Shown here: one piece after another, positions 1 through 64,000 of the stretch
Layout: every line of letters begins with the position of its first letter
Position numbering within the stretch: position 1 is the first letter of the stretch
Program-made: the position numbers and the translations under genes
Notes under the pieces: generated by a model
Seen by the model: only the letters and a program-made list of their open reading frames with translations
What the model was told of the DNA's origin: nothing
Database searches by the model: none
From: Kiritimatiellota bacterium
GTDB lineage: Bacteria > Verrucomicrobiota > Kiritimatiellia > Kiritimatiellales > Tichowtungiaceae
Assembly (NCBI GenBank): GCA_014381785.1
Contig: JACNKZ010000035.1
Location: 41,361 to 105,360 of the forward strand
Direction of reading: 5' to 3'
DNA length: 64,000 nt

Positions 1-1
1 T

Positions 2-157
2 TCTCCAAACCTCGGGAAAAGCTCCTTCAAGCTCTGGCAACCCTATCGTGCTGTGAGCATGACCAACAGTTACGCCTTTATTCCCGGTCCGCGATTTGGT
101 CTGCTTCTTCAGGACTTCTTAGAGGCAATCAGGCAGAATGATTTGGAGGCAGAATAA
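2..157 (+). CDS. C-terminal fragment of a probable ABC transporter substrate-binding protein (BtuF/FecB-like), truncated by the window edge
   Basis: Frame 2 reads SPNLGKSSFKLWQPYRAVSMTNSYAFIPGPRFGLLLQDFLEAIRQNDLEAE*. It lies immediately upstream of ABC ATPase and permease genes. The TAA stop (155-157) overlaps the next ATG (157). Confidence 0.55.
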   Translation, partial: SPNLGKSSFKLWQPYRAVSMTNSYAFIPGPRFGLLLQDFLEAIRQNDLEAE

Positions 158-935
158 TGACTGTAAAGTACACGCAGCCACCCATTCAGCGATCACAGGA
201 CGAATTTAACGAAATAGACTACCAGGTTATGGGGCAGGCTTTTGACCTACATAACAATATGGGTAATTTGTGGGATGAGCGTGAATACCGCCATCAGCTT
301 GCAGTAAAATGCACAGCAATCGGACTGAAAACATTCGAAGAGGTTCACGTTTCTATTTCCCATAACGGGTTCTGTAAAAACTATTTCATCGACCTTTTGA
401 TTAACGGAAATATTTACGAACTAAAAACCGCAACAGCCATTACCAAAAACCATGAAGCACAAACCATCAATTATCTTTTTCTCGCGAACACCCTGCATGG
501 AAAAATCATAAACTTCAGACCAGATTCTCTAAAGTGGCGCTTTGTTTCAACGTCTTTGACAGCAACTGATCGAGCGTTATATTCTCTTCGAACTTCAACA
601 TGGAATCCTCAAACGAAATCTGCGCTGAAAATCCCCACACTACTAAACGATTTACTGGATGCCTGGGGAGCCTGTTTATCTACAAATCTATATAAAGAAG
701 CCCTTTGTCATTTCCTCAACATTCACTTAGAAAATGAACATCAACGATTCACTCCCTTATCGCCCAACACGGTTTTTCATATGTCAGGCCTGAGTGCACA
801 GAAGAACAACCTTAGAAACAACCTGCAGAAATATCTCAATACATCGAGATTCGACGAGCTCCTTTGGATTAATTTTGACCAAACCCAAATTGAACTTTCT
901 TGTCTGCATCATTCTGCCTAAAAATTATTCTGCCT
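131..935 (+). mobile_element. Inverted-repeat-bounded cassette carrying a GxxExxY-like ORF (repeat family A)
   Basis: Left arm 131-158 AGGCAGAATGATTTGGAGGCAGAATAAT; right arm 909-935 TCATTCTGCCTAAAAATTATTCTGCCT. The ORF start and stop codons lie inside the arms. Confidence 0.6.
157..921 (+). CDS. Long GxxExxY-like / PD-(D/E)XK superfamily protein
   Basis: GNLWDEREY resembles the GxxExxY region; FIDLLINGNIYELKT resembles a D-Xn-ELK nuclease motif; homologous over its full length to ORF 4484-5284. Confidence 0.7.
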   Translation: MTVKYTQPPIQRSQDEFNEIDYQVMGQAFDLHNNMGNLWDEREYRHQLAVKCTAIGLKTFEEVHVSISHNGFCKNYFIDLLINGNIYELKTATAITKNHEAQTINYLFLANTLHGKIINFRPDSLKWRFVSTSLTATDRALYSLRTSTWNPQTKSALKIPTLLNDLLDAWGACLSTNLYKEALCHFLNIHLENEHQRFTPLSPNTVFHMSGLSAQKNNLRNNLQKYLNTSRFDELLWINFDQTQIELSCLHHSA

Positions 936-941
936 AATCTC

Positions 942-1715
942 ATGAATTCCGCCATCCAAATAAAAGAGCTAGCATTGAAACTCGGTGGAGTTTCTATTCT
1001 CAAAGGCATTTCATTTTCGGTCGCCGAAGGCGAATACATCTCCATCATCGGCCCGAACGGCGCGGGAAAAACCACCCTGATGCGCTGTCTGCTCGGCATG
1101 TATGTCTATGAAGGAAGCGTCCGGATTGACGGAACAGAATGTTCGCAGGCCAACAGCCGCGAACTGGCGAAAACCATCAGCTATGTTCCGCAAACGCATG
1201 ATATGGAATTTCCGCTAACGGTCCGGGACTTTGTGATGATGGGCCGCTACCCCTACCTTTCTCCGCTCGCTCCGGCGCAGAAAAGAGATATCGAAGCGGT
1301 CGAAAAGGCGTTGGAAGTCACCGGCACCGGATCGTTCCGCGACCGTCTGCTCCGCACGCTCTCCGGCGGTGAACGGCAGAAAGTCTACATCGCCGCCGCC
1401 CTCGCGCAGGAAACGCCGGTGATGCTGCTCGACGAACCCGCCACCTTTCTCGACTGGAAGCATCAGGCGGATGTGATGCAGCTGCTTAAAAAAATCAACC
1501 GGGAGTGCGGCGCCACCATCGTGGCGGTCAATCACGACTTAAACAGCGCCGCGCACTGGTCCGACCGCATCATCGCCCTCAAAGAGGGTGCCGTACTGCT
1601 CGACGGTCCGCCCGCCGAAATCATTCAACCCGGCCCGCTCAAGGAACTCTTCGAAACCACCTTCATCCGCAAAGAAACCCTCGCCCCCATAACGAAAAAG
1701 AATCAGGCAGAATGA
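942..1715 (+). CDS. ABC transporter ATP-binding protein (iron/cobalamin type, FecE/BtuD-like)
   Basis: Walker A GPNGAGKTT, signature LSGGERQ, Walker B VMLLDEP. Start set at MNSAIQIKEL (942) inside ORF 900-1715. Confidence 0.93.
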   Translation: MNSAIQIKELALKLGGVSILKGISFSVAEGEYISIIGPNGAGKTTLMRCLLGMYVYEGSVRIDGTECSQANSRELAKTISYVPQTHDMEFPLTVRDFVMMGRYPYLSPLAPAQKRDIEAVEKALEVTGTGSFRDRLLRTLSGGERQKVYIAAALAQETPVMLLDEPATFLDWKHQADVMQLLKKINRECGATIVAVNHDLNSAAHWSDRIIALKEGAVLLDGPPAEIIQPGPLKELFETTFIRKETLAPITKKNQAE

Positions 1716-1784
1716 TTTATAGGCGGAATAATTATTCCTTTCAGATCGGTAGCAAATCATTCCGCCTAAAAAATGATTCTGCCT
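1705..1784. repeat. Family A miniature hairpin element, no ORF
   Basis: Left arm AGGCAGAATGATTTATAGGCGGAATAAT (1705-1732), right arm AATCATTCCGCCTAAAAAATGATTCTGCCT (1755-1784). Confidence 0.85.
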
Positions 1785-1803
1785 AAAAATCTATGAACAA
1801 AAC

Positions 1804-2751
1804 ATGAAACTAAAATTCACCATTCTGATTCTGCTGGCAACTGGCTCGCTACTGCTTTTTCCAATGATTGGAAGCACGGATGTATTGAATGACCCGGCGG
1901 GCATGGAGATTCTGCTGAAGCTGCGGATTCCGCGCGTGCTGACCGCGTTTCTGGCGGGGATCGCACTGGCGACCAGCGGTATGATTTTTCAGGCGCTGTT
2001 CCGCAATCCGCTTTCGACTCCGTTCACGCTCGGCGTATCAGGCGGCGCGGCGCTCGGTGCGGCGCTGTGGATGCGCTTCGGCACCGCCACCGCACTGGCC
2101 GGTATCGTCGGTACGTCATTGGCCGGCTTCGGCGGCGCACTGATCGCGGTGACACTGGTCTACGGACTGGCGCGCGCCAAGGGCGGCTTTGCCACCGACA
2201 CCCTGCTGCTGGCGGGCGTGGCGGTGAACTTCTTTTTCTCCAGTCTGATTCTGCTCATTCAGTATTTCAGCGATGCCGGCGAAACCTTCCGCATGATCCG
2301 CTGGCTGATGGGCGGTTTTTCGGTGATCGGCTTTTCGACCCCGATCAACTTGAGCCTGTTTGTGCTGGCTGGGCTGGGCGTCTGCGCCCTGCTGACGCGG
2401 GAGATGAACCTGCTTCTGACTGGCGATGAGCTGGCCGCCGCGCGCGGCGTGAATGTAAAGCGCACCCGTAAACTGCTTTTCTTTTCCGCCTCGCTGATGA
2501 CCGGCGCGGCGGTGGCCTTTTGCGGCCCGGTCGGTTTCGTCGGGCTGATGGTGCCGCATATCTGCCGCAAACTGTTCGGAGCGGATCACCGCCGCCTCTT
2601 CCCGGCGGTGATCCTGTTCGGCGGGCTCTTTATGACGGTCTGCGATGGACTCGCCCGCACACTGCTCGCACCAATTGAAATGCCTGCAGGATTGATCACC
2701 GCCCTGCTCGGCGGCCCGTTTTTCATCTGGCTTCTGGTGAAAAAGTCATAA
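1804..2751 (+). CDS. FecCD/BtuC-family ABC transporter permease
   Basis: RIPRVLTAFLAGIALATSGMIFQALFRNPLSTP and GPVGFVGLMVPHICR are family hallmarks. Confidence 0.93.
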   Translation: MKLKFTILILLATGSLLLFPMIGSTDVLNDPAGMEILLKLRIPRVLTAFLAGIALATSGMIFQALFRNPLSTPFTLGVSGGAALGAALWMRFGTATALAGIVGTSLAGFGGALIAVTLVYGLARAKGGFATDTLLLAGVAVNFFFSSLILLIQYFSDAGETFRMIRWLMGGFSVIGFSTPINLSLFVLAGLGVCALLTREMNLLLTGDELAAARGVNVKRTRKLLFFSASLMTGAAVAFCGPVGFVGLMVPHICRKLFGADHRRLFPAVILFGGLFMTVCDGLARTLLAPIEMPAGLITALLGGPFFIWLLVKKS

Positions 2752-2866
2752 AATCAAGACACAACCCCGTGGTGTCTGAATCAGGCTCATTGTCTTGTTA
2801 AGCAGCTTGAATGCGTATATCCTGTAGGCCTATAAAGTTCTTCCAGTACGAACGGAGGGTTTCAAA

Positions 2867-3631
2867 ATGACTCTACGCACGAAACATAAACTGACCTCCC
2901 TGACGACGCGCAATGCGCTCATTCAGGTGGAAATTTCAATTGTGCTTCTGGCGATCATCCCAAGTTTATCGCTTTTCTATCTAGGCACCGTTGTTGATAA
3001 AAACAGCCCCTATTTTTCGGTGGGCACCCTGCTCTTAATCGGCCTGTTAACTGCGGCCGTGGCAGCCCCGGGCTTCGTGATTTTACGAAAATATCCGAAA
3101 AATATTATGAAGCTTCGCTACTACATCACCGATATTTCAAAGGGAACCCTGCCGGATAAAATCGAACTGGAGGATGCTCAGACCTCGGATGATCTCCAAT
3201 ACATTGAAAACCACTTTAACCATGTTCTGGAAAAAATGAAGCAACGCATTGCGTCAGCAGAAAAACAATTTGAAACGGAGCGCACCCTGAGAGAAACAGT
3301 TGAGCAGCAACAGGAAACTCTGATAGAAGCCGAGCGACACCGCACGATGGTCCAGACAATTGGAGCCGCCTGCCACCATATCGGCCAACCCGCCGCCGTA
3401 CTGCAGCTCCGGATGGATCTTTTACAAAACCTTGCATCGAATGAACAGGAACGCGAGGAAATCGAAGGGTGCATCAAGTCCGTAACGCAGATCACAGATA
3501 TTCTGCAACAACTGCAACGGGTTAGTGAATTTAGAACCGTCCCCTATATTCACACTGAAAACACTCCCGGTGATGAAATTCTCGCCTTCGACTCGAATGA
3601 CCCGATCGAGAAACCAACGGAGCCGAGTTAA
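2867..3631 (+). CDS. Membrane protein with a DHp-like histidine kinase dimerisation segment but no HATPase domain
   Basis: Two N-terminal TM segments, HAMP-like linker, coiled coil and IGAACHHIGQPAAVLQLRMDLL; the ORF ends before any ATPase domain. Confidence 0.5.
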   Translation: MTLRTKHKLTSLTTRNALIQVEISIVLLAIIPSLSLFYLGTVVDKNSPYFSVGTLLLIGLLTAAVAAPGFVILRKYPKNIMKLRYYITDISKGTLPDKIELEDAQTSDDLQYIENHFNHVLEKMKQRIASAEKQFETERTLRETVEQQQETLIEAERHRTMVQTIGAACHHIGQPAAVLQLRMDLLQNLASNEQEREEIEGCIKSVTQITDILQQLQRVSEFRTVPYIHTENTPGDEILAFDSNDPIEKPTEPS

Positions 3632-3699
3632 CGATACGCGCTGGTCCGGCCCGATCCGTTTTTCCAATGGCGCGTCTCGCACCACAGGCGGTTGGAAAA

Positions 3700-4458
3700 T
3701 CAGTTGAGCGCCGCGATCCGCGCAAGGCCTTTGAGCGTCAGGTGCGGATCAACCGGCACCGGATTACCCAATCCTCCTGCCCGCAATGTCTGCGACATAG
3801 TCGTTGCAGGCGGGTGGAAAACCCATTCGGCGAAGCCGCCGGTGGCGCAAACCTTCATCTCCGCTCCCAGCTCCTGTTCAAGCTGCGCGAGTATTTCTTT
3901 CACCATGCCCAGATAACCAAAGTGCGCCCCGATCTGCATCGCTTCGGCCGTGCTTTTCCCGATCACCGCAGTGGTCTGAGCCGGTTTGATATGCGGCAGT
4001 AATGCAGTTTTTTCAGCCAGATAATCGAACATGAGCGGCAGGCCGGGGCAAATAATACCGCCGACATAGCCTTCGTCCTTTTTGACAATGTCGAAGGTCA
4101 GCGCGGTGCCGAAATCGCAAACCACCACCGGCGCGCCGCAGGTCGCAGCCGCTTCACAGGCATTGGCCAGCCGATCCGCACCAATCATTTCAGGGTTCGG
4201 ATACGTGATGGGAATACCCAGATCGGACTCATGACTTACCCATAGGATTTCATGAACCCCCAGTTCGTTCAGGAAAGTCTCCCACTGTTTATTCACTGGC
4301 GGCTTAACCGAGGCAATCACCGCCCGTTGCGGCATGATTTCGAGCTGAACGGCCGGGCAATCAGACGCTGTGCGTTGAACCGAACTCAACCCGTTCGCGC
4401 CCGCCAGTGCCAGCGACGTGCTCGTATTCCCGATATCGATGACCAATGTAAATTTCAT
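3700..4458 (-). CDS. coaX: Type III pantothenate kinase
   Basis: MKFTLVIDIGNTSTSLAL, VVCDFGTALTFDIV, GGIICPGL. Confidence 0.92.
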   Translation of the reverse strand: MKFTLVIDIGNTSTSLALAGANGLSSVQRTASDCPAVQLEIMPQRAVIASVKPPVNKQWETFLNELGVHEILWVSHESDLGIPITYPNPEMIGADRLANACEAAATCGAPVVVCDFGTALTFDIVKKDEGYVGGIICPGLPLMFDYLAEKTALLPHIKPAQTTAVIGKSTAEAMQIGAHFGYLGMVKEILAQLEQELGAEMKVCATGGFAEWVFHPPATTMSQTLRAGGLGNPVPVDPHLTLKGLARIAALN

Positions 4459-4459
4459 T

Positions 4460-5342
4460 TTAACAGGATGATGGATAACAGGATTATTTTTTTAGAGTGA
4501 TCAATTGAACTGTCGCCCGATTAAAATTTATCCATTGAATTTGCTTGAGACTCGTATGTTCAAATATTTTCAAGAGTTGTTTTTTATAAGATTCAAAATG
4601 TCGAATGGTTGATGATATGTGCAAGCAGGTCTCTTCATCCAGACAACATAATCTCTGATGCCCGACAAGGTAGTTGTTAACAAAAATATTTACAGGTTGC
4701 ATCAAGACATCATCACCGCCAAGAAAATGACAAACCGCTTCCCGATAAAGGTTCACGTCCAAATATACGCCCCAATCTACTAACAAATTTTGAACTATTT
4801 CCCTGATAAATTTACCAGAGGGAATCTCTGTTGACCACGTTGCGTCATCGACTTCATAACTCATCCGGTTTATTGCATTCAAGGTTGTCGTTACAAACCG
4901 GTACTGAACTGATGGAGAAGAAAAATTTATTAGTTTGCCAAACTGTAAATTGCTCAACAGCAAGTAATTTAACAATTGCGACTCGTGCTGTCCGTTTAAC
5001 GTTTCAACGGCTTTCAACTCACAGATCGATCCGCAATTCATCAACGCATCGAGATAGTACGATTTTTTAAATGACTCAAAAGAAACAACGATTTCACTTT
5101 CTGAACGAACAATTAATCCACTATCCGTACAACGTCGCAACAGCTCTATCTGATACACGTGCTCGTTATAAAGCCGTCCCAGTTCATTCTGGATGGAAAA
5201 TGAATGCTTCATTACTAGATGATCGATCTCATAAAACTGAGATCTCGACATCGGAACAACATCGAATTTGCAGAGAATCGGCATGAGACTTCTTTAATTT
5301 CGTGTAGAATCAAAAATCATCTTGTTGTCCATCATCCTGTAA
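4460..5342 (-). mobile_element. Inverted-repeat-bounded cassette carrying the second GxxExxY-like ORF (repeat family B)
   Basis: Left arm 4460-4491 TTAACAGGATGATGGATAACAGGATTATTTTT; right arm 5312-5342 AAAAATCATCTTGTTGTCCATCATCCTGTAA. It fills the coaX-nadC intergenic region. Confidence 0.6.
4484..5284 (-). CDS. Long GxxExxY-like / PD-(D/E)XK superfamily protein
   Basis: GRLYNEHVY and YLDALMNCGSICELKAVE; homologous to ORF 157-921, including the C-terminal NLYREAVCHFL and WINF blocks. Confidence 0.7.
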   Translation of the reverse strand: MPILCKFDVVPMSRSQFYEIDHLVMKHSFSIQNELGRLYNEHVYQIELLRRCTDSGLIVRSESEIVVSFESFKKSYYLDALMNCGSICELKAVETLNGQHESQLLNYLLLSNLQFGKLINFSSPSVQYRFVTTTLNAINRMSYEVDDATWSTEIPSGKFIREIVQNLLVDWGVYLDVNLYREAVCHFLGGDDVLMQPVNIFVNNYLVGHQRLCCLDEETCLHISSTIRHFESYKKQLLKIFEHTSLKQIQWINFNRATVQLITLKK

Positions 5343-5349
5343 ATATTTA

Positions 5350-6216
5350 TTATGCCCAATCAAGCGCGAGGTCGGCCGCCGGAGCCGAATGGGTCAGCGC
5401 GCCAACCGAAACGGCATTCACACCCGTTTTGGCGATTTCACGGATGGTATCGAGATTCACGCCGCCGGACGCTTCGGTTTTGCATATGCCTTCGCACAGT
5501 TTGACGCAGTCACGCAAAACAATCGGCGGCATGTTGTCGAGCAGCACCCAGTCCGGCTTGGCAGGCAGAACTTCCTGCAGCTGTTCAATGGTGTCGACCT
5601 CCACTTCAACCAGACGATCCGGAAAACGGTCGCGCACAGCCTGAACCGCTCCGCTGATGCCGCTGTCGTGGTTTTCGGCCCAGTACGCCAGATGGTTGTC
5701 TTTCAGCATGGCCATGTCGTAGAGACCCATGCGGTGATTGTTTCCGCCGCCGCACAATACAGAATATTTTTCGAACGCACGCAACGTCGGCGTGGTTTTG
5801 CGGGTATCGAGCAGTTTTACATCCGGATTGTTGGCTTCTTCAACATACTGCCGGGTCAGCGTGGCGACACCGCTCATGCGTTGGATAAAGTTGAGCGCGG
5901 TGCGCTCGCCGACCAGAATGCTGCGGGCCGAGCCCGAAAGGGTCAGTACGACATCGCCGTGCTCCATGGGGCTTCCATCCGTCATTCCCTCTTCAATTTT
6001 GAGTGACGGATCAACCTGACGGAACACTTCGGCCGCGACGCTTGCGCCAGCCAGCACGCCGGTCTGACGCGCCACGAGGTGCGCGGTGGCCGGCCGGCCT
6101 TCCGGCACGAGTGCGTCGGCGGTTACATCGACGGCTTGCGGCCCAAGGTCTTCAGCCAGCGATTCGCAAATGCGTTTTTTTACATCCGGATTGGAAAGAA
6201 GGTCAGGAAGGTTCAT
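5350..6216 (-). CDS. nadC: Nicotinate-nucleotide pyrophosphorylase (carboxylating)
   Basis: RTALNFIQRMSGVATLTRQYV, LDTRKTTPTLRAFEKYSVLCGGGNNHRMGLYDMAMLKDNH. Confidence 0.96.
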   Translation of the reverse strand: MNLPDLLSNPDVKKRICESLAEDLGPQAVDVTADALVPEGRPATAHLVARQTGVLAGASVAAEVFRQVDPSLKIEEGMTDGSPMEHGDVVLTLSGSARSILVGERTALNFIQRMSGVATLTRQYVEEANNPDVKLLDTRKTTPTLRAFEKYSVLCGGGNNHRMGLYDMAMLKDNHLAYWAENHDSGISGAVQAVRDRFPDRLVEVEVDTIEQLQEVLPAKPDWVLLDNMPPIVLRDCVKLCEGICKTEASGGVNLDTIREIAKTGVNAVSVGALTHSAPAADLALDWA

Positions 6217-6234
6217 TAAGGAATCTCCGTAAAA

Positions 6235-7266
6235 TCAGGAGGGTTGGGGAATGTTTTTTCCGGTTCCCATCAGCACACTGATGGGTTTCAGCGCCTCGAT
6301 GTTTTCGCAGACAATTTTGATGGCGGCGGCAATCGGAACGGAAAGCAGTGCGCCGGTAATTCCCCATAACCAGCCCCAGAAAATCAGTGAAAGAAGAATC
6401 ACCACCGGACTGAGATTAAGACTGTCGCCCATCAGCTTCGGCTCAATAAAACTGCCCATGGTCTGTTGGATCAAAAGCAGCAGAATCAAAACAATCACGG
6501 CGGGCCAGAAATCGGGATAGAACTGCACCAGAGCCACCAGCACGGGCGGAACGGTGGCAATCACCGAACCCACCGTAGGAATAAAATTCAGCAGGAAGGT
6601 GAAAACAGCCCAGGTGACAGGGAAATCCACCTTCATGAATAACAGCACCAGATAAACTAAAACAGCGGTCACGGCACTAATCGCCACCTTGATTGAGAGA
6701 TAGCGACTGATCTGTCCGGCAATGGAACCGGTCACCTCGGTGATTTGCTCAGCGCGGCGACCTTCAAAGGCCTGTTCGATCTTGCGCTGGCTATAGGGTT
6801 TTCCGAGCAGCATGAAAACCAGGAAAATCAGGATCATTCCCATATTGCTGACCAGGCTGACAAATGAACCGGACAGGGTGACCAGGCCGGATCCTATTTT
6901 TCCGGCCCAATCAAACTCATCAAAATAGGTCTCTGGAATGTTAAAGCGAACCATGGCGTCCGCGGCAATCTGATTGAGCTTCACCGCATACTCATCATAC
7001 TGCCCGATGAAGCCCAGTACTCGGGTTTGCACGAAATAGCCAATCAGATAGAAAAACCCGATCAGAATCAGCAGGACGGCCAGCACGGCCACACCGGTCG
7101 GCACCTTATGGCGCGCCAGAAAATTGACTACCGGGGCAAACAGATAGGACAGAAGCCAGGCGATGATCAACGGCAGAATAACCACTTGCGCGGCTTTAAG
7201 GACAAAGCCGACCAGCACCAGAGTGATGATACCGAGAAACGGAATCAAATAGCGGTTATCCTGCAT
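6235..7266 (-). CDS. AI-2E family transporter
   Basis: 343-aa polytopic protein with FLLNFIPTVGSVIATVPPVLVAL and QQTMGSFIEPKLMGDSLNLSPVV. Confidence 0.9.
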   Translation of the reverse strand: MQDNRYLIPFLGIITLVLVGFVLKAAQVVILPLIIAWLLSYLFAPVVNFLARHKVPTGVAVLAVLLILIGFFYLIGYFVQTRVLGFIGQYDEYAVKLNQIAADAMVRFNIPETYFDEFDWAGKIGSGLVTLSGSFVSLVSNMGMILIFLVFMLLGKPYSQRKIEQAFEGRRAEQITEVTGSIAGQISRYLSIKVAISAVTAVLVYLVLLFMKVDFPVTWAVFTFLLNFIPTVGSVIATVPPVLVALVQFYPDFWPAVIVLILLLLIQQTMGSFIEPKLMGDSLNLSPVVILLSLIFWGWLWGITGALLSVPIAAAIKIVCENIEALKPISVLMGTGKNIPQPS

Positions 7267-7404
7267 AGTTCACCTCCGGTGATAAATACGAATATCTAAA
7301 TCCGAAGCACGAAACAAATTTCCAATGTTTGGAAAATTCTAATTTCACAAATTTAATCATTATTTCGGATTTCGAAATTAGTGTTTCGAATTTCTGAACA
7401 CAGC

Positions 7405-8019
7405 TCATCTGTGTTCAGCTTCGTAGGCTGTAATATCAGCCTCATACTGAAGCGTCAGAGCGATATCGTCCAGCCCTTCCAAAAGCTTTGTTTTCAGATC
7501 AGCGGCGATATCGAACGAATAAACCTGATCTCCTGAAGCGGCATGAAGCGTCACCGTCTGCGCGGCCAGATCCACGGTTCCCTGCACGCCCGGCTCTTTT
7601 TCCAAGGTTTGGAAAATCTCATCCACCTGAACTTCGGACAGCTCAATGGTGAGCAGACCGTTCTTGCCGCAGTTGTTGCGGAAGATATCGGCAAAGCCGG
7701 GATTCTCGTCCTGACGCGGCGCAATAATGGCCTTGAAGCCGTACTGTACGACCGCCCAGACGGCGTGCTCGCGGCTCGAACCGCACCCGCAGTTGTTGCG
7801 TGTTACCAGAATCTCGGCATTCTTCGTTTCCGGCTTGTTCAGCACGAAATCGGGATTGTCCGATCCATCATCGAAATAACGCCAGTCAGAAAACAGCGCC
7901 GCGCCGAAGCCGGTGCGTTTGATCGACTTGAGATGCTCTTTCGGAATCAGCGCATCGGTGTCGATATTTGCACGATCAACACCGGCCACGATGCCTGTGA
8001 ATTTTTCAAATTTGTCCAT
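7405..8019 (-). CDS. leuD: 3-isopropylmalate dehydratase small subunit
   Basis: VDRANIDTDALIPKEHLK, NNCGCGSSREHAVWAV. Confidence 0.95.
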   Translation of the reverse strand: MDKFEKFTGIVAGVDRANIDTDALIPKEHLKSIKRTGFGAALFSDWRYFDDGSDNPDFVLNKPETKNAEILVTRNNCGCGSSREHAVWAVVQYGFKAIIAPRQDENPGFADIFRNNCGKNGLLTIELSEVQVDEIFQTLEKEPGVQGTVDLAAQTVTLHAASGDQVYSFDIAADLKTKLLEGLDDIALTLQYEADITAYEAEHR

Positions 8020-8021
8020 GA

Positions 8022-9425
8022 TTAAAGCTCCTCGCGAATATCTACAAAGTGACCGGCGACCGCGGCGGCGGCGGCCATTTTCGGGCTGACCAGATGGGTG
8101 CGTCCGCCTTTGCCCTGGCGTCCTTCAAAGTTGCGGTTCGATGTCGATGCGCAGCGTTCTTTGTCGCGCAGCTTGTCGGCGTTCATGGCCAGGCACATGC
8201 TGCAGCCCGCGAAGCGCCACTCGGCACCCGCTTCAATAAAGATACGATCGAGCCGCTCTTTCTCGCCCTGATAGCGAACGGCTTCCGATCCCGGAACCAC
8301 CAGCATACGGACGCCTTCGGCGACCTTTTTGCCCTTAATGTACTCCGCGGCTTCGCGCAGGTCTTCAATACGGCCGTTGGTGCAGCTTCCGATAAATACG
8401 GTTTCGATCTCGATGTCGGTCATCTTCGTGCCCGGCTCCAGACCCATGTAGTCGAGCGCGGCGCGCACGTCGGCGGGCGAATATTCCGGCACGGCATCGA
8501 GAGCCGGCACTTCGCCGGTCACATCCACGCCCATACCGGGGCTGGTGCCCCACGTCACCTGCGGAGCCAGATCATTCACATCGATCGTCAGCTCGTGATC
8601 AAAATGCGCGCCTTCATCGGTGTAGAACTGCTTCCAGTTTTCAATGGCCTTTACAAGCTCGTCGCCTTTCGGGGCATAAACGCGGTTACCGGAGCCAACA
8701 TAGTCGAACGTGATCTGATCGGGAGCAACCAGTCCGGCGCGCGCGCCAGCTTCAATCGCCATATTGCAGATCGTCAGGCGGCCTTCCATTGAAAGCGTCT
8801 CAATGGCTTCGCCGCAAAATTCAAACGCGCAGCTAGTCCCACCGGCGGTACCGATGATGCTAATCAGCTTCAAAACCATATCCTTGGCGGTCACGCCCGG
8901 CTTCAAGGTTCCGGTAAATTCGACTTTATAGTTTTTCGGTTTTTTCTGACGCAACGTCTGCGTAGCCAGCACGTGCTCCACTTCGGAGGTGCCGATGCCG
9001 AACGCGATCGAACCGAACGCACCGTGCGTCGCGGTGTGCGAATCGCCGCAAACCACCGTCATGCCCGGTAGAACAATGCCCTGCTCCGGTCCGATGATGT
9101 GAATCACGCCTTGACGGTCGTCGCCGAGCGGGAACAGCGTCACGCTGGTTGTTGCGCAATTTTCTGTCAATGCATCAACCTGCGCCTTGGCGATCGGATC
9201 GGTAATGTTCATCCGGCTCTCGTCGGTCGGCACATTATGGTCCATCGTGGCGAACGTGCAGTCCGGGCGACGCACCTTGCGGCCCGCGAGGCGGAGGCCT
9301 TCAAAGGCCTGCGGACTGGTCACCTCATGAACCAAATGGCGGTCAATATACAGTAGCACCTCGTCGTTACCGAGTTCCTTCACGACGTGTGCATCCCAAA
9401 TCTTGTCAAACAGTGTTTTACTCAT
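8022..9425 (-). CDS. leuC: 3-isopropylmalate dehydratase large subunit
   Basis: [44 protein letters not shown]. Confidence 0.97.
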
Positions 9426-9493
9426 AGCGGCAGAGGGTATCTTCCCCGCCTGCCCCCATCAAGCAAAAGGGGCGCGGGAAATCAGAGAGAGTG

Positions 9494-9714
9494 AACCGCA
9501 AATTCACGCCAATGGACGCGACTCATTATCGCAAAAGGTGGAACGTGCTCTCCGAGCACGTTCTAAACCGACTCGGAGAGCCAATTCCACCAAACATCTT
9601 TTAAGGTAACCCTCTAAAACAATGGAAACATCGCCCTTAAAAATTATCTTGTTGTCCGTCATCCTTAAAAAGGATTGTCCCATTCGCGTCAATTTGCGTC
9701 CATTCGCGGTTTGA
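9494..9714. repeat. Composite nested inverted-repeat element (family C arms around a perfect hairpin and a family B half-arm)
   Basis: GAACCGCAAATTCACGCCAATGGACGCG (9494-9521) versus CATTCGCGTCAATTTGCGTCCATTCGCGGTTT (9683-9714); inner perfect hairpin 9541-9563; family B-like arm 9641-9667. Confidence 0.7.
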
Positions 9715-9765
9715 AACTCCCTCTCCCTCCCCTATACTTCGCAGAATTTTTGGAGAAACAAACAT

Positions 9766-10995
9766 ATGAACGGCTACCTCATCTTTATCCTCGCTCTGCT
9801 GATTTTCAGCCGAATTCTCTCGCTGATCGTCGAACGGCTCAACCTCAGTAATCTTTCCACCGAAATTCCCGAAGAATTTCGAGGGGTGTACGACGAGGAG
9901 AAATACGCCAAGTCGCAGAACTATCTCAAGGACAACACCCGCTTCGGCGAGCTGCAGGCCAACCTCATGCTGCCGCTCACCATCGCCTTCATTCTGCTCG
10001 GCGGCTTCCGCTGGGTGAACGGCATCGCACAGGCCGCATCAGACCATATGATTGTGCAGGGCCTCGTTTTCGGCGCGGTCCTGATGCTGCTCAGCCAGAT
10101 CGTCGGCCTGCCCTTCAGCATCTACAGCACGTTTGTCATCGAAGAAAGATACGGCTTTAACAAAACCACCGCCAAAACCTTTGTGCTCGATATCCTGAAA
10201 GGCTGGTTGCTGACCGTTCTGCTCGGCGCGCCAATCTTTGCGCTCATCCTCTGGATCTTTAACGCCGTGCCGATGGCCTGGCTCTGGGCCTGGGGTTCAC
10301 TGAGCGCCATCCAGCTGTTCATCCTCTTCATCGCCCCGGTCGTCATTCTGCCGCTGTTCAATAAATTCACCCCGCTCGAAGACGGAGAGCTTCGTTCCTC
10401 CATCGACGACTTTGCCAAAGCGCAGGACTACACGGTGAGCGGTGTTTTCAAAATCGACGGCTCGCGCCGCTCCACCAAAGCCAACGCCTACTTTACCGGC
10501 TTCGGAAAAACCAAGCGCATCGCCCTGTTCGACACGCTCATCGAAAAGCAGTCCGTGCCGGAACTGGTCGCTGTGCTCGCCCACGAAGTCGGCCACTGCA
10601 AAAAAGGCCACATCAAAAAAGGCATCATTATCTCGCTGGCCTCGTCACTGCTGATGTTCTTCATTCTCTCGCTGTTCATTAGCAGACCGGGATTGCATGA
10701 AGCCTTCCAGATCGATGGCACCCCGCTCTACGCCGGACTCATCTTCTTCGGCTTCCTCTACGCGCCCATCAGCATGATCCTCGGCATCGCCAACAGCATG
10801 CTGTCGCGTAAACACGAATTTGAGGCCGACGCCTTCGCCGCCGAAACCACCGGCAGGCCGACCGACCTCATCAGCGCACTGAAGAAACTATCCGTCGACA
10901 GCCTGAGCAACCTGACCCCCCATCCGCTCAAGGTGGTCCTCGAATACTCCCACCCGCCGGTGTTGGAACGCATTAAAGCGCTGAGGAAATTGTAA
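9766..10995 (+). CDS. M48 family metallopeptidase (Ste24-type)
   Basis: VAVLAHEVGHCKKGH (HExxH), RKHEFEADAFA. Confidence 0.95.
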   Translation: MNGYLIFILALLIFSRILSLIVERLNLSNLSTEIPEEFRGVYDEEKYAKSQNYLKDNTRFGELQANLMLPLTIAFILLGGFRWVNGIAQAASDHMIVQGLVFGAVLMLLSQIVGLPFSIYSTFVIEERYGFNKTTAKTFVLDILKGWLLTVLLGAPIFALILWIFNAVPMAWLWAWGSLSAIQLFILFIAPVVILPLFNKFTPLEDGELRSSIDDFAKAQDYTVSGVFKIDGSRRSTKANAYFTGFGKTKRIALFDTLIEKQSVPELVAVLAHEVGHCKKGHIKKGIIISLASSLLMFFILSLFISRPGLHEAFQIDGTPLYAGLIFFGFLYAPISMILGIANSMLSRKHEFEADAFAAETTGRPTDLISALKKLSVDSLSNLTPHPLKVVLEYSHPPVLERIKALRKL

Positions 10996-11457
10996 CCGCT
11001 AATACACGCGAATAGACGCGAATAGAATCCCCTCCTGCGGAGGGCTGGCCAACGGTCGGGGTGGGTTTCCCAATGGCGCGTCTCGCGCCACAGGCGGTTG
11101 GAAGATCTGTAGCGGCGGCCACTGGGCGCAGATTCTAATATCCCTACTAAAGGTCAGGCAGAATAATTTTTACGGGGCTGGGGTCAGCCCGTGATTTGAC
11201 GCTTCGCTGCCGTCCCGCCATAGTCGGGCCAGCCCAGCTCGCCGTCGGCTCGGTTGTAGCATTTTTTTAAATAATTGGCTGATACGCTTTAGACTTTCAC
11301 AACCCGCCAGGTCTTGAGGCCGAGAGCCATTGCAGCATATTTTGCGGTGTTTTTGTTTCCGAACAGGGTGACTCTTTTCTGGTCGAGCCGGTTGACTCAT
11401 TCGGTCTTTAACTTGGATTAGGACATTCCAGTAATCCAAGTTGGCCGTTATTTTGGA

Positions 11458-12369
11458 TTAACGCCATTGGCCCGAGGTCTTCCAGCGGGCGGAAAATACT
11501 TTGCCGGACAGCTGGGATTCCACCATTGGCCGGAAAAAGGTCTGGAGAATGCCGACGACCTCTTCAAAACCGGCCGGAGCGACATCCTCAAGTCCCTGTT
11601 TGCGGACAAAGGCCGTCCATTGGGTTTCTTTGCCGAGGGCTTCAGAAAAATTCTCTGAAAAGAAACGGACTTCGAGATCGAACAGAGTTTCGCGCTGTTC
11701 AAAGGTGGCGCCGCAGGCTTTTTGCAATTCAGCTCCGTCGATTTCTTCATGCTGAATGATGTTCCAGATGTCGTAAAAATCTTTCATCCGGCTGTTGAGC
11801 TCGCCCAGTTTGATCGTGGCCTGAAATTTTTCAGCAATTGCGGTCAGTTGGTGATAGCAGCGCAGTTTCGGGGCCGGGAAGTCCAGCAGGGTGGGTACGG
11901 TGCCCGGTATGGCGCCGGGAACCAGTGCGTCACCAAAACCAATATCAATCTGAATCGGAATTCGGCTTCGTTCGAGAAAAGCATTTATGAGAATTCGGAC
12001 GCCCTCATAGTCGGCGTCTTCTTTGATGCGCCCGACTCGAATGCTTTCGCTATCAAACTCAATTCCGTCTTCTTCGACCTCGGCTTCGCAAACTTGTTTG
12101 GCGATGGCTACCAGATTTTCCAGAGAGTTTTCAGTAAAGCCGAGCAGGTCAATGTCCATGGTCGTCCGGCGTTCGTAGTCCGGTTCCCAGACCATGAAAA
12201 GCAGAGCCCCTTTGAGGACGAATTTTTCGGAATGCTCCGATTTTGACAGCCGGTACAGAAAGCGTTCCATGCCGTAGAGTCGCAGCAGGTCGTTGGTTGG
12301 CTTTTTGGATTCACTGGCTTTGTTCTGGAGGCGTGCTTTGACGGATGCGGCTATGTTGGCAGGACTCAT
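11458..12369 (-). CDS. AbiEii/AbiGii-family nucleotidyltransferase toxin
   Basis: FVLKGALLFMVWEPDYERRTTMDIDLLGF (nucleotidyltransferase core); overlaps the upstream AbiEi-like ORF by 4 nt. Confidence 0.88.
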   Translation of the reverse strand: MSPANIAASVKARLQNKASESKKPTNDLLRLYGMERFLYRLSKSEHSEKFVLKGALLFMVWEPDYERRTTMDIDLLGFTENSLENLVAIAKQVCEAEVEEDGIEFDSESIRVGRIKEDADYEGVRILINAFLERSRIPIQIDIGFGDALVPGAIPGTVPTLLDFPAPKLRCYHQLTAIAEKFQATIKLGELNSRMKDFYDIWNIIQHEEIDGAELQKACGATFEQRETLFDLEVRFFSENFSEALGKETQWTAFVRKQGLEDVAPAGFEEVVGILQTFFRPMVESQLSGKVFSARWKTSGQWR

Positions 12370-13043
12370 AGGGTTGCCTCCAGATAGGGGCGCATAATGT
12401 TATCGACGCGGCAGACTTTGGCGTAGTGCATGATCTTATTTCCGTCAAAGCGGTAGCGTTCCCGGTAAAATTTCAGGGCTTCCAGAACAACATCCATTCC
12501 GATTTTGTTCCGGTATTTGAAACAGTCGGCCAGTGTTTTTTCTACGCAGTAGACTTTTACTCCGACCCCGTCCATATCACGAACCTCTATTCCTTCGGAG
12601 TAGGCCGGTTCTGAAAATTTATGGATGGAGAGAGGCGGGTATTTCATGGTTGGAGCTCTTGTATCGCGAGGGAGTGCGATAAATATCTGCCGGGGGATTT
12701 CGGTGGTGATTTCATGCAGAGACAGGGCGGATATAAGACACAGCACCGCTTTGGGGCAGCGTGTGCTAATAGCCATAAAGTCGGGCTCGCTGATAGGAGG
12801 GAGATCGGCGAGCCGGTAGACTCCGCGGGCAATGCGTTCGACAAAGCCTTTTTCGTAAAGATTATAGAGCATGTAGCGGCTCATGCCTGCATTCAGCGCA
12901 TCCCTCATGCGCAGTTGTCCGCCGTGCTCTGAGAACAGCGTTTTGATTTTATCGTTCATAAGACAAAATGTCCTCATTTGTTTATAAGTGGATACATAAT
13001 GTCTTGAGCGGTTTAAGGCAACATTTTTCTGCAATGCGTTCAT
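12366..13043 (-). CDS. AbiEi-type antitoxin/transcriptional regulator
   Basis: MRDALNAGMSRYMLYNLYEKGFVERIARGVYRL winged-HTH N-terminus; operon with the AbiEii toxin. The start may be at the internal MNDKIKTLF. Confidence 0.85.
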   Translation of the reverse strand: MNALQKNVALNRSRHYVSTYKQMRTFCLMNDKIKTLFSEHGGQLRMRDALNAGMSRYMLYNLYEKGFVERIARGVYRLADLPPISEPDFMAISTRCPKAVLCLISALSLHEITTEIPRQIFIALPRDTRAPTMKYPPLSIHKFSEPAYSEGIEVRDMDGVGVKVYCVEKTLADCFKYRNKIGMDVVLEALKFYRERYRFDGNKIMHYAKVCRVDNIMRPYLEATL

Positions 13044-13494
13044 TATCCGATTTTATATCGGAGGATTTGGTAAATCCCGTCTAGACACAATTCTCCTTAC
13101 AAGATGCCGCCCTGGCGGGCGAACCGGGGCCGGGCCGGGGTCAGCTCGGGCATTGTGGCAATTTAGATGGAGACGAAAAGAGCCGGGGTCAGAGCCGGGG
13201 GAGCCGGTCGAACAGTTCATATCCGAGCACTTTCCCATTTTTGTCTATCTTGAACGTCTTCAGCTCATAGAGCCGACTCTACATGTAGCGTTGGCACTGC
13301 GAGCCAATTTTTCCAATGCTTGGAAAAATCAGATTTCCCTTTCATCTTTCATATTTGCCGTTCACTTGGCTCACTGCCGTTTTGCTTTCAGCAATCCGGC
13401 CTCTGCCTGCGGCAGCCGGACAATCCAGCTTCGCAAAATGGCGTTTGCGACATTGCAAATCAGCAATCTAAAATCTACATTCTTCAATCCCATC

Positions 13495-13571
13495 GCCCCG
13501 GTAGCTCAGCTGGACAGAGCAACGGATTCCTAATCCGTAGGTCGTAGGTTCAAATCCTATCCGGGGCACCA
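13495..13571 (+). tRNA. tRNA-Arg (anticodon CCU)
   Basis: GCCCCGG...CCGGGGC acceptor stem, loop TTCCTAA in stem ACGGA/TCCGT, GGTTCAAATCC T-arm, encoded CCA. Confidence 0.96.
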
Positions 13572-14307
13572 TCTAAAACCCTAATGAAACGTGCGTTTCA
13601 GTCAATAAACACAAGGGTTTGCTTTAAATCCTGTCTTTCGGGGCGTGCTGTTTCGTTCTGTGCCGTTCCGCTATAGAATAGACAAGTTAAGTCCACCTTA
13701 AGCCACGAAGATTTCAGTTAAGCCACAAATAAGCCACGGATTCAAGACGTGCAACGGGTCAGGCGGTGCCGGGTTCGTGTCTCTGCGGCCTGTTCTGTTC
13801 GTTCTGGAAGGGATTAAAAGCGGCGGTCAGTGCATACCCCCCCCTAGGGTTCAACGGCATAGGGCGTTACTATCTGACCGGATGCCGAAAGGGGGTTTGT
13901 CGATCTGGATATTATTCGGGAACATTCCCTACCCCCCCCTTCGGAAATAGGCCGGGGGGTCAGTGAGGGGGTGCAGGGGGACGCGGGTTCTGTGCGGTGA
14001 TGGTATCTAGACCTTCAGACAAGTTTTAGAAATTCGGGTTCATGCAAGGCAGGGTCTTGCCTAGACTAAAATAAACAGAAGGGGTTTAAACCTGTGGGGC
14101 TTCCCCACCCTGAATTTCCGGCTGTATGCGCCCGCGCGCGCGCGTATATGTCACTTATCAATCTCTTTTTAGGGACTCTAAAAACTACTCCCTCGCGCGC
14201 GTAGCTCAATTTCTCGGTTTTTAGAGTGTAAGTAAATTCAGGCTGAAGGGCTGTTTAGTTGCAAACCCCTTTTCAGTTCTGTAGCTTTATCCAAAAAAAG
14301 GGGCGGT

Positions 14308-15705
14308 ATGGACATTAAATTCAACAAGCTCGTTGGAACAAAAAAAACCGATTTCGATTTGCTCGTTAGTGAAAAGGTTATTTTACTTAGATCGGCAAGA
14401 CTCATTCCTCTAATCAATCCGGGGAAAGAAGAGGCTCTGACCTCAATATTTCTATCTTCACTCATCCTTATTGATGAATTTAAAAAAGATATATTTAGCA
14501 ATCTCGGGCTGCCTGCCGGGGGACAGCTGTACGTCTATACAGAAATTGTATTTCCCAATACAGACAACCTTCGCCTAGATGGACTAATACTGATTGTTTC
14601 AGGCGGGGTAATAAAAAGCGCCGCGATCTTGGAAGTGAAAAACGGAAACTCCACCTTAAATAAAGACCAGATTAGTAGTTATCTGAAGATAGCCAAATCC
14701 TTACAGATTCCGAAGCTAATCACTATTTCAAACGAGTTTGTGTCGGAGCCAACACAGAGCCCCCTGAAGAAGATTTTTGTCCCAAAAAATATAGACCTGT
14801 ATCATTTGTCTTGGCAGTTCATCCGAACCCTTGCCCGCATTCGGCTCTTTGACAATGATACGAATATTGCCGATGAAGATCAGGTTAGAATTATGAACGA
14901 GGTGGTTCTCTATTTAGAAAACGAAAAGTCAGGAGTTGGAAAACTTGGATTCTCTCAAATGAAGCCGGGTTGGAAAGCAATCGCCGAAAAAGTCACAAGC
15001 CAAGCGACAATAACAAAGAGTGATCGGGAGCTGACCGAAACCATTGAAAGTTGGATTCAGGAGGAAAGAGACATTGCTTTAAAACTGAGTTGTAGCCTTG
15101 GGACTCTGGTCAGAACAGATGCCAGAAAATTCAAGGGAGACATGCAAGCTCGCATTGATAATGACACCGAGATCTTCCTAAAAAATAAAACCCTCTCTTC
15201 GACGTTAAGCATACAGTCTGCGGTCTCAGATATTGAGATCAATGCAAACTTCACCCATAAAACTGTCGAGATGTCTGTCGCCTTGCTTCCGCCTCAGGAT
15301 AAAACACCACGGGGGCAGCTTGGTTGGATAAAAACGCAGGTAGAAAATAAACAGCTAAAAAAACGGCTAGCTGAACACCCCGAAACCCCATCCATTCTGC
15401 GAGAGCTTTTCGTAGAGTTATCATTTAAAAACGCTCGCACAAAATACCGATTTCCTTACTGCGAACTTGAAGAACAAGCGCAAGCAATCAAAGGACGTGA
15501 GATTAAAAGCGTCTCGATCATTAATGTGAAATCATTCGGAAAACATTTTGCCGCTCCCGTGAAATTTGTTGAATTAATTGAAGTTATGCTTCCGCGTTTC
15601 TATACAGATATTGCTCAGTATCTAAGGAACTGGATTCCGCCTGCACCACAGATGCCCGCGCCTAGCACAGAGGACAGCGCCCCAGTGATTGAAGACCCAG
15701 AATAG
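14308..15705 (+). CDS. Element-encoded hypothetical protein with a PD-(D/E)XK-like nuclease motif
   Basis: LRLDGLILIVSGGVIKSAAILEVKNGNS gives a D...ExK spacing. Confidence 0.55.
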   Translation: MDIKFNKLVGTKKTDFDLLVSEKVILLRSARLIPLINPGKEEALTSIFLSSLILIDEFKKDIFSNLGLPAGGQLYVYTEIVFPNTDNLRLDGLILIVSGGVIKSAAILEVKNGNSTLNKDQISSYLKIAKSLQIPKLITISNEFVSEPTQSPLKKIFVPKNIDLYHLSWQFIRTLARIRLFDNDTNIADEDQVRIMNEVVLYLENEKSGVGKLGFSQMKPGWKAIAEKVTSQATITKSDRELTETIESWIQEERDIALKLSCSLGTLVRTDARKFKGDMQARIDNDTEIFLKNKTLSSTLSIQSAVSDIEINANFTHKTVEMSVALLPPQDKTPRGQLGWIKTQVENKQLKKRLAEHPETPSILRELFVELSFKNARTKYRFPYCELEEQAQAIKGREIKSVSIINVKSFGKHFAAPVKFVELIEVMLPRFYTDIAQYLRNWIPPAPQMPAPSTEDSAPVIEDPE

Positions 15706-15781
15706 CGAAAAGGAAAAAAACCGAAGAACCTTAAGACTGGTATAAGGGTTTGCATTTGCAAACAGTAGAAGGGCTGTTTCT

Positions 15782-16942
15782 CTATTTGCATTTGCAAACA
15801 ACGCCCCCCGCTCCAAAGGTTTCGACTTTCACGCTCAAAGGCTGTTTAATTCGTTCGGCTTCGGCTTCCATGATCTGCCCGATCTCAAAGGCCTGTTCCG
15901 GTGTTCCGATTACATAAACGGCATCATGTACCGGGAAGCAGAGTTTCCAATGTTTGGAAGTTTCCAGTTCAATGATTTTTAAACAGGCGGCGTTCAGAAC
16001 ATCGGCAACGGTGCCTTGTATCTGCCAAGACAAGACCTGTCCACGGTGAACTCGTGCGCCCCTGTCCGCTTCAACTTTGCGCCCGGTCAGCGTGTTGGTG
16101 AATCTGCGCTGTTTGCCGTGCGGTGTTCCGGCAGTCCAAAGTTTTTCTTTGTAGGCGGTCAGGGCTTCGGCGTATGGCATGAACTCTTTTTCTGCGGGCG
16201 GGCATTGCCAAAAGCTCAAAGCCTTCAGACTGTCCGGGAAGTAGGCAAGCTGATTGATCTTTCGCTTTGCGCTGTCCCGGTCGATTCCTAGCAGGTCGGC
16301 GGCGGTCTGGTAGGGGTCGGCGGTGAAGCTGTATCCGATAGCCTTCTGAATCAGGGTTGGTTCTGCGGCTTTGTAGTCGGCATCAATAAGCACCTGCCCC
16401 GGCTGAAGTCCGGCGCAAAGCTTTTCTGTTCGCTTGTCTTCGCCGTGCCCCTGAACGTGCGGCTGTCCGGATGAAACCCGTCCGGTTTTTAAGACGTTCC
16501 ACGAAGGGCGGCAGGCGGGGGCATTGCCATAAACAAACGTCCGGCTGTAAAGAAGCCTTGCCAGTTCGCGGGCATCGGCGGGGGCGGTGTCTATCAGCTT
16601 GCGGCTTGGTTCATCGTTCATGAGTTCGCGCAGGCTGTAGCGGCGCAGGCGTGTAGCTTCTTTGCCGTTCACAATCGCTTTACCGATCTCGACTTCACAA
16701 AGCACCCCTGAAAGAGAATCCAGAACGGTTTTGAGGCGTGAAGGATTCCTGCACCCGGCGGCGGCAAGTTCGGGATAGTCGGCGGTTATCGGCTGACACA
16801 ATCCAAGGTTTTTTCTTTCCAAGGGTTGGAAGGCGCAAAGATAAAAACTCAAAGCACCGTTGTTTAACTGGTTTCTGTATCGCTTGCGAACGTAGTTTTC
16901 CAGTTTAGCGGCCTGCTCAAAATCAAAGGCTTGCGGTTTCAT
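15782..16942 (-). CDS. Minimal family-A DNA polymerase (palm/fingers only)
   Basis: Motif A-like LIDADYKAAEPTLI, motif B-like RDSAKRKINQLAYF, motif C-like HDAVYV; 386 aa with no room for both exonuclease domains. Confidence 0.72.
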   Translation of the reverse strand: MKPQAFDFEQAAKLENYVRKRYRNQLNNGALSFYLCAFQPLERKNLGLCQPITADYPELAAAGCRNPSRLKTVLDSLSGVLCEVEIGKAIVNGKEATRLRRYSLRELMNDEPSRKLIDTAPADARELARLLYSRTFVYGNAPACRPSWNVLKTGRVSSGQPHVQGHGEDKRTEKLCAGLQPGQVLIDADYKAAEPTLIQKAIGYSFTADPYQTAADLLGIDRDSAKRKINQLAYFPDSLKALSFWQCPPAEKEFMPYAEALTAYKEKLWTAGTPHGKQRRFTNTLTGRKVEADRGARVHRGQVLSWQIQGTVADVLNAACLKIIELETSKHWKLCFPVHDAVYVIGTPEQAFEIGQIMEAEAERIKQPLSVKVETFGAGGVVCKCK

Positions 16943-17450
16943 GGACTCCCCTTTTGCCTTTTCGGGCTTTGAGTTCTTCTATCGCTTCAGCTTCGGCGCA
17001 TGAAATAAACGGCTTTCCTTTGCGCAACGTTCCGCAGAAGTAGCAGGCTTGCGCGGTCAGTCCCTTCGGGGTCTTATAAAACTCCGTTTCTGTCATTCGG
17101 TCACATACCGGGCACCATGCCTTCAGCTGCACGCCCAAGCGGTGAAACCGTGAACCCCTGAAAACCTTTTCGGATAGCAGAAGCCCGGCAAGGTCTCCGT
17201 TTATCATATTGCCCCAAGCGGTGACGGCCTGCCGCTGTAGGATTCGCTTTTCTTTATGCGTGAACGTGATTCCTTCCGGCGGCACAAGATAGGCGCGGAA
17301 ACCTTCTTGTTTTACGATCTTCGCTTGAATGATTTTCCCGGTCAGTGTCTCGATCTCGACAAGGGCGCGGACGTTTCCGGCATCGGTCAGGGGTTTGACT
17401 TTAAGCAGGTTCACTTTGCACCCCCCTCGATAACTTTTATGTCCGGCCAT
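16923..17450 (-). CDS. Element-encoded protein with a CxxC zinc-ribbon-like C-terminal half
   Basis: CPVCDRMTETEFYKTPKGLTAQACYFCG. Confidence 0.5.
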   Translation of the reverse strand: MAGHKSYRGGCKVNLLKVKPLTDAGNVRALVEIETLTGKIIQAKIVKQEGFRAYLVPPEGITFTHKEKRILQRQAVTAWGNMINGDLAGLLLSEKVFRGSRFHRLGVQLKAWCPVCDRMTETEFYKTPKGLTAQACYFCGTLRKGKPFISCAEAEAIEELKARKGKRGVHETASL

Positions 17451-17869
17451 AACGGGATGTTTATTTCCTCAAAGCTCGAACAGGTGCAAACGGCGCAGGG
17501 AGTAGAACATTTACAAGCGGACACGGGCGGGGGAGAAGCGGGGGGCGGCCTTTTCTTTGGCTTCTTGACCAATGAGTAACCCTGAAGGTCTAGCAGGCTT
17601 TCCCGTGCCGTAAACAGGCCTGTGAGTTCGTCGCAAGTCGCATTGAACTTTTTCAGCCAGTCGCGCAGGTCTTTGGCCTGTTCGTTTGCCGTCCGGCGGG
17701 CAAGCTCTTTGACGGCCTGTGCCAGTTGCGAATAGTAAGAATATTCGTATTCGACGGTTTCAATGCCCTTGCGGGTTTTGCGCTTCGGTTTCGTGTGGTC
17801 AAACAAAACATAATTGTTCGTGTCCAGAATCCCGATTGAATAGCTTCCTGCGGTGCATAGGGTTTTCAT
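17411..17869 (-). CDS. Element-encoded hypothetical protein
   Basis: 152-aa ORF in the same-strand, tightly packed cluster. Confidence 0.5.
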   Translation of the reverse strand: MKTLCTAGSYSIGILDTNNYVLFDHTKPKRKTRKGIETVEYEYSYYSQLAQAVKELARRTANEQAKDLRDWLKKFNATCDELTGLFTARESLLDLQGYSLVKKPKKRPPPASPPPVSACKCSTPCAVCTCSSFEEINIPLWPDIKVIEGGAK

Positions 17870-18150
17870 TACGCAACCCCCCGCTGTGCAAGAAGGGCTT
17901 CCACCTGTTCAGCAGGATAACGAACAGTCCGGGGTGTAATCTTGACGGGATGCAAAAGCTTCCCATCATATCTTTTGATTGAGCCGCTATGCAGGCAAAG
18001 AATATCTGCAACCTGCTTCCGTGTGAGTAATCGCGGCTTGCCCTCTGCGGGCTGTTTGATTGCGGAAAGAATCCGCTTCTTCTCTTCGGGTGTGGTGTCG
18101 CTCAAAACTAAAGTTGAGCCTGCTTCTGTGATGTTCATGACTGCTCCCAT
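17869..18150 (-). CDS. Excisionase/MerR-like helix-turn-helix protein
   Basis: LLTRKQVADILCLHSGSIKRYDGKLLHPVKITPRTVRYPAEQVEALL is typical of Xis/HTH_17 proteins. Confidence 0.75.
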   Translation of the reverse strand: MGAVMNITEAGSTLVLSDTTPEEKKRILSAIKQPAEGKPRLLTRKQVADILCLHSGSIKRYDGKLLHPVKITPRTVRYPAEQVEALLAQRGVA

Positions 18151-18365
18151 TTAAGGTTTTATGGTTAAACGGGACTGCGCCCCGTGTTCCAAACCATTCG
18201 GAACAGTCACTTAATATATACACAAATTTACCTACGTCTACAAGCTTATTATGCGCATAATGCGCACAACGGCACATAAGCCAATGTTTGCAGGGGTTTC
18301 GTGATGCAAAATAAATTTCTTTAAATTTATTAAATCGCGCCTTCCAGCGCAATCTAAGCAACGTT

Positions 18366-19814
18366 TCAGCTCATATCCGCCATGCCGATCAGTTCGGCTT
18401 TTACCTGTTTCCAGTTTTTGGCGGTCATTCCTTGAAGCTTTTCGAGAATCCACGGCGGCACCGTCCGGGCGGTCGGTTCGGGTTCGTTCAGAGTCAGCAC
18501 CCCCGCAGTCCGGCGGGCGGTCTCTTCGTTTACGTGCGTATAGTGTGCGGTCATTGCCGGGTTGCTGTGCCCTATCACGTTCTGAATGACGGCTTGCGGA
18601 GTTCCGGCGGCGGCGTGCAATGAAACCCATGTATGGCGCAGGCTATGAAAACCAACTTCAACAACGGCGCGTTTGCAGGTCGGCTTTGCGCCTTTCTTCC
18701 CGCCCTCTTCCCATGCCTTCAGCGCGGCTTCGTAGGCTTCTTTTCCGGTGCCTTCTTTGACGGTCTGAATCCCGCAGGCTTTGAAGTGTTCCTGAATCTC
18801 GTTTGTAATATCTCCCCGGCGTGTATAAGAGCCTTTGCTGTTCTGGTGCGTGTAGCTTGCGGCGTAGTCCGGCAGAACATACCCTTTGCGTTTGGTCTTT
18901 GGAGTTTCGGAAAGCTTGGCAGTCAGGGCGGCGGGAATACCGATCAGAACAGGCTTGCCGTTCTTCGCGGTCTTGTTCGGCACCCGGCGAATCAGTCCAC
19001 GGTCTAAATCGACTTCTCCCCAAGTCAGGGTGCAACAATCCCCCAAGCGCAGGCCTGTGAAGGTGCCGATACAAAGCAGGGTTTGCAGGTCGCCCATTGC
19101 GGCTTCCAGAATCTCTTTGAGTTCGGCAAGGGTCAGTTCCCGGCGGCTGTTCGTTTTAAGATTCTTGCGGCGTATCTTTTCAAACGGGTTTGCTTTCAGT
19201 CCGGCGGTATCCTGTAGCACCCGGCAGAACAGCTTTAAAAAGCCGATATGCTTGTTGAAGGTGTTAGGGCTTGCCGTTCCCCCGTTCAGGGTCGCGGCGT
19301 AGTCTTGCGCGTGTTTCGGGGTAATATCGCGCAGGGCTTGCGGCTTCGGGTCTTGTGCAGAAAGCCACTTTTCAAAGCGTTGCCAGTGTCCGGCATAATC
19401 GCGCAGGGTATCGTCTCCGGTGTCGGGGCGGTCAGGGCTTTGCAGATACGTTTCCCAAGCTTCGGTAATCGGCAGAACCGGGGCGGCTTCTTCAATGGCC
19501 TGTTCCGTTTCTGTTTTGGCTTGTGCATAGGCGGCGGTCAAAGATTGAAGCTGTGCTTCCCGATTTCCTGCCCGCAGGGGGGCGGTCAGTCGCTTGCGTT
19601 CGGCTTCGGCTTTCCGCAGGTCGGTGATTGGTTTCCCGTCCGTCCCGGTCAGGGCGTGCCGTTGCCGTTTGCCTTCGATGGTGTATTGAATCCAGAAAAC
19701 CCCCGGCGTTTTAGAATCAAAGCGGTATTCCTGCCCGTCTTTGCTTCGTTTGTACAGTCTCCCGGTACCGCGTGCGCTTCTGGTCTTTGCTTTTGACTTG
19801 TCAGCCTTTGCCAT
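18366..19814 (-). CDS. Tyrosine-type site-specific integrase
   Basis: GTFTGLRLGDCCTLTWGEVD, FHSLRHTWVSLHAAAG, VIGHSNPAMTAHYTHV (R-HxxR-H-Y). Confidence 0.95.
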   Translation of the reverse strand: MAKADKSKAKTRSARGTGRLYKRSKDGQEYRFDSKTPGVFWIQYTIEGKRQRHALTGTDGKPITDLRKAEAERKRLTAPLRAGNREAQLQSLTAAYAQAKTETEQAIEEAAPVLPITEAWETYLQSPDRPDTGDDTLRDYAGHWQRFEKWLSAQDPKPQALRDITPKHAQDYAATLNGGTASPNTFNKHIGFLKLFCRVLQDTAGLKANPFEKIRRKNLKTNSRRELTLAELKEILEAAMGDLQTLLCIGTFTGLRLGDCCTLTWGEVDLDRGLIRRVPNKTAKNGKPVLIGIPAALTAKLSETPKTKRKGYVLPDYAASYTHQNSKGSYTRRGDITNEIQEHFKACGIQTVKEGTGKEAYEAALKAWEEGGKKGAKPTCKRAVVEVGFHSLRHTWVSLHAAAGTPQAVIQNVIGHSNPAMTAHYTHVNEETARRTAGVLTLNEPEPTARTVPPWILEKLQGMTAKNWKQVKAELIGMADMS

Positions 19815-20014
19815 GATGAACCCCCTTGTTTGTATCTGCTCCGAAGCGTTCCCGAAAAGCAGAGAATAAACAAGTTAAATCCACCTTAAGCCACGAAGGT
19901 TTTCACCATAACCCTATGAATAAAGGCTAAAGTCTGTTTTTAAAATGGATTCCTAATCCGTAGGTCGTAGGTTCAAATCCTATCCGGGGCACCACCATTG
20001 CCTTCTTGAAACGC

Positions 20015-22096
20015 CTACCCTTTTGCGGGGCGGGCCTTTTTCTTTTCGGACTTTTGACGGTCGGCGGAAGGCAGGCGCAAGTCCATCAGATCGCCCTGGG
20101 TGGAGAGGATCAGCAGGCGGGTTTCGTCGCCAATATGCACCGGATACGGAAGAACACGCATCTGCAGCATCACTTGCACCTGGTTGGCGGTCAGGGTTAA
20201 ATTTTTATAAACGGGGTTGAGCACGAATTTACAGCCTTCTTTCCATCCGGAACAGCCGTAAGCCGTTTTGCCTTTGATGACTTCTTTTCCGCACCGCGGA
20301 CAGGCCCCGACGCGGTTCAAGTCGAGCTGACCGGTGCGGCCGGTTTCGATGACACCGCGGATGTAGTCGCTGATGCCGCCCATGAAGTCGGCATCGTTCA
20401 GTTCGGAGCGCTCAATCTGTTTGAGCTTTTCTTCCCATTCGCCGGTCATTTCCGGCGATTTCAGGAGCGGGTCCTGAATCAGCGCGATCAGGCAGCGGCC
20501 CATATCGGTGGCGCGGATCTGTTTTTTCTCGCGCCGGATGTAATTGCGGCGCAACAGCGTTTCAATAATGGCGGCGCGGGTGGCGGGTGTGCCGATGCCG
20601 CGTTCCTTTAAGGCTTCGCGCAGCGAGTCGTCGTCGACCCATTTTCCGGCGGCTTCCATGGCGCCGAGCAGGGAGTTTTCGCTAAAGGCCTGCGGCGGCT
20701 TGGTTTTGCCCTCGCGCAAATCCGGCTCGTGGGGGCCTGCTTCTCCCTTCTGAAAATCGGGCAGTTCTTGATCGTCGTCCTTCTTCTTTTTCTTCGGGAA
20801 AAGAGCGGTCCAGCCGGGTTCAATAATCTGGGTGCCTTTGGCTTGAAATTCGACTTCGGCGGAAACGCCGTCAACGGTGGTGATATTTTTGACGCATTCC
20901 GGATAGAAGGCGGCGATGAACTGAGTGACCACCGCGCTGTAGACGATCTGTTCGTTCCCGCCGAGATTCCCCGGCAGGATACCGGTGGGGATAATGGCAT
21001 GATGATCGGTCACTTTTTTGTCGTCGATGATGCGCTTGGTGAATGGCAGGTCCGCTAGATTGAGATGCGCGATCTGCTCGCCGCGGATTTTTTCCAACCC
21101 TTGGAAAATTTTAGGAATGCGCGGCTGCATATCTTTATTGAGGTAGCGCGAATCGGTTCGTGGATAGGTGACGAGCTTGGATTCGTAGAGAGTTTGGGTG
21201 GCGGCCAATGTGTCGGCGGCGGAAAGGCCGTGGGCTTTATTGACTTCGCGCTGCAGGGTGGTGAGGTCAAACAGCTGCGGCGGCTGTTCGGTTTTCTTTT
21301 TACCGCCGACCCCGGTGATCTCAAACGGCTGGCCGGTGATTTTCTCCAACAGCGGTTGGGCATTCTCTAGAGTCTGGAAACGGTCGCCGGTGTATTTAAA
21401 GGTGACGTCGCGATACTGAGTGGTCAGCTCCCAGAACGGCTTGGCGCGGAACTGGTCGATTTCGTCGTCGCGCTGAACAATCATGGCGAGCACAGGCGTC
21501 TGCACCCGGCCGACGCTCCAGAGAACACGGTCGTCGCCGCCGCCAATACGGCCGTGGCGGACGGTATGGTAGCGGGTGGCGTTGAGTCCGACGATCCAGT
21601 CGGATTCACTGCGGCAGCGCGCGGCGGCATAGAGCGCGTCGTATTCGTGGCCGTCTTTGAGGTTTTTAAAGGCCTCTTCGATGGCGTCGGGCGTGAGCGA
21701 GTTGAGCCAGAGGCGGCGGATCGGTTTTTCTTCGCAATTCGATAGAGCAAGGATGTAGCGGAAGATGAGCTCCCCTTCCCGCCCGGCATCCGTCGCGCAG
21801 ACAATTTCTTCGGCTTCCTCACAGAGCCGTTTGATCACCCCGAACTGTTCGTCGACCCCGCGGTTGCTGATGAGCTTGAGCCTAAATTCATCCGGCACAA
21901 ACGGCAGGGTGTCGAGCGACCAGCGCTGGAGCGCGGGATCGTATTCGCCCGGCTCTTGAAGCGTCACCAGATGCCCAAACGCCCAGGTAATGGCGCAACC
22001 GCGCCCTTCAATATAGCCGTTTTTTTTGTCGGTGATTTTGAGCACCTTGGCGATATCTCGGGCGACCGACGGCTTTTCTGTGATGACAACTTTCAT
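20015..22096 (-). CDS. topB: DNA topoisomerase III
   Basis: MKVVITEKPSVARDIAKVLK (start moved to 22096), CATDAGREGELIFRYI, KLVTYPRTDSRYL. Confidence 0.93.
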   Translation of the reverse strand: MKVVITEKPSVARDIAKVLKITDKKNGYIEGRGCAITWAFGHLVTLQEPGEYDPALQRWSLDTLPFVPDEFRLKLISNRGVDEQFGVIKRLCEEAEEIVCATDAGREGELIFRYILALSNCEEKPIRRLWLNSLTPDAIEEAFKNLKDGHEYDALYAAARCRSESDWIVGLNATRYHTVRHGRIGGGDDRVLWSVGRVQTPVLAMIVQRDDEIDQFRAKPFWELTTQYRDVTFKYTGDRFQTLENAQPLLEKITGQPFEITGVGGKKKTEQPPQLFDLTTLQREVNKAHGLSAADTLAATQTLYESKLVTYPRTDSRYLNKDMQPRIPKIFQGLEKIRGEQIAHLNLADLPFTKRIIDDKKVTDHHAIIPTGILPGNLGGNEQIVYSAVVTQFIAAFYPECVKNITTVDGVSAEVEFQAKGTQIIEPGWTALFPKKKKKDDDQELPDFQKGEAGPHEPDLREGKTKPPQAFSENSLLGAMEAAGKWVDDDSLREALKERGIGTPATRAAIIETLLRRNYIRREKKQIRATDMGRCLIALIQDPLLKSPEMTGEWEEKLKQIERSELNDADFMGGISDYIRGVIETGRTGQLDLNRVGACPRCGKEVIKGKTAYGCSGWKEGCKFVLNPVYKNLTLTANQVQVMLQMRVLPYPVHIGDETRLLILSTQGDLMDLRLPSADRQKSEKKKARPAKG

Positions 22097-22150
22097 AGAT
22101 GAAGGCTCATTGTATTGAGCCGTTCTCTTCAAGAACACCCCAAACATCTA

Positions 22151-22425
22151 TTTTTTGACAGGATTACAGGATAAGAACTAAACCACTAATCCACACTAAT
22201 CGGGATATGGGACTGAATAAAACAAAACGACCGAAAACAACGGGAAAAACACAAGTTCGCTTGTGTTCTGCCGCGGGCTTTCGGTCAATGTTCCGTCTCA
22301 GCGGAACAGCCGCCCCGCGGCGGCCTGTTTTCTTCTTTTCTCGTCCTGCGCCCACGCTTACAGCGTGGCAAGCTTTCGTGGCGAATTGCCTCCCCATCCC
22401 GTTAATCCTGTTTATCCCGTCAAAA
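22151..22425. repeat. Inverted-repeat-bounded 275-bp non-coding element with a series of internal perfect hairpins
   Basis: TTTTTTGACAGGATTACAGGATAA (22151-22174) versus ATCCCGTTAATCCTGTTTATCCCGTCAAAA (22396-22425); hairpins at 22248-22267, 22290-22307, 22309-22324 and 22352-22368. Confidence 0.65.
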
Positions 22426-22642
22426 TATATTCCAGAGATGTTTTTCTTTTTAGTACTGACTTGAAAACTGAACGCCCTCAAACACCCGTGGTGGACCGAA
22501 CCATTGGAAAAGTCAATGAAAGGTTGCCTGTCCGCGGCAGGAAGAGTAAAAATCGAGCCGTTAGGTGGAACGGTTGCATAAAAACATAAAGATGTCCGTT
22601 CCAGTTGAGATGATGAATCACACCAGAAGGAGATGATCAGAG

Positions 22643-23092
22643 ATGAAGAAACTACTGCTACTTATTGCCGGAATGCTTATTTTTGCCGGAACCGCTATGG
22701 CTGACTGCGGCTCATGCGAAGGCGATGCCGAAGAAGCTAAAGAAAAAGCTGCTTGTGAATTAAAAACCGCCGCAGAGAAAGCCGAATGTGACATGGAAGC
22801 GGCTGAAATGAAAGCGGCCGAAATGAAAGCGGCTGAAATGAAAGCTGCCGAAATGAAGGCTGCCGGCGAAATAAAAGCGGCCGAAATGAAAGCGGCCGGC
22901 GAAATGAAAGCGGCTGAAATGAAGGCTTCCAGCGAAGTGAAGGCTGCCGAAATGAAAGCGGCTGAAAAACAAGAGGCCGCTGAGAAGAAAATGGAAGCTC
23001 AGAAAAAAATGATGGAAGAAAGCACAGACAAGGCGTCCGAGCAGGCTCAGGAAAAGCAGAAGAAATGGTGGAAATTCTGGGGCGGCGAATAA
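22643..23092 (+). CDS. Secreted/periplasmic Ala-Glu-Met-Lys repeat protein
   Basis: Signal peptide MKKLLLLIAGMLIFAGTAMA, then about a dozen AAEMK/AAGEMK units; AGGAG upstream and a terminator downstream. Confidence 0.8.
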   Translation: MKKLLLLIAGMLIFAGTAMADCGSCEGDAEEAKEKAACELKTAAEKAECDMEAAEMKAAEMKAAEMKAAEMKAAGEIKAAEMKAAGEMKAAEMKASSEVKAAEMKAAEKQEAAEKKMEAQKKMMEESTDKASEQAQEKQKKWWKFWGGE

Positions 23093-23116
23093 CCGGTCTG
23101 TTTTCCTATTACGAAA

Positions 23117-23145
23117 GCCCGGCGTATATGCCGGGCTTTTTTATT
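23117..23145 (+). terminator. Rho-independent terminator
   Basis: AAAGCCCGGCGTATATGCCGGGCTTTTTTA. Confidence 0.85.
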
Positions 23146-23220
23146 GGCACCGTGCCCGTAGCTTGTTGATTACCCCTACAAAAATTAAAACATCCAGAAC
23201 CCTGTGCAACCGCACTTTTC

Positions 23221-23289
23221 AGGCAGAATGATTTTAAGACAGAATAATTTTTACAAGCAACTGCCACTGAACAGTTAATCATTCTGCCT
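23221..23289. repeat. Family A miniature hairpin element
   Basis: AGGCAGAATGATTTTAAGACAGAATAATTTTT ... AATCATTCTGCCT. Confidence 0.8.
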
Positions 23290-23348
23290 ATGTTCCTTAT
23301 CGGTTGAGTCGGCATATTTCGAGAGTGATCAGCAAGAGCTGGACCTTA

Positions 23349-24191
23349 CTAACAGCCTGAAGCCCGAGCTCGCAGCTTGTCGAGCAGCTGATCGGAAACA
23401 TGAAGGGTTCCGAACCCGGTTCCCAGCCGCAGGTCGGGTGTGAGCGTCCCGTGGAAGTCGGTTCCGCCGGTAACGACCAGATCGAGCTCGGTACAAATTC
23501 GTTCCAACGCGAGCACCTGATGCGGCGCATGCGCCGGATGCAGCACCTCCAGCCCGCCCAGTCCATGCGGCAACAGCTGCCGGATCAGCCGGCGCAGTTT
23601 ATTGCTGGTGAGCTTCATCTGTCCGGGATGGGCGATCGCGGCCACGCCGCCCGCGCCGCAAATCAGCTCCACACACTGCTCCGGGGACAGCCGGCGGCGG
23701 TTGACGTAGGCGGCCTTATCTTTTCCGAGCAGCTGCTGATAGATTTTGTTCGGATGTTTAAAGTGTCCACGCTCCATTAGCGCGGCGGCGAAATGCGGCC
23801 GGCCGACCAGCTCATCGCCGGCATGCTTACGGACATCATCCATCGTCAGGTCGTAGCCCAGCGTGTTCAATCGAGCGAGCATCTGAATATTCCGCTCGGC
23901 GCGCCCTTGCCGCACCCAGGTGAGCGCCTCCTGAAGCGCAAGGTTCTCGTTATCAAATAGATAGCCAAGAATGTGCAGCGGAGTCCGGCCGAATTCGGCG
24001 CTGAGCTCGATCCCCGGGATCGTTTCAACGGAGGAGGCTTCCCCGGCAGCCATAAAGCGGTCAAATCCGGCGGTTGTGTCGTGGTCAGTCAATGCCAGCG
24101 CGGTCAGCCCGGCCTGCTCCGCGAGCGCAACCAGCTCCTCCGGGGTGCTGGTTCCGTCCGAAAAAATCGAATGGCAGTGCAGGTCAATCAT
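23349..24191 (-). CDS. PHP-domain phosphoesterase
   Basis: MIDLHCHSIFSDGTSTPEELV, LALTDHDTTAG, AIAHPGQ, GGTDFHG. Confidence 0.93.
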   Translation of the reverse strand: MIDLHCHSIFSDGTSTPEELVALAEQAGLTALALTDHDTTAGFDRFMAAGEASSVETIPGIELSAEFGRTPLHILGYLFDNENLALQEALTWVRQGRAERNIQMLARLNTLGYDLTMDDVRKHAGDELVGRPHFAAALMERGHFKHPNKIYQQLLGKDKAAYVNRRRLSPEQCVELICGAGGVAAIAHPGQMKLTSNKLRRLIRQLLPHGLGGLEVLHPAHAPHQVLALERICTELDLVVTGGTDFHGTLTPDLRLGTGFGTLHVSDQLLDKLRARASGC

Positions 24192-24355
24192 GGTGATTCC
24201 AATGGAAAAACAGCCCTTACGGCCTGCGCTCCTTTCCCCCTCCGATATTTTCTCCTATTTCCTATTCGGAATTCCCCAGCGCTTTCGCTACTTTAATCGC
24301 GCTTTTTACTCTAATTTAAATTTTCCCAAATGACCACAGTAAGGAACAAAGAAAA

Positions 24356-26335
24356 ATGGATTTCAACCTGATTGCGAACACAATCCGCGGACTGTCAATG
24401 GACGCTGTGCAAGCGGCTAACTCCGGCCACCCCGGCATGCCGATGGGGATGGCCGATGTCGCCGCTGTCCTCTGGACGCAATACCTCAAACACAACCCGG
24501 AAAACCCGGACTGGGCTGACCGCGACCGCTTTGTTCTTTCCGCTGGACACGGCTCGATGCTGATCTACAGCCTGCTGCATCTCTCCGGCTACGACCTGCC
24601 GATCGAAGAAATTAAAAATTTCCGCCAGTGGGAGAGCAAAACGCCCGGACATCCGGAATACGGCCACACCGTGGGTGTCGAAACCACCACCGGCCCGCTG
24701 GGTCAGGGTTGCGGCAACGCCGTCGGGATGGCCATTGCTGAAGAGATGCTCGCCGCACGCTTCAACACCGAAGCCAAGAAGATTGTCGATCACTACACCT
24801 ACGTCATCTGCTCCGAAGGCGAGCTCGAAGAAGGGATCTCCAACGAGGTCTTCTCGCTGGCCGGCAACCACGGCCTGAGCAAGCTGATTGTCTTCTACGA
24901 TGAAAACCTTATCTCCATCGAAGGCGATGTCCGCATCACCTACACCGACGATGTGGTCAAACGCATGGAGGCCTACGGATGGCACGTCCAGACCGTAAAC
25001 GGCCACAACCACACCGAAATCCAGCGCGCGATTGACGCCGCTCAGGCCGAAACCAAAAGCCCCTCTTTTATCGTCTGCAAAACCAAAATCGGTTTTGGTT
25101 CACCGAACAAACAAGGCTCCGCCGACTGCCACGGCGCACCGCTCGGCAAAGAAGAAGTTCTTCTCACCAAAAAGGCGCTCGGCATGTCTGCGGAACCGTT
25201 CTTCGTCCCGCAGGAAGTCCGCGACCTCTTCGCCGCCCGCCTCGAGGAGATGAAACAGGCCGAAGCCGCCTGGAACACGCTCTTTGCGGAATGGCAGACT
25301 GAAAACGCCGACCTCGCCGCGCAATGGGCCCTGCACATGACGCAGGAAATTCCTGAAACGCTCATCGAAAAAATGCCGGCCTTCGCCTCCGCGCTCGCCA
25401 CCCGCTCAGCCTCCGGAAACATTCTGCAGAAACTCGCCAAAGAGCTTCCCTTCCTTGTGGGCGGATCGGCCGACCTCGGCGGGTCGAACAACACCCTCCT
25501 CAAAGGGTACGCCGACATTGGAGACGGCTCCTTCGAAGGCCGGAATTTTCACTACGGCGTTCGCGAAATCGGAATGGGCGCCATCATGAACGGCGTTCAA
25601 CTGCACGGCGGCTTCCGCATCTACGGAGCCACCTTCCTAGTCTTCGCCGACTTCTTCCGCCCCGCCCTGCGCCTCGCCGCCCTAATGAACCTGCCGGTTA
25701 TCTACGTTCTCACCCACGACAGTTTCTGGGTTGGAGAAGACGGGCCGACGCACCAGCCGGTTGAAACCCTCAACAGCCTGCGCATGATCCCCAACGTGAC
25801 GGTAATCCGCCCGAGCGACCCGAGAGAAACCGGATGCGCCTGGATCGCCGCGCTCAAGAACACCAGCGGACCGACAGTCCTCTGCCTGACACGTCAGAAC
25901 ATCGACGTGCTCGACCGCGAAAAATACAACATGAACGGTCAGCTCTCCAAAGGGGCCTACACGATGTTCCAGAGCGGCGAAGGCAAACCGGACCTGCTCA
26001 TGATCGCAACCGGGTCTGAAGTTAAAATCACCCTCGACGCCGCCGAAAAGCTGGCTGCTGAAGGCACCAACGTCCGCGTGGTCAACATGCCGTCCCGCGA
26101 ACTGTTCGAGGCGCAGGACGGAGCCTACCAGAGCGAGGTGATGGCCGACGGCTGCAATAAGCGCATGGTTGTTGAAGCCGGAAGCTCCTTCGGATGGGAA
26201 AAATACATCGGCCGCTGCGGCGCAACCGTCTGTAAAGACACCTTCGGCGCTTCGGCTCCGGGCGGCGTGCTCGCCGAAAAGTTCGGCTTCACTGCCGACA
26301 ACGTCTACAACACCGCCAAAAAGCTGATCGGTTAA
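24356..26335 (+). CDS. tkt: Transketolase
   Basis: ANSGHPGMPMGMADVAAVLW, GPLGQGCGNAVGMAIAE, THDSFWVGEDGPTHQPVE. Confidence 0.97.
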   Translation: MDFNLIANTIRGLSMDAVQAANSGHPGMPMGMADVAAVLWTQYLKHNPENPDWADRDRFVLSAGHGSMLIYSLLHLSGYDLPIEEIKNFRQWESKTPGHPEYGHTVGVETTTGPLGQGCGNAVGMAIAEEMLAARFNTEAKKIVDHYTYVICSEGELEEGISNEVFSLAGNHGLSKLIVFYDENLISIEGDVRITYTDDVVKRMEAYGWHVQTVNGHNHTEIQRAIDAAQAETKSPSFIVCKTKIGFGSPNKQGSADCHGAPLGKEEVLLTKKALGMSAEPFFVPQEVRDLFAARLEEMKQAEAAWNTLFAEWQTENADLAAQWALHMTQEIPETLIEKMPAFASALATRSASGNILQKLAKELPFLVGGSADLGGSNNTLLKGYADIGDGSFEGRNFHYGVREIGMGAIMNGVQLHGGFRIYGATFLVFADFFRPALRLAALMNLPVIYVLTHDSFWVGEDGPTHQPVETLNSLRMIPNVTVIRPSDPRETGCAWIAALKNTSGPTVLCLTRQNIDVLDREKYNMNGQLSKGAYTMFQSGEGKPDLLMIATGSEVKITLDAAEKLAAEGTNVRVVNMPSRELFEAQDGAYQSEVMADGCNKRMVVEAGSSFGWEKYIGRCGATVCKDTFGASAPGGVLAEKFGFTADNVYNTAKKLIG

Positions 26336-26346
26336 CCTCGGAAAAA

Positions 26347-26399
26347 ACGAGGCCGGATTTTCCAATGCTTGGAAAGTCCGGCCTTCTTCTTTTTTTTGA
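26347..26399 (+). terminator. tkt terminator whose stem contains the TTCCAA-N3-TTGGAA palindrome
   Basis: AGGCCGGATTTTCCAATGCTTGGAAAGTCCGGCCTTCTTCTTTTTTTT. Confidence 0.85.
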
Positions 26400-26474
26400 C
26401 TAGAGGAAATCTCACTTCGCCGCTATACTGAGCTCAATATGACAGCCTTCTGGATATAAGCTCGCACACTACTT

Positions 26475-27998
26475 ATGAAAAACCCTGAGAACGTCGGATC
26501 CAACAAACAGGAAATCGCGCCGGCCATACGAAATGTGCTCATGGCGCTCGGTCGGGGGCTGGGAAGTATCGCGGTGTACGGCCCCGAGCACCCAGCGGTC
26601 AAACTGATCGTTAGCCAGACATATGAAATGCTGCAGGAGGCCCTCAAAAGCGGCGCTGTAACCATCGGATCGTTCCATGGCGGACTGACGGTGGACGAAA
26701 AGCCGGTGGAAGTAAGCGATCTTCCAATCCGCACGCTCGAAAAGCGGCTGGTTTCCATGAAGGTTTCTCATCTGGTTCTGAATGCCGGTCTGTCGCAGGA
26801 AGAGCTTCAGAATCTTTTAACCGCGCTGTGCGAGTCAACCGCAGAGAAAATGAAAGAAACCATGTCCAAATCCGGCGCGAAGCATATCGCGCTTGAAGAG
26901 GTTAAGTATGTGACCCTGCGCAACGGTGAAAAGAAAACCGGAGCGGGCGACGGCGACGGCGGGAATGAGATCCCTCCAACACAAGTCAGCCAGATCATTG
27001 CCTTCCTGAAAGGAGAGTCGGGAACAGACGCCAGCTCCGCCGGATTAAAGAAGGCAATTTCTGATCCGCAGAAACTGGGGCAGATGATTATGGAAGCCGC
27101 CGCAATCCGGCAGCAAGCCGCATCCATTGATCAGGGTGAAAGTCTGGCTGATATTGTCGTCGGCTGCCTGCGCCGCACCTATGACGGGCTGAGTAAAGAA
27201 TCCGCCTTTGAATCGGCCCAGGGCAAAGCGACTCTGGCCAAGACCATGCTTCTCGTTGAAAAAACCATTATGGATAAAATCCGGGGTCCTGAGGGAGCTG
27301 AAAGCCCCGGGCTGGATCGACGCATTATGGCCGGCATCCGCGACATGGAAAAAGAACGGCAATTTGACATGCTCTCCACCCATTATGAGGAGCAGTGTCT
27401 GAAGCGTGAAAAAACAGAGAAAACACTCGTCGAACTGATTAAACAGGTCGGCCCCGAAAAGGCCCGCGAGCAGCTGATGGCATCCAACATACCGACGAAG
27501 GACTGGCAGCGTTTAATGGCTCAAAGCAATCCCCCGTCACAATCTGCGACTGCCGGAGATGGAGGCGATGTCGATATCAGTGCGATTGCAACGGTTCTGG
27601 ACAAGCTCGACGGACTCCTTCAAATAGCGGAAAGAAACCCGGAAGAGGCGAAAAACACCGTCCGGGACGCCCGTCAGGGCATTGACGACTATGCATCTCA
27701 AGCTGATGCAAAAATCCATGAGATCGAAGACCGGGTTCATAACAGCAACGCAGAGGACCGTGACAATCTCATACTGGAAATTTCCAAACTGACGCTTTCT
27801 CTGATGCAGCCGCTCACGGTAATCAACGGCTCACTCGAAGCCGCGATGATGACGGCAGAGCCCGAACTTCATAAAGAACTGCTGGAGCTCGCCCACCAAA
27901 GCGGTCAAAGCCTGGATGCCATGACGAAAAAAATGATCGAGCTGACAAATTATCCCGAGCTCAACGAGGCCGACGGGCATCTCAACGAGTGGCATTAA
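26475..27998 (+). CDS. Hypothetical protein with a C-terminal DHp-like helical segment
   Basis: 507-aa ORF; C-terminus LSLMQPLTVINGSLEAAMM resembles a histidine kinase DHp helix; no HATPase domain. Confidence 0.6.
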   Translation: MKNPENVGSNKQEIAPAIRNVLMALGRGLGSIAVYGPEHPAVKLIVSQTYEMLQEALKSGAVTIGSFHGGLTVDEKPVEVSDLPIRTLEKRLVSMKVSHLVLNAGLSQEELQNLLTALCESTAEKMKETMSKSGAKHIALEEVKYVTLRNGEKKTGAGDGDGGNEIPPTQVSQIIAFLKGESGTDASSAGLKKAISDPQKLGQMIMEAAAIRQQAASIDQGESLADIVVGCLRRTYDGLSKESAFESAQGKATLAKTMLLVEKTIMDKIRGPEGAESPGLDRRIMAGIRDMEKERQFDMLSTHYEEQCLKREKTEKTLVELIKQVGPEKAREQLMASNIPTKDWQRLMAQSNPPSQSATAGDGGDVDISAIATVLDKLDGLLQIAERNPEEAKNTVRDARQGIDDYASQADAKIHEIEDRVHNSNAEDRDNLILEISKLTLSLMQPLTVINGSLEAAMMTAEPELHKELLELAHQSGQSLDAMTKKMIELTNYPELNEADGHLNEWH

Positions 27999-28884
27999 CC
28001 GCAACAAACCCGCGCTCGAGCAAACGTTCCGCCCACTGATTGCGCGTATCGGCGCTCTTACAACCCATGACCACCGCAATAATCCGAACGCCGTTGCGCT
28101 CCGCCGTCGCGGTGATGGAAAAGCCGCCGTCCCGGAAATAGCCGGTCTTTAATCCGTCACACCCCTCCACACTGCGTAACAGTTTATTGGAGCTGGTCAG
28201 TTTAACAGGCGTGCCCTCCCGAAAATCACGAAACGACTGCGAGGTGTATTTGGTAATTCCCGGATAGGCGGTCAGCAGCGCATCGGCCAGCCGGGCCATA
28301 TCGAGCGCGGACGATACATCCGGCAGCTGCCCCGGCCCCGGCGGCAGGCCGTGCACATTATGGAAAAAGGATGAAGTCAGCCCGATCTCCCGCGCCTTGG
28401 CGTTCATCCGCTCCGCATGCGCCGTTTTGGAGCCGGACGCGCGAACCGCCAGCGCGGTGGCGGCGTCATTCGCCGAGTGAATCAGCGTGGCATAAATCAG
28501 CTCTTCAAGAGGAAATACCTCCCCTTCCCGCAGCCAGACCTGGCGACCACCGATCTGCTCGGTAGCGCGATCAATCTGAACCGGTTCATCAATCAGAATT
28601 TTCCCTGCCGCGATGTCGTCGAGCACCACAAACACATTCATCAGTTTCGTCATGCTGGCGGGATAAGCCTCCGCGCCCGCATGATCCTCCCACAGCACCC
28701 GCCCGCTGCCAGCCTCCATGATGACCGCGCTGTAATAGGGATCGTCCGACCGCGACTCAATCGCCTGCGCATTGGTGGCCACCAAAAGCACAAAGAAGCA
28801 CAAAAACAACCGCCCCAAATTTTCGTGAGTTTTCGTGGTTTTTGTGGCGATGACTGTTTTCCAAAAAAACGTTCTTATATTCAT
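27982..28884 (-). CDS. D-alanyl-D-alanine carboxypeptidase (DacF/S11 family)
   Basis: PASMTKLMN (SxxK), HSANDAAT (SxN), GLKTGYF (KTG). Start placed at MNIRTFFW. Confidence 0.93.
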   Translation of the reverse strand: MNIRTFFWKTVIATKTTKTHENLGRLFLCFFVLLVATNAQAIESRSDDPYYSAVIMEAGSGRVLWEDHAGAEAYPASMTKLMNVFVVLDDIAAGKILIDEPVQIDRATEQIGGRQVWLREGEVFPLEELIYATLIHSANDAATALAVRASGSKTAHAERMNAKAREIGLTSSFFHNVHGLPPGPGQLPDVSSALDMARLADALLTAYPGITKYTSQSFRDFREGTPVKLTSSNKLLRSVEGCDGLKTGYFRDGGFSITATAERNGVRIIAVVMGCKSADTRNQWAERLLERGFVAVNATR

Positions 28885-29168
28885 GATAACTACGGAGAAT
28901 TGTGGATGAGAAGTAAGCAATGACCATAGCGGTACGGGCCAGATCATCAATCAAAAATTCGGCATGAAGGACCGGCGACGCTAGCCCGCTCATTGCCATT
29001 GCTTGAATCAACGCAGGGAACCTCATTGGATAGGCCCTGTTCGTCTCTGATTCTATTTGCAATATCAGCGAGCATTATTCACCCAAACCCATTCTGTGAT
29101 CATTCGCGATTCACGGGCCGACCCTCTTCCTTTAGAGGAACGAGTCGATGCGGTTCATATGATGTCTA

Positions 29169-29846
29169 TTACTGATTTATCGCCTTCATGGTTAAGACCG
29201 AAAGCGCGATGGCCAACCCGAAACTTAGCAGGGTTCCGATGAGTACATATTCAGCCAGCTTCTGCTCTTCCGATTCTTTAAAGCGCAAAATGGATTTGGC
29301 CGCCACCAGAAAACCGATGCCCGCCGGTTGACCAATCAGAACCAGCAGAAAGATTAAAGCGCGTTCAAGCTGTCCGATCAATTTCCCGCCGCCTTTTAAT
29401 CCATCGACCTCCAATTTGTTCTGCTTAATCAACCGCTTGGCCACTTTGTTGACCAGAAAACCGCTTCCCTGAACCGTTGCCACAAAACCGGCAAAAAGGA
29501 CAATAGGTTTGTAGACCATATCGAACTGACTCCACAGTTCCGCCGGAACATAGCCCGCAGCCAGAAAAGCCAGCACCACAATGTGCAAAAGCTGATCTAC
29601 ACAGAAAGTGCAGGCTGTATCGCTCACTTTCTGCTTTAAAAAATCGATGAGAAAATGGCCCAAAAGAATAATGACGGGGATCTGCCACGGGAGCCGGAAG
29701 CCAAAAAGAGTCCAACTCAGGAGCGCATGAACCCCGGTGTGCAGAAAAAGCACGCCCAACTGATGCTTGTTTCGAGCGATCCGATCCGGCTGGAGCAGGA
29801 AATCCGCCAGAACATGAGCACAAATGAGAACAATGAAACACTTCAT
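29169..29846 (-). CDS. DUF3307-family membrane protein
   Basis: MKCFIVLICAHVLADFLLQPDRIARNK and ILLGHFLIDFLKQK; next to a SatD-like gene. Confidence 0.8.
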   Translation of the reverse strand: MKCFIVLICAHVLADFLLQPDRIARNKHQLGVLFLHTGVHALLSWTLFGFRLPWQIPVIILLGHFLIDFLKQKVSDTACTFCVDQLLHIVVLAFLAAGYVPAELWSQFDMVYKPIVLFAGFVATVQGSGFLVNKVAKRLIKQNKLEVDGLKGGGKLIGQLERALIFLLVLIGQPAGIGFLVAAKSILRFKESEEQKLAEYVLIGTLLSFGLAIALSVLTMKAINQ

Positions 29847-29915
29847 ATTCAGCTCCATAAAAGCAAGCTCCAGAACTTGCATTGACCCTATGCAAGCTCT
29901 CCAGCTTGCGAAAGA

Positions 29916-29966
29916 TATCGGCATTTATACCGATTTTGAATCCATATCGGCGTTTTTACCGATATT
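29916..29966. promoter_or_regulatory. Two palindromic candidate operators between the satD-like gene and the DUF3307 gene
   Basis: ATATCGGCATTTATACCGAT (29916-29935) and ATATCGGCGTTTTTACCGATAT (29945-29966). Confidence 0.65.
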
Positions 29967-30591
29967 TTTCAAAATGATGTAAAATCCCCTTTATTTGACC
30001 CCATCCGGCAGCAGCCAGACCTTCACTGACGGTTGACTGAGCATACCCAGTTACCTGAGCGATGCGGACCTGTTTATGTTCTAAGAGCGATAAGGTAAGC
30101 AAGGGGACCTGTGCCACGCTGGCACAGGATAGCAAGGTATCTAGCCATTCCACCAGTAACAACTCGGCGGACTGAATGCGGTCGGCTATTTTTCCAGTAT
30201 TAAAAACTAAAAACCGTTTGGCCGATATGGACTCCAGACCATGGCCGGATCGCTCGAACGCCAGACCGGTTGATTCAATGATATTGTTTGGTTCTAGGCG
30301 GTCTACCGGCCCGATTCCGATCGAAACGCGCGTGTCGGTCTTAAACTCGGACTTCACGATCACTCGGAGAAAAAGCGCCAGTCGCAATGCGTATTCCGGC
30401 TTTTGCAGCGCCACCTGCCAGCCGTCGCCGCGCGTGATGCCCAGCGCCCCAACCACGCTGCCGGGAAAAACCGACTCGAATTCCTGAGCGGTGGACTTCA
30501 GCCTGTTCTGAAGAGCTTTGGATTGGTTCGCGGATAGTTCCCGCGACTTCACAATATCTCCGGTCAATACCGCATAAAATTTTTCACTCAT
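29956..30591 (-). CDS. SatD family protein with C-terminal HTH
   Basis: YAVLTGDIVKSRELS, GDGWQVAL, IGIGPVD, and HTH AQVTGYAQSTVSEGLAAAGW. Confidence 0.8.
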   Translation of the reverse strand: MSEKFYAVLTGDIVKSRELSANQSKALQNRLKSTAQEFESVFPGSVVGALGITRGDGWQVALQKPEYALRLALFLRVIVKSEFKTDTRVSIGIGPVDRLEPNNIIESTGLAFERSGHGLESISAKRFLVFNTGKIADRIQSAELLLVEWLDTLLSCASVAQVPLLTLSLLEHKQVRIAQVTGYAQSTVSEGLAAAGWGQIKGILHHFEKYR

Positions 30592-30771
30592 TGTTCACCT
30601 CTTTCAGTTCAACACTCTAAACCGCGAACGGATGCGAATAAACGCGAAAAACAGGATGCTTTCCAGACATTGGAAAATTTCAACTGCAAATTGCGCGGAT
30701 GTTCCAAAGGTTGGAGGATTTTTTTCCAAGGGTTGGAAACTGCCCACGAATCGCACAAATTTACACTAATT

Positions 30772-31569
30772 TCAGGAGTCATGGGGCCGCTCTCCTTCGC
30801 TTGTAATGTCTTTCGCAATTTTAGCCGCTGGGCGGTTCCAAAATGCTTTGTCCTTTGTAAATTCGCCACTGACCACTTTTTCAAACTGTTTGGAAATACG
30901 GCGAATGCTAGGGAGCATTCCATCGCCATTAATTTTTGACGTTTCAAAATGATTCCAAACGCTTGGTTCGGCGATTCGGTAAATTTGATCGTATAATTCC
31001 ATGGCCAACGGAAGGAGTCCACAGCCGTCGCCAACCATGTCAATTGATGCGCGGGGGGCGACCATGTCCTGAAATTCTTTATGAGCGATCAACTTGTCGC
31101 GTTTAATTTTCATCCAGTCCAAAGCGTGATCCAAAGACTCCGGCTCCGGTTTAAATCCTTTATGCGGCCATACTGGAAGTTTATTTTTCAGTCCGCAGAT
31201 GAACTTGCAGAGTCGCTCTTCGCTGTGCTCTTTATCGGCAGATTCTCGCGAAAACCCCGTCACTTTGATTTCGGATTTGTTGGCGCAGATGAAATCAAAC
31301 AGTGCTCTAAACGATGAGCTACTCTTATCACGCTCAAACAGGGCGACTGCATTCAGAATGAAGTCGGAATAGGCAATATGTTGGATATGACCAAAAAGCT
31401 CTCCATATCCGCCCCAGCTTGTTTTCTTGATGTTTTCTGGTGTGCCAATCCAGTCCACAAGACAACGGGAAGATTCTGCACAGCGAATCATGTCGTATAA
31501 ACAGACGATCCGTTTACTCAGTTTCTCCTGAACTTCCGGGTCTGTTGTTTGCGTTTCTTTTGCTGTCAT
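30772..31569 (-). CDS. HEPN/AbiU2-like protein
   Basis: All-helical 265-aa protein with IKRDKLIAHKEFQ resembling the RxKxxAH motif of AbiU2-type HEPN proteins. Confidence 0.4.
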   Translation of the reverse strand: MTAKETQTTDPEVQEKLSKRIVCLYDMIRCAESSRCLVDWIGTPENIKKTSWGGYGELFGHIQHIAYSDFILNAVALFERDKSSSSFRALFDFICANKSEIKVTGFSRESADKEHSEERLCKFICGLKNKLPVWPHKGFKPEPESLDHALDWMKIKRDKLIAHKEFQDMVAPRASIDMVGDGCGLLPLAMELYDQIYRIAEPSVWNHFETSKINGDGMLPSIRRISKQFEKVVSGEFTKDKAFWNRPAAKIAKDITSEGERPHDS

Positions 31570-31685
31570 CAGGATCTACCGCTATAGCTGGCGATGTCCT
31601 TGACGGATTTTCTGCGAAGATCTGCGAGTCGGGTCAAATACTCGATCAGTCGCGCGGCTTTATCAATTCGCTGTGATTTTTCCAT
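31569..31685 (-). CDS. Small ORF (38 aa) translationally coupled to the AbiU2-like gene; possible N-terminal remnant of a larger protein
   Basis: MEKSQRIDKAARLIEYLTRLADLRRKSVKDIASYSGRS*; stop and next start overlap (TGATG). Confidence 0.35.
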   Translation of the reverse strand: MEKSQRIDKAARLIEYLTRLADLRRKSVKDIASYSGRS

Positions 31686-32131
31686 ACGCCCTTCCAAACA
31701 TCAGTCTTTCGTCTTCGCTCTATGAGCTTCGCCGAGACACTGTCGCCAAAGCTATACCCTGACATGTTAGGAGCATTTTTACCCGAAAGTTCCAATCATT
31801 GGAACTTTTACCCGCATATTTTCCAAGGTCAGAACCCGAACTTTGCGAGAAAGGCTCCGCCGCACAGCGGTGGGGTAAAGAACAAAGTGAGCGGCAAGAA
31901 TCGTTCCACCCCTTGTTTTCGTGTTCATTCGTGTGATGAACCGTTCCTGTCGTCACTATTTTCTTCGAAAATTATTTATCGCTACGCTTTCAGCGTGGTT
32001 AAAAAAAAAGCAGTTGCAGAGTAGCTCACCGAAACGATTTTTACCTTACCTTTTCCAAGCATCAGCCTGCGCCAACCTCCGTCGCCGAGGCTATGGAGGT
32101 CAAGCGGCTACGGCTCGACAGATTGGAAAAA

Positions 32132-35100
32132 TCAGGACAGGGCCTCTTCGATGGTTTTGGACAACCGGGCGGAAAGCACCTGTACAGCAGGTTCGTGGAG
32201 CATGCCGCGGTGCGGGCCGGGCACGAGATAGATATCCTGATCGTCCGTGGTCGTCGCCCATTCCATGGTCATGTCGGGCAGGAACCAGGCCGCGATGTCG
32301 TCAGAGCGGAACAACGTAACGCAGCCCGGGTAATAACGTGGTGAGTATTTAAGCGCGGCCTCGCGGTTGCGGCGATAGACCTCTTCACGGTTAGCCAGCA
32401 CGCCTTCGGTGGTCTGCACACCATCGAGCATGGTTGTTACATCAGCGGCTTTGTCATGGAAAAGATTTTTGATCTTCTCTTTCATGATGGAGACCCAATC
32501 TTGGAAGCCGACCACCCGCATGAGTTGCAAGCGCCGCCAATAGAAAGCCAGGCGCCGCTCGGCGGGCGGATAGGCCCAGGCATCAATCAATGCAAGCAGC
32601 TGCACCTCGCAACCCTGCTCTTTAAGCTGCCGCGACATTTCCAATGCCACGTAGCCGCCGTAGCACCAGCCGCCTAGCAAGTACGGGCCGTCCGGCAGGA
32701 ACTCACGAAGCACAGAAACATAGTAAGCGGCCATTTCCGGAATGGTGGAGTGCACGTTTTCCGGATCAATCAATCCCAGCGACTGGAAGCCGTAAACGGG
32801 CTGTTCGGCGGGCAGGTTGTGAACCAGATTGGAGTACCCGAGCAGATCACCGGGCGCACTGTGCAACAGGAAGAACGGCACGCGGCCCGGCGTGCCTTTT
32901 TTGAGGCAGACCAGCGATTTGTACTCGCCCTCCCCGCGCATGTCGATGATCTGAGTCATTTCCGCAATGGTGGGAGACTGGAACAGTTGCGCCACAGTCA
33001 GCGAGGCTCCGGAAGCCAGTACCCGTTCAACGAGCTGGATCGCCAGCAGAGAGTGTCCACCCAGATCAAAGAAGTTGTCGTGGATTCCGATCTCGTCCAT
33101 TCCCAGCACGACGGACCAGATTTCGGCCATCACTTTTTCAGCAGGCGTGCCGGGCGGAACAAAGTTTTCACGCTCGCGGGCGGAAGTTTTTACCGGCGAC
33201 GGCAGCGCATTGCGGTTCACTTTTCCGCCTGACGCGACCGGAAACTCATCCAGCTCCATGAAGGCGGACGGAACCATGTATTCCGGCAGGTTGGCAGAAA
33301 GAAACACACGCAGTTCCTTAACCGACGGCGAGTAGCCCGGTTCGGGAATATAATAAGCGACCAGTTCTTTCTGCTCGGACAGGTCGCTCCGGGCCATCAC
33401 GATCGCCTGGCTGATATCCGCATACTGTTCGAGCACCGCGCCGATCTCGTCGGGCTCGATCCGGAACCCTCGAATTTTAACCTGATTATCCACACGGCCG
33501 AGGAAGACGATGTCGCCATCCGGCTGACGTGAAACGAGGTCACCGGTGCGATAGAGTCGACCCTCGCCCCATGGGTTGGGAATAAATTTTTCCGCGGTGA
33601 GCGTTGGACGGTTCAGATAGCCGCGCGCCACACCCGCGCCGCCTATCAGCAGTTCGCCGGGCATTCCGACCGGTACGCGCTGCCCACGCAAATCGGCAAC
33701 AACCAGCGCGGTGTCCGCAATCGGCAGACCGATCGGCACATCGCCGCTCACCGGGGTGGTGAGTTCATGCACGGAGGCCACTACAGAGCATTCGGTCGGC
33801 CCATACGTGTTGAACAGGCGAACCTTTCCTTTTTTCTTCTGCACCCAGACCCGGCAGAGTTCTGTAGAAACTTTTTCACCGCCAATGATAATCGCACGAA
33901 GGGTTTTAGGTACCGCGCGCAGGTTACGCACCCATTCGTGCCAGTAGGCTGTTGGCAGGTCCACCACAGTGATCTTCTGCTCTAAAATAAATGCCTCAAA
34001 CTCGGAAATGGAGTTGGAAATTTCATTGGTGCGCAGCACAACGGTTGCGCCGCAAGCCCAAGCGGGGAACAGTTCTTCAACGGAACCGTCGAAGCTCATG
34101 GAAAAGAACTGAAGCACCCGGTCTTTGCCGGTGATTCCGTACACATCGAGCGAAGCGCGACAGTGGTTGACCACGCTGCGATGCTCCACCATAACGCCCT
34201 TAGGTTTTCCGGTGGAGCCGGATGTATAAAACACGTAGGCCAGATCCGCCGCCATCGCCGTCACGACGGGCGCATCACTGCGGTCCGGTACCTGATCAAT
34301 GCAAAGTATGCGGCAGGTTGTCTGCTTAAGACGGTTCTTGAGGGTTGAAACCGTCACCACCATCGGCATGGCCGTGTCGCCGATGATAAATTCGACCATG
34401 TCATCCGGATAATCGGGGTCGAGCGGCACATACGCCCCACCGGCTTTCAGGATACCTAAAATACCGATACACATTTCCAGCGAGCGATTGACGAACAGCC
34501 CGATCGGCATATCCGGACCGACACCCTGCTCCTGTAAGTGAGCTGCCAGAGAATCCGCCCGGCGGTTCAGTTCCGCATAGGTCAGTTTTCCATCCACCGC
34601 CTCCACCGCCACAGCCGGCGGAGTTTTCCAGGCCTGCTCTTCAAACAGCTGATGGATACAGCGCGAATCATTAAAGCCGGAGGTCTGATGCTGGAATTTT
34701 TCAAGCACGCGGCGGTCTTTATCAGTCAAAACAGATTGTGATCCAAGCGGCACGGTGGCATCGGCCGAATGGCGGAAAGCCTTGAAATGCTCCCATAGTT
34801 GAGGCGAGCAAGCCACTTCCCCTTCCGCCAGAGTAATCGAATAGACCGGCCGAACACGAAGCGAGGGAAAGCGCATAAACAGATCGCGCGCATAGGTCTT
34901 CCGTTTCCGGCACCTGTTCAATGCGAAGGCGGCGGTCTGCAAATTTTCATAAAGCGGTTTTTCGAGATCGACCGTCAGGCAGAGCGGAACAACCGAGGCA
35001 AAGAACTCAGGAACATCAACCTCTATCTTCCAACCAACGCCCAGCACATCCTGCGAACAGAACCGGGCGAGGAAGCAGAGAAATAATGGAATATCTTCGA

Positions 35101-38100
35101 GCGCAAACCGCTTTGTCGAACCGCCCTTTATGTCGGGAAGTTTCAAGGGTTGGAACAGTTCGAGTTGGCGAACCCAGAACCGTTCATGCGGCGCCATCTT
35201 CTCAATCTGGAACTGCAACCGCCGCCCCAGATCCTCTGAGTCCGGCTCATTTACCATCCAGCCGGACGGCTCGCCAAGGGCCGGAAAACGCAACCCGCAG
35301 GGATCACCATCCACAGAACACATCTGCCCGCTGGACAGAAGCACATACAACTCCCCGCCGAAATAAACTTTGGGCAGACCGAGGTCGTTGGGCTGTGTGC
35401 CAAAATCGAGCGCGCGGCGCAGGGCGTCGATTTCTTTGGCCGGGGCATTCCAGTCGATAAGGGCTCCATGAACGGGCCGTTTATTCAACGGGTAGTAGGT
35501 GCGCCGATCCAGATCCTGCTGACGGCGAACTTCGCGGCCTTCAACCAGTTCGGATGCCAGTTCCACCAAGGTGTCCACGGCGGCATCGTAGCAGCGGGCG
35601 TTGAGCGTAAACGAGGTGTCCTGACCCGAAATGTCCACTTTCTTCTGTTTTAGAATATCCCCGGCATCGACTTCGTCGACCATCAGATGCCAGGTGATGC
35701 CATGAGTCTTTTCACGATTGATCAACGCCCAGGCGGTGGAATAGACCCCGGCATAGCGCGGAAGCGGCGCATCGTGATAGTTGATGGCGGCGCGGCGCGG
35801 CAACGCGAGCACGTCGGGTTTCATGATGTGGCTGTTAACCACGCTGAACAGATAGTCGAACGGACGGGCGGAAAGAACCTGCGCAAAGCCTTCGTCCGGA
35901 TGATGCCACGGAATTCCTTTTTTGCGGGCCCATCGGCGGTTGGCCGCATCAGGAGAAATCAGCCCGAGCACACGCATACCGCTACGGCGCAACACATCAA
36001 TACAGCGCAAGCAAAGAGAGCCTTCGCCAATTACGAAACAGGAAAGAACCTCTTCGGCATCGCCGAACAACGTATCATCCAGAGGCCGGGCAACCTCTTT
36101 GACCACCTGCCGAGCCAGCATCAAAAAGTCACCAGCCAGTTGATCCATGCTTTCGGCGGAAAACAGCTCGGTGTCATATTCAAGCTGCCCCTCCAGCTGC
36201 CCTTCCCGCTCAATGAAATACAGGATCATATCCATCTTCGCGGTGTCATTTCCGATTTCATCATCGGTCAGGGTCAGTCCGGCGAATTTTTTCGGCGGCA
36301 GTGGTATATTGTGCAGGATCAACGAGTTGCGGAAAATCGGATGGCGGGTTCCATCGTCGACGGCTTCCATCACGGTGGCAAACGGAATTTCCTGATGGGC
36401 GTACGCCTCCAACGCGGTACGCCGCACCCGCCCGATCACATCCTGGAACGAGGTCACCCCGGAAAAGTCCGTGCGCAGCGCAAGCGCATTAATGAAGGTG
36501 CCGATCACCTGCTCCATCCCGGCGCGGGTTCGCCCGGCAATCGCCGTTCCTGTGACAATGTCACTCGAGCCGCTGGCGCGGTGAAGCAGCGTCTGCCAGA
36601 TGGCGGCCAGAACCATGTAAAGCGTTGCATTTTCGTGGTGTCCTAAAGCCGTGAGTTCGCGGGTGAGTTCCGGCAGAATATTAAAGGCATGACGGGCCGC
36701 TTTGTGCGCAGAGACATCGGGGCGTTCATGGTCGAGCTTGAAGTGAAGATCCGGGCGCGGCGCGGCCAGCTTCTCGCGCCAATACTCCAACTGGGGTTTC
36801 AGCGCGCCGCTCTGCTGCTGGCGCTCCATCCAAACCGCGACATCACGGTACTGCAGAGCCGGCGGCGAAAGCGGCGAAGGTTTATCTTCCAGACAGGCTT
36901 CATACACCGCCGCAAATTCTTTGTTCAGCAGACTGAGGCCCCACCCGTCGATCGCGATATGGTGCGCATTCAGATAGAGATCAAAGCGATCATCCGACAG
37001 CTTGACCAGTTCGGCATGCATCAGCGGACCCGTTGACAAATCAAATCGATATGCCCCGTTGCTCCGTTGAATTTCAAGCACACGTCGATCACGCTCTGCC
37101 AGACCGGTCTCTGACAAATCGACAACCGGGATCTCCAAACGCACCTCGTCGAGCGGCCGTTGCACCAGCTCTCCCTCTTCCATCAAAAACACCATTCGCA
37201 AGGCATCATGCCGGCGGATCACCTCGTTCAGCGCCCGTTCCATCACCTCGATATTGAGCGGACCGGTGAGGTGGATCACCTCTGGAATATTGGCAAGGGT
37301 TCCTGTGCGGTCCGAATGATGCATCATCCACATGGTTCGCTGCGGGGCCGTAACCGGATAGGTTTTTCTCGGCTCGGCGACGGGAATCGGGGGCACCTCC
37401 ACCCCGGCTTCGATCAATAAAGCCACCCCCCCGACGGTGGGGTGCTCATAGAATGCCTGCAGGCTGACGCCGTTTCCGAGCCGCGAAATGGCCTGTGTGG
37501 CCAGTAGCGAGTGGCCGCCCATCAAAAAGAAATGATCATCTACTCCGGCCCGATCGACATTCAACAACGATTGGAATACGTCAGCCACTCTCCGCTCGGT
37601 CTCAGTAACCGGCGGCTTGAATTCATCCAACCGCAACCGCTCCACATCCCTTTTCGACGGAACCGGAAGCGCCTCGCGATCCACTTTTCCGGTCGGTGTT
37701 TCCGGCAGATGGGAAATCCGGACAAACAGAGCCGGAACCATATGCGCCGGAAGCTCAAGTTCCAACGTACTGCGCAATGCGTCCGAATCGGGCGGGTCTC
37801 CTTCGGTAACGGTATAATACGCCACCAAGCGTTGAAAGCCGGGACGATCCTCACGCATAACAACAACCGCCTCGCGGATGCCCTCAATGCGGCAAAGCGC
37901 AGATTCAATTTCGCCCAGCTCGACGCGGTATCCGAGAAACTTCACCTGATCATCGGTGCGGCCGTAGAACATCAGGTTTCCATCCGGCAACCGCAGCGCC
38001 CGGTCGCCGCTCCGGTACAGCGTCCCTTTGCCGATACCATTTTTCAGGAAATGGGTCGCGGTCAACTGACGGCAATGCAGATAGCCGCGCTCAACCTGAA

Positions 38101-39172
38101 CCCCGCCGATGTAAATCTCCCCCTTCTGCCCGTCCGCAACCGGCTGCATGGCCGGGTCGAGCAAATGGATCTCCACGCCGTCGATCGGCTTGCCGATCGG
38201 GGTCATCCGCGAGAGATCCCCCTGACCCGTGACCTGATAGCTGGTGCAATAGACCGCCGCCTCGGTGGGTCCGTAGCCGTTGATAATATGCAACTCGGGA
38301 ACCGCACGGGCTATATTGATCAGCAACCGTTCGGGAATCGGCGCGCCCCCGGTCAACAACCGGCGCAGGCGGCTGCGCCCCGGATGGCTATGCACCCAGC
38401 GTTCGAGCTCGGCGACCATCATCGGCGGAATATACACCGAGGTGATTCGCTCCTCATGCAGCCAATCTATACAGCGGGGAACATCCGAACGAATCTCTTC
38501 AGGAATGGCCACCAGTTCCGCTCCGGTGGACAACGCAGAAAATATTTCATACACCGACGTATCAACCCCCGACGGGGTCCACCAGCTGCAGCGGTCACCC
38601 GGCCCGAGCGGGCGGCAGGCCTGGCCGTCCGCCAGCATATTGAGCGCACCGCGATGATGACAAAGCACCCCTTTGGGTTTCCCGGTGGAACCGGAGGTGT
38701 AAATGATATAGGCGAGATCATCCGCACACGGCGGATTCCACTTCGTCTTCGGTGACTCGGCAATCGGAGCATCGAGTTCAATGATGCACGCTGCCAGCCC
38801 TGCCCGGTCACGCAAAGAGGATTGAGTGAGCAACACCTGCGCACCGCAATCTGCCAGCATAAATTCGAGCCGCGCGCGCGGATAGGACGGATCGAGCGGC
38901 ACATACGCTCCGCCGGCGCGCAAGACCGCCAGAATGGCTACAATAAATTCAACAGACCGTTCATCGCAGATGGCAACCGGCACATCACGATCCACCCCGT
39001 TTGAACGCAAAACCTCAGCCAGAGCCTGCGAGCGCTGATCGAGTTCGGTATACGAAAGGGAAACCGCACCGCAGGACACCGCGGTCGCGGAGTCCATCGT
39101 CGCCGCCTGTTTTAAAACGGCGGAAATCAGGGTTTGTTCATCCTTAAATTTCATATGCTTCCGAGACTGCAT
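32132..39172 (-). CDS. Nonribosomal peptide synthetase: A-PCP-C-formyltransferase-(C-like remnant)-A-PCP-TE
   Basis: Two A domains (YIIYTSGSTGKPKG and YVFYTSGSTGKPKG), two GGHSLLA carrier sites, C-domain HHIAIDG, Fmt-like INYHDAPLPRYAGVYSTAWALINREKTHGITWHLMVDEVDAGDIL, TE GGWCYGG. Confidence 0.93.
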   Translation of the reverse strand: MQSRKHMKFKDEQTLISAVLKQAATMDSATAVSCGAVSLSYTELDQRSQALAEVLRSNGVDRDVPVAICDERSVEFIVAILAVLRAGGAYVPLDPSYPRARLEFMLADCGAQVLLTQSSLRDRAGLAACIIELDAPIAESPKTKWNPPCADDLAYIIYTSGSTGKPKGVLCHHRGALNMLADGQACRPLGPGDRCSWWTPSGVDTSVYEIFSALSTGAELVAIPEEIRSDVPRCIDWLHEERITSVYIPPMMVAELERWVHSHPGRSRLRRLLTGGAPIPERLLINIARAVPELHIINGYGPTEAAVYCTSYQVTGQGDLSRMTPIGKPIDGVEIHLLDPAMQPVADGQKGEIYIGGVQVERGYLHCRQLTATHFLKNGIGKGTLYRSGDRALRLPDGNLMFYGRTDDQVKFLGYRVELGEIESALCRIEGIREAVVVMREDRPGFQRLVAYYTVTEGDPPDSDALRSTLELELPAHMVPALFVRISHLPETPTGKVDREALPVPSKRDVERLRLDEFKPPVTETERRVADVFQSLLNVDRAGVDDHFFLMGGHSLLATQAISRLGNGVSLQAFYEHPTVGGVALLIEAGVEVPPIPVAEPRKTYPVTAPQRTMWMMHHSDRTGTLANIPEVIHLTGPLNIEVMERALNEVIRRHDALRMVFLMEEGELVQRPLDEVRLEIPVVDLSETGLAERDRRVLEIQRSNGAYRFDLSTGPLMHAELVKLSDDRFDLYLNAHHIAIDGWGLSLLNKEFAAVYEACLEDKPSPLSPPALQYRDVAVWMERQQQSGALKPQLEYWREKLAAPRPDLHFKLDHERPDVSAHKAARHAFNILPELTRELTALGHHENATLYMVLAAIWQTLLHRASGSSDIVTGTAIAGRTRAGMEQVIGTFINALALRTDFSGVTSFQDVIGRVRRTALEAYAHQEIPFATVMEAVDDGTRHPIFRNSLILHNIPLPPKKFAGLTLTDDEIGNDTAKMDMILYFIEREGQLEGQLEYDTELFSAESMDQLAGDFLMLARQVVKEVARPLDDTLFGDAEEVLSCFVIGEGSLCLRCIDVLRRSGMRVLGLISPDAANRRWARKKGIPWHHPDEGFAQVLSARPFDYLFSVVNSHIMKPDVLALPRRAAINYHDAPLPRYAGVYSTAWALINREKTHGITWHLMVDEVDAGDILKQKKVDISGQDTSFTLNARCYDAAVDTLVELASELVEGREVRRQQDLDRRTYYPLNKRPVHGALIDWNAPAKEIDALRRALDFGTQPNDLGLPKVYFGGELYVLLSSGQMCSVDGDPCGLRFPALGEPSGWMVNEPDSEDLGRRLQFQIEKMAPHERFWVRQLELFQPLKLPDIKGGSTKRFALEDIPLFLCFLARFCSQDVLGVGWKIEVDVPEFFASVVPLCLTVDLEKPLYENLQTAAFALNRCRKRKTYARDLFMRFPSLRVRPVYSITLAEGEVACSPQLWEHFKAFRHSADATVPLGSQSVLTDKDRRVLEKFQHQTSGFNDSRCIHQLFEEQAWKTPPAVAVEAVDGKLTYAELNRRADSLAAHLQEQGVGPDMPIGLFVNRSLEMCIGILGILKAGGAYVPLDPDYPDDMVEFIIGDTAMPMVVTVSTLKNRLKQTTCRILCIDQVPDRSDAPVVTAMAADLAYVFYTSGSTGKPKGVMVEHRSVVNHCRASLDVYGITGKDRVLQFFSMSFDGSVEELFPAWACGATVVLRTNEISNSISEFEAFILEQKITVVDLPTAYWHEWVRNLRAVPKTLRAIIIGGEKVSTELCRVWVQKKKGKVRLFNTYGPTECSVVASVHELTTPVSGDVPIGLPIADTALVVADLRGQRVPVGMPGELLIGGAGVARGYLNRPTLTAEKFIPNPWGEGRLYRTGDLVSRQPDGDIVFLGRVDNQVKIRGFRIEPDEIGAVLEQYADISQAIVMARSDLSEQKELVAYYIPEPGYSPSVKELRVFLSANLPEYMVPSAFMELDEFPVASGGKVNRNALPSPVKTSARERENFVPPGTPAEKVMAEIWSVVLGMDEIGIHDNFFDLGGHSLLAIQLVERVLASGASLTVAQLFQSPTIAEMTQIIDMRGEGEYKSLVCLKKGTPGRVPFFLLHSAPGDLLGYSNLVHNLPAEQPVYGFQSLGLIDPENVHSTIPEMAAYYVSVLREFLPDGPYLLGGWCYGGYVALEMSRQLKEQGCEVQLLALIDAWAYPPAERRLAFYWRRLQLMRVVGFQDWVSIMKEKIKNLFHDKAADVTTMLDGVQTTEGVLANREEVYRRNREAALKYSPRYYPGCVTLFRSDDIAAWFLPDMTMEWATTTDDQDIYLVPGPHRGMLHEPAVQVLSARLSKTIEEALS

Positions 39173-39209
39173 GGAACCTATTCACATGCTATAAAAAAAT
39201 GCTGAACCT

Positions 39210-39893
39210 ATGAAGAACAAACTAAAATCGATTTACACAATTATTGAAGTCTGGAACCTGCTGCTACCGGAACTGCGCGGCGAGCTTGCCGCCTGCCGCG
39301 AACTGCTGACCGCCGATGAACAGGACCGGGCCGCAAAATTCATCAAAACCGAAGATGGCGACCGGTTTATTCTCTGCCGCGGATTGCGGCGGCGGATTCT
39401 GGCGAGCTATTTGGATGAAGCCCCATCCGCCCTGCACTTCGACCACAATGAAAACGGAAAGCCGTTTCTGAAAGGTAGCGAGATCCGCTTCAATGTCTCG
39501 CACTCCCGCGACCGGCTGCTGATCGCCGTGACAGCCGGACGCGCCGTGGGCGTGGACATTGAGTTCCGCCGCGACGGCCTGCCCATGGAATCCATTGCCA
39601 AGCGATGGTTCGCGCCGGAGGAGCGCGACTTTTTCCAAGGTTTGGAAAATCCGCGCGACGGCTTTTTCGATATCTGGGCGCAAAAAGAGGCTTTTGTTAA
39701 GGCGCTGGGCCAAGGAATCTTCCGGGAGCTGAATTCGTTCTGTGTGCCGCTCGATCACACGCCGGGGGTTCCAACCATTGGAACAAACGGTGAATGGTTT
39801 TTCCAACCATTGGAAATTGACCCCGCTTACGCGGCGGCAATAGTTTCTGAGGCGCCGCCGGTGCCTGTGCAACTGAGGAAAACCCTACCATGA
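39210..39893 (+). CDS. 4'-phosphopantetheinyl transferase (Sfp type)
   Basis: FNVSHSRDRLLIAVTAGRAVGVDIEF and FFDIWAQKEAFVKALGQGI. Confidence 0.93.
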   Translation: MKNKLKSIYTIIEVWNLLLPELRGELAACRELLTADEQDRAAKFIKTEDGDRFILCRGLRRRILASYLDEAPSALHFDHNENGKPFLKGSEIRFNVSHSRDRLLIAVTAGRAVGVDIEFRRDGLPMESIAKRWFAPEERDFFQGLENPRDGFFDIWAQKEAFVKALGQGIFRELNSFCVPLDHTPGVPTIGTNGEWFFQPLEIDPAYAAAIVSEAPPVPVQLRKTLP

Positions 39894-40954
39894 AAATCAG
39901 CATCGGCATCTTAGCGTGGAATGAAGCACAAAGCATTCACACCACAATCCACAGCCTGCTCAGTCAGAGCCTGATTCAGGACCCAATCCACCATGAAATT
40001 GAGCTAATCTGTGTGCCGAACGGCTGCGCCGACAACACAGCGGAAGCGGCGCGTCAGGCATTCTCCGACGCCCCGCAAACCCTGCGCTGGCGCGTGGAAG
40101 AGCTGAAAGCGCCCGGAAAAACCAATGCCTGGAATGTCTTTGTTCATGAGCTGAGCCGTCCGGACTCCGAGCTGTTCTTTCTGATGGACGCCGATATCCG
40201 GATTCAAGAGAAGGACACGCTCAGCAACATGGTTGCCGCGCTGACCGCCCGGCCCGACCTGCTGACCTGCAGCGACCGGCCGATCAAGCACATCGCATTG
40301 AAAAAGCGCCGCACCCTGCTCGACAAACTCTCCCTGCATGCAGCTAAACTCACGGCCGATGCCGATGGGCAGCTTTGCGGACAGCTCTACTGCGCCCGCG
40401 CTGACTTTCTGCGCCGCTTCCACATTCCAGACTCCATCATTGTGGATGACGGGTTTATCAAAAAAATGGCTGTCACCAATCTGCTGACGGAGCCGGACGA
40501 CAGCGCGCGCCGCATGACCACCGCGGAGAATGCCTCCCACCTGTTTGAGTCCTACTCCCGTTTTGCAGATGTCTTCGCCACCCAGCGCAGACAGGCCGCC
40601 GGATACATTATTCACCGCTGGATCTGGAAGTTTCTGCTGGAGCAACAGCAGGAAAATGAAGATGCCGGGAAAACCATCGACCGTTTGTGCGCCGCGGACC
40701 CGGCTTGGTCTGAAAAGCTGATTGCATCCCGCCTGAAAGACCGCAAATATCGCCCCATTCTGCGCGTCATCCTGCGCACCCGCGTGCAGCGTTTTAAAAA
40801 CTGCACCGGCACCAAAAAGGCTCTCCAGTTTCCGATACTGCTTTTACACCTGTCCATGGATACGGTGGTGTTTTTTGCGGCGGTTCGCCAGCTGCGCCGC
40901 AAAGGACGCATCTGGCGCGACACCCGCACAACCCACAATGAGGTGGCTCGATGA
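39890..40954 (+). CDS. Glycosyltransferase family 2 protein
   Basis: ISIGILAWNEAQSIHTTIHSLLSQS and FLMDADIRI. Confidence 0.88.
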   Translation: MKISIGILAWNEAQSIHTTIHSLLSQSLIQDPIHHEIELICVPNGCADNTAEAARQAFSDAPQTLRWRVEELKAPGKTNAWNVFVHELSRPDSELFFLMDADIRIQEKDTLSNMVAALTARPDLLTCSDRPIKHIALKKRRTLLDKLSLHAAKLTADADGQLCGQLYCARADFLRRFHIPDSIIVDDGFIKKMAVTNLLTEPDDSARRMTTAENASHLFESYSRFADVFATQRRQAAGYIIHRWIWKFLLEQQQENEDAGKTIDRLCAADPAWSEKLIASRLKDRKYRPILRVILRTRVQRFKNCTGTKKALQFPILLLHLSMDTVVFFAAVRQLRRKGRIWRDTRTTHNEVAR

Positions 40955-42117
40955 ATCTGGCCTTTGCCCATCATCTGGATCTCGGCCATTCAGCGCAAAG
41001 CCGCAAACCCGGCGCGGTTGGAATTCACAGCGCGGCGGAAAACATCGCGCTCCATCTTGAAGAGGTCGCCAGCGGCTTCCAGACACTGGCTCCGCTGCGC
41101 AACATCTGCAACCCGCTGGCCGCGGCGCGGATTGCGCTCTGCCCGCGAATCACCCGCGAAAAATATTACGGCTGGGCCGAGCCGTCCTTGAGCCGCGGCT
41201 ACGGACGGCAGCTTTCGAACAAAATGAAGCACTTCCCGGCCGATGCGGTGCTGTGCACCGAAGTGAAACACGCCGCCTATTTAAACACAGATCGGCCGGT
41301 CGCCGTCTGGACCGATTCGCTCTACGGCGGACTGGCGGACTACTATCAAACCTTCACCGGCCTGTCCAAAAGGACCTTGAGCGACCTGCGCGCGATGGAT
41401 CGGGCGGCGGTTGAAAATTGCGAACGGCTGATTTTCGCCTCGGACTGGGCCGCGCAGAAAGCCATCGAACTTTACGGGGCCGATCCGGAAAAAGTAAAGG
41501 TCGCCCCATACGGCGCCAACCTCACCTCGGGGCTAAACCGCGCCGAAGCCGAAATGCTCGTGAACGCCAAACCGATGGATGGAATCTGCCGCCTGCTGTT
41601 CACCGGTGTGGAATGGAAACGCAAAGGCGGCGACACAGCGGTCCAGGTGGCGGAACAGCTGATCGCCCGCGGCATCAAAACAGAAATCACCGTTCTCGGA
41701 ACCGATCCGCATCAGCATATGGATTCAGTCCCGGACTTTGTGAACTGTGCCGGATTTTTATCGTTAAACAAACCGGACGAACTGGCAAAAATGAAACAGC
41801 TTTACAGCGAAGCGCATGTTCTTCTTCAACCCTGCCGCGCGGAATGTTTCGGCCATGTTTTCCCGGAAGCCAACAGCTTCGCCCTGCCGGCCATCGCCTC
41901 CAACACCGGCGGCATTCCGACCGCGGTGCAGGACGGGATTAATGGCTACTGCGTTGATGTGGGAGATGTGGACGCCTATGCCGGACGCATCACGACGCTG
42001 TACAACAATCCGGACGAATATCGCACACTTTGTCTGAGGGCATTTGATGACTATCACGCTCATTTGAGCTGGCGTCAGGCTGCCGGCAGAGTCGTTCATA
42101 TACTTGAAAAATTATAA
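40951..42117 (+). CDS. Glycosyltransferase family 4 protein
   Basis: LLFTGVEWKRKGGDTAVQVAEQL and CRAECFGHVFPEANSFALPAIASNTGGIPTAV. Confidence 0.9.
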   Translation: MNLAFAHHLDLGHSAQSRKPGAVGIHSAAENIALHLEEVASGFQTLAPLRNICNPLAAARIALCPRITREKYYGWAEPSLSRGYGRQLSNKMKHFPADAVLCTEVKHAAYLNTDRPVAVWTDSLYGGLADYYQTFTGLSKRTLSDLRAMDRAAVENCERLIFASDWAAQKAIELYGADPEKVKVAPYGANLTSGLNRAEAEMLVNAKPMDGICRLLFTGVEWKRKGGDTAVQVAEQLIARGIKTEITVLGTDPHQHMDSVPDFVNCAGFLSLNKPDELAKMKQLYSEAHVLLQPCRAECFGHVFPEANSFALPAIASNTGGIPTAVQDGINGYCVDVGDVDAYAGRITTLYNNPDEYRTLCLRAFDDYHAHLSWRQAAGRVVHILEKL

Positions 42118-42172
42118 CCTTTTTATTCATTGACTCCGTCCGCAAAAAACAGAATCCTGCCGGTCGAAGCCA

Positions 42173-43072
42173 ATGAAAACCGAACCGATTAAACAAAAAC
42201 TCTTTGTAATTCTGGCGGCGCTCTCAGCATTGCCATGTTTCAGTGCGATTATCATCGGTTCTCCCACCACCAGCTGGATTCCCATTACCTATGGCGCCAA
42301 CGTTCCAGATCCCGTGGAAGATCAACAAACCGGCCTGGTGTCCGGCGATCTGGTTGGCGACACAAACCATCCCGCTTTCTACAGCCAGTTTGATGATGCC
42401 GGAACACCGAGCCTAACGGATGGAACGCTGGCTTTCCGCGTTCGACTTAACAGCATCAAAAATGAGTCCAAAAGGGATTTTGACTATAACCTTTTTATCG
42501 GAATCGATGCTGACCAGAATGGCTCTCTGGATCTCTTCCTGGGCGTAGACAACAATCCCAACGGTTCAGGACAACTGGCAATCTGGGATCCCGGCCCCGG
42601 ACTCAACGACGGACCCAGCTCAACCACAATCGTCTCTCCGCCGCTGATGACCTTTGCAGAGGCGGCTGGAACCAACTACCACTTCGCTCTGGTCGATTCC
42701 ATTTTAGATCCGTCCGCAACATCGTACGATTTGGATGGCGCCGGAAAAACAGATGCCTTTATCAGCTTCAGCTTCGACTTCGGATTTATCGTGAACCTGT
42801 TAAGCGCAAGCAGCATCTCAATCGATCAGACAAGCGGGATGAACTATGTGATGGCAACCGCCACCCAGGACAACAGCCTCAACATGGACATTAACGGCAT
42901 CGACGGGGGCATAGACTCTGCTCTGACCTTTGAAGAGCTGGGGGCCAGCAGTGATGCCTTGTCAGCCACCGGACACTCTGTTCCCGAACCGGCTGTTATG
43001 ACCCTGATCGGTATCGGTGGGCTTTCATTGATGATCAGCAAACATCTCCGCAGTAACCGCATATACGGCTAG
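42173..43072 (+). CDS. PEP-CTERM sorting-signal secreted protein
   Basis: N-terminal signal and C-terminal VPEPAVMTLIGIGGLSLMISKHLRSNR. Confidence 0.8.
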   Translation: MKTEPIKQKLFVILAALSALPCFSAIIIGSPTTSWIPITYGANVPDPVEDQQTGLVSGDLVGDTNHPAFYSQFDDAGTPSLTDGTLAFRVRLNSIKNESKRDFDYNLFIGIDADQNGSLDLFLGVDNNPNGSGQLAIWDPGPGLNDGPSSTTIVSPPLMTFAEAAGTNYHFALVDSILDPSATSYDLDGAGKTDAFISFSFDFGFIVNLLSASSISIDQTSGMNYVMATATQDNSLNMDINGIDGGIDSALTFEELGASSDALSATGHSVPEPAVMTLIGIGGLSLMISKHLRSNRIYG

Positions 43073-44118
43073 CACGCGCGGCGCTGTGTTTGAATTTTCC
43101 GGAGGGTGCTCGCCGCATACACAACAAACCCGATGGTGATGAAAAGTTCCTTGTATTCGGTGACTTCCCATATTCTTTCGTAACGGGTTTTGCTGATCAG
43201 GAACACCCACTGGGATGCCACCAGAACAACCGCGGTAAACCCAATGAGAAGCCGCTCACTCAGTTGCTGACAAAACCGCAGAAAGAACAGCAACACAACC
43301 ACCGCACCGATCAGACAGATCTGTACAGGAAAAATGTTCCACATTTCATAGTTATAGCCGCAGCTCATTGCGCCCAGAACCGCAACACAGGGTTGAGGAA
43401 CAAAGGTGTCGAAATAGGGAGTTTTCTCAATCCACTTAGCAAAAATCACCCGCAGGAACGGCAGTGCCATAAAAAAGGCAAAAGTGCCGAAGTAATACAA
43501 AATTTCAAAGCCGACCGTGAAAAAGTTATGGAAATTGAATTCCTCCTGCACATTTCCCTCGAACAACACATCGGGCGTTTTAAATCCAAGCTGACGCTGA
43601 AACCAGGAGACCTCCTCCATCCCGATAAAGAAAAAGCCAAAAGCAAATACAGCGCAGGTTGCGGCCGCCCATGGGAAACGCTGTCCCGCAGAACGGCGAC
43701 AGCTGAACATGGAAATCAAGAAGATCAACGAGCTGACAATTAACAATGCAAACGAAGCCCACTCGACATAAGAATCCTCATGAGACAGCGCATTGAACTG
43801 CTGATGCTTGAGCAGAAGAAGAAGCGTAAAGCCGATGGACAGAAAACAGGTGAAATAACCCGTTAAATAAACAGTCAGCTTGGAACGAGACTCGCACAAG
43901 GCAAGCTCCGGGCGGTTCTTCCCCATCACCACAACGGCTAAACCCCAGCAACAAAGAGCCAGCACGACCGTGCGCCCCCACCCGACCAGCGAAAAATCAG
44001 GATGCCCTTCCTTAATGAGGGATTTATCCACACCAAGCCAATCAACCAAAATAAACGTCAAGAGGACAAATCCAGCAATCCCCAACGCCCAAACCACACG
44101 AGTCCAATACCGATTCAC
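43069..44118 (-). CDS. Polytopic membrane protein of unknown function
   Basis: About nine hydrophobic segments with EEVSWFQRQLGFKTPDVLFEGNVQEEFNFHN. Confidence 0.7.
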   Translation of the reverse strand: MNRYWTRVVWALGIAGFVLLTFILVDWLGVDKSLIKEGHPDFSLVGWGRTVVLALCCWGLAVVVMGKNRPELALCESRSKLTVYLTGYFTCFLSIGFTLLLLLKHQQFNALSHEDSYVEWASFALLIVSSLIFLISMFSCRRSAGQRFPWAAATCAVFAFGFFFIGMEEVSWFQRQLGFKTPDVLFEGNVQEEFNFHNFFTVGFEILYYFGTFAFFMALPFLRVIFAKWIEKTPYFDTFVPQPCVAVLGAMSCGYNYEMWNIFPVQICLIGAVVVLLFFLRFCQQLSERLLIGFTAVVLVASQWVFLISKTRYERIWEVTEYKELFITIGFVVYAASTLRKIQTQRRAC

Positions 44119-44156
44119 AACAACCCCATCCCTTTAAATTCACCAGGAAAACCGGC

Positions 44157-44606
44157 TTAACGTAACGCAAAAAGACCCGCAAGCACCGGAATAAGGGTGC
44201 GCACCAGCGTCCAATGGCTGATGGGTGCCGCGCGAACACTGTTGCTGAAACATCCGCAAACCGTGTTAATTTCCTGTAGCAGATTAACGGCGATACCCCC
44301 CGCGCAGACCAACGAAAGAGCCACCAGAATCCACAGTCCGGCCCGGCGATAGTTCGCCATAAACACCACCGCGAACGCGGCGACAAACTCCAGCGACATC
44401 GACAACAATGCGGTGATATTCACGAACGCATAGGGCACCAGATGCCCGCGGAAAATTGAGGTGGCGAAACCTGACGGATCGAGCAGCTTGTTCGCGCTGA
44501 CAACCAGAAAAAACAGACCCAGAAAAAGCGCGATATAATACTCTGTTGGGTACTCCAGATTAATGGCTTTCTTAAAATCGAAAATAGGCTTCTTCTCTTG
44601 CATCAC
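44157..44606 (-). CDS. MauE/DoxX-like membrane protein
   Basis: Four TM segments, KLLDPSGFATSIFRGHLVP, CGCF motif. Confidence 0.72.
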   Translation of the reverse strand: MMQEKKPIFDFKKAINLEYPTEYYIALFLGLFFLVVSANKLLDPSGFATSIFRGHLVPYAFVNITALLSMSLEFVAAFAVVFMANYRRAGLWILVALSLVCAGGIAVNLLQEINTVCGCFSNSVRAAPISHWTLVRTLIPVLAGLFALR

Positions 44607-45088
44607 TCCGCCCCCTCTTCGACTGCCAATAACTCAGACTCCCAAAGTGCCATTCCACCAATAAACACCGCCACATCGGCGCGGCCGGCGTTACGCAGCT
44701 CCAGAGCCAGCAGCAGACTGTCCTCGCAATCCGGGCCGTCGCAATAAATTACCACCGGCAGAGAAGAGACCGGCAAAACGAGCCCGTCCGCCACCGTACT
44801 CAATGGAATCGAAACCGCGCCGGGGATATGTCCGCGTGCATACTTTTCCGCGGAGCGCGCATCCACCAGTAGAGCCGACTGATCGCGCAGCAGGTCGATC
44901 ACTTCAGAAAACTGAACCAGATCCACGTCGGCGTCCACCGCCTGTGCTTCAACATGGGTGCCCCACTCCTCAACCCACGGAATACGTTCAGGATGCAGCA
45001 CATTGATCCCCGCCGCCAGAATCACAGCGGCGAAAATCAGCCAGAGAGTTTTCTTTGCGGTATCACCCGCTGTCATTTTCTTTTTCAT
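44603..45088 (-). CDS. Membrane-anchored rhodanese-like protein
   Basis: LLVDARSAEKYARGHIPGAVSIPLS, VVIYCDGPDC. Start moved to MKKKMTAG. Confidence 0.82.
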   Translation of the reverse strand: MKKKMTAGDTAKKTLWLIFAAVILAAGINVLHPERIPWVEEWGTHVEAQAVDADVDLVQFSEVIDLLRDQSALLVDARSAEKYARGHIPGAVSIPLSTVADGLVLPVSSLPVVIYCDGPDCEDSLLLALELRNAGRADVAVFIGGMALWESELLAVEEGAE

Positions 45089-45246
45089 AAACAGGGTGGA
45101 GCATAATAAATAGAAAGAGGCTCTGCACGCCCAAGCGTTCAAAATTTGCGCTCCCGCTCCAGACCCGGCATCCCGGCCAGCGGAACAGATTAAAAATAAA
45201 AACAGGATGTTATTTTCAGCAGAAACTCTCCAAACTCCCTGCCCGT

Positions 45247-46554
45247 ATGGAAAAAACACACAACAACGCGCTCAATATTCTCAAGCAGATCCGCTCCGCC
45301 GGTTTCACCGCCTATTTTGCCGGCGGTGCCGTCCGTGATAAACTGCTCGGCCGCACCCCCAAAGACTACGACATTGCCACCAATGCGCTGCCCGAACAGA
45401 TCGAAGACCTTTTCCCCAAAACCGTTGCCGTCGGCAAAGCCTTCGGCGTGATCATGGTTGTGCAGAACGGCATCGAAACCGAAGTGGCCACCTTCCGCGA
45501 AGATGCGGGCTATCAAGACGGCCGGCGCCCGGACAGCGTCCATTTTTGCGGAGCAGAAGAAGATGCTAAACGGCGCGACTTCACCATCAACGGCATGTTC
45601 TACGATCCGATTGCCGATGAAGTGATCGACACCATCGGCGGAAAAGCCGATCTGAAGAAAAAGGTGATCCGCGCCATCGGCGATCCAGACCGGCGTTTCG
45701 CCGAGGACCACCTGCGGATGCTACGCGCGGTCCGCTTCGCCCATACGCTCGGCTTCAGCATCGACCCCTCAACACGCGACGCCATCCAGGCGCACGCCGC
45801 CGATCTGGCAAAAATCAGTATGGAGCGAATTGAAAATGATTTTTCGCGCACACTGGTGGAAAGCATCCGCCCCGGCGACGCGTTGAGCGAATTGGTTGAA
45901 CTGGGGTTGATGGAACACATTGTGCCCGAAATTCTTCCCATGATCGGACAGGAACAGCCGCCGGAATTTCATCCGGAAGGCGATGTGTTTGAACATACCG
46001 TTCTCATGCTCAACCTGATGAAAAACCCAAATAGACCCCTGGCCTATACGGTTCTACTGCACGATGTCGGCAAGCCCGACACCGCCTTCATGGGTGAGGA
46101 CCGCATCCGCTTCCACGGGCACGAAACCCTCAGCGCAACCATGGCGGAAGAGATTCTGCGCCGCCTGCGCCTGCCGGTTAAAGAGATTCGGCAGATCGTC
46201 ACCGCCGTCGCCGGACACATGCGCTTCAAAGACGTGCAGAAGATGAACCGCTCCACCCTGCGTAAGCTGATGGGCGCGGAGACCTTTGATTTGGAACTGG
46301 AGCTGCACCGGATCGACTGCAGCGGCAGCCACGGCCTGCTCGAAAACTACGAATTTCTCTTGGAAAAAGCCGAAGAGATGGCAAACGAACCGGTCCTGCC
46401 GGAACACTGGATTTCCGGCAAAGATTTGCGTGAACTGGGTGTGGAGCCCGGCCCGCATATCGGCGAGTTATTGAAAAAAGCCTACGACGCACAACTCGAA
46501 GGTCGCTTCAGCGACCGCGCCGCGCTGCTCGACTGGCTTAAAGAAAGCATCTAA
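45247..46554 (+). CDS. cca: CCA tRNA nucleotidyltransferase / poly(A) polymerase family with HD domain
   Basis: AYFAGGAVRDKLLGRTPKDYDIATNALPEQI, RRDFTINGMFYD, LLHDVGKP. Confidence 0.93.
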   Translation: MEKTHNNALNILKQIRSAGFTAYFAGGAVRDKLLGRTPKDYDIATNALPEQIEDLFPKTVAVGKAFGVIMVVQNGIETEVATFREDAGYQDGRRPDSVHFCGAEEDAKRRDFTINGMFYDPIADEVIDTIGGKADLKKKVIRAIGDPDRRFAEDHLRMLRAVRFAHTLGFSIDPSTRDAIQAHAADLAKISMERIENDFSRTLVESIRPGDALSELVELGLMEHIVPEILPMIGQEQPPEFHPEGDVFEHTVLMLNLMKNPNRPLAYTVLLHDVGKPDTAFMGEDRIRFHGHETLSATMAEEILRRLRLPVKEIRQIVTAVAGHMRFKDVQKMNRSTLRKLMGAETFDLELELHRIDCSGSHGLLENYEFLLEKAEEMANEPVLPEHWISGKDLRELGVEPGPHIGELLKKAYDAQLEGRFSDRAALLDWLKESI

Positions 46555-46562
46555 TTCGCTAC

Positions 46563-46582
46563 TGTCCGGTTTTTACCGGACA
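46563..46582 (+). terminator. Hairpin downstream of cca
   Basis: TGTCCGGTTTTTACCGGACA immediately after the stop; no strong T-tract. Confidence 0.5.
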
Positions 46583-46653
46583 GAAAATCCTAAGCACGAA
46601 ATACCCAGGCTCGAAAGAAACCTTAAATCCGAAGGTTGAAGAAACCGGTTGGG

Positions 46654-47091
46654 TCAGGCCCCGGTACTTCCGAAACCGCCCGCACCGCGCGTGGTTTCCG
46701 TGAGTTCCTCGACGAGTTCGTAGTGGATCGGCGAACTGTCAGTGGCAACCAACTGGAACAGGCGTTGCCCTTTTTCGGCGGTAAAGACAAAGTCCTTGAT
46801 GTTGTCGCACGAGGCCATGATTTCCCCGCGGTAGCCGCCGTCGATCAGTCCGATCGAGTTAGACATCCTCAACGGGGTTTTCGAAATGCTCGAGCGCGGA
46901 AAGAGATAGTACGCGCGTCCATCGTCCGGCTCGCAGGAAATGCCGAGTTTGATGAGCTTGGTTTCGCCCGGTTCAAACGTAATGTCTTCCAGAACATAGA
47001 GGTCGAGCCCGGCATCGCCGTCATGAAAATGCCCGTGGTTGCTATAGAGTTCCTGGGCAGTTGGGTTGTGTGGCTTAATCAAAAGTTTCAT
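46654..47091 (-). CDS. dut: dUTP diphosphatase
   Basis: HDGDAGLDLYV, PRSSISKTPLRMSNSIGLIDGGYRGEI, GGFGSTG. Confidence 0.95.
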   Translation of the reverse strand: MKLLIKPHNPTAQELYSNHGHFHDGDAGLDLYVLEDITFEPGETKLIKLGISCEPDDGRAYYLFPRSSISKTPLRMSNSIGLIDGGYRGEIMASCDNIKDFVFTAEKGQRLFQLVATDSSPIHYELVEELTETTRGAGGFGSTGA

Positions 47092-47196
47092 TCGCGGGCT
47101 CCTTGGGTTTAAAACCGTGAATATACGGAAAAAAAAGTGACGTTCAAACCGTTAAAACGCTAGGCTCCCCAAAACAATTTAATTTTGGAGTATAAC

Positions 47197-47775
47197 ATGC
47201 TGAATATTGCGGTTTTTGGGTCCGGATCGGGGTCTAACTATCAGGCGATTGCCGAGGCCATCGCGGCAGGCACGCTCAATGCGCGCATCGCCTGCGTTAT
47301 TGCCGATGTCGAAGACGCCTTCATCCTCGAACGGGCACGAAAAAACGGGCATCCCGCCATCTATCTCGACTGCGCCCCCTTCAAGACCAAGCTCGACGGC
47401 GAAGCCGAGCAGCGTGCCCTGCAGCTTATTGAAGAACACGGCGGCGACTTCATCGCCCTCGCCGGCTTCATGCGGATCGTCAAACCGGGGCTTCTGCGCG
47501 CCTTCGCCGGACGCATCGTAAACATTCACCCCTCGCTGCTGCCGAACTTTCCCGGCCTGGATGCCAGCCGTCAGGCGCTGGAAGCCGGAGCCGCCGAAAC
47601 CGGATGCACCGTTCACTTTGTCGATGAAGGCATCGACACCGGCCCGATCCTCATCCAGAAAAAAGTTCCCGTGCTGGCGGATGACACTGAAGAAAGCCTC
47701 ATGAACCGCATTCACGCGCAGGAACATATCGCTTACCCCGAAGCTCTGCAGAAAATTGCGGCCGGGCATTCCTGA
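47197..47775 (+). CDS. purN: Phosphoribosylglycinamide formyltransferase
   Basis: MLNIAVFGSGSGSNYQAI, NIHPSLLPNFPGLDA, GCTVHFVDEGIDTGPILIQ. Confidence 0.95.
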   Translation: MLNIAVFGSGSGSNYQAIAEAIAAGTLNARIACVIADVEDAFILERARKNGHPAIYLDCAPFKTKLDGEAEQRALQLIEEHGGDFIALAGFMRIVKPGLLRAFAGRIVNIHPSLLPNFPGLDASRQALEAGAAETGCTVHFVDEGIDTGPILIQKKVPVLADDTEESLMNRIHAQEHIAYPEALQKIAAGHS

Positions 47776-47892
47776 TTTTCCAAGATTCGGAAAAAACAGC
47801 TCCAAGGGTTGGGAAATAGTAGATTATGGGACTGACCCAGCCGCCGAAGGCAGAGGCTGGCACTAGTGTGACGGCAACGACCGGAGGGAGTG

Positions 47893-48075
47893 GCAATGAC
47901 GCTAAGTTAAGCCGTTTCAAACTCCGAGTTTCTCACAGAAGGCAACAAAGATAATGAAGGAAAATATCGTCAAAAAGCAATGGCGGCATGCCCCCGAACC
48001 CCTTCGTTCTATTCGTTTCCTTCTGTTAAAAATTTGCTCATTTTCCAGCCACATTGCCTTAACTTAGCGCCATTC
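47893..48075. repeat. Nested inverted-repeat element (CGCTAAGTTAAG outer arms, CAGAAGG...GAAGG inner arms)
   Basis: Outer 47895-47913 versus 48057-48074; inner 47930-47960 versus 48001-48028. Confidence 0.72.
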
Positions 48076-48111
48076 AGGACTAACCCCTTCATCATCGAAG
48101 AAATCCTCTCG

Positions 48112-49044
48112 TCACTGAAAACGCTGAAGAAGCGCTTTGATCCCGCGCTCCTGGAACTGATCACTGTCCCTTAGCTCTTGTTTGTTTTTCGAGTACCACT
48201 GCAGTGCATTTTTTACGGTGTCGCTGAAAAATGCGTCTGTCAGCCCATTTGCGTCGCGGTATTTGCCGGATTTATTCGGAGTGAATTCATCCTTCAACCG
48301 GAGGAGATATCCCAGCCGTCTCGCGACGAAGTATCCGATATTTAAATTATTTCTCGGCAGTTCAGCGAGAATTCTGAACCCGGTGAAGGTCATCAGCCGC
48401 TTGTTCTGCAAGCTGAGAGAGTGAAGACGATAGTCTTTATCGGTCGTTAAGTTGAATGCCCGGCAGCGCGGCAGACCCCTCTCATGGAGAAGGATGATCT
48501 CACAGGCAAGCGGCATATATTCGTCTATTTCGCATCGGCTCAACAAGGCTGACGCCGCCGCTCTGCGCACCTCAAGGTCTTCCTCCTTGTTCAGTGCCAT
48601 GACAAGCAGCACATCTTCTGCATCAGGATACCATTGGCTGTTCACCATCGTTCCAATAAGAACGCTCTGTTCAAGCTTGTCAGATGATTGCCGGAGGAGG
48701 TTCAGCAGAACCGATGCTTTGCTCCAATCATCCGCAGGGTACATGTGATGCTGCCAAGCCTCGACAGCCATCAGGTACGCTCTATCCTGCGGCTCTAAGT
48801 CATCATTATTCCAGGGGGTCGCTCCCCAGGGATTGATATAGTGGTCCGGCTGATAGGTAACGCGCGTTTTCAGGAGGCCGGGAACGATCTCTGCAAAAGG
48901 CATGTTTTTTGCTTGGGCAACCAGTGCATTCCGTTCCTCCGCAGAGAGGCCTGGCTGAGCCCAGGCGCTCTGGATGTCCAGTTCGGCACCCCTTGCCGGC
49001 GATACGCTGAATATCAGCAGGATCAACGTGATCATTGGCTTCAT
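48112..49044 (-). CDS. Secreted HEAT-repeat-like hypothetical protein
   Basis: Signal peptide MKPMITLILLIFSVSPARGA and helical repeats; start moved inside ORF 48112-49173. Confidence 0.6.
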   Translation of the reverse strand: MKPMITLILLIFSVSPARGAELDIQSAWAQPGLSAEERNALVAQAKNMPFAEIVPGLLKTRVTYQPDHYINPWGATPWNNDDLEPQDRAYLMAVEAWQHHMYPADDWSKASVLLNLLRQSSDKLEQSVLIGTMVNSQWYPDAEDVLLVMALNKEEDLEVRRAAASALLSRCEIDEYMPLACEIILLHERGLPRCRAFNLTTDKDYRLHSLSLQNKRLMTFTGFRILAELPRNNLNIGYFVARRLGYLLRLKDEFTPNKSGKYRDANGLTDAFFSDTVKNALQWYSKNKQELRDSDQFQERGIKALLQRFQ

Positions 49045-49261
49045 GGATACGAAAAAAGAAAAAGGGGTCACTCCGCTCCGACGTCTCGTTAGTTTTTGAC
49101 TTGATTCGTTGTTTTGTTTTTCAGATCCCACAGAAGACCTTCCGTTGATTACTCCATGGCCCGAACATAACAAAAAAAAGTTCTACGTGACACCCCTTTT
49201 AAGGCGGGTTGTAATCCACTCAATTCGCACGCCTGTTTTCATTTCTATTTAAAACCAGCGT

Positions 49262-49732
49262 TTAAAATGAGGCTGATTTTTTTGCGTAGTCTGTTGAATA
49301 CATGAATGCCTTCATTTTCCTGCGTTGCAGAATGATGACTGGCGTGAGAATGATCATGAAAAGACAGAAAAGAAGCGCATACGGCAAAATTGTTCGGATA
49401 CCGAACGCATATAAACATCCAGAAATAATGGCGCATGGAGCGGCAAGAAATATTCCAATTTTACTGCCGTATGACGCTGCCAGCCGTATTGATTCCTCCC
49501 TTTCCAGTGGGGTTAGATTTTTGGATATATCACGGATGTCTTTACCTGACAGAAGTGTGTTTAGACCCCAGCAAATTAAGAACAACGGAATCTGAGCGAG
49601 TAAAAAACAAAACATCAGTTGTCGGTCTTCGGTGTATGAGAAAATCAAGGCCCTCACATACATGATGAGTGCGAAAATCCATAGGATGATGTGTTTTATA
49701 TTTTTTGTTTTTACTCTCATATCTTTAGCCAA
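49262..49732 (-). CDS. Small membrane protein, unknown
   Basis: 156 aa with four hydrophobic segments. Confidence 0.5.
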   Translation of the reverse strand: MAKDMRVKTKNIKHIILWIFALIMYVRALIFSYTEDRQLMFCFLLAQIPLFLICWGLNTLLSGKDIRDISKNLTPLEREESIRLAASYGSKIGIFLAAPCAIISGCLYAFGIRTILPYALLFCLFMIILTPVIILQRRKMKAFMYSTDYAKKSASF

Positions 49733-49836
49733 CGTTTGAAAGAAGCCTCGTGATGTGTGCTTTCGAAGAGACGACGAGCGTCATCAACGCAGGCTCGCTT
49801 GACGGGTTCGATTTTTATTTCATGCTCATCTTTTTT

Positions 49837-49897
49837 GACAGGATTACAGGATGAACAGGATTTTAATTTCCCATCCAGTCGATCCTGTAATCCTGTC
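49837..49897. repeat. Family B miniature hairpin
   Basis: GACAGGATTACAGGATGAACAGGATTTT ... GATCCTGTAATCCTGTC. Confidence 0.8.
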
Positions 49898-50201
49898 TGA
49901 AATTCTTCCTGTATGGTTTCTAGGGGTGAGCTGATTTATGTTTTTTATGCAATCAAACAGTATATAAGTGGAAAACGTTCCACATATGACCCTAAACCGG
50001 GGTCATGATACATAGGCTTCCAACCATTGGAAAAAGAAATGTATATTTTTCCAATGCTTGGAAAATGATCTCACACGAAGGCACAGAGCCACCAAGAAAG
50101 TTTCAAGTGTTCGCAATCCGCCTCTTCCCATCTGTATTACTATCCGTCAACTTCTCATTTTTCATGCACGTTTTTGCAGGAGCTCTATCCTTTTGAAGAT
50201 C

Positions 50202-50284
50202 AGGCAGAATAATTTTTGGGCAGAATGATGGATGATAGAAACAAAGCTAGGCCTGAATCATTCTGCCTCAAAATCATTCTGCCT
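50202..50284. repeat. Family A miniature hairpin element
   Basis: AGGCAGAATAATTTTTGGGCAGAATGAT (50202-50229) versus AATCATTCTGCCTCAAAATCATTCTGCCT (50256-50284). Confidence 0.85.
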
Positions 50285-50450
50285 GTTTTGCTTTTGTTTG
50301 GTTGCGGTTCACCGTGATTCACCATGACTTTGCCGCGCTAGGTCAATTAGTGGGCAGGCAGCTCTACCCGCCTACAGCGTTACACGCAGTGTTTCGGGCA
50401 GGTAGCGTTGCAGGCGGGAATAGACTTCCAACCATTGGAAAAATCAGGCT

Positions 50451-51890
50451 ATGCTCCAAGGCATGAAAGCCAAACGAATCGTTTTTGCACTTCTCGCGCT
50501 TCTCGTTTTTCCAACCCTTGGAAAAAGTGAGGATAATTTTTCCAATCCGCCTCCGCAGGAACGCTCCGGCATGACAGGAGTTCGGAGCTCCGCTCTGGTT
50601 TATCAAATTCCGATTGAGAATCAGATTGAACCCGCCCTGCTGTACGTCATCCGCCGCGGCGTGGCCGAGGCCTCCAAGGTCGACGCCGACGCCATCATCT
50701 TTACCATGGACACGCCCGGCGGGCGTGTGGACGTCACCCGCGATATTCTCGAAATCATCCGCGAAATCGACGTGCCGGTTTATACCTTCGTTGAGCGCGA
50801 TGCCTACTCCGCCGGAGCCATCATCGCGCTGGCCACCCCGCACATCTACATGGCACCCGGCAGCGTAATCGGTGCGGCCACCCCCATTCTGATGGGGCCG
50901 ACCGGCGGCGTGCAGGATCTCAACGAAGATGTCGGCGAAAAAATGAAATCCGGCGTCGCCGCCATGGTGCGCGCCGCCGCCGAACAGGGCGGACACAGCC
51001 CGGAACTGGCCGAAGCCATGGTGCGGCGCGAAACGGAATATAAAATCGGCACCAACATCGTCAGCAAAGCGGGTGAACTGCTCACCCTGACCGCCAGCGA
51101 GGCCGAAGGCGTTCTCTCTGAGGGCACGGTTGAAGACCTGGATGCCCTGCTCGAAGCCATCGGACTTCCCGGCGCGGAAATTAAAAAACTGGAAGTCACT
51201 CCGGCCGAAAAACTGGCCCGCGTGATCGCCGCCATCGCCCCCATCCTGCTGATGATCGGTCTGGGCGGAATTTATCTGGAAATCAAAACGCCCGGCGTTG
51301 GACTTCCCGGGATTACCGGCGCGGCGGCGCTGGTTCTCTTTTTCTTCGGGCATCACATTGCCGGGCTGGCCGGCATGGAGGACGTGGTCATTTTCATCAT
51401 CGGGTTCACCCTGCTCTTTATCGAGGTGTTCATCACACCCGGCTTCGGCGTGCTCGGCATCAGTGGCATCGCACTGATTCTCGTTTCTCTGCTCAACGCC
51501 ATGAGCTGGCAGGTGCCCGGCGAAATCCTGCCCGCCTTCTCCGGCGGCGGAGCCACCATTCAGCACGCCATCACCAATCTGGCGCTCGGAATGGCCGGAA
51601 CGGTCGTTTTGGCCGTAGCCGCCGGACGGTTCCTGCCAAAATCACGCGTCGTGCGCCCACTGGTTCTTTCTCAAAGCACCGACCGTGCAAGCGGCTTTAG
51701 CGCCGCACACGATCACAGCGAACTGCTCGGCAAAGAAGGCGTTGCGGAAATGAACCTCCATCCGGCAGGCCGGGCGCTCTTCGACGGACAGCTCGTCAAT
51801 GTGATCACCCACGGGGAGTTCATCGAAAAAGGCTCCGCCATCAAAGTGGTCGAAGCCCATGGAAGCCGCATTGTGGTTGAAACGGCTTAA
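50451..51890 (+). CDS. NfeD-family membrane protein with ClpP-class serine protease domain
   Basis: FTMDTPGGRVDVTRDILEII, RDAYSAGAIIALATPHIYMAPGSVIGAA, NfeD TM block and C-terminal OB-like domain. Confidence 0.93.
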   Translation: MLQGMKAKRIVFALLALLVFPTLGKSEDNFSNPPPQERSGMTGVRSSALVYQIPIENQIEPALLYVIRRGVAEASKVDADAIIFTMDTPGGRVDVTRDILEIIREIDVPVYTFVERDAYSAGAIIALATPHIYMAPGSVIGAATPILMGPTGGVQDLNEDVGEKMKSGVAAMVRAAAEQGGHSPELAEAMVRRETEYKIGTNIVSKAGELLTLTASEAEGVLSEGTVEDLDALLEAIGLPGAEIKKLEVTPAEKLARVIAAIAPILLMIGLGGIYLEIKTPGVGLPGITGAAALVLFFFGHHIAGLAGMEDVVIFIIGFTLLFIEVFITPGFGVLGISGIALILVSLLNAMSWQVPGEILPAFSGGGATIQHAITNLALGMAGTVVLAVAAGRFLPKSRVVRPLVLSQSTDRASGFSAAHDHSELLGKEGVAEMNLHPAGRALFDGQLVNVITHGEFIEKGSAIKVVEAHGSRIVVETA

Positions 51891-52137
51891 AAAGGCTCTT
51901 CGTCATTTTGAATGGCTGATATTCAAGAAACTTCATATTTTCACCACCCGCTTCGCTAGAGGGGCTTCCGAGAAAGTCAGAGCAAATGAAACGTGGGGTA
52001 TGTGACTCTCCACCTCGGAGCCTCTCTAACTTCCTCTAACGAAGTGGGTGGTAGAAATCTTTATGTCCGCGCAAAGTAGCGAAGTGCCCTCCTGCAACGC
52101 CCTGCCCGCAGTGCTACAGCGTTGCAGGCGGGTGTTG

Positions 52138-53307
52138 CTAGCGGGGAAGTTTGATTTTCTTGCGCAGGTAGGTGGGAATATCGAGGTCTTCGCCATTCCA
52201 GATGGTTCGTTCGGCACCGCCGAATGCTTTGGAGCGCGGCTTGAGCACTCCGGCCAGCTCGCCCTGCCCGCTGATATGGCCCGTGGAGTCTTCCACTAGC
52301 GGCTCTTTCCAGGATTCAGCCGCCAGCACAATGGCCGCGAGCCGTCCGGTAAAGGCGGGGTCGGTGGCAACACCCATTTTTACCCAGCACGTTTCATTCT
52401 CCGGCGAAACGCCGTCTACAATCTGCTGCACTTCGGACAGCCGCAGGTCATCGCCGCCAGTAATGCCGACGATCATGCCGGGAGAATTTTCAAACACGGC
52501 GCCGTCTTCGGCCAGCGGATGAGAACGCAGCATTTCCACCAACTCAGCGGCGCGATCGTCGCCCGTCGCAACGGCGCAGGAGAAGCGGCAGGTTGCGTCG
52601 CAGTGACGAAGCAGTGTGTGCAGCGTTGCGAAATCGAGGTTGCAAACACCGCCGGTTTCAGTAAGCAGCCGCCAGAGGCCGACCACTCCCGCAGCCAGTG
52701 TGCGGCCGGACCGCTCAAGACTGTCTTCAAGCAGCGCATCGCCGTCCGGCTGAATACGGCTGTTGGGCATCTGAATGATGGCGTCCGCATACGCGCGCAG
52801 ACGGCGCAGGCTGTTATGCGCCTTGCCGCGCACCACGCCGCCTTCGAACTTAAAAGGGAACAGGGTGAAAAAGATGGTGTTGGCCCCGGCGTTGCGGGCC
52901 ATCCGCGCAACCACAGGAGCCGCGCCGCCGCCAAAGCCACCGCCGAGCCCGACCACAACCAGCAAAAGATCCACCCCGCTGAGCAGCGCATCAATCGGCT
53001 TGCCCGCTTTTTCGGCGCAGCGGCGGCCGGTTTCCATATCGCCGCCTGCACTCAACCCGTCGGTGACGCCCTTGCCGGCATCCAGCCGGGTTTCGATGTG
53101 GGCACAGGTCTCCAAGGTTTGGAAATCGCAGTCCATCACGGCGAATTCCATGCTGGCCGGCGCGCGCGGAGCAATCCGTGCGATGGTCGAACAACCGGCT
53201 CCGCCGAGCCCGAGAACCAGAATCCTCCGCAATCCGCGACTGGGCTGTTCAATATTCAATGTGTCAACATTCAAGATGCATGCCCTCCCCAAAGCTTGGA
53301 GAACCAC
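52138..53307 (-). CDS. ftsZ: Divergent FtsZ
   Basis: RILVLGLGGAGCSTIARI, LGGGFGGGAAPVVARMAR, CNLDFATL, C-terminal LDIPTYLRKKIKLPR; directly downstream of ftsA. The true start is uncertain. Confidence 0.85.
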   Translation of the reverse strand: MVLQALGRACILNVDTLNIEQPSRGLRRILVLGLGGAGCSTIARIAPRAPASMEFAVMDCDFQTLETCAHIETRLDAGKGVTDGLSAGGDMETGRRCAEKAGKPIDALLSGVDLLLVVVGLGGGFGGGAAPVVARMARNAGANTIFFTLFPFKFEGGVVRGKAHNSLRRLRAYADAIIQMPNSRIQPDGDALLEDSLERSGRTLAAGVVGLWRLLTETGGVCNLDFATLHTLLRHCDATCRFSCAVATGDDRAAELVEMLRSHPLAEDGAVFENSPGMIVGITGGDDLRLSEVQQIVDGVSPENETCWVKMGVATDPAFTGRLAAIVLAAESWKEPLVEDSTGHISGQGELAGVLKPRSKAFGGAERTIWNGEDLDIPTYLRKKIKLPR

Positions 53308-54500
53308 TGACGTAAGCGGGAAGCCTCTTTCGGCGCGGCGCTCTGCTGATCTGCGGCGTAGCGCACCGCGCCGATGACGGCGGCAAAACGGGCGCCCTCC
53401 TTTTTCGTGGAAACGCCGACGCAGTCATAGATCTTGCCGATCTGAGCCGGCGCATTGAATACCTGCTGCGCCAGATCAACGGCGCCATCGAGAGCCGATC
53501 CGCCGCCGGTCAGAACAACACCCGCATTGAGCACACCCGAAAGGCCGTTGTCTTCGATCTGATCCGCAATCAGACGGAAGGTTTCCTTCATCCGGGCGTT
53601 GATGATCGTGTGCAGTGTGACGGAACGAACAACACGCCCGCTGAATCCGCCTTCCGCCGGAACAGAAAACGACTGTTCGCCCGCCATGGCATTAATGACC
53701 GCGTTGCCGGATTCTTTTTTGAGCGCTTCAGCCTGCCGGCGGTTGATGTTCAGTCCGGAACAGATGTCTTCGGTTACATGGCTGCCGCCGACGGCAATGG
53801 AGCCGGCCAGCTTGACGATGCCTCCGTTATACACCACGAAATCGGTGGTTCCGCCGCCGAGATCGATGACCACCGCTCCGGCGCGTTTTTGTTCAGGGGT
53901 CAACACGGCCAGCGCGGAGCAGAAGCCGGCGAACGCCGCATCGGCGCAGGTGACCGGAACGGCCTGCAGAAGTTTTTTGAGGTTTTCAACCGTTGAGCGC
54001 CGGCCGTGAATGAGCAGCATGCCCACTTTTAAATCCTGAGCGAGCATCCCTTCGGGATTCACAATTCCGCCGCGCCCATCCACTTCGAAGGTCTGCTGAA
54101 GGGTGTGCAGGCGAATCCGGTCATCTGCCAGCGGCACCTTGCGGGCAACCTCCAGCGCATGGTCGATGTCATCGGCCGTAATCTCCCCGCCGGTCTCCTC
54201 GTATTCATTGAGAATAGGAATCCCCGCCTGATGCAGGCGGCTTTCCGCGCGGCCGCCGGATGCCGCCAAATAGATACTTTCGCCGATCGCACGGTGCGCG
54301 GTGGCTTCCGCTTCTTCAAGTGCGCGGCGCACGGCATTGAGCGCGAGTTCAAAGTCGATAATCTCACCCTTATGAACTCCGCGTGACTCGCTTTCGCCGA
54401 GGCCGGCAACCATCAGCCCGCCGTCTTCGCGCAGCTCACCCATCAGCACTTTTACGGTGGTGGTGCCAATTTCCAGAGCAGTAATGAGCGGAGCGGACAT
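53271..54500 (-). CDS. ftsA: Cell division protein FtsA
   Basis: ITALEIGTTTVKVLMGEL, VVIDLGGGTTDFVVYNGG, GVVLTGGGSALDG. Confidence 0.93.
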   Translation of the reverse strand: MSAPLITALEIGTTTVKVLMGELREDGGLMVAGLGESESRGVHKGEIIDFELALNAVRRALEEAEATAHRAIGESIYLAASGGRAESRLHQAGIPILNEYEETGGEITADDIDHALEVARKVPLADDRIRLHTLQQTFEVDGRGGIVNPEGMLAQDLKVGMLLIHGRRSTVENLKKLLQAVPVTCADAAFAGFCSALAVLTPEQKRAGAVVIDLGGGTTDFVVYNGGIVKLAGSIAVGGSHVTEDICSGLNINRRQAEALKKESGNAVINAMAGEQSFSVPAEGGFSGRVVRSVTLHTIINARMKETFRLIADQIEDNGLSGVLNAGVVLTGGGSALDGAVDLAQQVFNAPAQIGKIYDCVGVSTKKEGARFAAVIGAVRYAADQQSAAPKEASRLRQWFSKLWGGHAS

Positions 54501-54513
54501 ACGGGAAAATCCT

Positions 54514-55329
54514 TTAGTAATCAGTGGTCGGCACGTTGAGTCCGTCCGGTGTCAGGTCGACGGTTTTAATGCGGCGCCCCTGCTCACGGGCGATTTCCAT
54601 TACCCGGGCGAGACGAATCAGCTTTTCTCTAGCCGCCTGGCGGGGAAAGCGGGCATTGATGTTGCCGGTCAGCGTGGCGGTGATGTGATCCGGATAGCGC
54701 AGGTCAAACCGTTCGAACCCAATCTGACTGGAAAATCGCATGGCGTCACAGGTCGTAAGAAGTTCCAGAGCGTACTGCACCCCGGGGTCCGTGATCTGCT
54801 CTCCGGGCCGCAACTGGTCAAGCTTCACCCCTTCGATCAGCGGAAGTGCCTGCCCGGTGCGCGTGGGCGGCAGAACCACACCTTCGCGGTCGATCAGAAA
54901 CGGCACGGAGCGCCATTTCCAGCTCACCTGCGCCACCGCCGTCCGCTCGCTTACATCCACAACGAGCGTGTCGGGCAGCTTGCGCTGAATACGGACAGAC
55001 TGCACCAGCGGCACCGCTTCCAGATCCGCCTGCAGGGTATCAAAGTCGACATCAAACAGATTCACCCCGGTTTCGAGCTTGGCATATTCCATCAGCTGCG
55101 AAGAGGAAAGCCGGCCGTCGGAACGGATCAATATGTGTTTGAGCTCAAAATAGGGATTGCGGGAAAAAAACAGAGAACCGGTATAGGCCAGCGCCTGAAA
55201 AACGCCGAACAGCACAACCAAACCAAAAACAACCGTAAGAGAAATCAGGATCCCACGCCGGGCGGCCGTCTCTTTTGACGCCTTGGTTCGTGCGTGATAT
55301 CTGCGTTTGGTTCCTCGTTTAGCCGCCAT
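54514..55329 (-). CDS. ftsQ: FtsQ/DivIB-type POTRA protein
   Basis: Single TM, POTRA-like FELKHILIRSDGRLSSSQLMEY, VRIQRKLPDTLVVDVSERTAVA; between ddl and ftsA. Confidence 0.85.
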   Translation of the reverse strand: MAAKRGTKRRYHARTKASKETAARRGILISLTVVFGLVVLFGVFQALAYTGSLFFSRNPYFELKHILIRSDGRLSSSQLMEYAKLETGVNLFDVDFDTLQADLEAVPLVQSVRIQRKLPDTLVVDVSERTAVAQVSWKWRSVPFLIDREGVVLPPTRTGQALPLIEGVKLDQLRPGEQITDPGVQYALELLTTCDAMRFSSQIGFERFDLRYPDHITATLTGNINARFPRQAAREKLIRLARVMEIAREQGRRIKTVDLTPDGLNVPTTDY

Positions 55330-55363
55330 AGTTTGAAACTCCGTATGCTAATGCTTCCCGCTT

Positions 55364-56263
55364 TTATAAGGAAGCCGTCCGCATGATTCGATCACAAAGC
55401 ACAGGAAAGTCGATTCCGGCCGCCGCCGCCGCTTTCGGAAGCAGGCTGTGGGAGGTAAAGCCGGGGATCGTGTTGAGCTCCAGAACGAACAGATCCCCCG
55501 CCGGTGTCATGCGGAAATCAACCCGCCCGAACCCGCGCGCGCCGAGTGCCTCGAAGGTCTTCCGGGCCATTGCCTGCATCTCCGCCGTCTTTTCCGGACT
55601 CAGCTCGGCAGGCACAATATAGCGCGTCGTATCCACTTCATACTTCGCGGCGTAATCATACCACTCCCCGGCGGGAAAAATTTCAACCACCGGAAGCACC
55701 TCGCTATCCACAATGCCGACCGTGAATTCGCGCCCCGGAATAAACCGCTGCACCATCGCCTCTTCGTCATGCGTCAACGCTTCAGTAAACGCCGCATCCC
55801 AATCGGACTCGTCAAAAACCAGATGACACCCAACGCTCGACCCCTCACGCGGCGGTTTCACCACTACCGGCAGCGTCAACGTACGCGCCTGACCGGCCAC
55901 CAGCGTTTCGCTCTCGGGCACCGGCACACCCGCCTTCAGCAGACACTGTTCGGTCAAAAGTTTATCAAACGCGATCCGGCTGGCTTCCACCCCGGCACCG
56001 ACATACGGAAGCTTCAGTTCCTCCAGTCGGGCCTGAGATCCGCCGTCCTCGCCGAATGTTCCGTGCAACGCGATAAAAACCGCCTCAACGCCGTTGGGAA
56101 CCGTGAAATCAGGCGCCGTGACGTCGATTTCGGTCACGTCGTAACCGGTTTCGCGCAAGCCCGCCGCAATCGCCGCGCCCGATACCAGCGAAACCTCGCG
56201 CTCGGCGGAAATTCCGCCCTTTAACACCGCAACCTGCCTGAATTGTTTAATCGCAGCCTCCAT
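55364..56263 (-). CDS. ddl: D-alanine--D-alanine ligase
   Basis: VAVLKGGISAEREVSLVSG, PLVVKPPREGSSVG-type ATP-grasp block, LELNTIPGFTSHSLLPKAA. Confidence 0.95.
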   Translation of the reverse strand: MEAAIKQFRQVAVLKGGISAEREVSLVSGAAIAAGLRETGYDVTEIDVTAPDFTVPNGVEAVFIALHGTFGEDGGSQARLEELKLPYVGAGVEASRIAFDKLLTEQCLLKAGVPVPESETLVAGQARTLTLPVVVKPPREGSSVGCHLVFDESDWDAAFTEALTHDEEAMVQRFIPGREFTVGIVDSEVLPVVEIFPAGEWYDYAAKYEVDTTRYIVPAELSPEKTAEMQAMARKTFEALGARGFGRVDFRMTPAGDLFVLELNTIPGFTSHSLLPKAAAAAGIDFPVLCDRIMRTASL

Positions 56264-56360
56264 AAGGCATACAGACTAGACCAACCATTAAATGCCGTCA
56301 TGAAAATTCGTCCGGCAGCATCAAAAACAATACCCGACTATTCCGATTGTTTTCCTTGCC

Positions 56361-56381
56361 ATATACCCTATGGGGGTATAC
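56361..56381. promoter_or_regulatory. CsoR-type operator-like palindrome
   Basis: ATATACCCTATGGGGGTATAC immediately upstream of a CsoR-family gene. Confidence 0.75.
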
Positions 56382-56390
56382 AAGAGGGCC

Positions 56391-56660
56391 ATGAAAACAA
56401 CACACACAGAGACCCTCAACCGCCTCTCACGGGTCGCCGGTCAGGTGCAGGGCATCCGCCGCATGGTGGAAGAGGAAAAATACTGCATCGACATTATAAC
56501 CCAGATTCAGGCCGCCCGCTCGGCTCTCCGTTCCGTTGAAATGCAGATTCTCCAGAAACACATGCATCACTGCGTCAGCAGCGCTGTCGAATCCGGCAAC
56601 AAGAAGGAAAGCGATGAGAAGCTGGAAGAACTGCTATGCGTAATGAAAAAGCAATATTAG
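56391..56660 (+). CDS. CsoR/FrmR-family metal-sensing repressor
   Basis: RLSRVAGQVQGIRRMVEEEKYCIDIITQIQAARSAL with HHC residues. Confidence 0.93.
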   Translation: MKTTHTETLNRLSRVAGQVQGIRRMVEEEKYCIDIITQIQAARSALRSVEMQILQKHMHHCVSSAVESGNKKESDEKLEELLCVMKKQY

Positions 56661-56723
56661 GGAATGGAATGTTGGAGTGATGGATTTTTGGAATATTGGA
56701 CTCATAGAAAAAGGAGGAAGAGG

Positions 56724-56999
56724 ATGAAGAAGAGACTACTAATAGGAATGATGATGATCGCCGCAACAGCCGTATTCGCTGAACCGCAAACCACCTGTCC
56801 GGTGATGAAGGGCAACAAGGTCAATCCTAAGCTGTATGTGGATGCCGACGGATACCGCATCTATGTCTGTTGCGGAGGCTGTAAGAAAACCATTAAGGCC
56901 GACCCGAAAAAATACATCGAACAGATGAAAGCCGAAGGGGTGGAACTGGAAAAAGCTCCGGAAACCAAAGGCGATAACACATCCGCAGAAAAAGAATGA
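56724..56999 (+). CDS. Secreted YHS-like metal-binding protein
   Basis: Signal peptide; TTCPVMKGNKVNPKLYVDADGYRIYVCCGGCKKTIKADPKKYIE. Confidence 0.75.
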   Translation: MKKRLLIGMMMIAATAVFAEPQTTCPVMKGNKVNPKLYVDADGYRIYVCCGGCKKTIKADPKKYIEQMKAEGVELEKAPETKGDNTSAEKE

Positions 57000-57081
57000 C
57001 GATTCTGCCCACTAAGGCATAGAGTGCCGACGAAGCCCGGGCGCATCCCGCCCGGGCCGATCACCCAAAACGGAAAATGAT

Positions 57082-58326
57082 ATGAAATTATTCCAGCTCC
57101 TTTTACCGGTTGTATTTCTGGCCGCTGCAACCCCCGTTGTGCGGGCGGATGAACTGAACGATTACCTCACCGAGGCCGCGCAGAACAATCCGGGGCTGGA
57201 AGCGGCGTTCAACAACTGGAAAGCGGCGCTCGAACGGGTGCCGCAGGTAACCGCCCTGCCCGACCCGCGCTTTAACTACGGTTACTTCATTCAGGAAGTA
57301 GAAACGCGCGTCGGCCCGCAGCGTCAGAAATTTGGCATTTCGCAGGTTTTTCCATGGTTTGGAAAACTTTCACTGCGCGGCGATGCCGCCATGGAAATGG
57401 CCGAAGCGGAACACCAGCGCTACAAGCAGGCCAAACTCAACCTGTTTTACCGGGTCAAATCCGCCTTCTTTGAATACGACTATCTGCACCGCTCAACCGA
57501 AATCACCCTTCAGCATCTGATTCTACTGCAAAACATGGAAGAGGTGGCGCGCACCCGGTTCCAGACCGGGGAAGTCCAGCAGAGCGCACTGCTTCAACTT
57601 CAGGTTGAGCTGGGCAAGCTGGACGACAAACTGCGCGCGCTAGAGGCCCTGCGCGTTCCGGCCGCCATCCGGCTGAGCGCCGCGCTGAATCGCCCTTCCG
57701 GCGAGCCGCTGCCCTGGCCGCAGTCCGAAGAAAAAACACTGGCCGTTTTCAGCGATGATGAGGCACAGCAGTGGTTGAAAGACTCCAGCCCGGAATTGAA
57801 ACAGGTGGACGCCATGATCCGTAAAGAAACGGACGCGGCCGCACTGGCTCGCAAGGCGCGCTATCCCGACATCATGCTCGGGCTCGACTACACCCAAACG
57901 GATGAGGCGCTCATGTCCACGCCGGACAGCGGCAAAGACCCGCTGATGGCATCGGTCTCGATCAACCTGCCGATCTGGTTTGGAAAACTGAAAGCCGGCG
58001 AACAGGAAGCGGCTTATCGCCGGGCCGCCGCCGAAGAGTTGCGCGTCGATGCCGGAAACCGGCTGAGAGCCGATCTGCAAATGGCGCTCTATAACTTCCG
58101 CGACGCGGAGCGGAAAATGAATCTCTACAGCGACACGCTCATCCCCAAAGCGCAGCAGTCGCTGGAAGTCACCCGCGAAGGGTTTGAATCCGGCAGCCTC
58201 GGCTTCACCGCACTGATCGAAGCGCAACGCACCCTGCTCGAATTTCAACTGGCCGCCGACCGCGCCGTGGCCGACCGCGAAATCCGGCTGGCCGAAATTG
58301 AAATGCTGACCGGCCGTGAATTTTAA
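57082..58326 (+). CDS. TolC-family outer membrane efflux protein (CusC/CzcC type)
   Basis: Signal peptide and two OEP repeats; upstream of the RND adaptor and pump. Confidence 0.88.
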   Translation: MKLFQLLLPVVFLAAATPVVRADELNDYLTEAAQNNPGLEAAFNNWKAALERVPQVTALPDPRFNYGYFIQEVETRVGPQRQKFGISQVFPWFGKLSLRGDAAMEMAEAEHQRYKQAKLNLFYRVKSAFFEYDYLHRSTEITLQHLILLQNMEEVARTRFQTGEVQQSALLQLQVELGKLDDKLRALEALRVPAAIRLSAALNRPSGEPLPWPQSEEKTLAVFSDDEAQQWLKDSSPELKQVDAMIRKETDAAALARKARYPDIMLGLDYTQTDEALMSTPDSGKDPLMASVSINLPIWFGKLKAGEQEAAYRRAAAEELRVDAGNRLRADLQMALYNFRDAERKMNLYSDTLIPKAQQSLEVTREGFESGSLGFTALIEAQRTLLEFQLAADRAVADREIRLAEIEMLTGREF

Positions 58327-58339
58327 ACAGGAGCATATT

Positions 58340-60007
58340 ATGAAAATCATTTTTTCCAATGTTTGGAAAATTTCACTCGGCGGACTGCTGATTCTGCTGG
58401 TCACCTTCACGCTGGGCCGCTGTACGGCTCCCAGCCCCCAGTCCCCAGCCTCCAAACCTAAAGCCTCAAGCCTAAAGCCTAAAGTCTCCCTCTGGACCTG
58501 CTCGATGCATCCGCAGATTAAACTTCCAAACCCTGGACAATGCCCGATCTGCGGGATGGATCTGATCCCGCTCGACACCGGCGGCGGCAGCAATAATCCG
58601 CGCGAACTGACGATCACTCCGTCTGCCCTGAAACTCATGCAGATTGAAACCTCGCCGGTGGAACGCAAATTTGTTCAGGCCGACGTTCGCATGGTCGGCA
58701 AAGTGGATTTTGATGAAACACGCACCGCCTTCGTGGCCGCCCGTATGCCGGGACGGCTCGACCGGCTGTTTGTGGACTATACCGGCGTGCAGGTGAAACA
58801 AGGCGATCATCTGGCCTCCATCTACAGCCCCGAACTGCTAAGCGCCCAGCAGGAACTGATTCAGGCGCTTCAATCGGTTAAAGCGCTGACCAACAGTCAA
58901 AGTACCATTGTACGCGATATCTCGCAATCCACCGTCGAAGCCGTACGCGAGAAACTGCGGCTGTGGGGGCTGACCGCCGAACAGATTCAGGAAATCGAAA
59001 CGCGCGGAACAATCACCGATCACATCACCCTGTATTCCCCGGTCAACGGCATTGTCATTCATAAGAACGCGCAGGAAGGCGGCTACGTAAAAACCGGCGA
59101 CCGGATTTACACCGTCGCGGACCTCTCCCGCGTCTGGGTGCAGCTCGAAGCCTATGAATCCGATCTGCCGTGGCTGCGCTACGGACAGAAGGTCACCTTC
59201 ACCACCGAGGCGTGGCCGGGCGAAACCTTCGAAGGAACCATCGCCTTTATTGATCCGCTGCTCAACGCCGCCACCCGCACCGTCAACGTGCGCGTCAACG
59301 TCGACAACCCCGAACTGAAAATGAAGCCCGGACTGTTTGTCCGCGCCATCGCCCACCCCTCGATTGCCGAAGACGGCAAAGTAACCAACCCGTCGCTGGC
59401 CGGAAAATGGATCTGCCCGATGCATCCGGAAGTGGTCAAAGACGCTGCGGGAGCCTGCGACATCTGCGGCATGGATCTGGTCTCGGCCGAAGAGCTGGGC
59501 TATGTCACGGCGGATGAAACCAACGCGCCGCTGGTCATTCCGGCGACCGCGCCGCTGATCACCGGCACACGCGCCGTGGTTTACGTCGAAGTTCCGGATC
59601 AGGAAAAACCGACCTACGAAGGGCGCGAAATCGTTCTCGGTCCGAAAGCGGGAACGGTTTACATCGTCAACGACGGCCTGAGCGAAGGAGAACGGGTTGT
59701 CACCCGCGGCGCATTCAAACTGGATGCCGAACTGCAGATTCACGCCAAACCCTCCATGATGAGCGTAGCGCAGAGCGCAGAGAGCATGAAGCAAGGCGAA
59801 ATGAACATGGAGCTGAAGCCGCAGACGCTCTGCCCGGTCATGGGCGGCGTGATCGACAAGCAATATTTCACCGACTACAACGGCATGCGCATCTACTTCT
59901 GCTGCCCCGGCTGCGAAACCGACTTCCTGAGCGATCCGGACACCTATCTCGAAAAAATCAAAGCCGCTGGAGAAAAGCCAGAAACCCTAAACAAAGCAAC
60001 AGAATGA
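58340..60007 (+). CDS. RND periplasmic adaptor (CusB-like) with two heavy-metal-binding motifs and a C-terminal YHS-like domain
   Basis: WTCSMHPQ...CPICGMDLIP, WICPMHPE...CDICGMDLVS, LCPVMGGVIDKQYFTDYNGMRIYFCCPGC. Confidence 0.9.
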   Translation: MKIIFSNVWKISLGGLLILLVTFTLGRCTAPSPQSPASKPKASSLKPKVSLWTCSMHPQIKLPNPGQCPICGMDLIPLDTGGGSNNPRELTITPSALKLMQIETSPVERKFVQADVRMVGKVDFDETRTAFVAARMPGRLDRLFVDYTGVQVKQGDHLASIYSPELLSAQQELIQALQSVKALTNSQSTIVRDISQSTVEAVREKLRLWGLTAEQIQEIETRGTITDHITLYSPVNGIVIHKNAQEGGYVKTGDRIYTVADLSRVWVQLEAYESDLPWLRYGQKVTFTTEAWPGETFEGTIAFIDPLLNAATRTVNVRVNVDNPELKMKPGLFVRAIAHPSIAEDGKVTNPSLAGKWICPMHPEVVKDAAGACDICGMDLVSAEELGYVTADETNAPLVIPATAPLITGTRAVVYVEVPDQEKPTYEGREIVLGPKAGTVYIVNDGLSEGERVVTRGAFKLDAELQIHAKPSMMSVAQSAESMKQGEMNMELKPQTLCPVMGGVIDKQYFTDYNGMRIYFCCPGCETDFLSDPDTYLEKIKAAGEKPETLNKATE

Positions 60008-60048
60008 TTAACCGTTCATGGTGAAACGCAACCAAAACAGGATCAGAT

Positions 60049-60129
60049 AGGCAGAATGATTTTTAGGCAGAATAATTTCTCTTTCTGGATCAATGGCAAC
60101 CATCATTCTGCCTACAAATCATTCTACCT
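60049..60129. repeat. Family A miniature hairpin element
   Basis: AGGCAGAATGATTTTTAGGCAGAATAATTT versus CATCATTCTGCCTACAAATCATTCTACCT. Confidence 0.85.
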
Positions 60130-60198
60130 AATTGCCGATGAGGAGAATCTTCAATTGAGAAAACGCACAAAAAACAAAGAAAATGCTGAACGAGCACT

Positions 60199-63100
60199 AT
60201 GACCACTGAAAACAGACAAACTCCTGAGCAACGTTCGCTCATCGGGCGGTACATGCGCTTCTGCCTGACCAACCGGCTGGTGGTCGCGCTGTTCGTCTTT
60301 ACAGTGATTATCGCCGGCCTGCTGGTCGCGCCGTTCGACTGGAAGCTCGCCGGCATCCAGCGCTATCCCGTGCCCGTTGACGCCATCCCGGACATCGGCG
60401 AAAACCAGCAGATCGTTTTCACCGAATGGATGGGCCGCTCACCGCAGGATGTCGAAGACCAAATCAGTTATCCGCTGACCGTTTCGCTGCTGGGCATCCC
60501 GGATGTCAAAACCATCCGCAGCTATTCCATGTTCGGTTTTTCCTCCATCTACATCATCTTCAAAGAAAAAGCCGATTTCTACGACTCGCGCACCCGCGTA
60601 CTCGAAAAACTCAACAGCCTGCCAAGCGGCACCCTGCCCGACGGCGTCAAACCCGCGCTGGGACCGGACTCGACCGCGCTCGGTCAGATTTTCTGGTACA
60701 CGCTCGAAGGACGCGATGAGGCGGGCAACCCGACCGGCGGATGGAGCCAGGAGGAGCTGCGCTCCCTGCAGGACTGGCAGGTGCGCTACGGCCTGCTCGC
60801 CGCCGAAGGCGTTTCCGAAGTCGGCTCCGTCGGCGGCTATGTGAAGGAATACCAGATTGATGTCGATCCCGATGCCATGCGCGCCTACGGCGTCACACTC
60901 GACGAGGTGTTTTCCGCCGTCAAAGCCGCCAACATCGACGTCGGCGCCAAGACCATCGAAATCAACCGCGTCGAATATTTCATCCGCGGCATCGGCTTCA
61001 TCAAGCGGCTCGAAGACATTGAAAACAGCGTCGTCAAAGTGCGGGCCGATCATGTGCCCGTCCTTGTGAAACAGATCGCGCACGTCACCACCGGTCCCGC
61101 CGCGCGGCGCGGCGCGCTCGATAAGGGCGGGGCGCCGGCAGTCGGCGGCGTCGTGGTCGCGCGCTACGGCGACAACCCGCTGGCCGTCATTCAACGGGTC
61201 AAAGAGAAAATCACCGAAATCGCGCCGGCGCTGCCGCGCAAAACGCTCGCCGACGGAACCGTCAGCCATGTGGAAATTGTACCCTTCTACGACCGCACCG
61301 GTCTGATTTATGAAACGCTCGGCACGCTCAACGACTCCATCGTTCAGGAAATCCTCATCACCATCATCGTCGTGCTGATTATGGTCATGCACCTGCGCAG
61401 CAGCCTGCTCATCAGCGGCATGCTGCCGCTGGCCGTCCTGTTGTGCTTCATCGCCATGAAATTCTTCGGCGTGCAAGCCAACATCGTCGCACTTTCCGGG
61501 ATCGTCATCGCCATCGGCACCATTGTTGACATGGGCATCGTCATCTGCGAAAACATCCTCCGTCACCTGGATATGGAAGAGCAGGAATCAGGGGACAGGA
61601 ATCAGGAGTCAGGGGACAGGGAACTCGAAACTCTGAACTCCAAACTCGAAACGATTCACCGCGCGGTCAGCGAAGTCGGCGGCGCGGTTCTGACCGCCGT
61701 GCTGACCACGGTGGTCAGCTTCCTGCCGGTGTTCACCATGATCGGCGCGGAGGGCAAACTCTTCAAACCGCTGGCTTTCACCAAAACCTTTGCGCTGCTC
61801 GCCTCGATCCTCATCGCGCTCTCCGTCATTCCTCCGGCCGCGTATCTGCTCTTTGGCAAACGCAAAAAAACAAAAGGTGGAGAACTTTTCCTGCGCATTT
61901 TTCCGCGATCATGGATCGCGGCTACAAAAGAATCTTCTTGTAGGGCGGGGGCCGAGACCCCGCCTCCCGTCCCTGCTGGGCTGAAACTGCCCAAAAACAT
62001 TGCCACCTGGATCATCGTTGTGCTGGTCGGTATTGTTCTGACCAACGCATGGGAACCGCTCGGCCCGGAAAAGGGATTCATTCTTAACTTCCTGTTCGTC
62101 GCGCTGCTGGTGGGCGGCCTACTCGGATTCTTCCACATCTTCCAGCGCTTCTATGCACGCATGCTGCGCTGGTGCCTGCGGCATAAACTCATTTTCCTTT
62201 CCATTCCGCTCGCGCTGATCGTGTTCGGATTCACCGCATGGCGTCAACTCGGCAAGGAATTCATGCCGCCGCTCGACGAAGGTTCGTTCCTCTGGATGCC
62301 GACCACCATGACCCACGCCTCCATGGGCGAAGCCATCGATATTCTCTCCACACAGGATCAGCTCATTCAGTCCGTGCCGGAGATCGAATCTGTCGTCGGC
62401 AAACTCGGCCGCGCCGACACCCCGCTCGACCCCGCCCCGATCTCCATGTTTGAAACCGTGGTGAACTATAAACCGGAATACAAAACCGACGAATCCGGGC
62501 GGCGCATCAACTTTAAATATAAAAAAGGCGACTTTGTGCGCGACGAAACCGGCGAGCTGATTCCCGACAAGCACGGACGCCCCTTCCGCCAATGGCGCGA
62601 CCACATTCATTCACTCGACGACATCTGGAACGAAATCGTCACCGCCGCCAAACTCCCCGGAGTCACCTCCGCGCCGAAACTCCAGCCGATCGCCGCACGC
62701 ATCGTTATGCTTCAAAGCGGCATGCGCGCGCCCATGGGTGTGAAAGTCAAAGGCCCCGACCTCGACACCATCGAGGCCGTCGGCCTGCAGATTGAAAAAT
62801 TCCTGAAAGACATTCCCTCGGTCGAACCCTCCGCCGTGATTGCCGACCGCATTGTCGGCAAACCGTATCTGGAAATTATCCCCGACCGGCAGGCGCTGGC
62901 CCGCTACGGCATTCCGATCCGTAAATTCCAGGACGTGATTGAAATCGCCATCGGCGGACGACAGGTCACCACCACCGTCGAAGGCCGCGAGCGCTATCCG
63001 GTGCGCGTGCGCTATCCGCGTGAACTGCGCGACAGTTTCCAAACATTGGAAAAAATTCTGGTGTCGGGCGCAGGACAGCAGATCCCGCTCACTGAACTGG

Positions 63101-63903
63101 CAAAAATCGAATATGTGCGCGGACCACAGGTCATCAAAAGCGAAGATACCTCGCTGATCGGCTACGTGGTGTTCGACAAAAAACCCGGCTTCGCCGAAGT
63201 CGATGTGGTCGAGGACTGCCAGCAGTTTCTGCAGAGCAAAATCGACAGCGGGGAATTTGTGCTGCCCAAAGGCGTCAGCTACACCTTTGCCGGAAGCTAT
63301 GAAAACCAGATCCGCGCCGCCAAAACCCTGACGCTCGTTCTGCCACTGGCGCTGTTCGCCATCTTCATGCTGATCTACTTCCAGTTCAAATCTATCTCCA
63401 CCACCGCCATCGTCTTCTCCGGCATCTTCGTGGCGTGGAGCGGCGGCTTTATTATGATCTGGCTCTACGGCCAACCGTGGTTCCTCGACTTCAGCGTCTT
63501 TGGCGTCAACATGCGCACCCTCTTCCAGGTGCACACCATTAATATGAGTGTGGCTGTCTGGGTCGGATTCCTCGCGCTGTTCGGCATCGCCACCGACGAC
63601 GGGGTCATTCAATCCACCTACCTCACCCAGGTCTTCCGTAAAAACAAACCGTCCACCAAAGACGAAATCCATGAAGCGGTCGTCGAAGCCGCGCAGCGCC
63701 GCGTGCGGCCCTGTCTGATGACCTCCGCCACCACCATCCTCGCGCTCATTCCTGTGCTCACCTCCACCGGGCGCGGAAGCGACGTCATGGTCCCCATGGC
63801 CATCCCCAGCTTCGGCGGCATGCTCGTCGTGCTCATCAGCATCTTCGTCGTCCCCATCCTCTACAGCGTCGTCCAAGAACGAAAGCTGAAGCAGTTATCG
63901 TAA
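60199..63903 (+). CDS. CusA/CzcA-type heavy-metal RND efflux pump
   Basis: VPVDAIPDIGENQQIVFTEWMGRSPQDVEDQISYPLT, RNP/loop signatures, GIATDDGVIQSTYL. Confidence 0.95.
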   Translation: MTTENRQTPEQRSLIGRYMRFCLTNRLVVALFVFTVIIAGLLVAPFDWKLAGIQRYPVPVDAIPDIGENQQIVFTEWMGRSPQDVEDQISYPLTVSLLGIPDVKTIRSYSMFGFSSIYIIFKEKADFYDSRTRVLEKLNSLPSGTLPDGVKPALGPDSTALGQIFWYTLEGRDEAGNPTGGWSQEELRSLQDWQVRYGLLAAEGVSEVGSVGGYVKEYQIDVDPDAMRAYGVTLDEVFSAVKAANIDVGAKTIEINRVEYFIRGIGFIKRLEDIENSVVKVRADHVPVLVKQIAHVTTGPAARRGALDKGGAPAVGGVVVARYGDNPLAVIQRVKEKITEIAPALPRKTLADGTVSHVEIVPFYDRTGLIYETLGTLNDSIVQEILITIIVVLIMVMHLRSSLLISGMLPLAVLLCFIAMKFFGVQANIVALSGIVIAIGTIVDMGIVICENILRHLDMEEQESGDRNQESGDRELETLNSKLETIHRAVSEVGGAVLTAVLTTVVSFLPVFTMIGAEGKLFKPLAFTKTFALLASILIALSVIPPAAYLLFGKRKKTKGGELFLRIFPRSWIAATKESSCRAGAETPPPVPAGLKLPKNIATWIIVVLVGIVLTNAWEPLGPEKGFILNFLFVALLVGGLLGFFHIFQRFYARMLRWCLRHKLIFLSIPLALIVFGFTAWRQLGKEFMPPLDEGSFLWMPTTMTHASMGEAIDILSTQDQLIQSVPEIESVVGKLGRADTPLDPAPISMFETVVNYKPEYKTDESGRRINFKYKKGDFVRDETGELIPDKHGRPFRQWRDHIHSLDDIWNEIVTAAKLPGVTSAPKLQPIAARIVMLQSGMRAPMGVKVKGPDLDTIEAVGLQIEKFLKDIPSVEPSAVIADRIVGKPYLEIIPDRQALARYGIPIRKFQDVIEIAIGGRQVTTTVEGRERYPVRVRYPRELRDSFQTLEKILVSGAGQQIPLTELAKIEYVRGPQVIKSEDTSLIGYVVFDKKPGFAEVDVVEDCQQFLQSKIDSGEFVLPKGVSYTFAGSYENQIRAAKTLTLVLPLALFAIFMLIYFQFKSISTTAIVFSGIFVAWSGGFIMIWLYGQPWFLDFSVFGVNMRTLFQVHTINMSVAVWVGFLALFGIATDDGVIQSTYLTQVFRKNKPSTKDEIHEAVVEAAQRRVRPCLMTSATTILALIPVLTSTGRGSDVMVPMAIPSFGGMLVVLISIFVVPILYSVVQERKLKQLS

Positions 63904-64000
63904 TACGGTAGTTCACTCAGGGAATTTTTACCGCGAGAGAACGCAAGGAACGCAAAGGAACAGGCAAAAATGCTACAAATCACGGGCTGACCCCTCTTCC

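Follow-up and report, generated by a model that had tools for sequence, protein, structure and literature searches.

The locus analyzed here raises the question of why a small nuclease-like gene in an ABC-transporter operon should begin in one arm of an inverted repeat and end in the other, and whether gene and repeat move as one unit. The window, that is the whole stretch of 64,000 nucleotides from a Kiritimatiellota bacterium, opens with the following features around this gene, which together with its arms is called cassette A.

2..157, + strand: BtuF-like periplasmic binding protein gene of the ABC operon, C-terminal part (empty-site alignment, homologue match)
131..158, + strand: left arm of cassette A, AGGCAGAATGATTTGGAGGCAGAATAAT, two tandem motifs (inverted-repeat detection)
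157..921, + strand: cassette A ORF, 254 aa, GxxExxY/PDDEXK_3 N-terminal half and degenerate C-terminal half (ORF call, profiles)
908..935, - strand: right arm of cassette A, encoding the final codons and stop of the ORF (inverted-repeat detection)
942..1715, + strand: ABC transporter ATPase, BtuD/FecE-like (profile match)
1804..2751, + strand: FecCD/BtuC-family permease (profile match)

The mechanical ORF call and the arm coordinates bear out the layout described in the earlier note. The ORF runs from arm to arm of the inverted repeat, each arm consists of two tandem copies of AGGCAGAATNAT (131-158 and 908-935), and the left and right arms pair. The stop codon TAA of the BtuF-like gene (155-157) lies inside the left arm and overlaps the ATG of cassette A (157-159), and the right arm supplies the last codons, CAT CAT TCT GCC TAA, ending at 921. 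With the translation of the BtuF-like upstream gene as reference, the upstream ORF at other loci of this junction (site A) matched to 41-56%. The window contains 8 copies of the AGGCAGAATNAT double motif, compared with 0.00 expected from its shuffles. Cassette A is located between ABC-transporter genes and not within a 23S rRNA gene, and an Rfam search of window positions 1-6000 gave no match.

Profile searches also upheld the proposed GxxExxY/PD-(D/E)XK-like identity of the ORF. The protein matched PF13366 (PDDEXK_3; E=5e-20, 72.5 bits at a curated cut-off of 22) and TIGR04256 (GxxExxY; E=9e-20, 71.2 bits at a cut-off of 35), with PDDEXK_3 as the only domain over cut-off. By sequence it is a member of the TIGR04256 GxxExxY/PDDEXK_3 family with the catalytic motif present, and it represents a long type (about 255-285 aa) that differs from the family in that the domain is present a second time in degenerate form. 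The PD-(D/E)XK-type catalytic residues E41, D79, E88 and K90 of the N-terminal half are invariant in 38 out of 38 long-type proteins. Over its full length, the C-terminal half can be aligned with short GxxExxY proteins (hhalign E=4e-6), and its catalytic ExK residues are gone. Each chain is therefore predicted to consist of one live and one dead nuclease-type domain. For GxxExxY gene pairs where dS could be estimated, dN was about 0.06-0.15 of dS; judged by these ratios, strong purifying selection shows that the GxxExxY protein is functional.

The AlphaFold model of the long-type protein is poor (mean pLDDT 60), although the order of its elements nonetheless repeats twice. A PDB fold search with this predicted structure returned nothing at E<=0.001, and a PDB sequence search returned TM0957 alone (E=0.056). 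PADLOC models of anti-phage defence systems matched neither long-type protein of the window, and one short GxxExxY protein gave weak PDC-M36A matches only. In the cassette A protein, profile searches detected no recombinase of a known class (DDE, serine, tyrosine) and no match to the four-helix-bundle profile TIGR02436. Elsewhere in the same genome (L008/L012, contig C17), a 265-aa protein with two recognizable GxxExxY domains and CAACGAAT arms falls outside the long-type alignment. Judging by this protein, the tandem duplication of the GxxExxY domain may have had more than one origin.

The earlier note regarded gene and repeat as a unit, and named two observations that would speak against this: orthologous loci of relatives that carry the ORF but no arms, and a lack of arms around most other GxxExxY genes. 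Neither was borne out, and in three sets of genes most had arms. In a phylum-wide sample of one gene per genome, picked on protein score only, 18 of 29 GxxExxY genes had inverted arms compared with 1 of 76 control ORFs (Fisher p=7e-12), and most of the genes under the threshold carry shorter arms of like style. GxxExxY was carried by 72 of 146 genomes in the phylum-wide draw. Of 42 long-type genes from this genome and from relatives, 35 had arms at a Smith-Waterman score >=32. Below this threshold were L063 and L071, whose flanks are cut by contig ends, and L060, L065 and L130, which score 29-30 with the same motif; the only long-type relatives with complete flanks and without clear arms were L061 and the divergent 448-aa L070. 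Finally, arms were present in 34 of 48 further, mostly short, GxxExxY genes of nearer relatives versus 3 of 148 control ORFs of the same stretches. Of the armed controls, two have another repeat in common and one catches a GxxExxY arm. As a side observation, a control ORF in L154 (229-971) lies within inverted GGTCGAACGTCGAAGGTCGAA arms, probably representing an additional arm family that surrounds another kind of gene.

The arm motifs of GxxExxY genes include ACAGAGGNCACAGAG, CGCAAAG, ACAGGAT, CACGAA and AGGCAGAAT. The four motif copies of a cassette are alike, including those that do not pair in the stem, and they change together between clades. The arms contain stop codons and often a start codon too. 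Cassettes and their neighbors share the same strand in 134 of 160 pairs versus 94 of 134 in the baseline, as expected if expression depends on translational coupling. Beyond the phylum, where the examples are named plasmid matches, sequence comparison only indicates the arm trait because the outcome is mixed. A GxxExxY gene with clear CGCGAAG arms is inserted at the fabD/fabG junction, again within an operon, on a Sphingomonas parapaucimobilis plasmid (L182), a Treponema gene has an 11-nt inverted pair, and the GxxExxY genes of Fusobacteria and Gemmatirosa gave no significant inverted pair.

A second cassette of the long type is found in the window between a CoaX-like gene (3700-4458) and a NadC-like gene (5350-6216).

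4457..4491, no strand assigned: arm of cassette B on the CoaX side, AACAGGATGATGGATAACAGGATTAT family (inverted pair I7, 86%)
4484..5284, - strand: cassette B ORF, 266 aa, long-type GxxExxY (ORF call, profiles, empty sites)
5312..5346, no strand assigned: arm of cassette B on the NadC side (inverted-repeat detection)

Its arms differ in sequence from those of cassette A. The whole genome (G000; 2.2 Mb, 88 contigs) contains 12 GxxExxY matches, and most of these genes are flanked by inverted arrays of 2-4 tandem copies of a gene-specific short motif. It also contains 13 matches to the four-helix-bundle profile TIGR02436, and at least 6 of these 13 genes lie between inverted arms of 2-4 tandem short motifs, which lends support to the link to the four-helix-bundle proteins of 23S rRNA intervening sequences (IVS) drawn in the earlier note. 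The armed genes of this S23/IVS family include L031, L034, L035, L036, L037 and L039. The arms of the TIGR02436 genes in this genome, among them GGGATGCGGGAT, GCGCATAGAGC and CTGGGTTCTGGG, differ from the cassette A arms.

The arm motifs were also found as solo hairpins that contain no gene. The window carries at least four with arms of the cassette A family, and one of another arm family.

1705..1784, no strand assigned: cassette A arm family, at the ATPase/permease junction (absent in G009, G013, G004 and G007)
23221..23288, no strand assigned: cassette A arm family, right side a single motif (motif search)
49832..49902, no strand assigned: ACAGGAT arm family (inverted-repeat detection)
50202..50284, no strand assigned: cassette A arm family (motif search)
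60049..60129, no strand assigned: cassette A arm family (about 190 nt with the hairpin missing at the colinear site of G009)

The TGA of the ATPase gene (1713-1715) falls within the first of these hairpins. In the 2.2 Mb genome the double motif occurs 18 times, compared with 0 for the reversed pattern. It was present in 31 out of 56 relatives, with up to 63 copies per genome, and the reversed control was zero in every genome listed. Solo hairpins are more numerous in genomes with a clade-A gene (Mann-Whitney p=1.7e-4). No clade-A gene was detected in G026 (53 double motifs) and G033 (32), both of which are incomplete draft assemblies. ACAGGAT arms flank the short GxxExxY genes L003 and L005; three tandem copies of ACAGGAT gave 23 matches in this genome versus 0 for the control, and two of the 23 flank L003. 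Solo hairpins are dispersed, also outside operon junctions. An origin as remnants of cassette deletion is unlikely, since the loops cluster at 16-29 nt (25 of 26) and those read contain no recognizable ORF remnant.

The variable position N of the motif is not matched in arms that pair in a stem (13 G-U-forming versus 19 A-C-forming combinations). Precise stem pairing therefore does not seem to be demanded, and the pairing test provided no support for strict pairing. The N base agrees between inner-left and outer-right copies in a fraction of 0.69 versus 0.39 expected (36 inverted doublets from the window and the loci), with p about 0.001 in one of 7 tests on related sequences. Two groups of solo hairpins (L015, L016, L019 and L026; L022, L025, L028 and L030) share similar loops or outer flanks, one of them with GGTTCACCRTGAA repeats, and some copies have therefore spread as a larger composite unit.

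Other repeats are present as well. The genome has eight Y1_Tnp-domain matches, whose flanks carry other repeats and not the cassette A motif. Repeats of the GGGGTCAGCCCG type at window 11180-11211 and 63963-63994 and in L137 and L139 resemble those beside the Y1_Tnp (RAYT-like) genes and are likely REP elements of that system. A short dispersed palindrome, TTTTTCCAAnnnnTTGGAAAA, is represented by about 12 copies (window 7317, 7597, 13308, 21089, 39630, 50046, 50506, 58351 and others).

The empty sites that the earlier note proposed to look for in relatives were found for both cassettes and for the solo hairpin of the operon. In the nearest relative, G009 (complete genome, NadC 89% identical), the operon is colinear and lacks all three. 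Its sequence joins window position 108 to 1029 at cassette A (about 111 nt between), 1687 to 1800 at the solo hairpin (about 9 nt), and 4443 to 5351 at cassette B (about 18 nt). The same-genus outgroups G013, G004 and G007 are likewise empty at all three sites, and in G005 site B is empty. With the nearest relative and successive outgroups empty, the elements were therefore gained in our genome. A candidate target-site duplication, AATC, was seen at site A only; the other cassettes have no consistent duplication. At the NadC/CoaX junction of G006 (L119, 2700-2997), a decayed cassette B remnant comprises an arm and the first 24 codons, followed by unrelated sequence. The sister of cassette B, L050, is located at another junction, and the NadC/CoaX junction of its genome has no arm. 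Hence, gain, decay and relocation all occur.

Certain junctions are occupied repeatedly. Cassettes were found at the BtuF/BtuD junction (site A) in six genomes, and further at BtuD/BtuC, NadC/CoaX, downstream of BtuC, between ExbB/TolQ-like and ExbD-like genes (assigned by eye from the sequence), and before ApbE (assigned by Pfam). Protein clade, arm motif and junction agree with one another. In the cassette tree, G000 of bacterial family f1 is the sister of G037 of bacterial family f2 (support 100/99) and nested among f2 cassettes, whereas the BtuD tree splits f1 from f2 (100/100) and pairs G000 with G009. The two cassette proteins are 59% identical, compared with 49% for BtuD of the same two genomes. 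This conflict between the trees shows that cassette A arrived horizontally at the orthologous BtuF/BtuD junction. Horizontal occupation of the same position in different lineages, as in homing, is thus seen at site A. The case is weaker for sites B, E, H and M, and vertical inheritance is possible at E and M, where the occupied junctions all come from a single family. Movement of cassette A is well supported. The earlier note had left it at a self-contained cassette that was either mobile or domesticated: mobility is supported by the gain, the transfer to the same junction and the dispersed solo copies, and purifying selection indicates that the protein is functional too.

On balance, cassette A appears to be a mobile element that resembles both REPIN/RAYT systems and homing genes, with a PD-(D/E)XK-type protein acting on its own arms. 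We infer that the GxxExxY protein is the mobilizing enzyme. It would recognize the motifs of the arms in one of three forms (duplex, extruded single-strand hairpin or RNA) and cut or nick there. Such recognition is suggested because the motif copies, also the non-pairing ones, are alike and change together between clades, and because the solo hairpins of a genome share the resident motif. The cassette would then copy itself into a matching empty junction like a homing gene, and arm-only hairpins would be mobilized in trans, in the way that RAYTs act on REPINs. The combination of an intact and a degenerate nuclease domain suggests a built-in pseudo-dimer that may cut or nick asymmetrically. Stop and start codons in the arms would allow the cassette to sit in translationally coupled junctions at little cost to the host operon. 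A wider and more tentative reading is that GxxExxY proteins may be the mobilizing nucleases of an unnamed element class, phylum-wide and probably beyond. Each such element would consist of a PD-(D/E)XK-type gene flanked by inverted arrays of a motif of 7-16 nt, would home to fixed operon junctions and would spawn arm-only hairpins. If true, many dispersed short repeats of the ACAGAGGNCACAGAG, ACAGGAT, CGCAAAG and AGGCAGAAT types would be explained, and the similarly armed four-helix-bundle (S23/IVS) genes would form a system in parallel.

Other explanations have to be weighed against this. The cassettes might act at the RNA level in the manner of 23S IVS, the arms pairing in the operon mRNA, the ORF forming an excisable or insulated loop, the protein acting on the RNA hairpin, and another agent spreading the DNA. 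Inverted arms around an ORF are indeed the architecture of 23S IVS (PMC4990558), the cassettes tend to be co-directional in operons, and genes of the IVS protein family are similarly armed in this genome. However, gene-less hairpins also lie outside operon junctions, pairing is not maintained at the variable motif position, and transfer to the same junction requires a step at the DNA level; we regard this explanation as unlikely. An inherited operon gene with lineage-specific losses would agree with purifying selection, with several orthologous junctions being filled in many genomes, with site-B cassettes about as divergent as the host genes, and with the loss documented by the G006 remnant. 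It is already disfavored and barely tenable in view of the conflicting trees and the excess of similarity found at site A, the empty nearest relative and successive outgroups, and sister cassettes at different junctions (L050 and L010).

Two further explanations accept movement and assign it differently. A conventional homing endonuclease could cut the empty BtuF/BtuD-type junction and leave the copying of the cassette to host repair, with the arms merely insulating transcription and translation. The reuse of the same junctions across lineages and the horizontal transfer at site A fit this scheme, and PD-(D/E)XK-type homing endonucleases are known (I-Ssp6803I). It leaves unexplained, though, that solo hairpins with the same arms are dispersed and that all four motif copies change jointly between clades, and the location of L050, a clade-B cassette, at another junction in a genome with an arm-free NadC/CoaX site also argues against it, which makes it fairly improbable. 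Alternatively, an unrelated transposase of the RAYT/Y1 or IS kind could move arms and hairpins, the GxxExxY gene being a passenger caught between two hairpins. Such a source could be sought in the eight Y1_Tnp-domain matches, and G026 and G033 carry many solo hairpins without a detected clade-A gene. But the RAYT flanks have repeats other than the cassette A motif, family after family only GxxExxY genes (and, with other motifs, four-helix-bundle genes) occur between such arms, and the GxxExxY active site is strictly conserved. A passenger role is thus quite improbable, and a GxxExxY protein acting on its own arms is the reading that we retain.

The combination of a gene, inverted arms and gene-less hairpins apparently constitutes a widespread and undescribed kind of mobile DNA. 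In the open-access journal literature covered, no link of GxxExxY to repeats was found. The name occurs in two papers, one of which does not mention repeats, the other being, to judge by its title, on the genome of a Chrysochromulina parva virus. Six representative arm strings had no occurrence in the same literature. GxxExxY is a common named family without a known role, and its own flanking repeats provide a testable function as a mobile-element enzyme. Conversely, the tie between arms and GxxExxY gives an origin to short repeats of unexplained source. Should the protein prove to move the hairpins, populations like those of REPINs would have arisen with a second, unrelated enzyme, and the needs of the hairpin could then be separated from those of Y1 chemistry. 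A further possible use is gene insertion, for which an element that is site-specific and leaves coupled operon junctions intact on entry may be a helpful tool.

Among known systems, insertion sequences and MITEs share terminal inverted repeats, an enzyme gene and non-autonomous arm-only derivatives with the cassettes. In contrast to these, the cassettes have no DDE, serine or tyrosine recombinase and no consistent target-site duplication, their arms repeat a motif of 7-16 nt in tandem, and the same junction is filled across families. The intervening sequences of 23S rRNA genes, which carry S23/four-helix-bundle ORFs (PMC4990558) and are excised by RNase III, resemble them in architecture, with a small ORF placed inside inverted repeats able to form a single long stem. 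They differ in that the cassettes reside in protein-coding operons and encode another protein family, that element-free host copies are plentiful, and that arm-only copies are dispersed. Homing endonuclease genes (see the review PMC3943268) are similar as small nuclease genes with an intact active site that arrive horizontally at the same spot of conserved host genes and pass through cycles of gain, decay and loss, whereas the cassettes occupy intercistronic junctions rather than introns or inteins and possess inverted tandem-motif arms, which are also dispersed as hairpins. In REPIN-RAYT systems, REP doublets form hairpins and are associated with REP-associated tyrosine transposases (PMC3116915). 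These systems share with ours the inverted motif doublets with a short spacer, intergenic dispersal in many copies per genome, and a gene, usually in single copy, that has the same motif in its flanks; the motif is specific to the lineage of that gene. Unlike them, the cassettes carry a PD-(D/E)XK-type GxxExxY gene in place of the Y1/HUH transposase that defines REPIN-RAYT systems, their motif is not a GTAG/CGTC-tagged REP palindrome, and the cassette gene itself moves between lineages at fixed junctions.

Follow-up and report, generated by a model that had tools for sequence, protein, structure and literature searches.

Treadmilling of FtsZ at the expense of GTP is regarded as fundamental to how bacteria divide, and the two aspartates of the FtsZ T7 loop are held to be a universal catalytic pair. 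The T7 residues have been described as conserved across species (PMC8936486). In Staphylococcus aureus filaments, Asp210 (Asp209 in Escherichia coli numbering, which is used below for all residue positions, as assigned by alignment to E. coli FtsZ) swings and positions the attacking water, while Asp213 (Asp212) is static, shares a bridging water with the arginine-finger-like Arg143 (Arg142) and sets the environment (PMC8936486). In the same filaments, Gly108 and Thr109 (Gly107 and Thr108) in the T4/H4 region contact the gamma-phosphate mimic, and Asn44 (Asn43) binds the Mg waters (PMC8936486). In vitro, S. aureus FtsZ no longer assembles when it carries any one of the mutations D213N, R143Q or N208L (PMC8936486), and the GTPase activity left is 7% in E. 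coli D212A and about 15% in Arabidopsis FtsZ1 D275A (PMC8142252). In vivo, where the cells also carried wild-type FtsZ, E. coli FtsZ(D212A) co-expressed with FtsA formed rings and septa that were completed (PMC4383033), and Bacillus subtilis FtsZ(D213A) in merodiploid cells gave slower treadmilling and thick rings with continuing constriction (PMC8079713).

Accelerated evolution of ftsZ in Verrucomicrobia has already been published (PMC2474590). The essential FtsZ of Verrucomicrobium spinosum has been described as one of the most divergent (PMC12283558); in 2007 it was termed canonical on the basis of its T4 signature, with T7 left undiscussed (PMC1845146). No residue-level report of T7 losses in verrucomicrobial FtsZs was found in the literature searched, which for the most part excluded subscription papers.

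The window, a stretch of 64,000 nucleotides of a Kiritimatiellota genome, carries an ftsZ coding sequence on the minus strand (52138 to 53307) that encodes 389 amino acids when read from the GTG at 53307. The TTG at 53274, which would give a protein of 378 amino acids, is the more likely start, because it overlaps the stop codon of ftsA in a TTGA and is preceded by the Shine-Dalgarno-like sequence GGGAGGG. This overlap of stop and probable start (53271 to 53274) suggests translational coupling. Upstream lie ftsA (53271 to 54500; TIGR01174, 290 bits against a cut-off of 176), ftsQ (54514 to 55329; Pfam POTRA_1 and FtsQ_DivIB_C) and ddl, for D-alanine--D-alanine ligase (55364 to 56263; Pfam and NCBIfam), all on the minus strand with ftsZ last, so that the Pfam matches of the upstream genes bear out the normal ddl-ftsQ-ftsA-ftsZ order of the original prediction. 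The search for a second FtsZ proposed with that prediction was run over the whole genome (98% complete, 88 contigs) and detected no second FtsZ or tubulin that could co-polymerise, so that the gene in the window is the sole copy detected. The same genome contains two genes of the FtsW/RodA family and one FtsK gene; ZapA gave no match in it, in a search whose controls matched in just 4 of 14 genomes.

The protein passed the Pfam cut-offs for PF00091 (Tubulin; 89 bits against 33, E 6e-25) and PF12327 (FtsZ_C; 32.2 bits against 27, E 1.3e-7), and its score for the NCBIfam FtsZ equivalog TIGR00065 (179 bits, E 1.6e-52) fell below the cut-off of 295.2. It is thus too divergent to be named automatically as this equivalog, and the original prediction of a divergent FtsZ was right. 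Its sequence matches in the PDB were FtsZ, and a Foldseek search with its AlphaFold model returned FtsZ in 50 of the 50 best PDB matches listed, with a TM score by target of about 0.8; the model was of moderate quality (pLDDT 65) and was used for the fold, active-site geometry being left aside. Against the FtsZ profile, full-length FtsZs of the genus scored 484 to 517 bits, far from the TubZ-like (164 to 165 bits) and Btub-like (25 to 37 bits) sequences of relatives. An identity as TubZ, BtubA/B or another non-FtsZ tubulin was rejected on these PDB matches and profile scores. What makes the protein an FtsZ is its descent and its setting, and not a canonical catalytic signature.

Two members of the genus do encode a second, TubZ-like protein of the tubulin superfamily (L016:1495-2592 in G001 and L015:212-1342 in G006), with a GGGTGNG signature and a C-terminal LEVLGRLxKLR; in L015, a small helix-turn-helix-like ORF lies directly upstream. 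These genes, which perhaps form a plasmid or phage partition system, belong to a different family from FtsZ, and none was found in the genome of the window.

The translation (53307 to 52138, minus strand) contains the segment VGLGGGFGGGAAP, which holds the T4 loop (residues 122 to 128; 52924 to 52944). It reads GGGFGGG in place of GGGTGTG (positions 105 to 111 of E. coli FtsZ) and so lacks the tubulin signature [SAG]GGTG[SAT]G (pattern quoted in PMC1845146). The T7 loop, NLDFAT within VCNLDFATLHT (residues 223 to 228; 52624 to 52641, minus strand), keeps Asn207 and Asp209 and has Thr, encoded by ACG at 52624 to 52626, in place of Asp212; it therefore departs from the canonical NxDxxD with both aspartates. 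At the C terminus, EDLDIPTYLRKKIKLPR, the peptide LDIPTYLRKKIKLPR is intact, LDIPTYLRKK (52156 to 52185, minus strand) being presumed to bind FtsA. The original prediction had described both loop changes and the canonical C-terminal peptide correctly, and two further replacements were absent from it: Val for Arg142, the arginine-finger equivalent (52831 to 52833, minus strand; role from PMC8936486), and Asp for the Mg-water ligand Asn43 in T2 (53131 to 53133, minus strand). The altered GTP-binding loop that it described was overstated: in T4 the side chains of Thr108 and Thr/Ser110 are lost, and the glycine frame of T4, T1 (GGAG), T3, T5 (PFxFEG) and T6 (PN) are intact. Since these loops and the glycine frame are preserved, the protein probably still binds GTP. 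Its GTPase activity or polymer dynamics are plausibly unusual, as had been suggested.

Each of the other 13 genomes in the genus had an orthologue. Position 212 was Ser in 8 of the 14 FtsZs, Thr in 2, Asp in 2, Asn in 1 and Ala in 1, the aspartate thus being lost in 12, and position 142 was Val, Thr, Ala, Met or Ile and never Arg. In T4, position 108 was Phe in 13 and Leu in 1, and position 110 was Thr (7), Ser (4), Gly (2) or Ala (1). The change of Thr/Ser110 to Gly is shared within the genus with G001 alone, a single-contig genome that has the exact pair GGGFGGG and NLDFAT, and occurred in 12 of 169 FtsZs across the phylum. By contrast with 212 and 142, which are free to vary, Asn207, Asp209, Asp45, Gln47 and the T4 glycines 105, 107, 109 and 111 were found in 14 of 14 and are constrained. 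Asp43 was likewise present in 14 of 14, and in 22 of 22 FtsZs of the sister family. The C-terminal peptide followed LD[IV]P[TA][YF]xR[RWK]K in all full-length members. Pairwise dN/dS values of 0.06 to 0.18, together with the invariant Asp209 and Asn207, indicate that ftsZ is under constraint.

FtsZs were extracted from samples of the order, the class and the phylum and aligned to E. coli FtsZ, giving 169 sequences from 56 families; the genome sample was even and incomplete, and for the most divergent sequences the assigned residues hinge on the alignment. Of the 169, 24 had both T7 aspartates, 105 had Asp209 but not Asp212, 30 had Asp212 but not Asp209, and 10 had neither one; at least one was thus kept in 159 and at least one lost in 145. 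By family majority, the same states numbered 11, 28, 14 and 3, respectively. Loss of a T7 aspartate is, as judged from these sequences, not peculiar to the genome of the window, and the state with one aspartate is the commonest in the phylum. NLDFAT recurs in distant families, and outside the class the large groups f42 and f40 have T7 losses too, with loops resembling NLDFA[TSAG]LRQ in f42 and NVGLDDL or NLGLDEL in f40. In the sister family f2 (n = 22), T4 was canonical except for one GGGLASG and two GGGTASG, and T7 was mostly GLDFAC or GLDFAS, with Asn207 and Asp212 lost and Asp209 kept in all 22; Arg142 was kept in 3. On a tree of 106 representatives, built with the trait columns left out, the minimum number of changes was at least 20 at position 212, at least 15 at 209, at least 16 at 207 and at least 18 at 142, counts that are rough, because the representatives were picked to cover differing states and support is weak at many of the deep forks. 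Double losses were fewer than expected by chance in the raw counts (10 observed against 27 expected; Fisher p 1e-10); with independent pairs on the tree the comparison was not significant (about 2 against 0.1 informative pairs), and the avoidance of double losses is a lead only. Coupled loss of Asp212 and Arg142 left little sign in the raw counts, and the tree-based pair test had few cases.

Several other observations were made in the phylum. Three FtsZs of family f17 (L087, L088 and L098) have T7 loops reading PLSIQD, PLTIQD and PLALMD, with Asn207 and Asp209 gone and Asp212 kept, and Leu for the T6 Asn165, and are more extreme than the FtsZ of the window. In G025, a single-contig genome of the sister family, the FtsZ match at C1:425849-426318 runs across two frames; the gene may truly be broken there, or the frameshift may be an error. 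The near-complete genomes G017, G078, G110, G144, G215, G221, G230 and G246 gave no PF00091 match, which may reflect assembly gaps or true losses of FtsZ.

We regard it as fairly probable that this bacterium of the Kiritimatiellales (Verrucomicrobiota) divides with the protein as its one working FtsZ, that the GTPase is slowed and that this is part of a relaxation of the interfacial catalytic site throughout the phylum. The protein would bind GTP and build filaments, which its C-terminal peptide would anchor by binding FtsA. By the residue roles established in S. aureus, the mobile catalytic aspartate is kept, and the static helper, the finger and a phosphate-contacting side chain are lost. 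Thus, Asp209 would still position the attacking water in a two-subunit site reduced by the loss of Asp212, Arg142 and the Thr108 side chain, and for this reason we predict hydrolysis and treadmilling that are distinctly slower than those of E. coli FtsZ, yet present, with slow turnover. The 7 to 15% of GTPase activity left in mutants of the D212A type supports slowed over abolished hydrolysis. Against this reading, D213N, R143Q and N208L each suffice to abolish assembly of S. aureus FtsZ, and several losses together might block GTP-driven assembly outright instead of slowing it; other changes in so divergent a protein could also restore fast hydrolysis. The role in division is read from the lack of a second FtsZ in a genome that is 98% complete, from the order of the division genes and from the presence of FtsW/RodA and FtsK genes; from these data we infer a slow GTPase, slow turnover and a function in division in vivo. 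On this view, the protein would exemplify locally a relaxation found across the phylum, under which FtsZ can usually do without one T7 aspartate or the other.

A different account, which we consider unlikely, is that the active site is compensated, with full GTPase activity and other residues standing in for Asp212 and Arg142, namely a basic residue at 145 or a rearranged T7 using Ser, Thr or Cys and water. Compensating residues, which the original prediction had named as an observation that would count against it, were found to a slight extent: no acid replaces Asp212 in the protein of the window, and position 145, about one helical turn past Arg142, is the sole candidate found as a substitute for Arg142, being Lys in 13 of 14 in the genus and Arg in 1 (Phe in E. 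coli), although Lys occurs there in only 8 of 22 FtsZs of the sister family. Elsewhere in the phylum an acid appears to have shifted within T7, as in the NVGLDDL and NLGLDEL types seen in family f40, which gain Asp211; of the 10 FtsZs with double losses, 9 retain an acid at one of positions 209, 211 and 212, and just 1 of 169 has none there. The genus of the window, however, has no new acid near T7, and its position 212 varies instead of having settled on one replacement, a pattern suggestive of relaxation and not of re-engineering.

Less likely again is an FtsZ with essentially no hydrolysis, serving as a static scaffold of GTP polymer that is turned over by accessory factors or by dilution. 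Asp212, Arg142 and Thr108 are all changed, and single S. aureus mutants at the sites equivalent to the first two are severely impaired. Against a dead enzyme, the invariance of Asp209 and Asn207 in the genus would be unexpected if hydrolysis or the T7 contact were irrelevant, although it could stem from polymer contacts alone. We give very little credence to a decaying, non-essential ftsZ drifting to loss in an organism with FtsZ-independent division of the kind seen in the related phyla Planctomycetota and Chlamydiota: loss of FtsZ is known in these sister phyla, the gene evolves fast in Verrucomicrobiota (PMC2474590) and residues of T7, T4, T2 and H5 have drifted, but dN/dS is low, the open frame and C-terminal peptide are retained in the genus, V. 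spinosum ftsZ was essential by transposon sequencing (PMC12283558), and of 143 near-complete genomes sampled from the class, 139 contain FtsZ/tubulin, usually as a single copy. That the motif codons were misread or misassembled, which would have undone the original prediction, is refuted by the same motifs in G001, the family pattern in 12 further genomes and the sharing of the motif changes with other genomes of the genus.

Beyond the slowed division FtsZ proposed for the window, we tentatively suggest that the T7 aspartates are individually dispensable across Verrucomicrobiota, most lineages having a single-Asp FtsZ in which either one, and rarely both, is lost, with the finger mostly lost in the order of the window, and that the phylum divides with attenuated or differently built FtsZ GTPases. 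The census covers Verrucomicrobiota, and the comparison with other phyla rests on the FtsZs of the PDB and the statement of conservation in PMC8936486. The 145 of 169 FtsZs that have lost at least one T7 aspartate are proteins that arose in nature, presumably work and have badly impaired catalytic sites, and the need of division for GTPase activity thereby becomes testable in organisms that evolved so, as opposed to sick point mutants. As a caution, the T4 signature alone is insufficient to call a verrucomicrobial FtsZ canonical.

The FtsZ of the window resembles those of E. coli, B. subtilis and S. aureus in its fold, loops T1, T3, T5 and T6, Asp209 and Asn207, gene order and FtsA-binding C-terminal peptide, and differs from them in Asp212 to Thr, Arg142 to Val, Thr108 to Phe, Thr110 to Gly and Asn43 to Asp. 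Family f42 includes T7 loops with the same six residues, NLDFAT, but keeps Arg142 and Thr108 (26 of 26), both lost in the genus of the window. The laboratory mutants FtsZ(D212A), FtsZ(D213A) and FtsZ1(D275A) lack the same catalytic aspartate; unlike them, studied in cells alongside the wild type, the protein of the window is natural, is the sole copy, is under purifying selection and carries further active-site changes. Beta-tubulin, whose T7 reads GxxNxDxxK, likewise has no second acidic catalytic residue there; it has, however, a catalytic alpha partner, whereas the genome of the window has a single FtsZ gene, so that every interface is altered.
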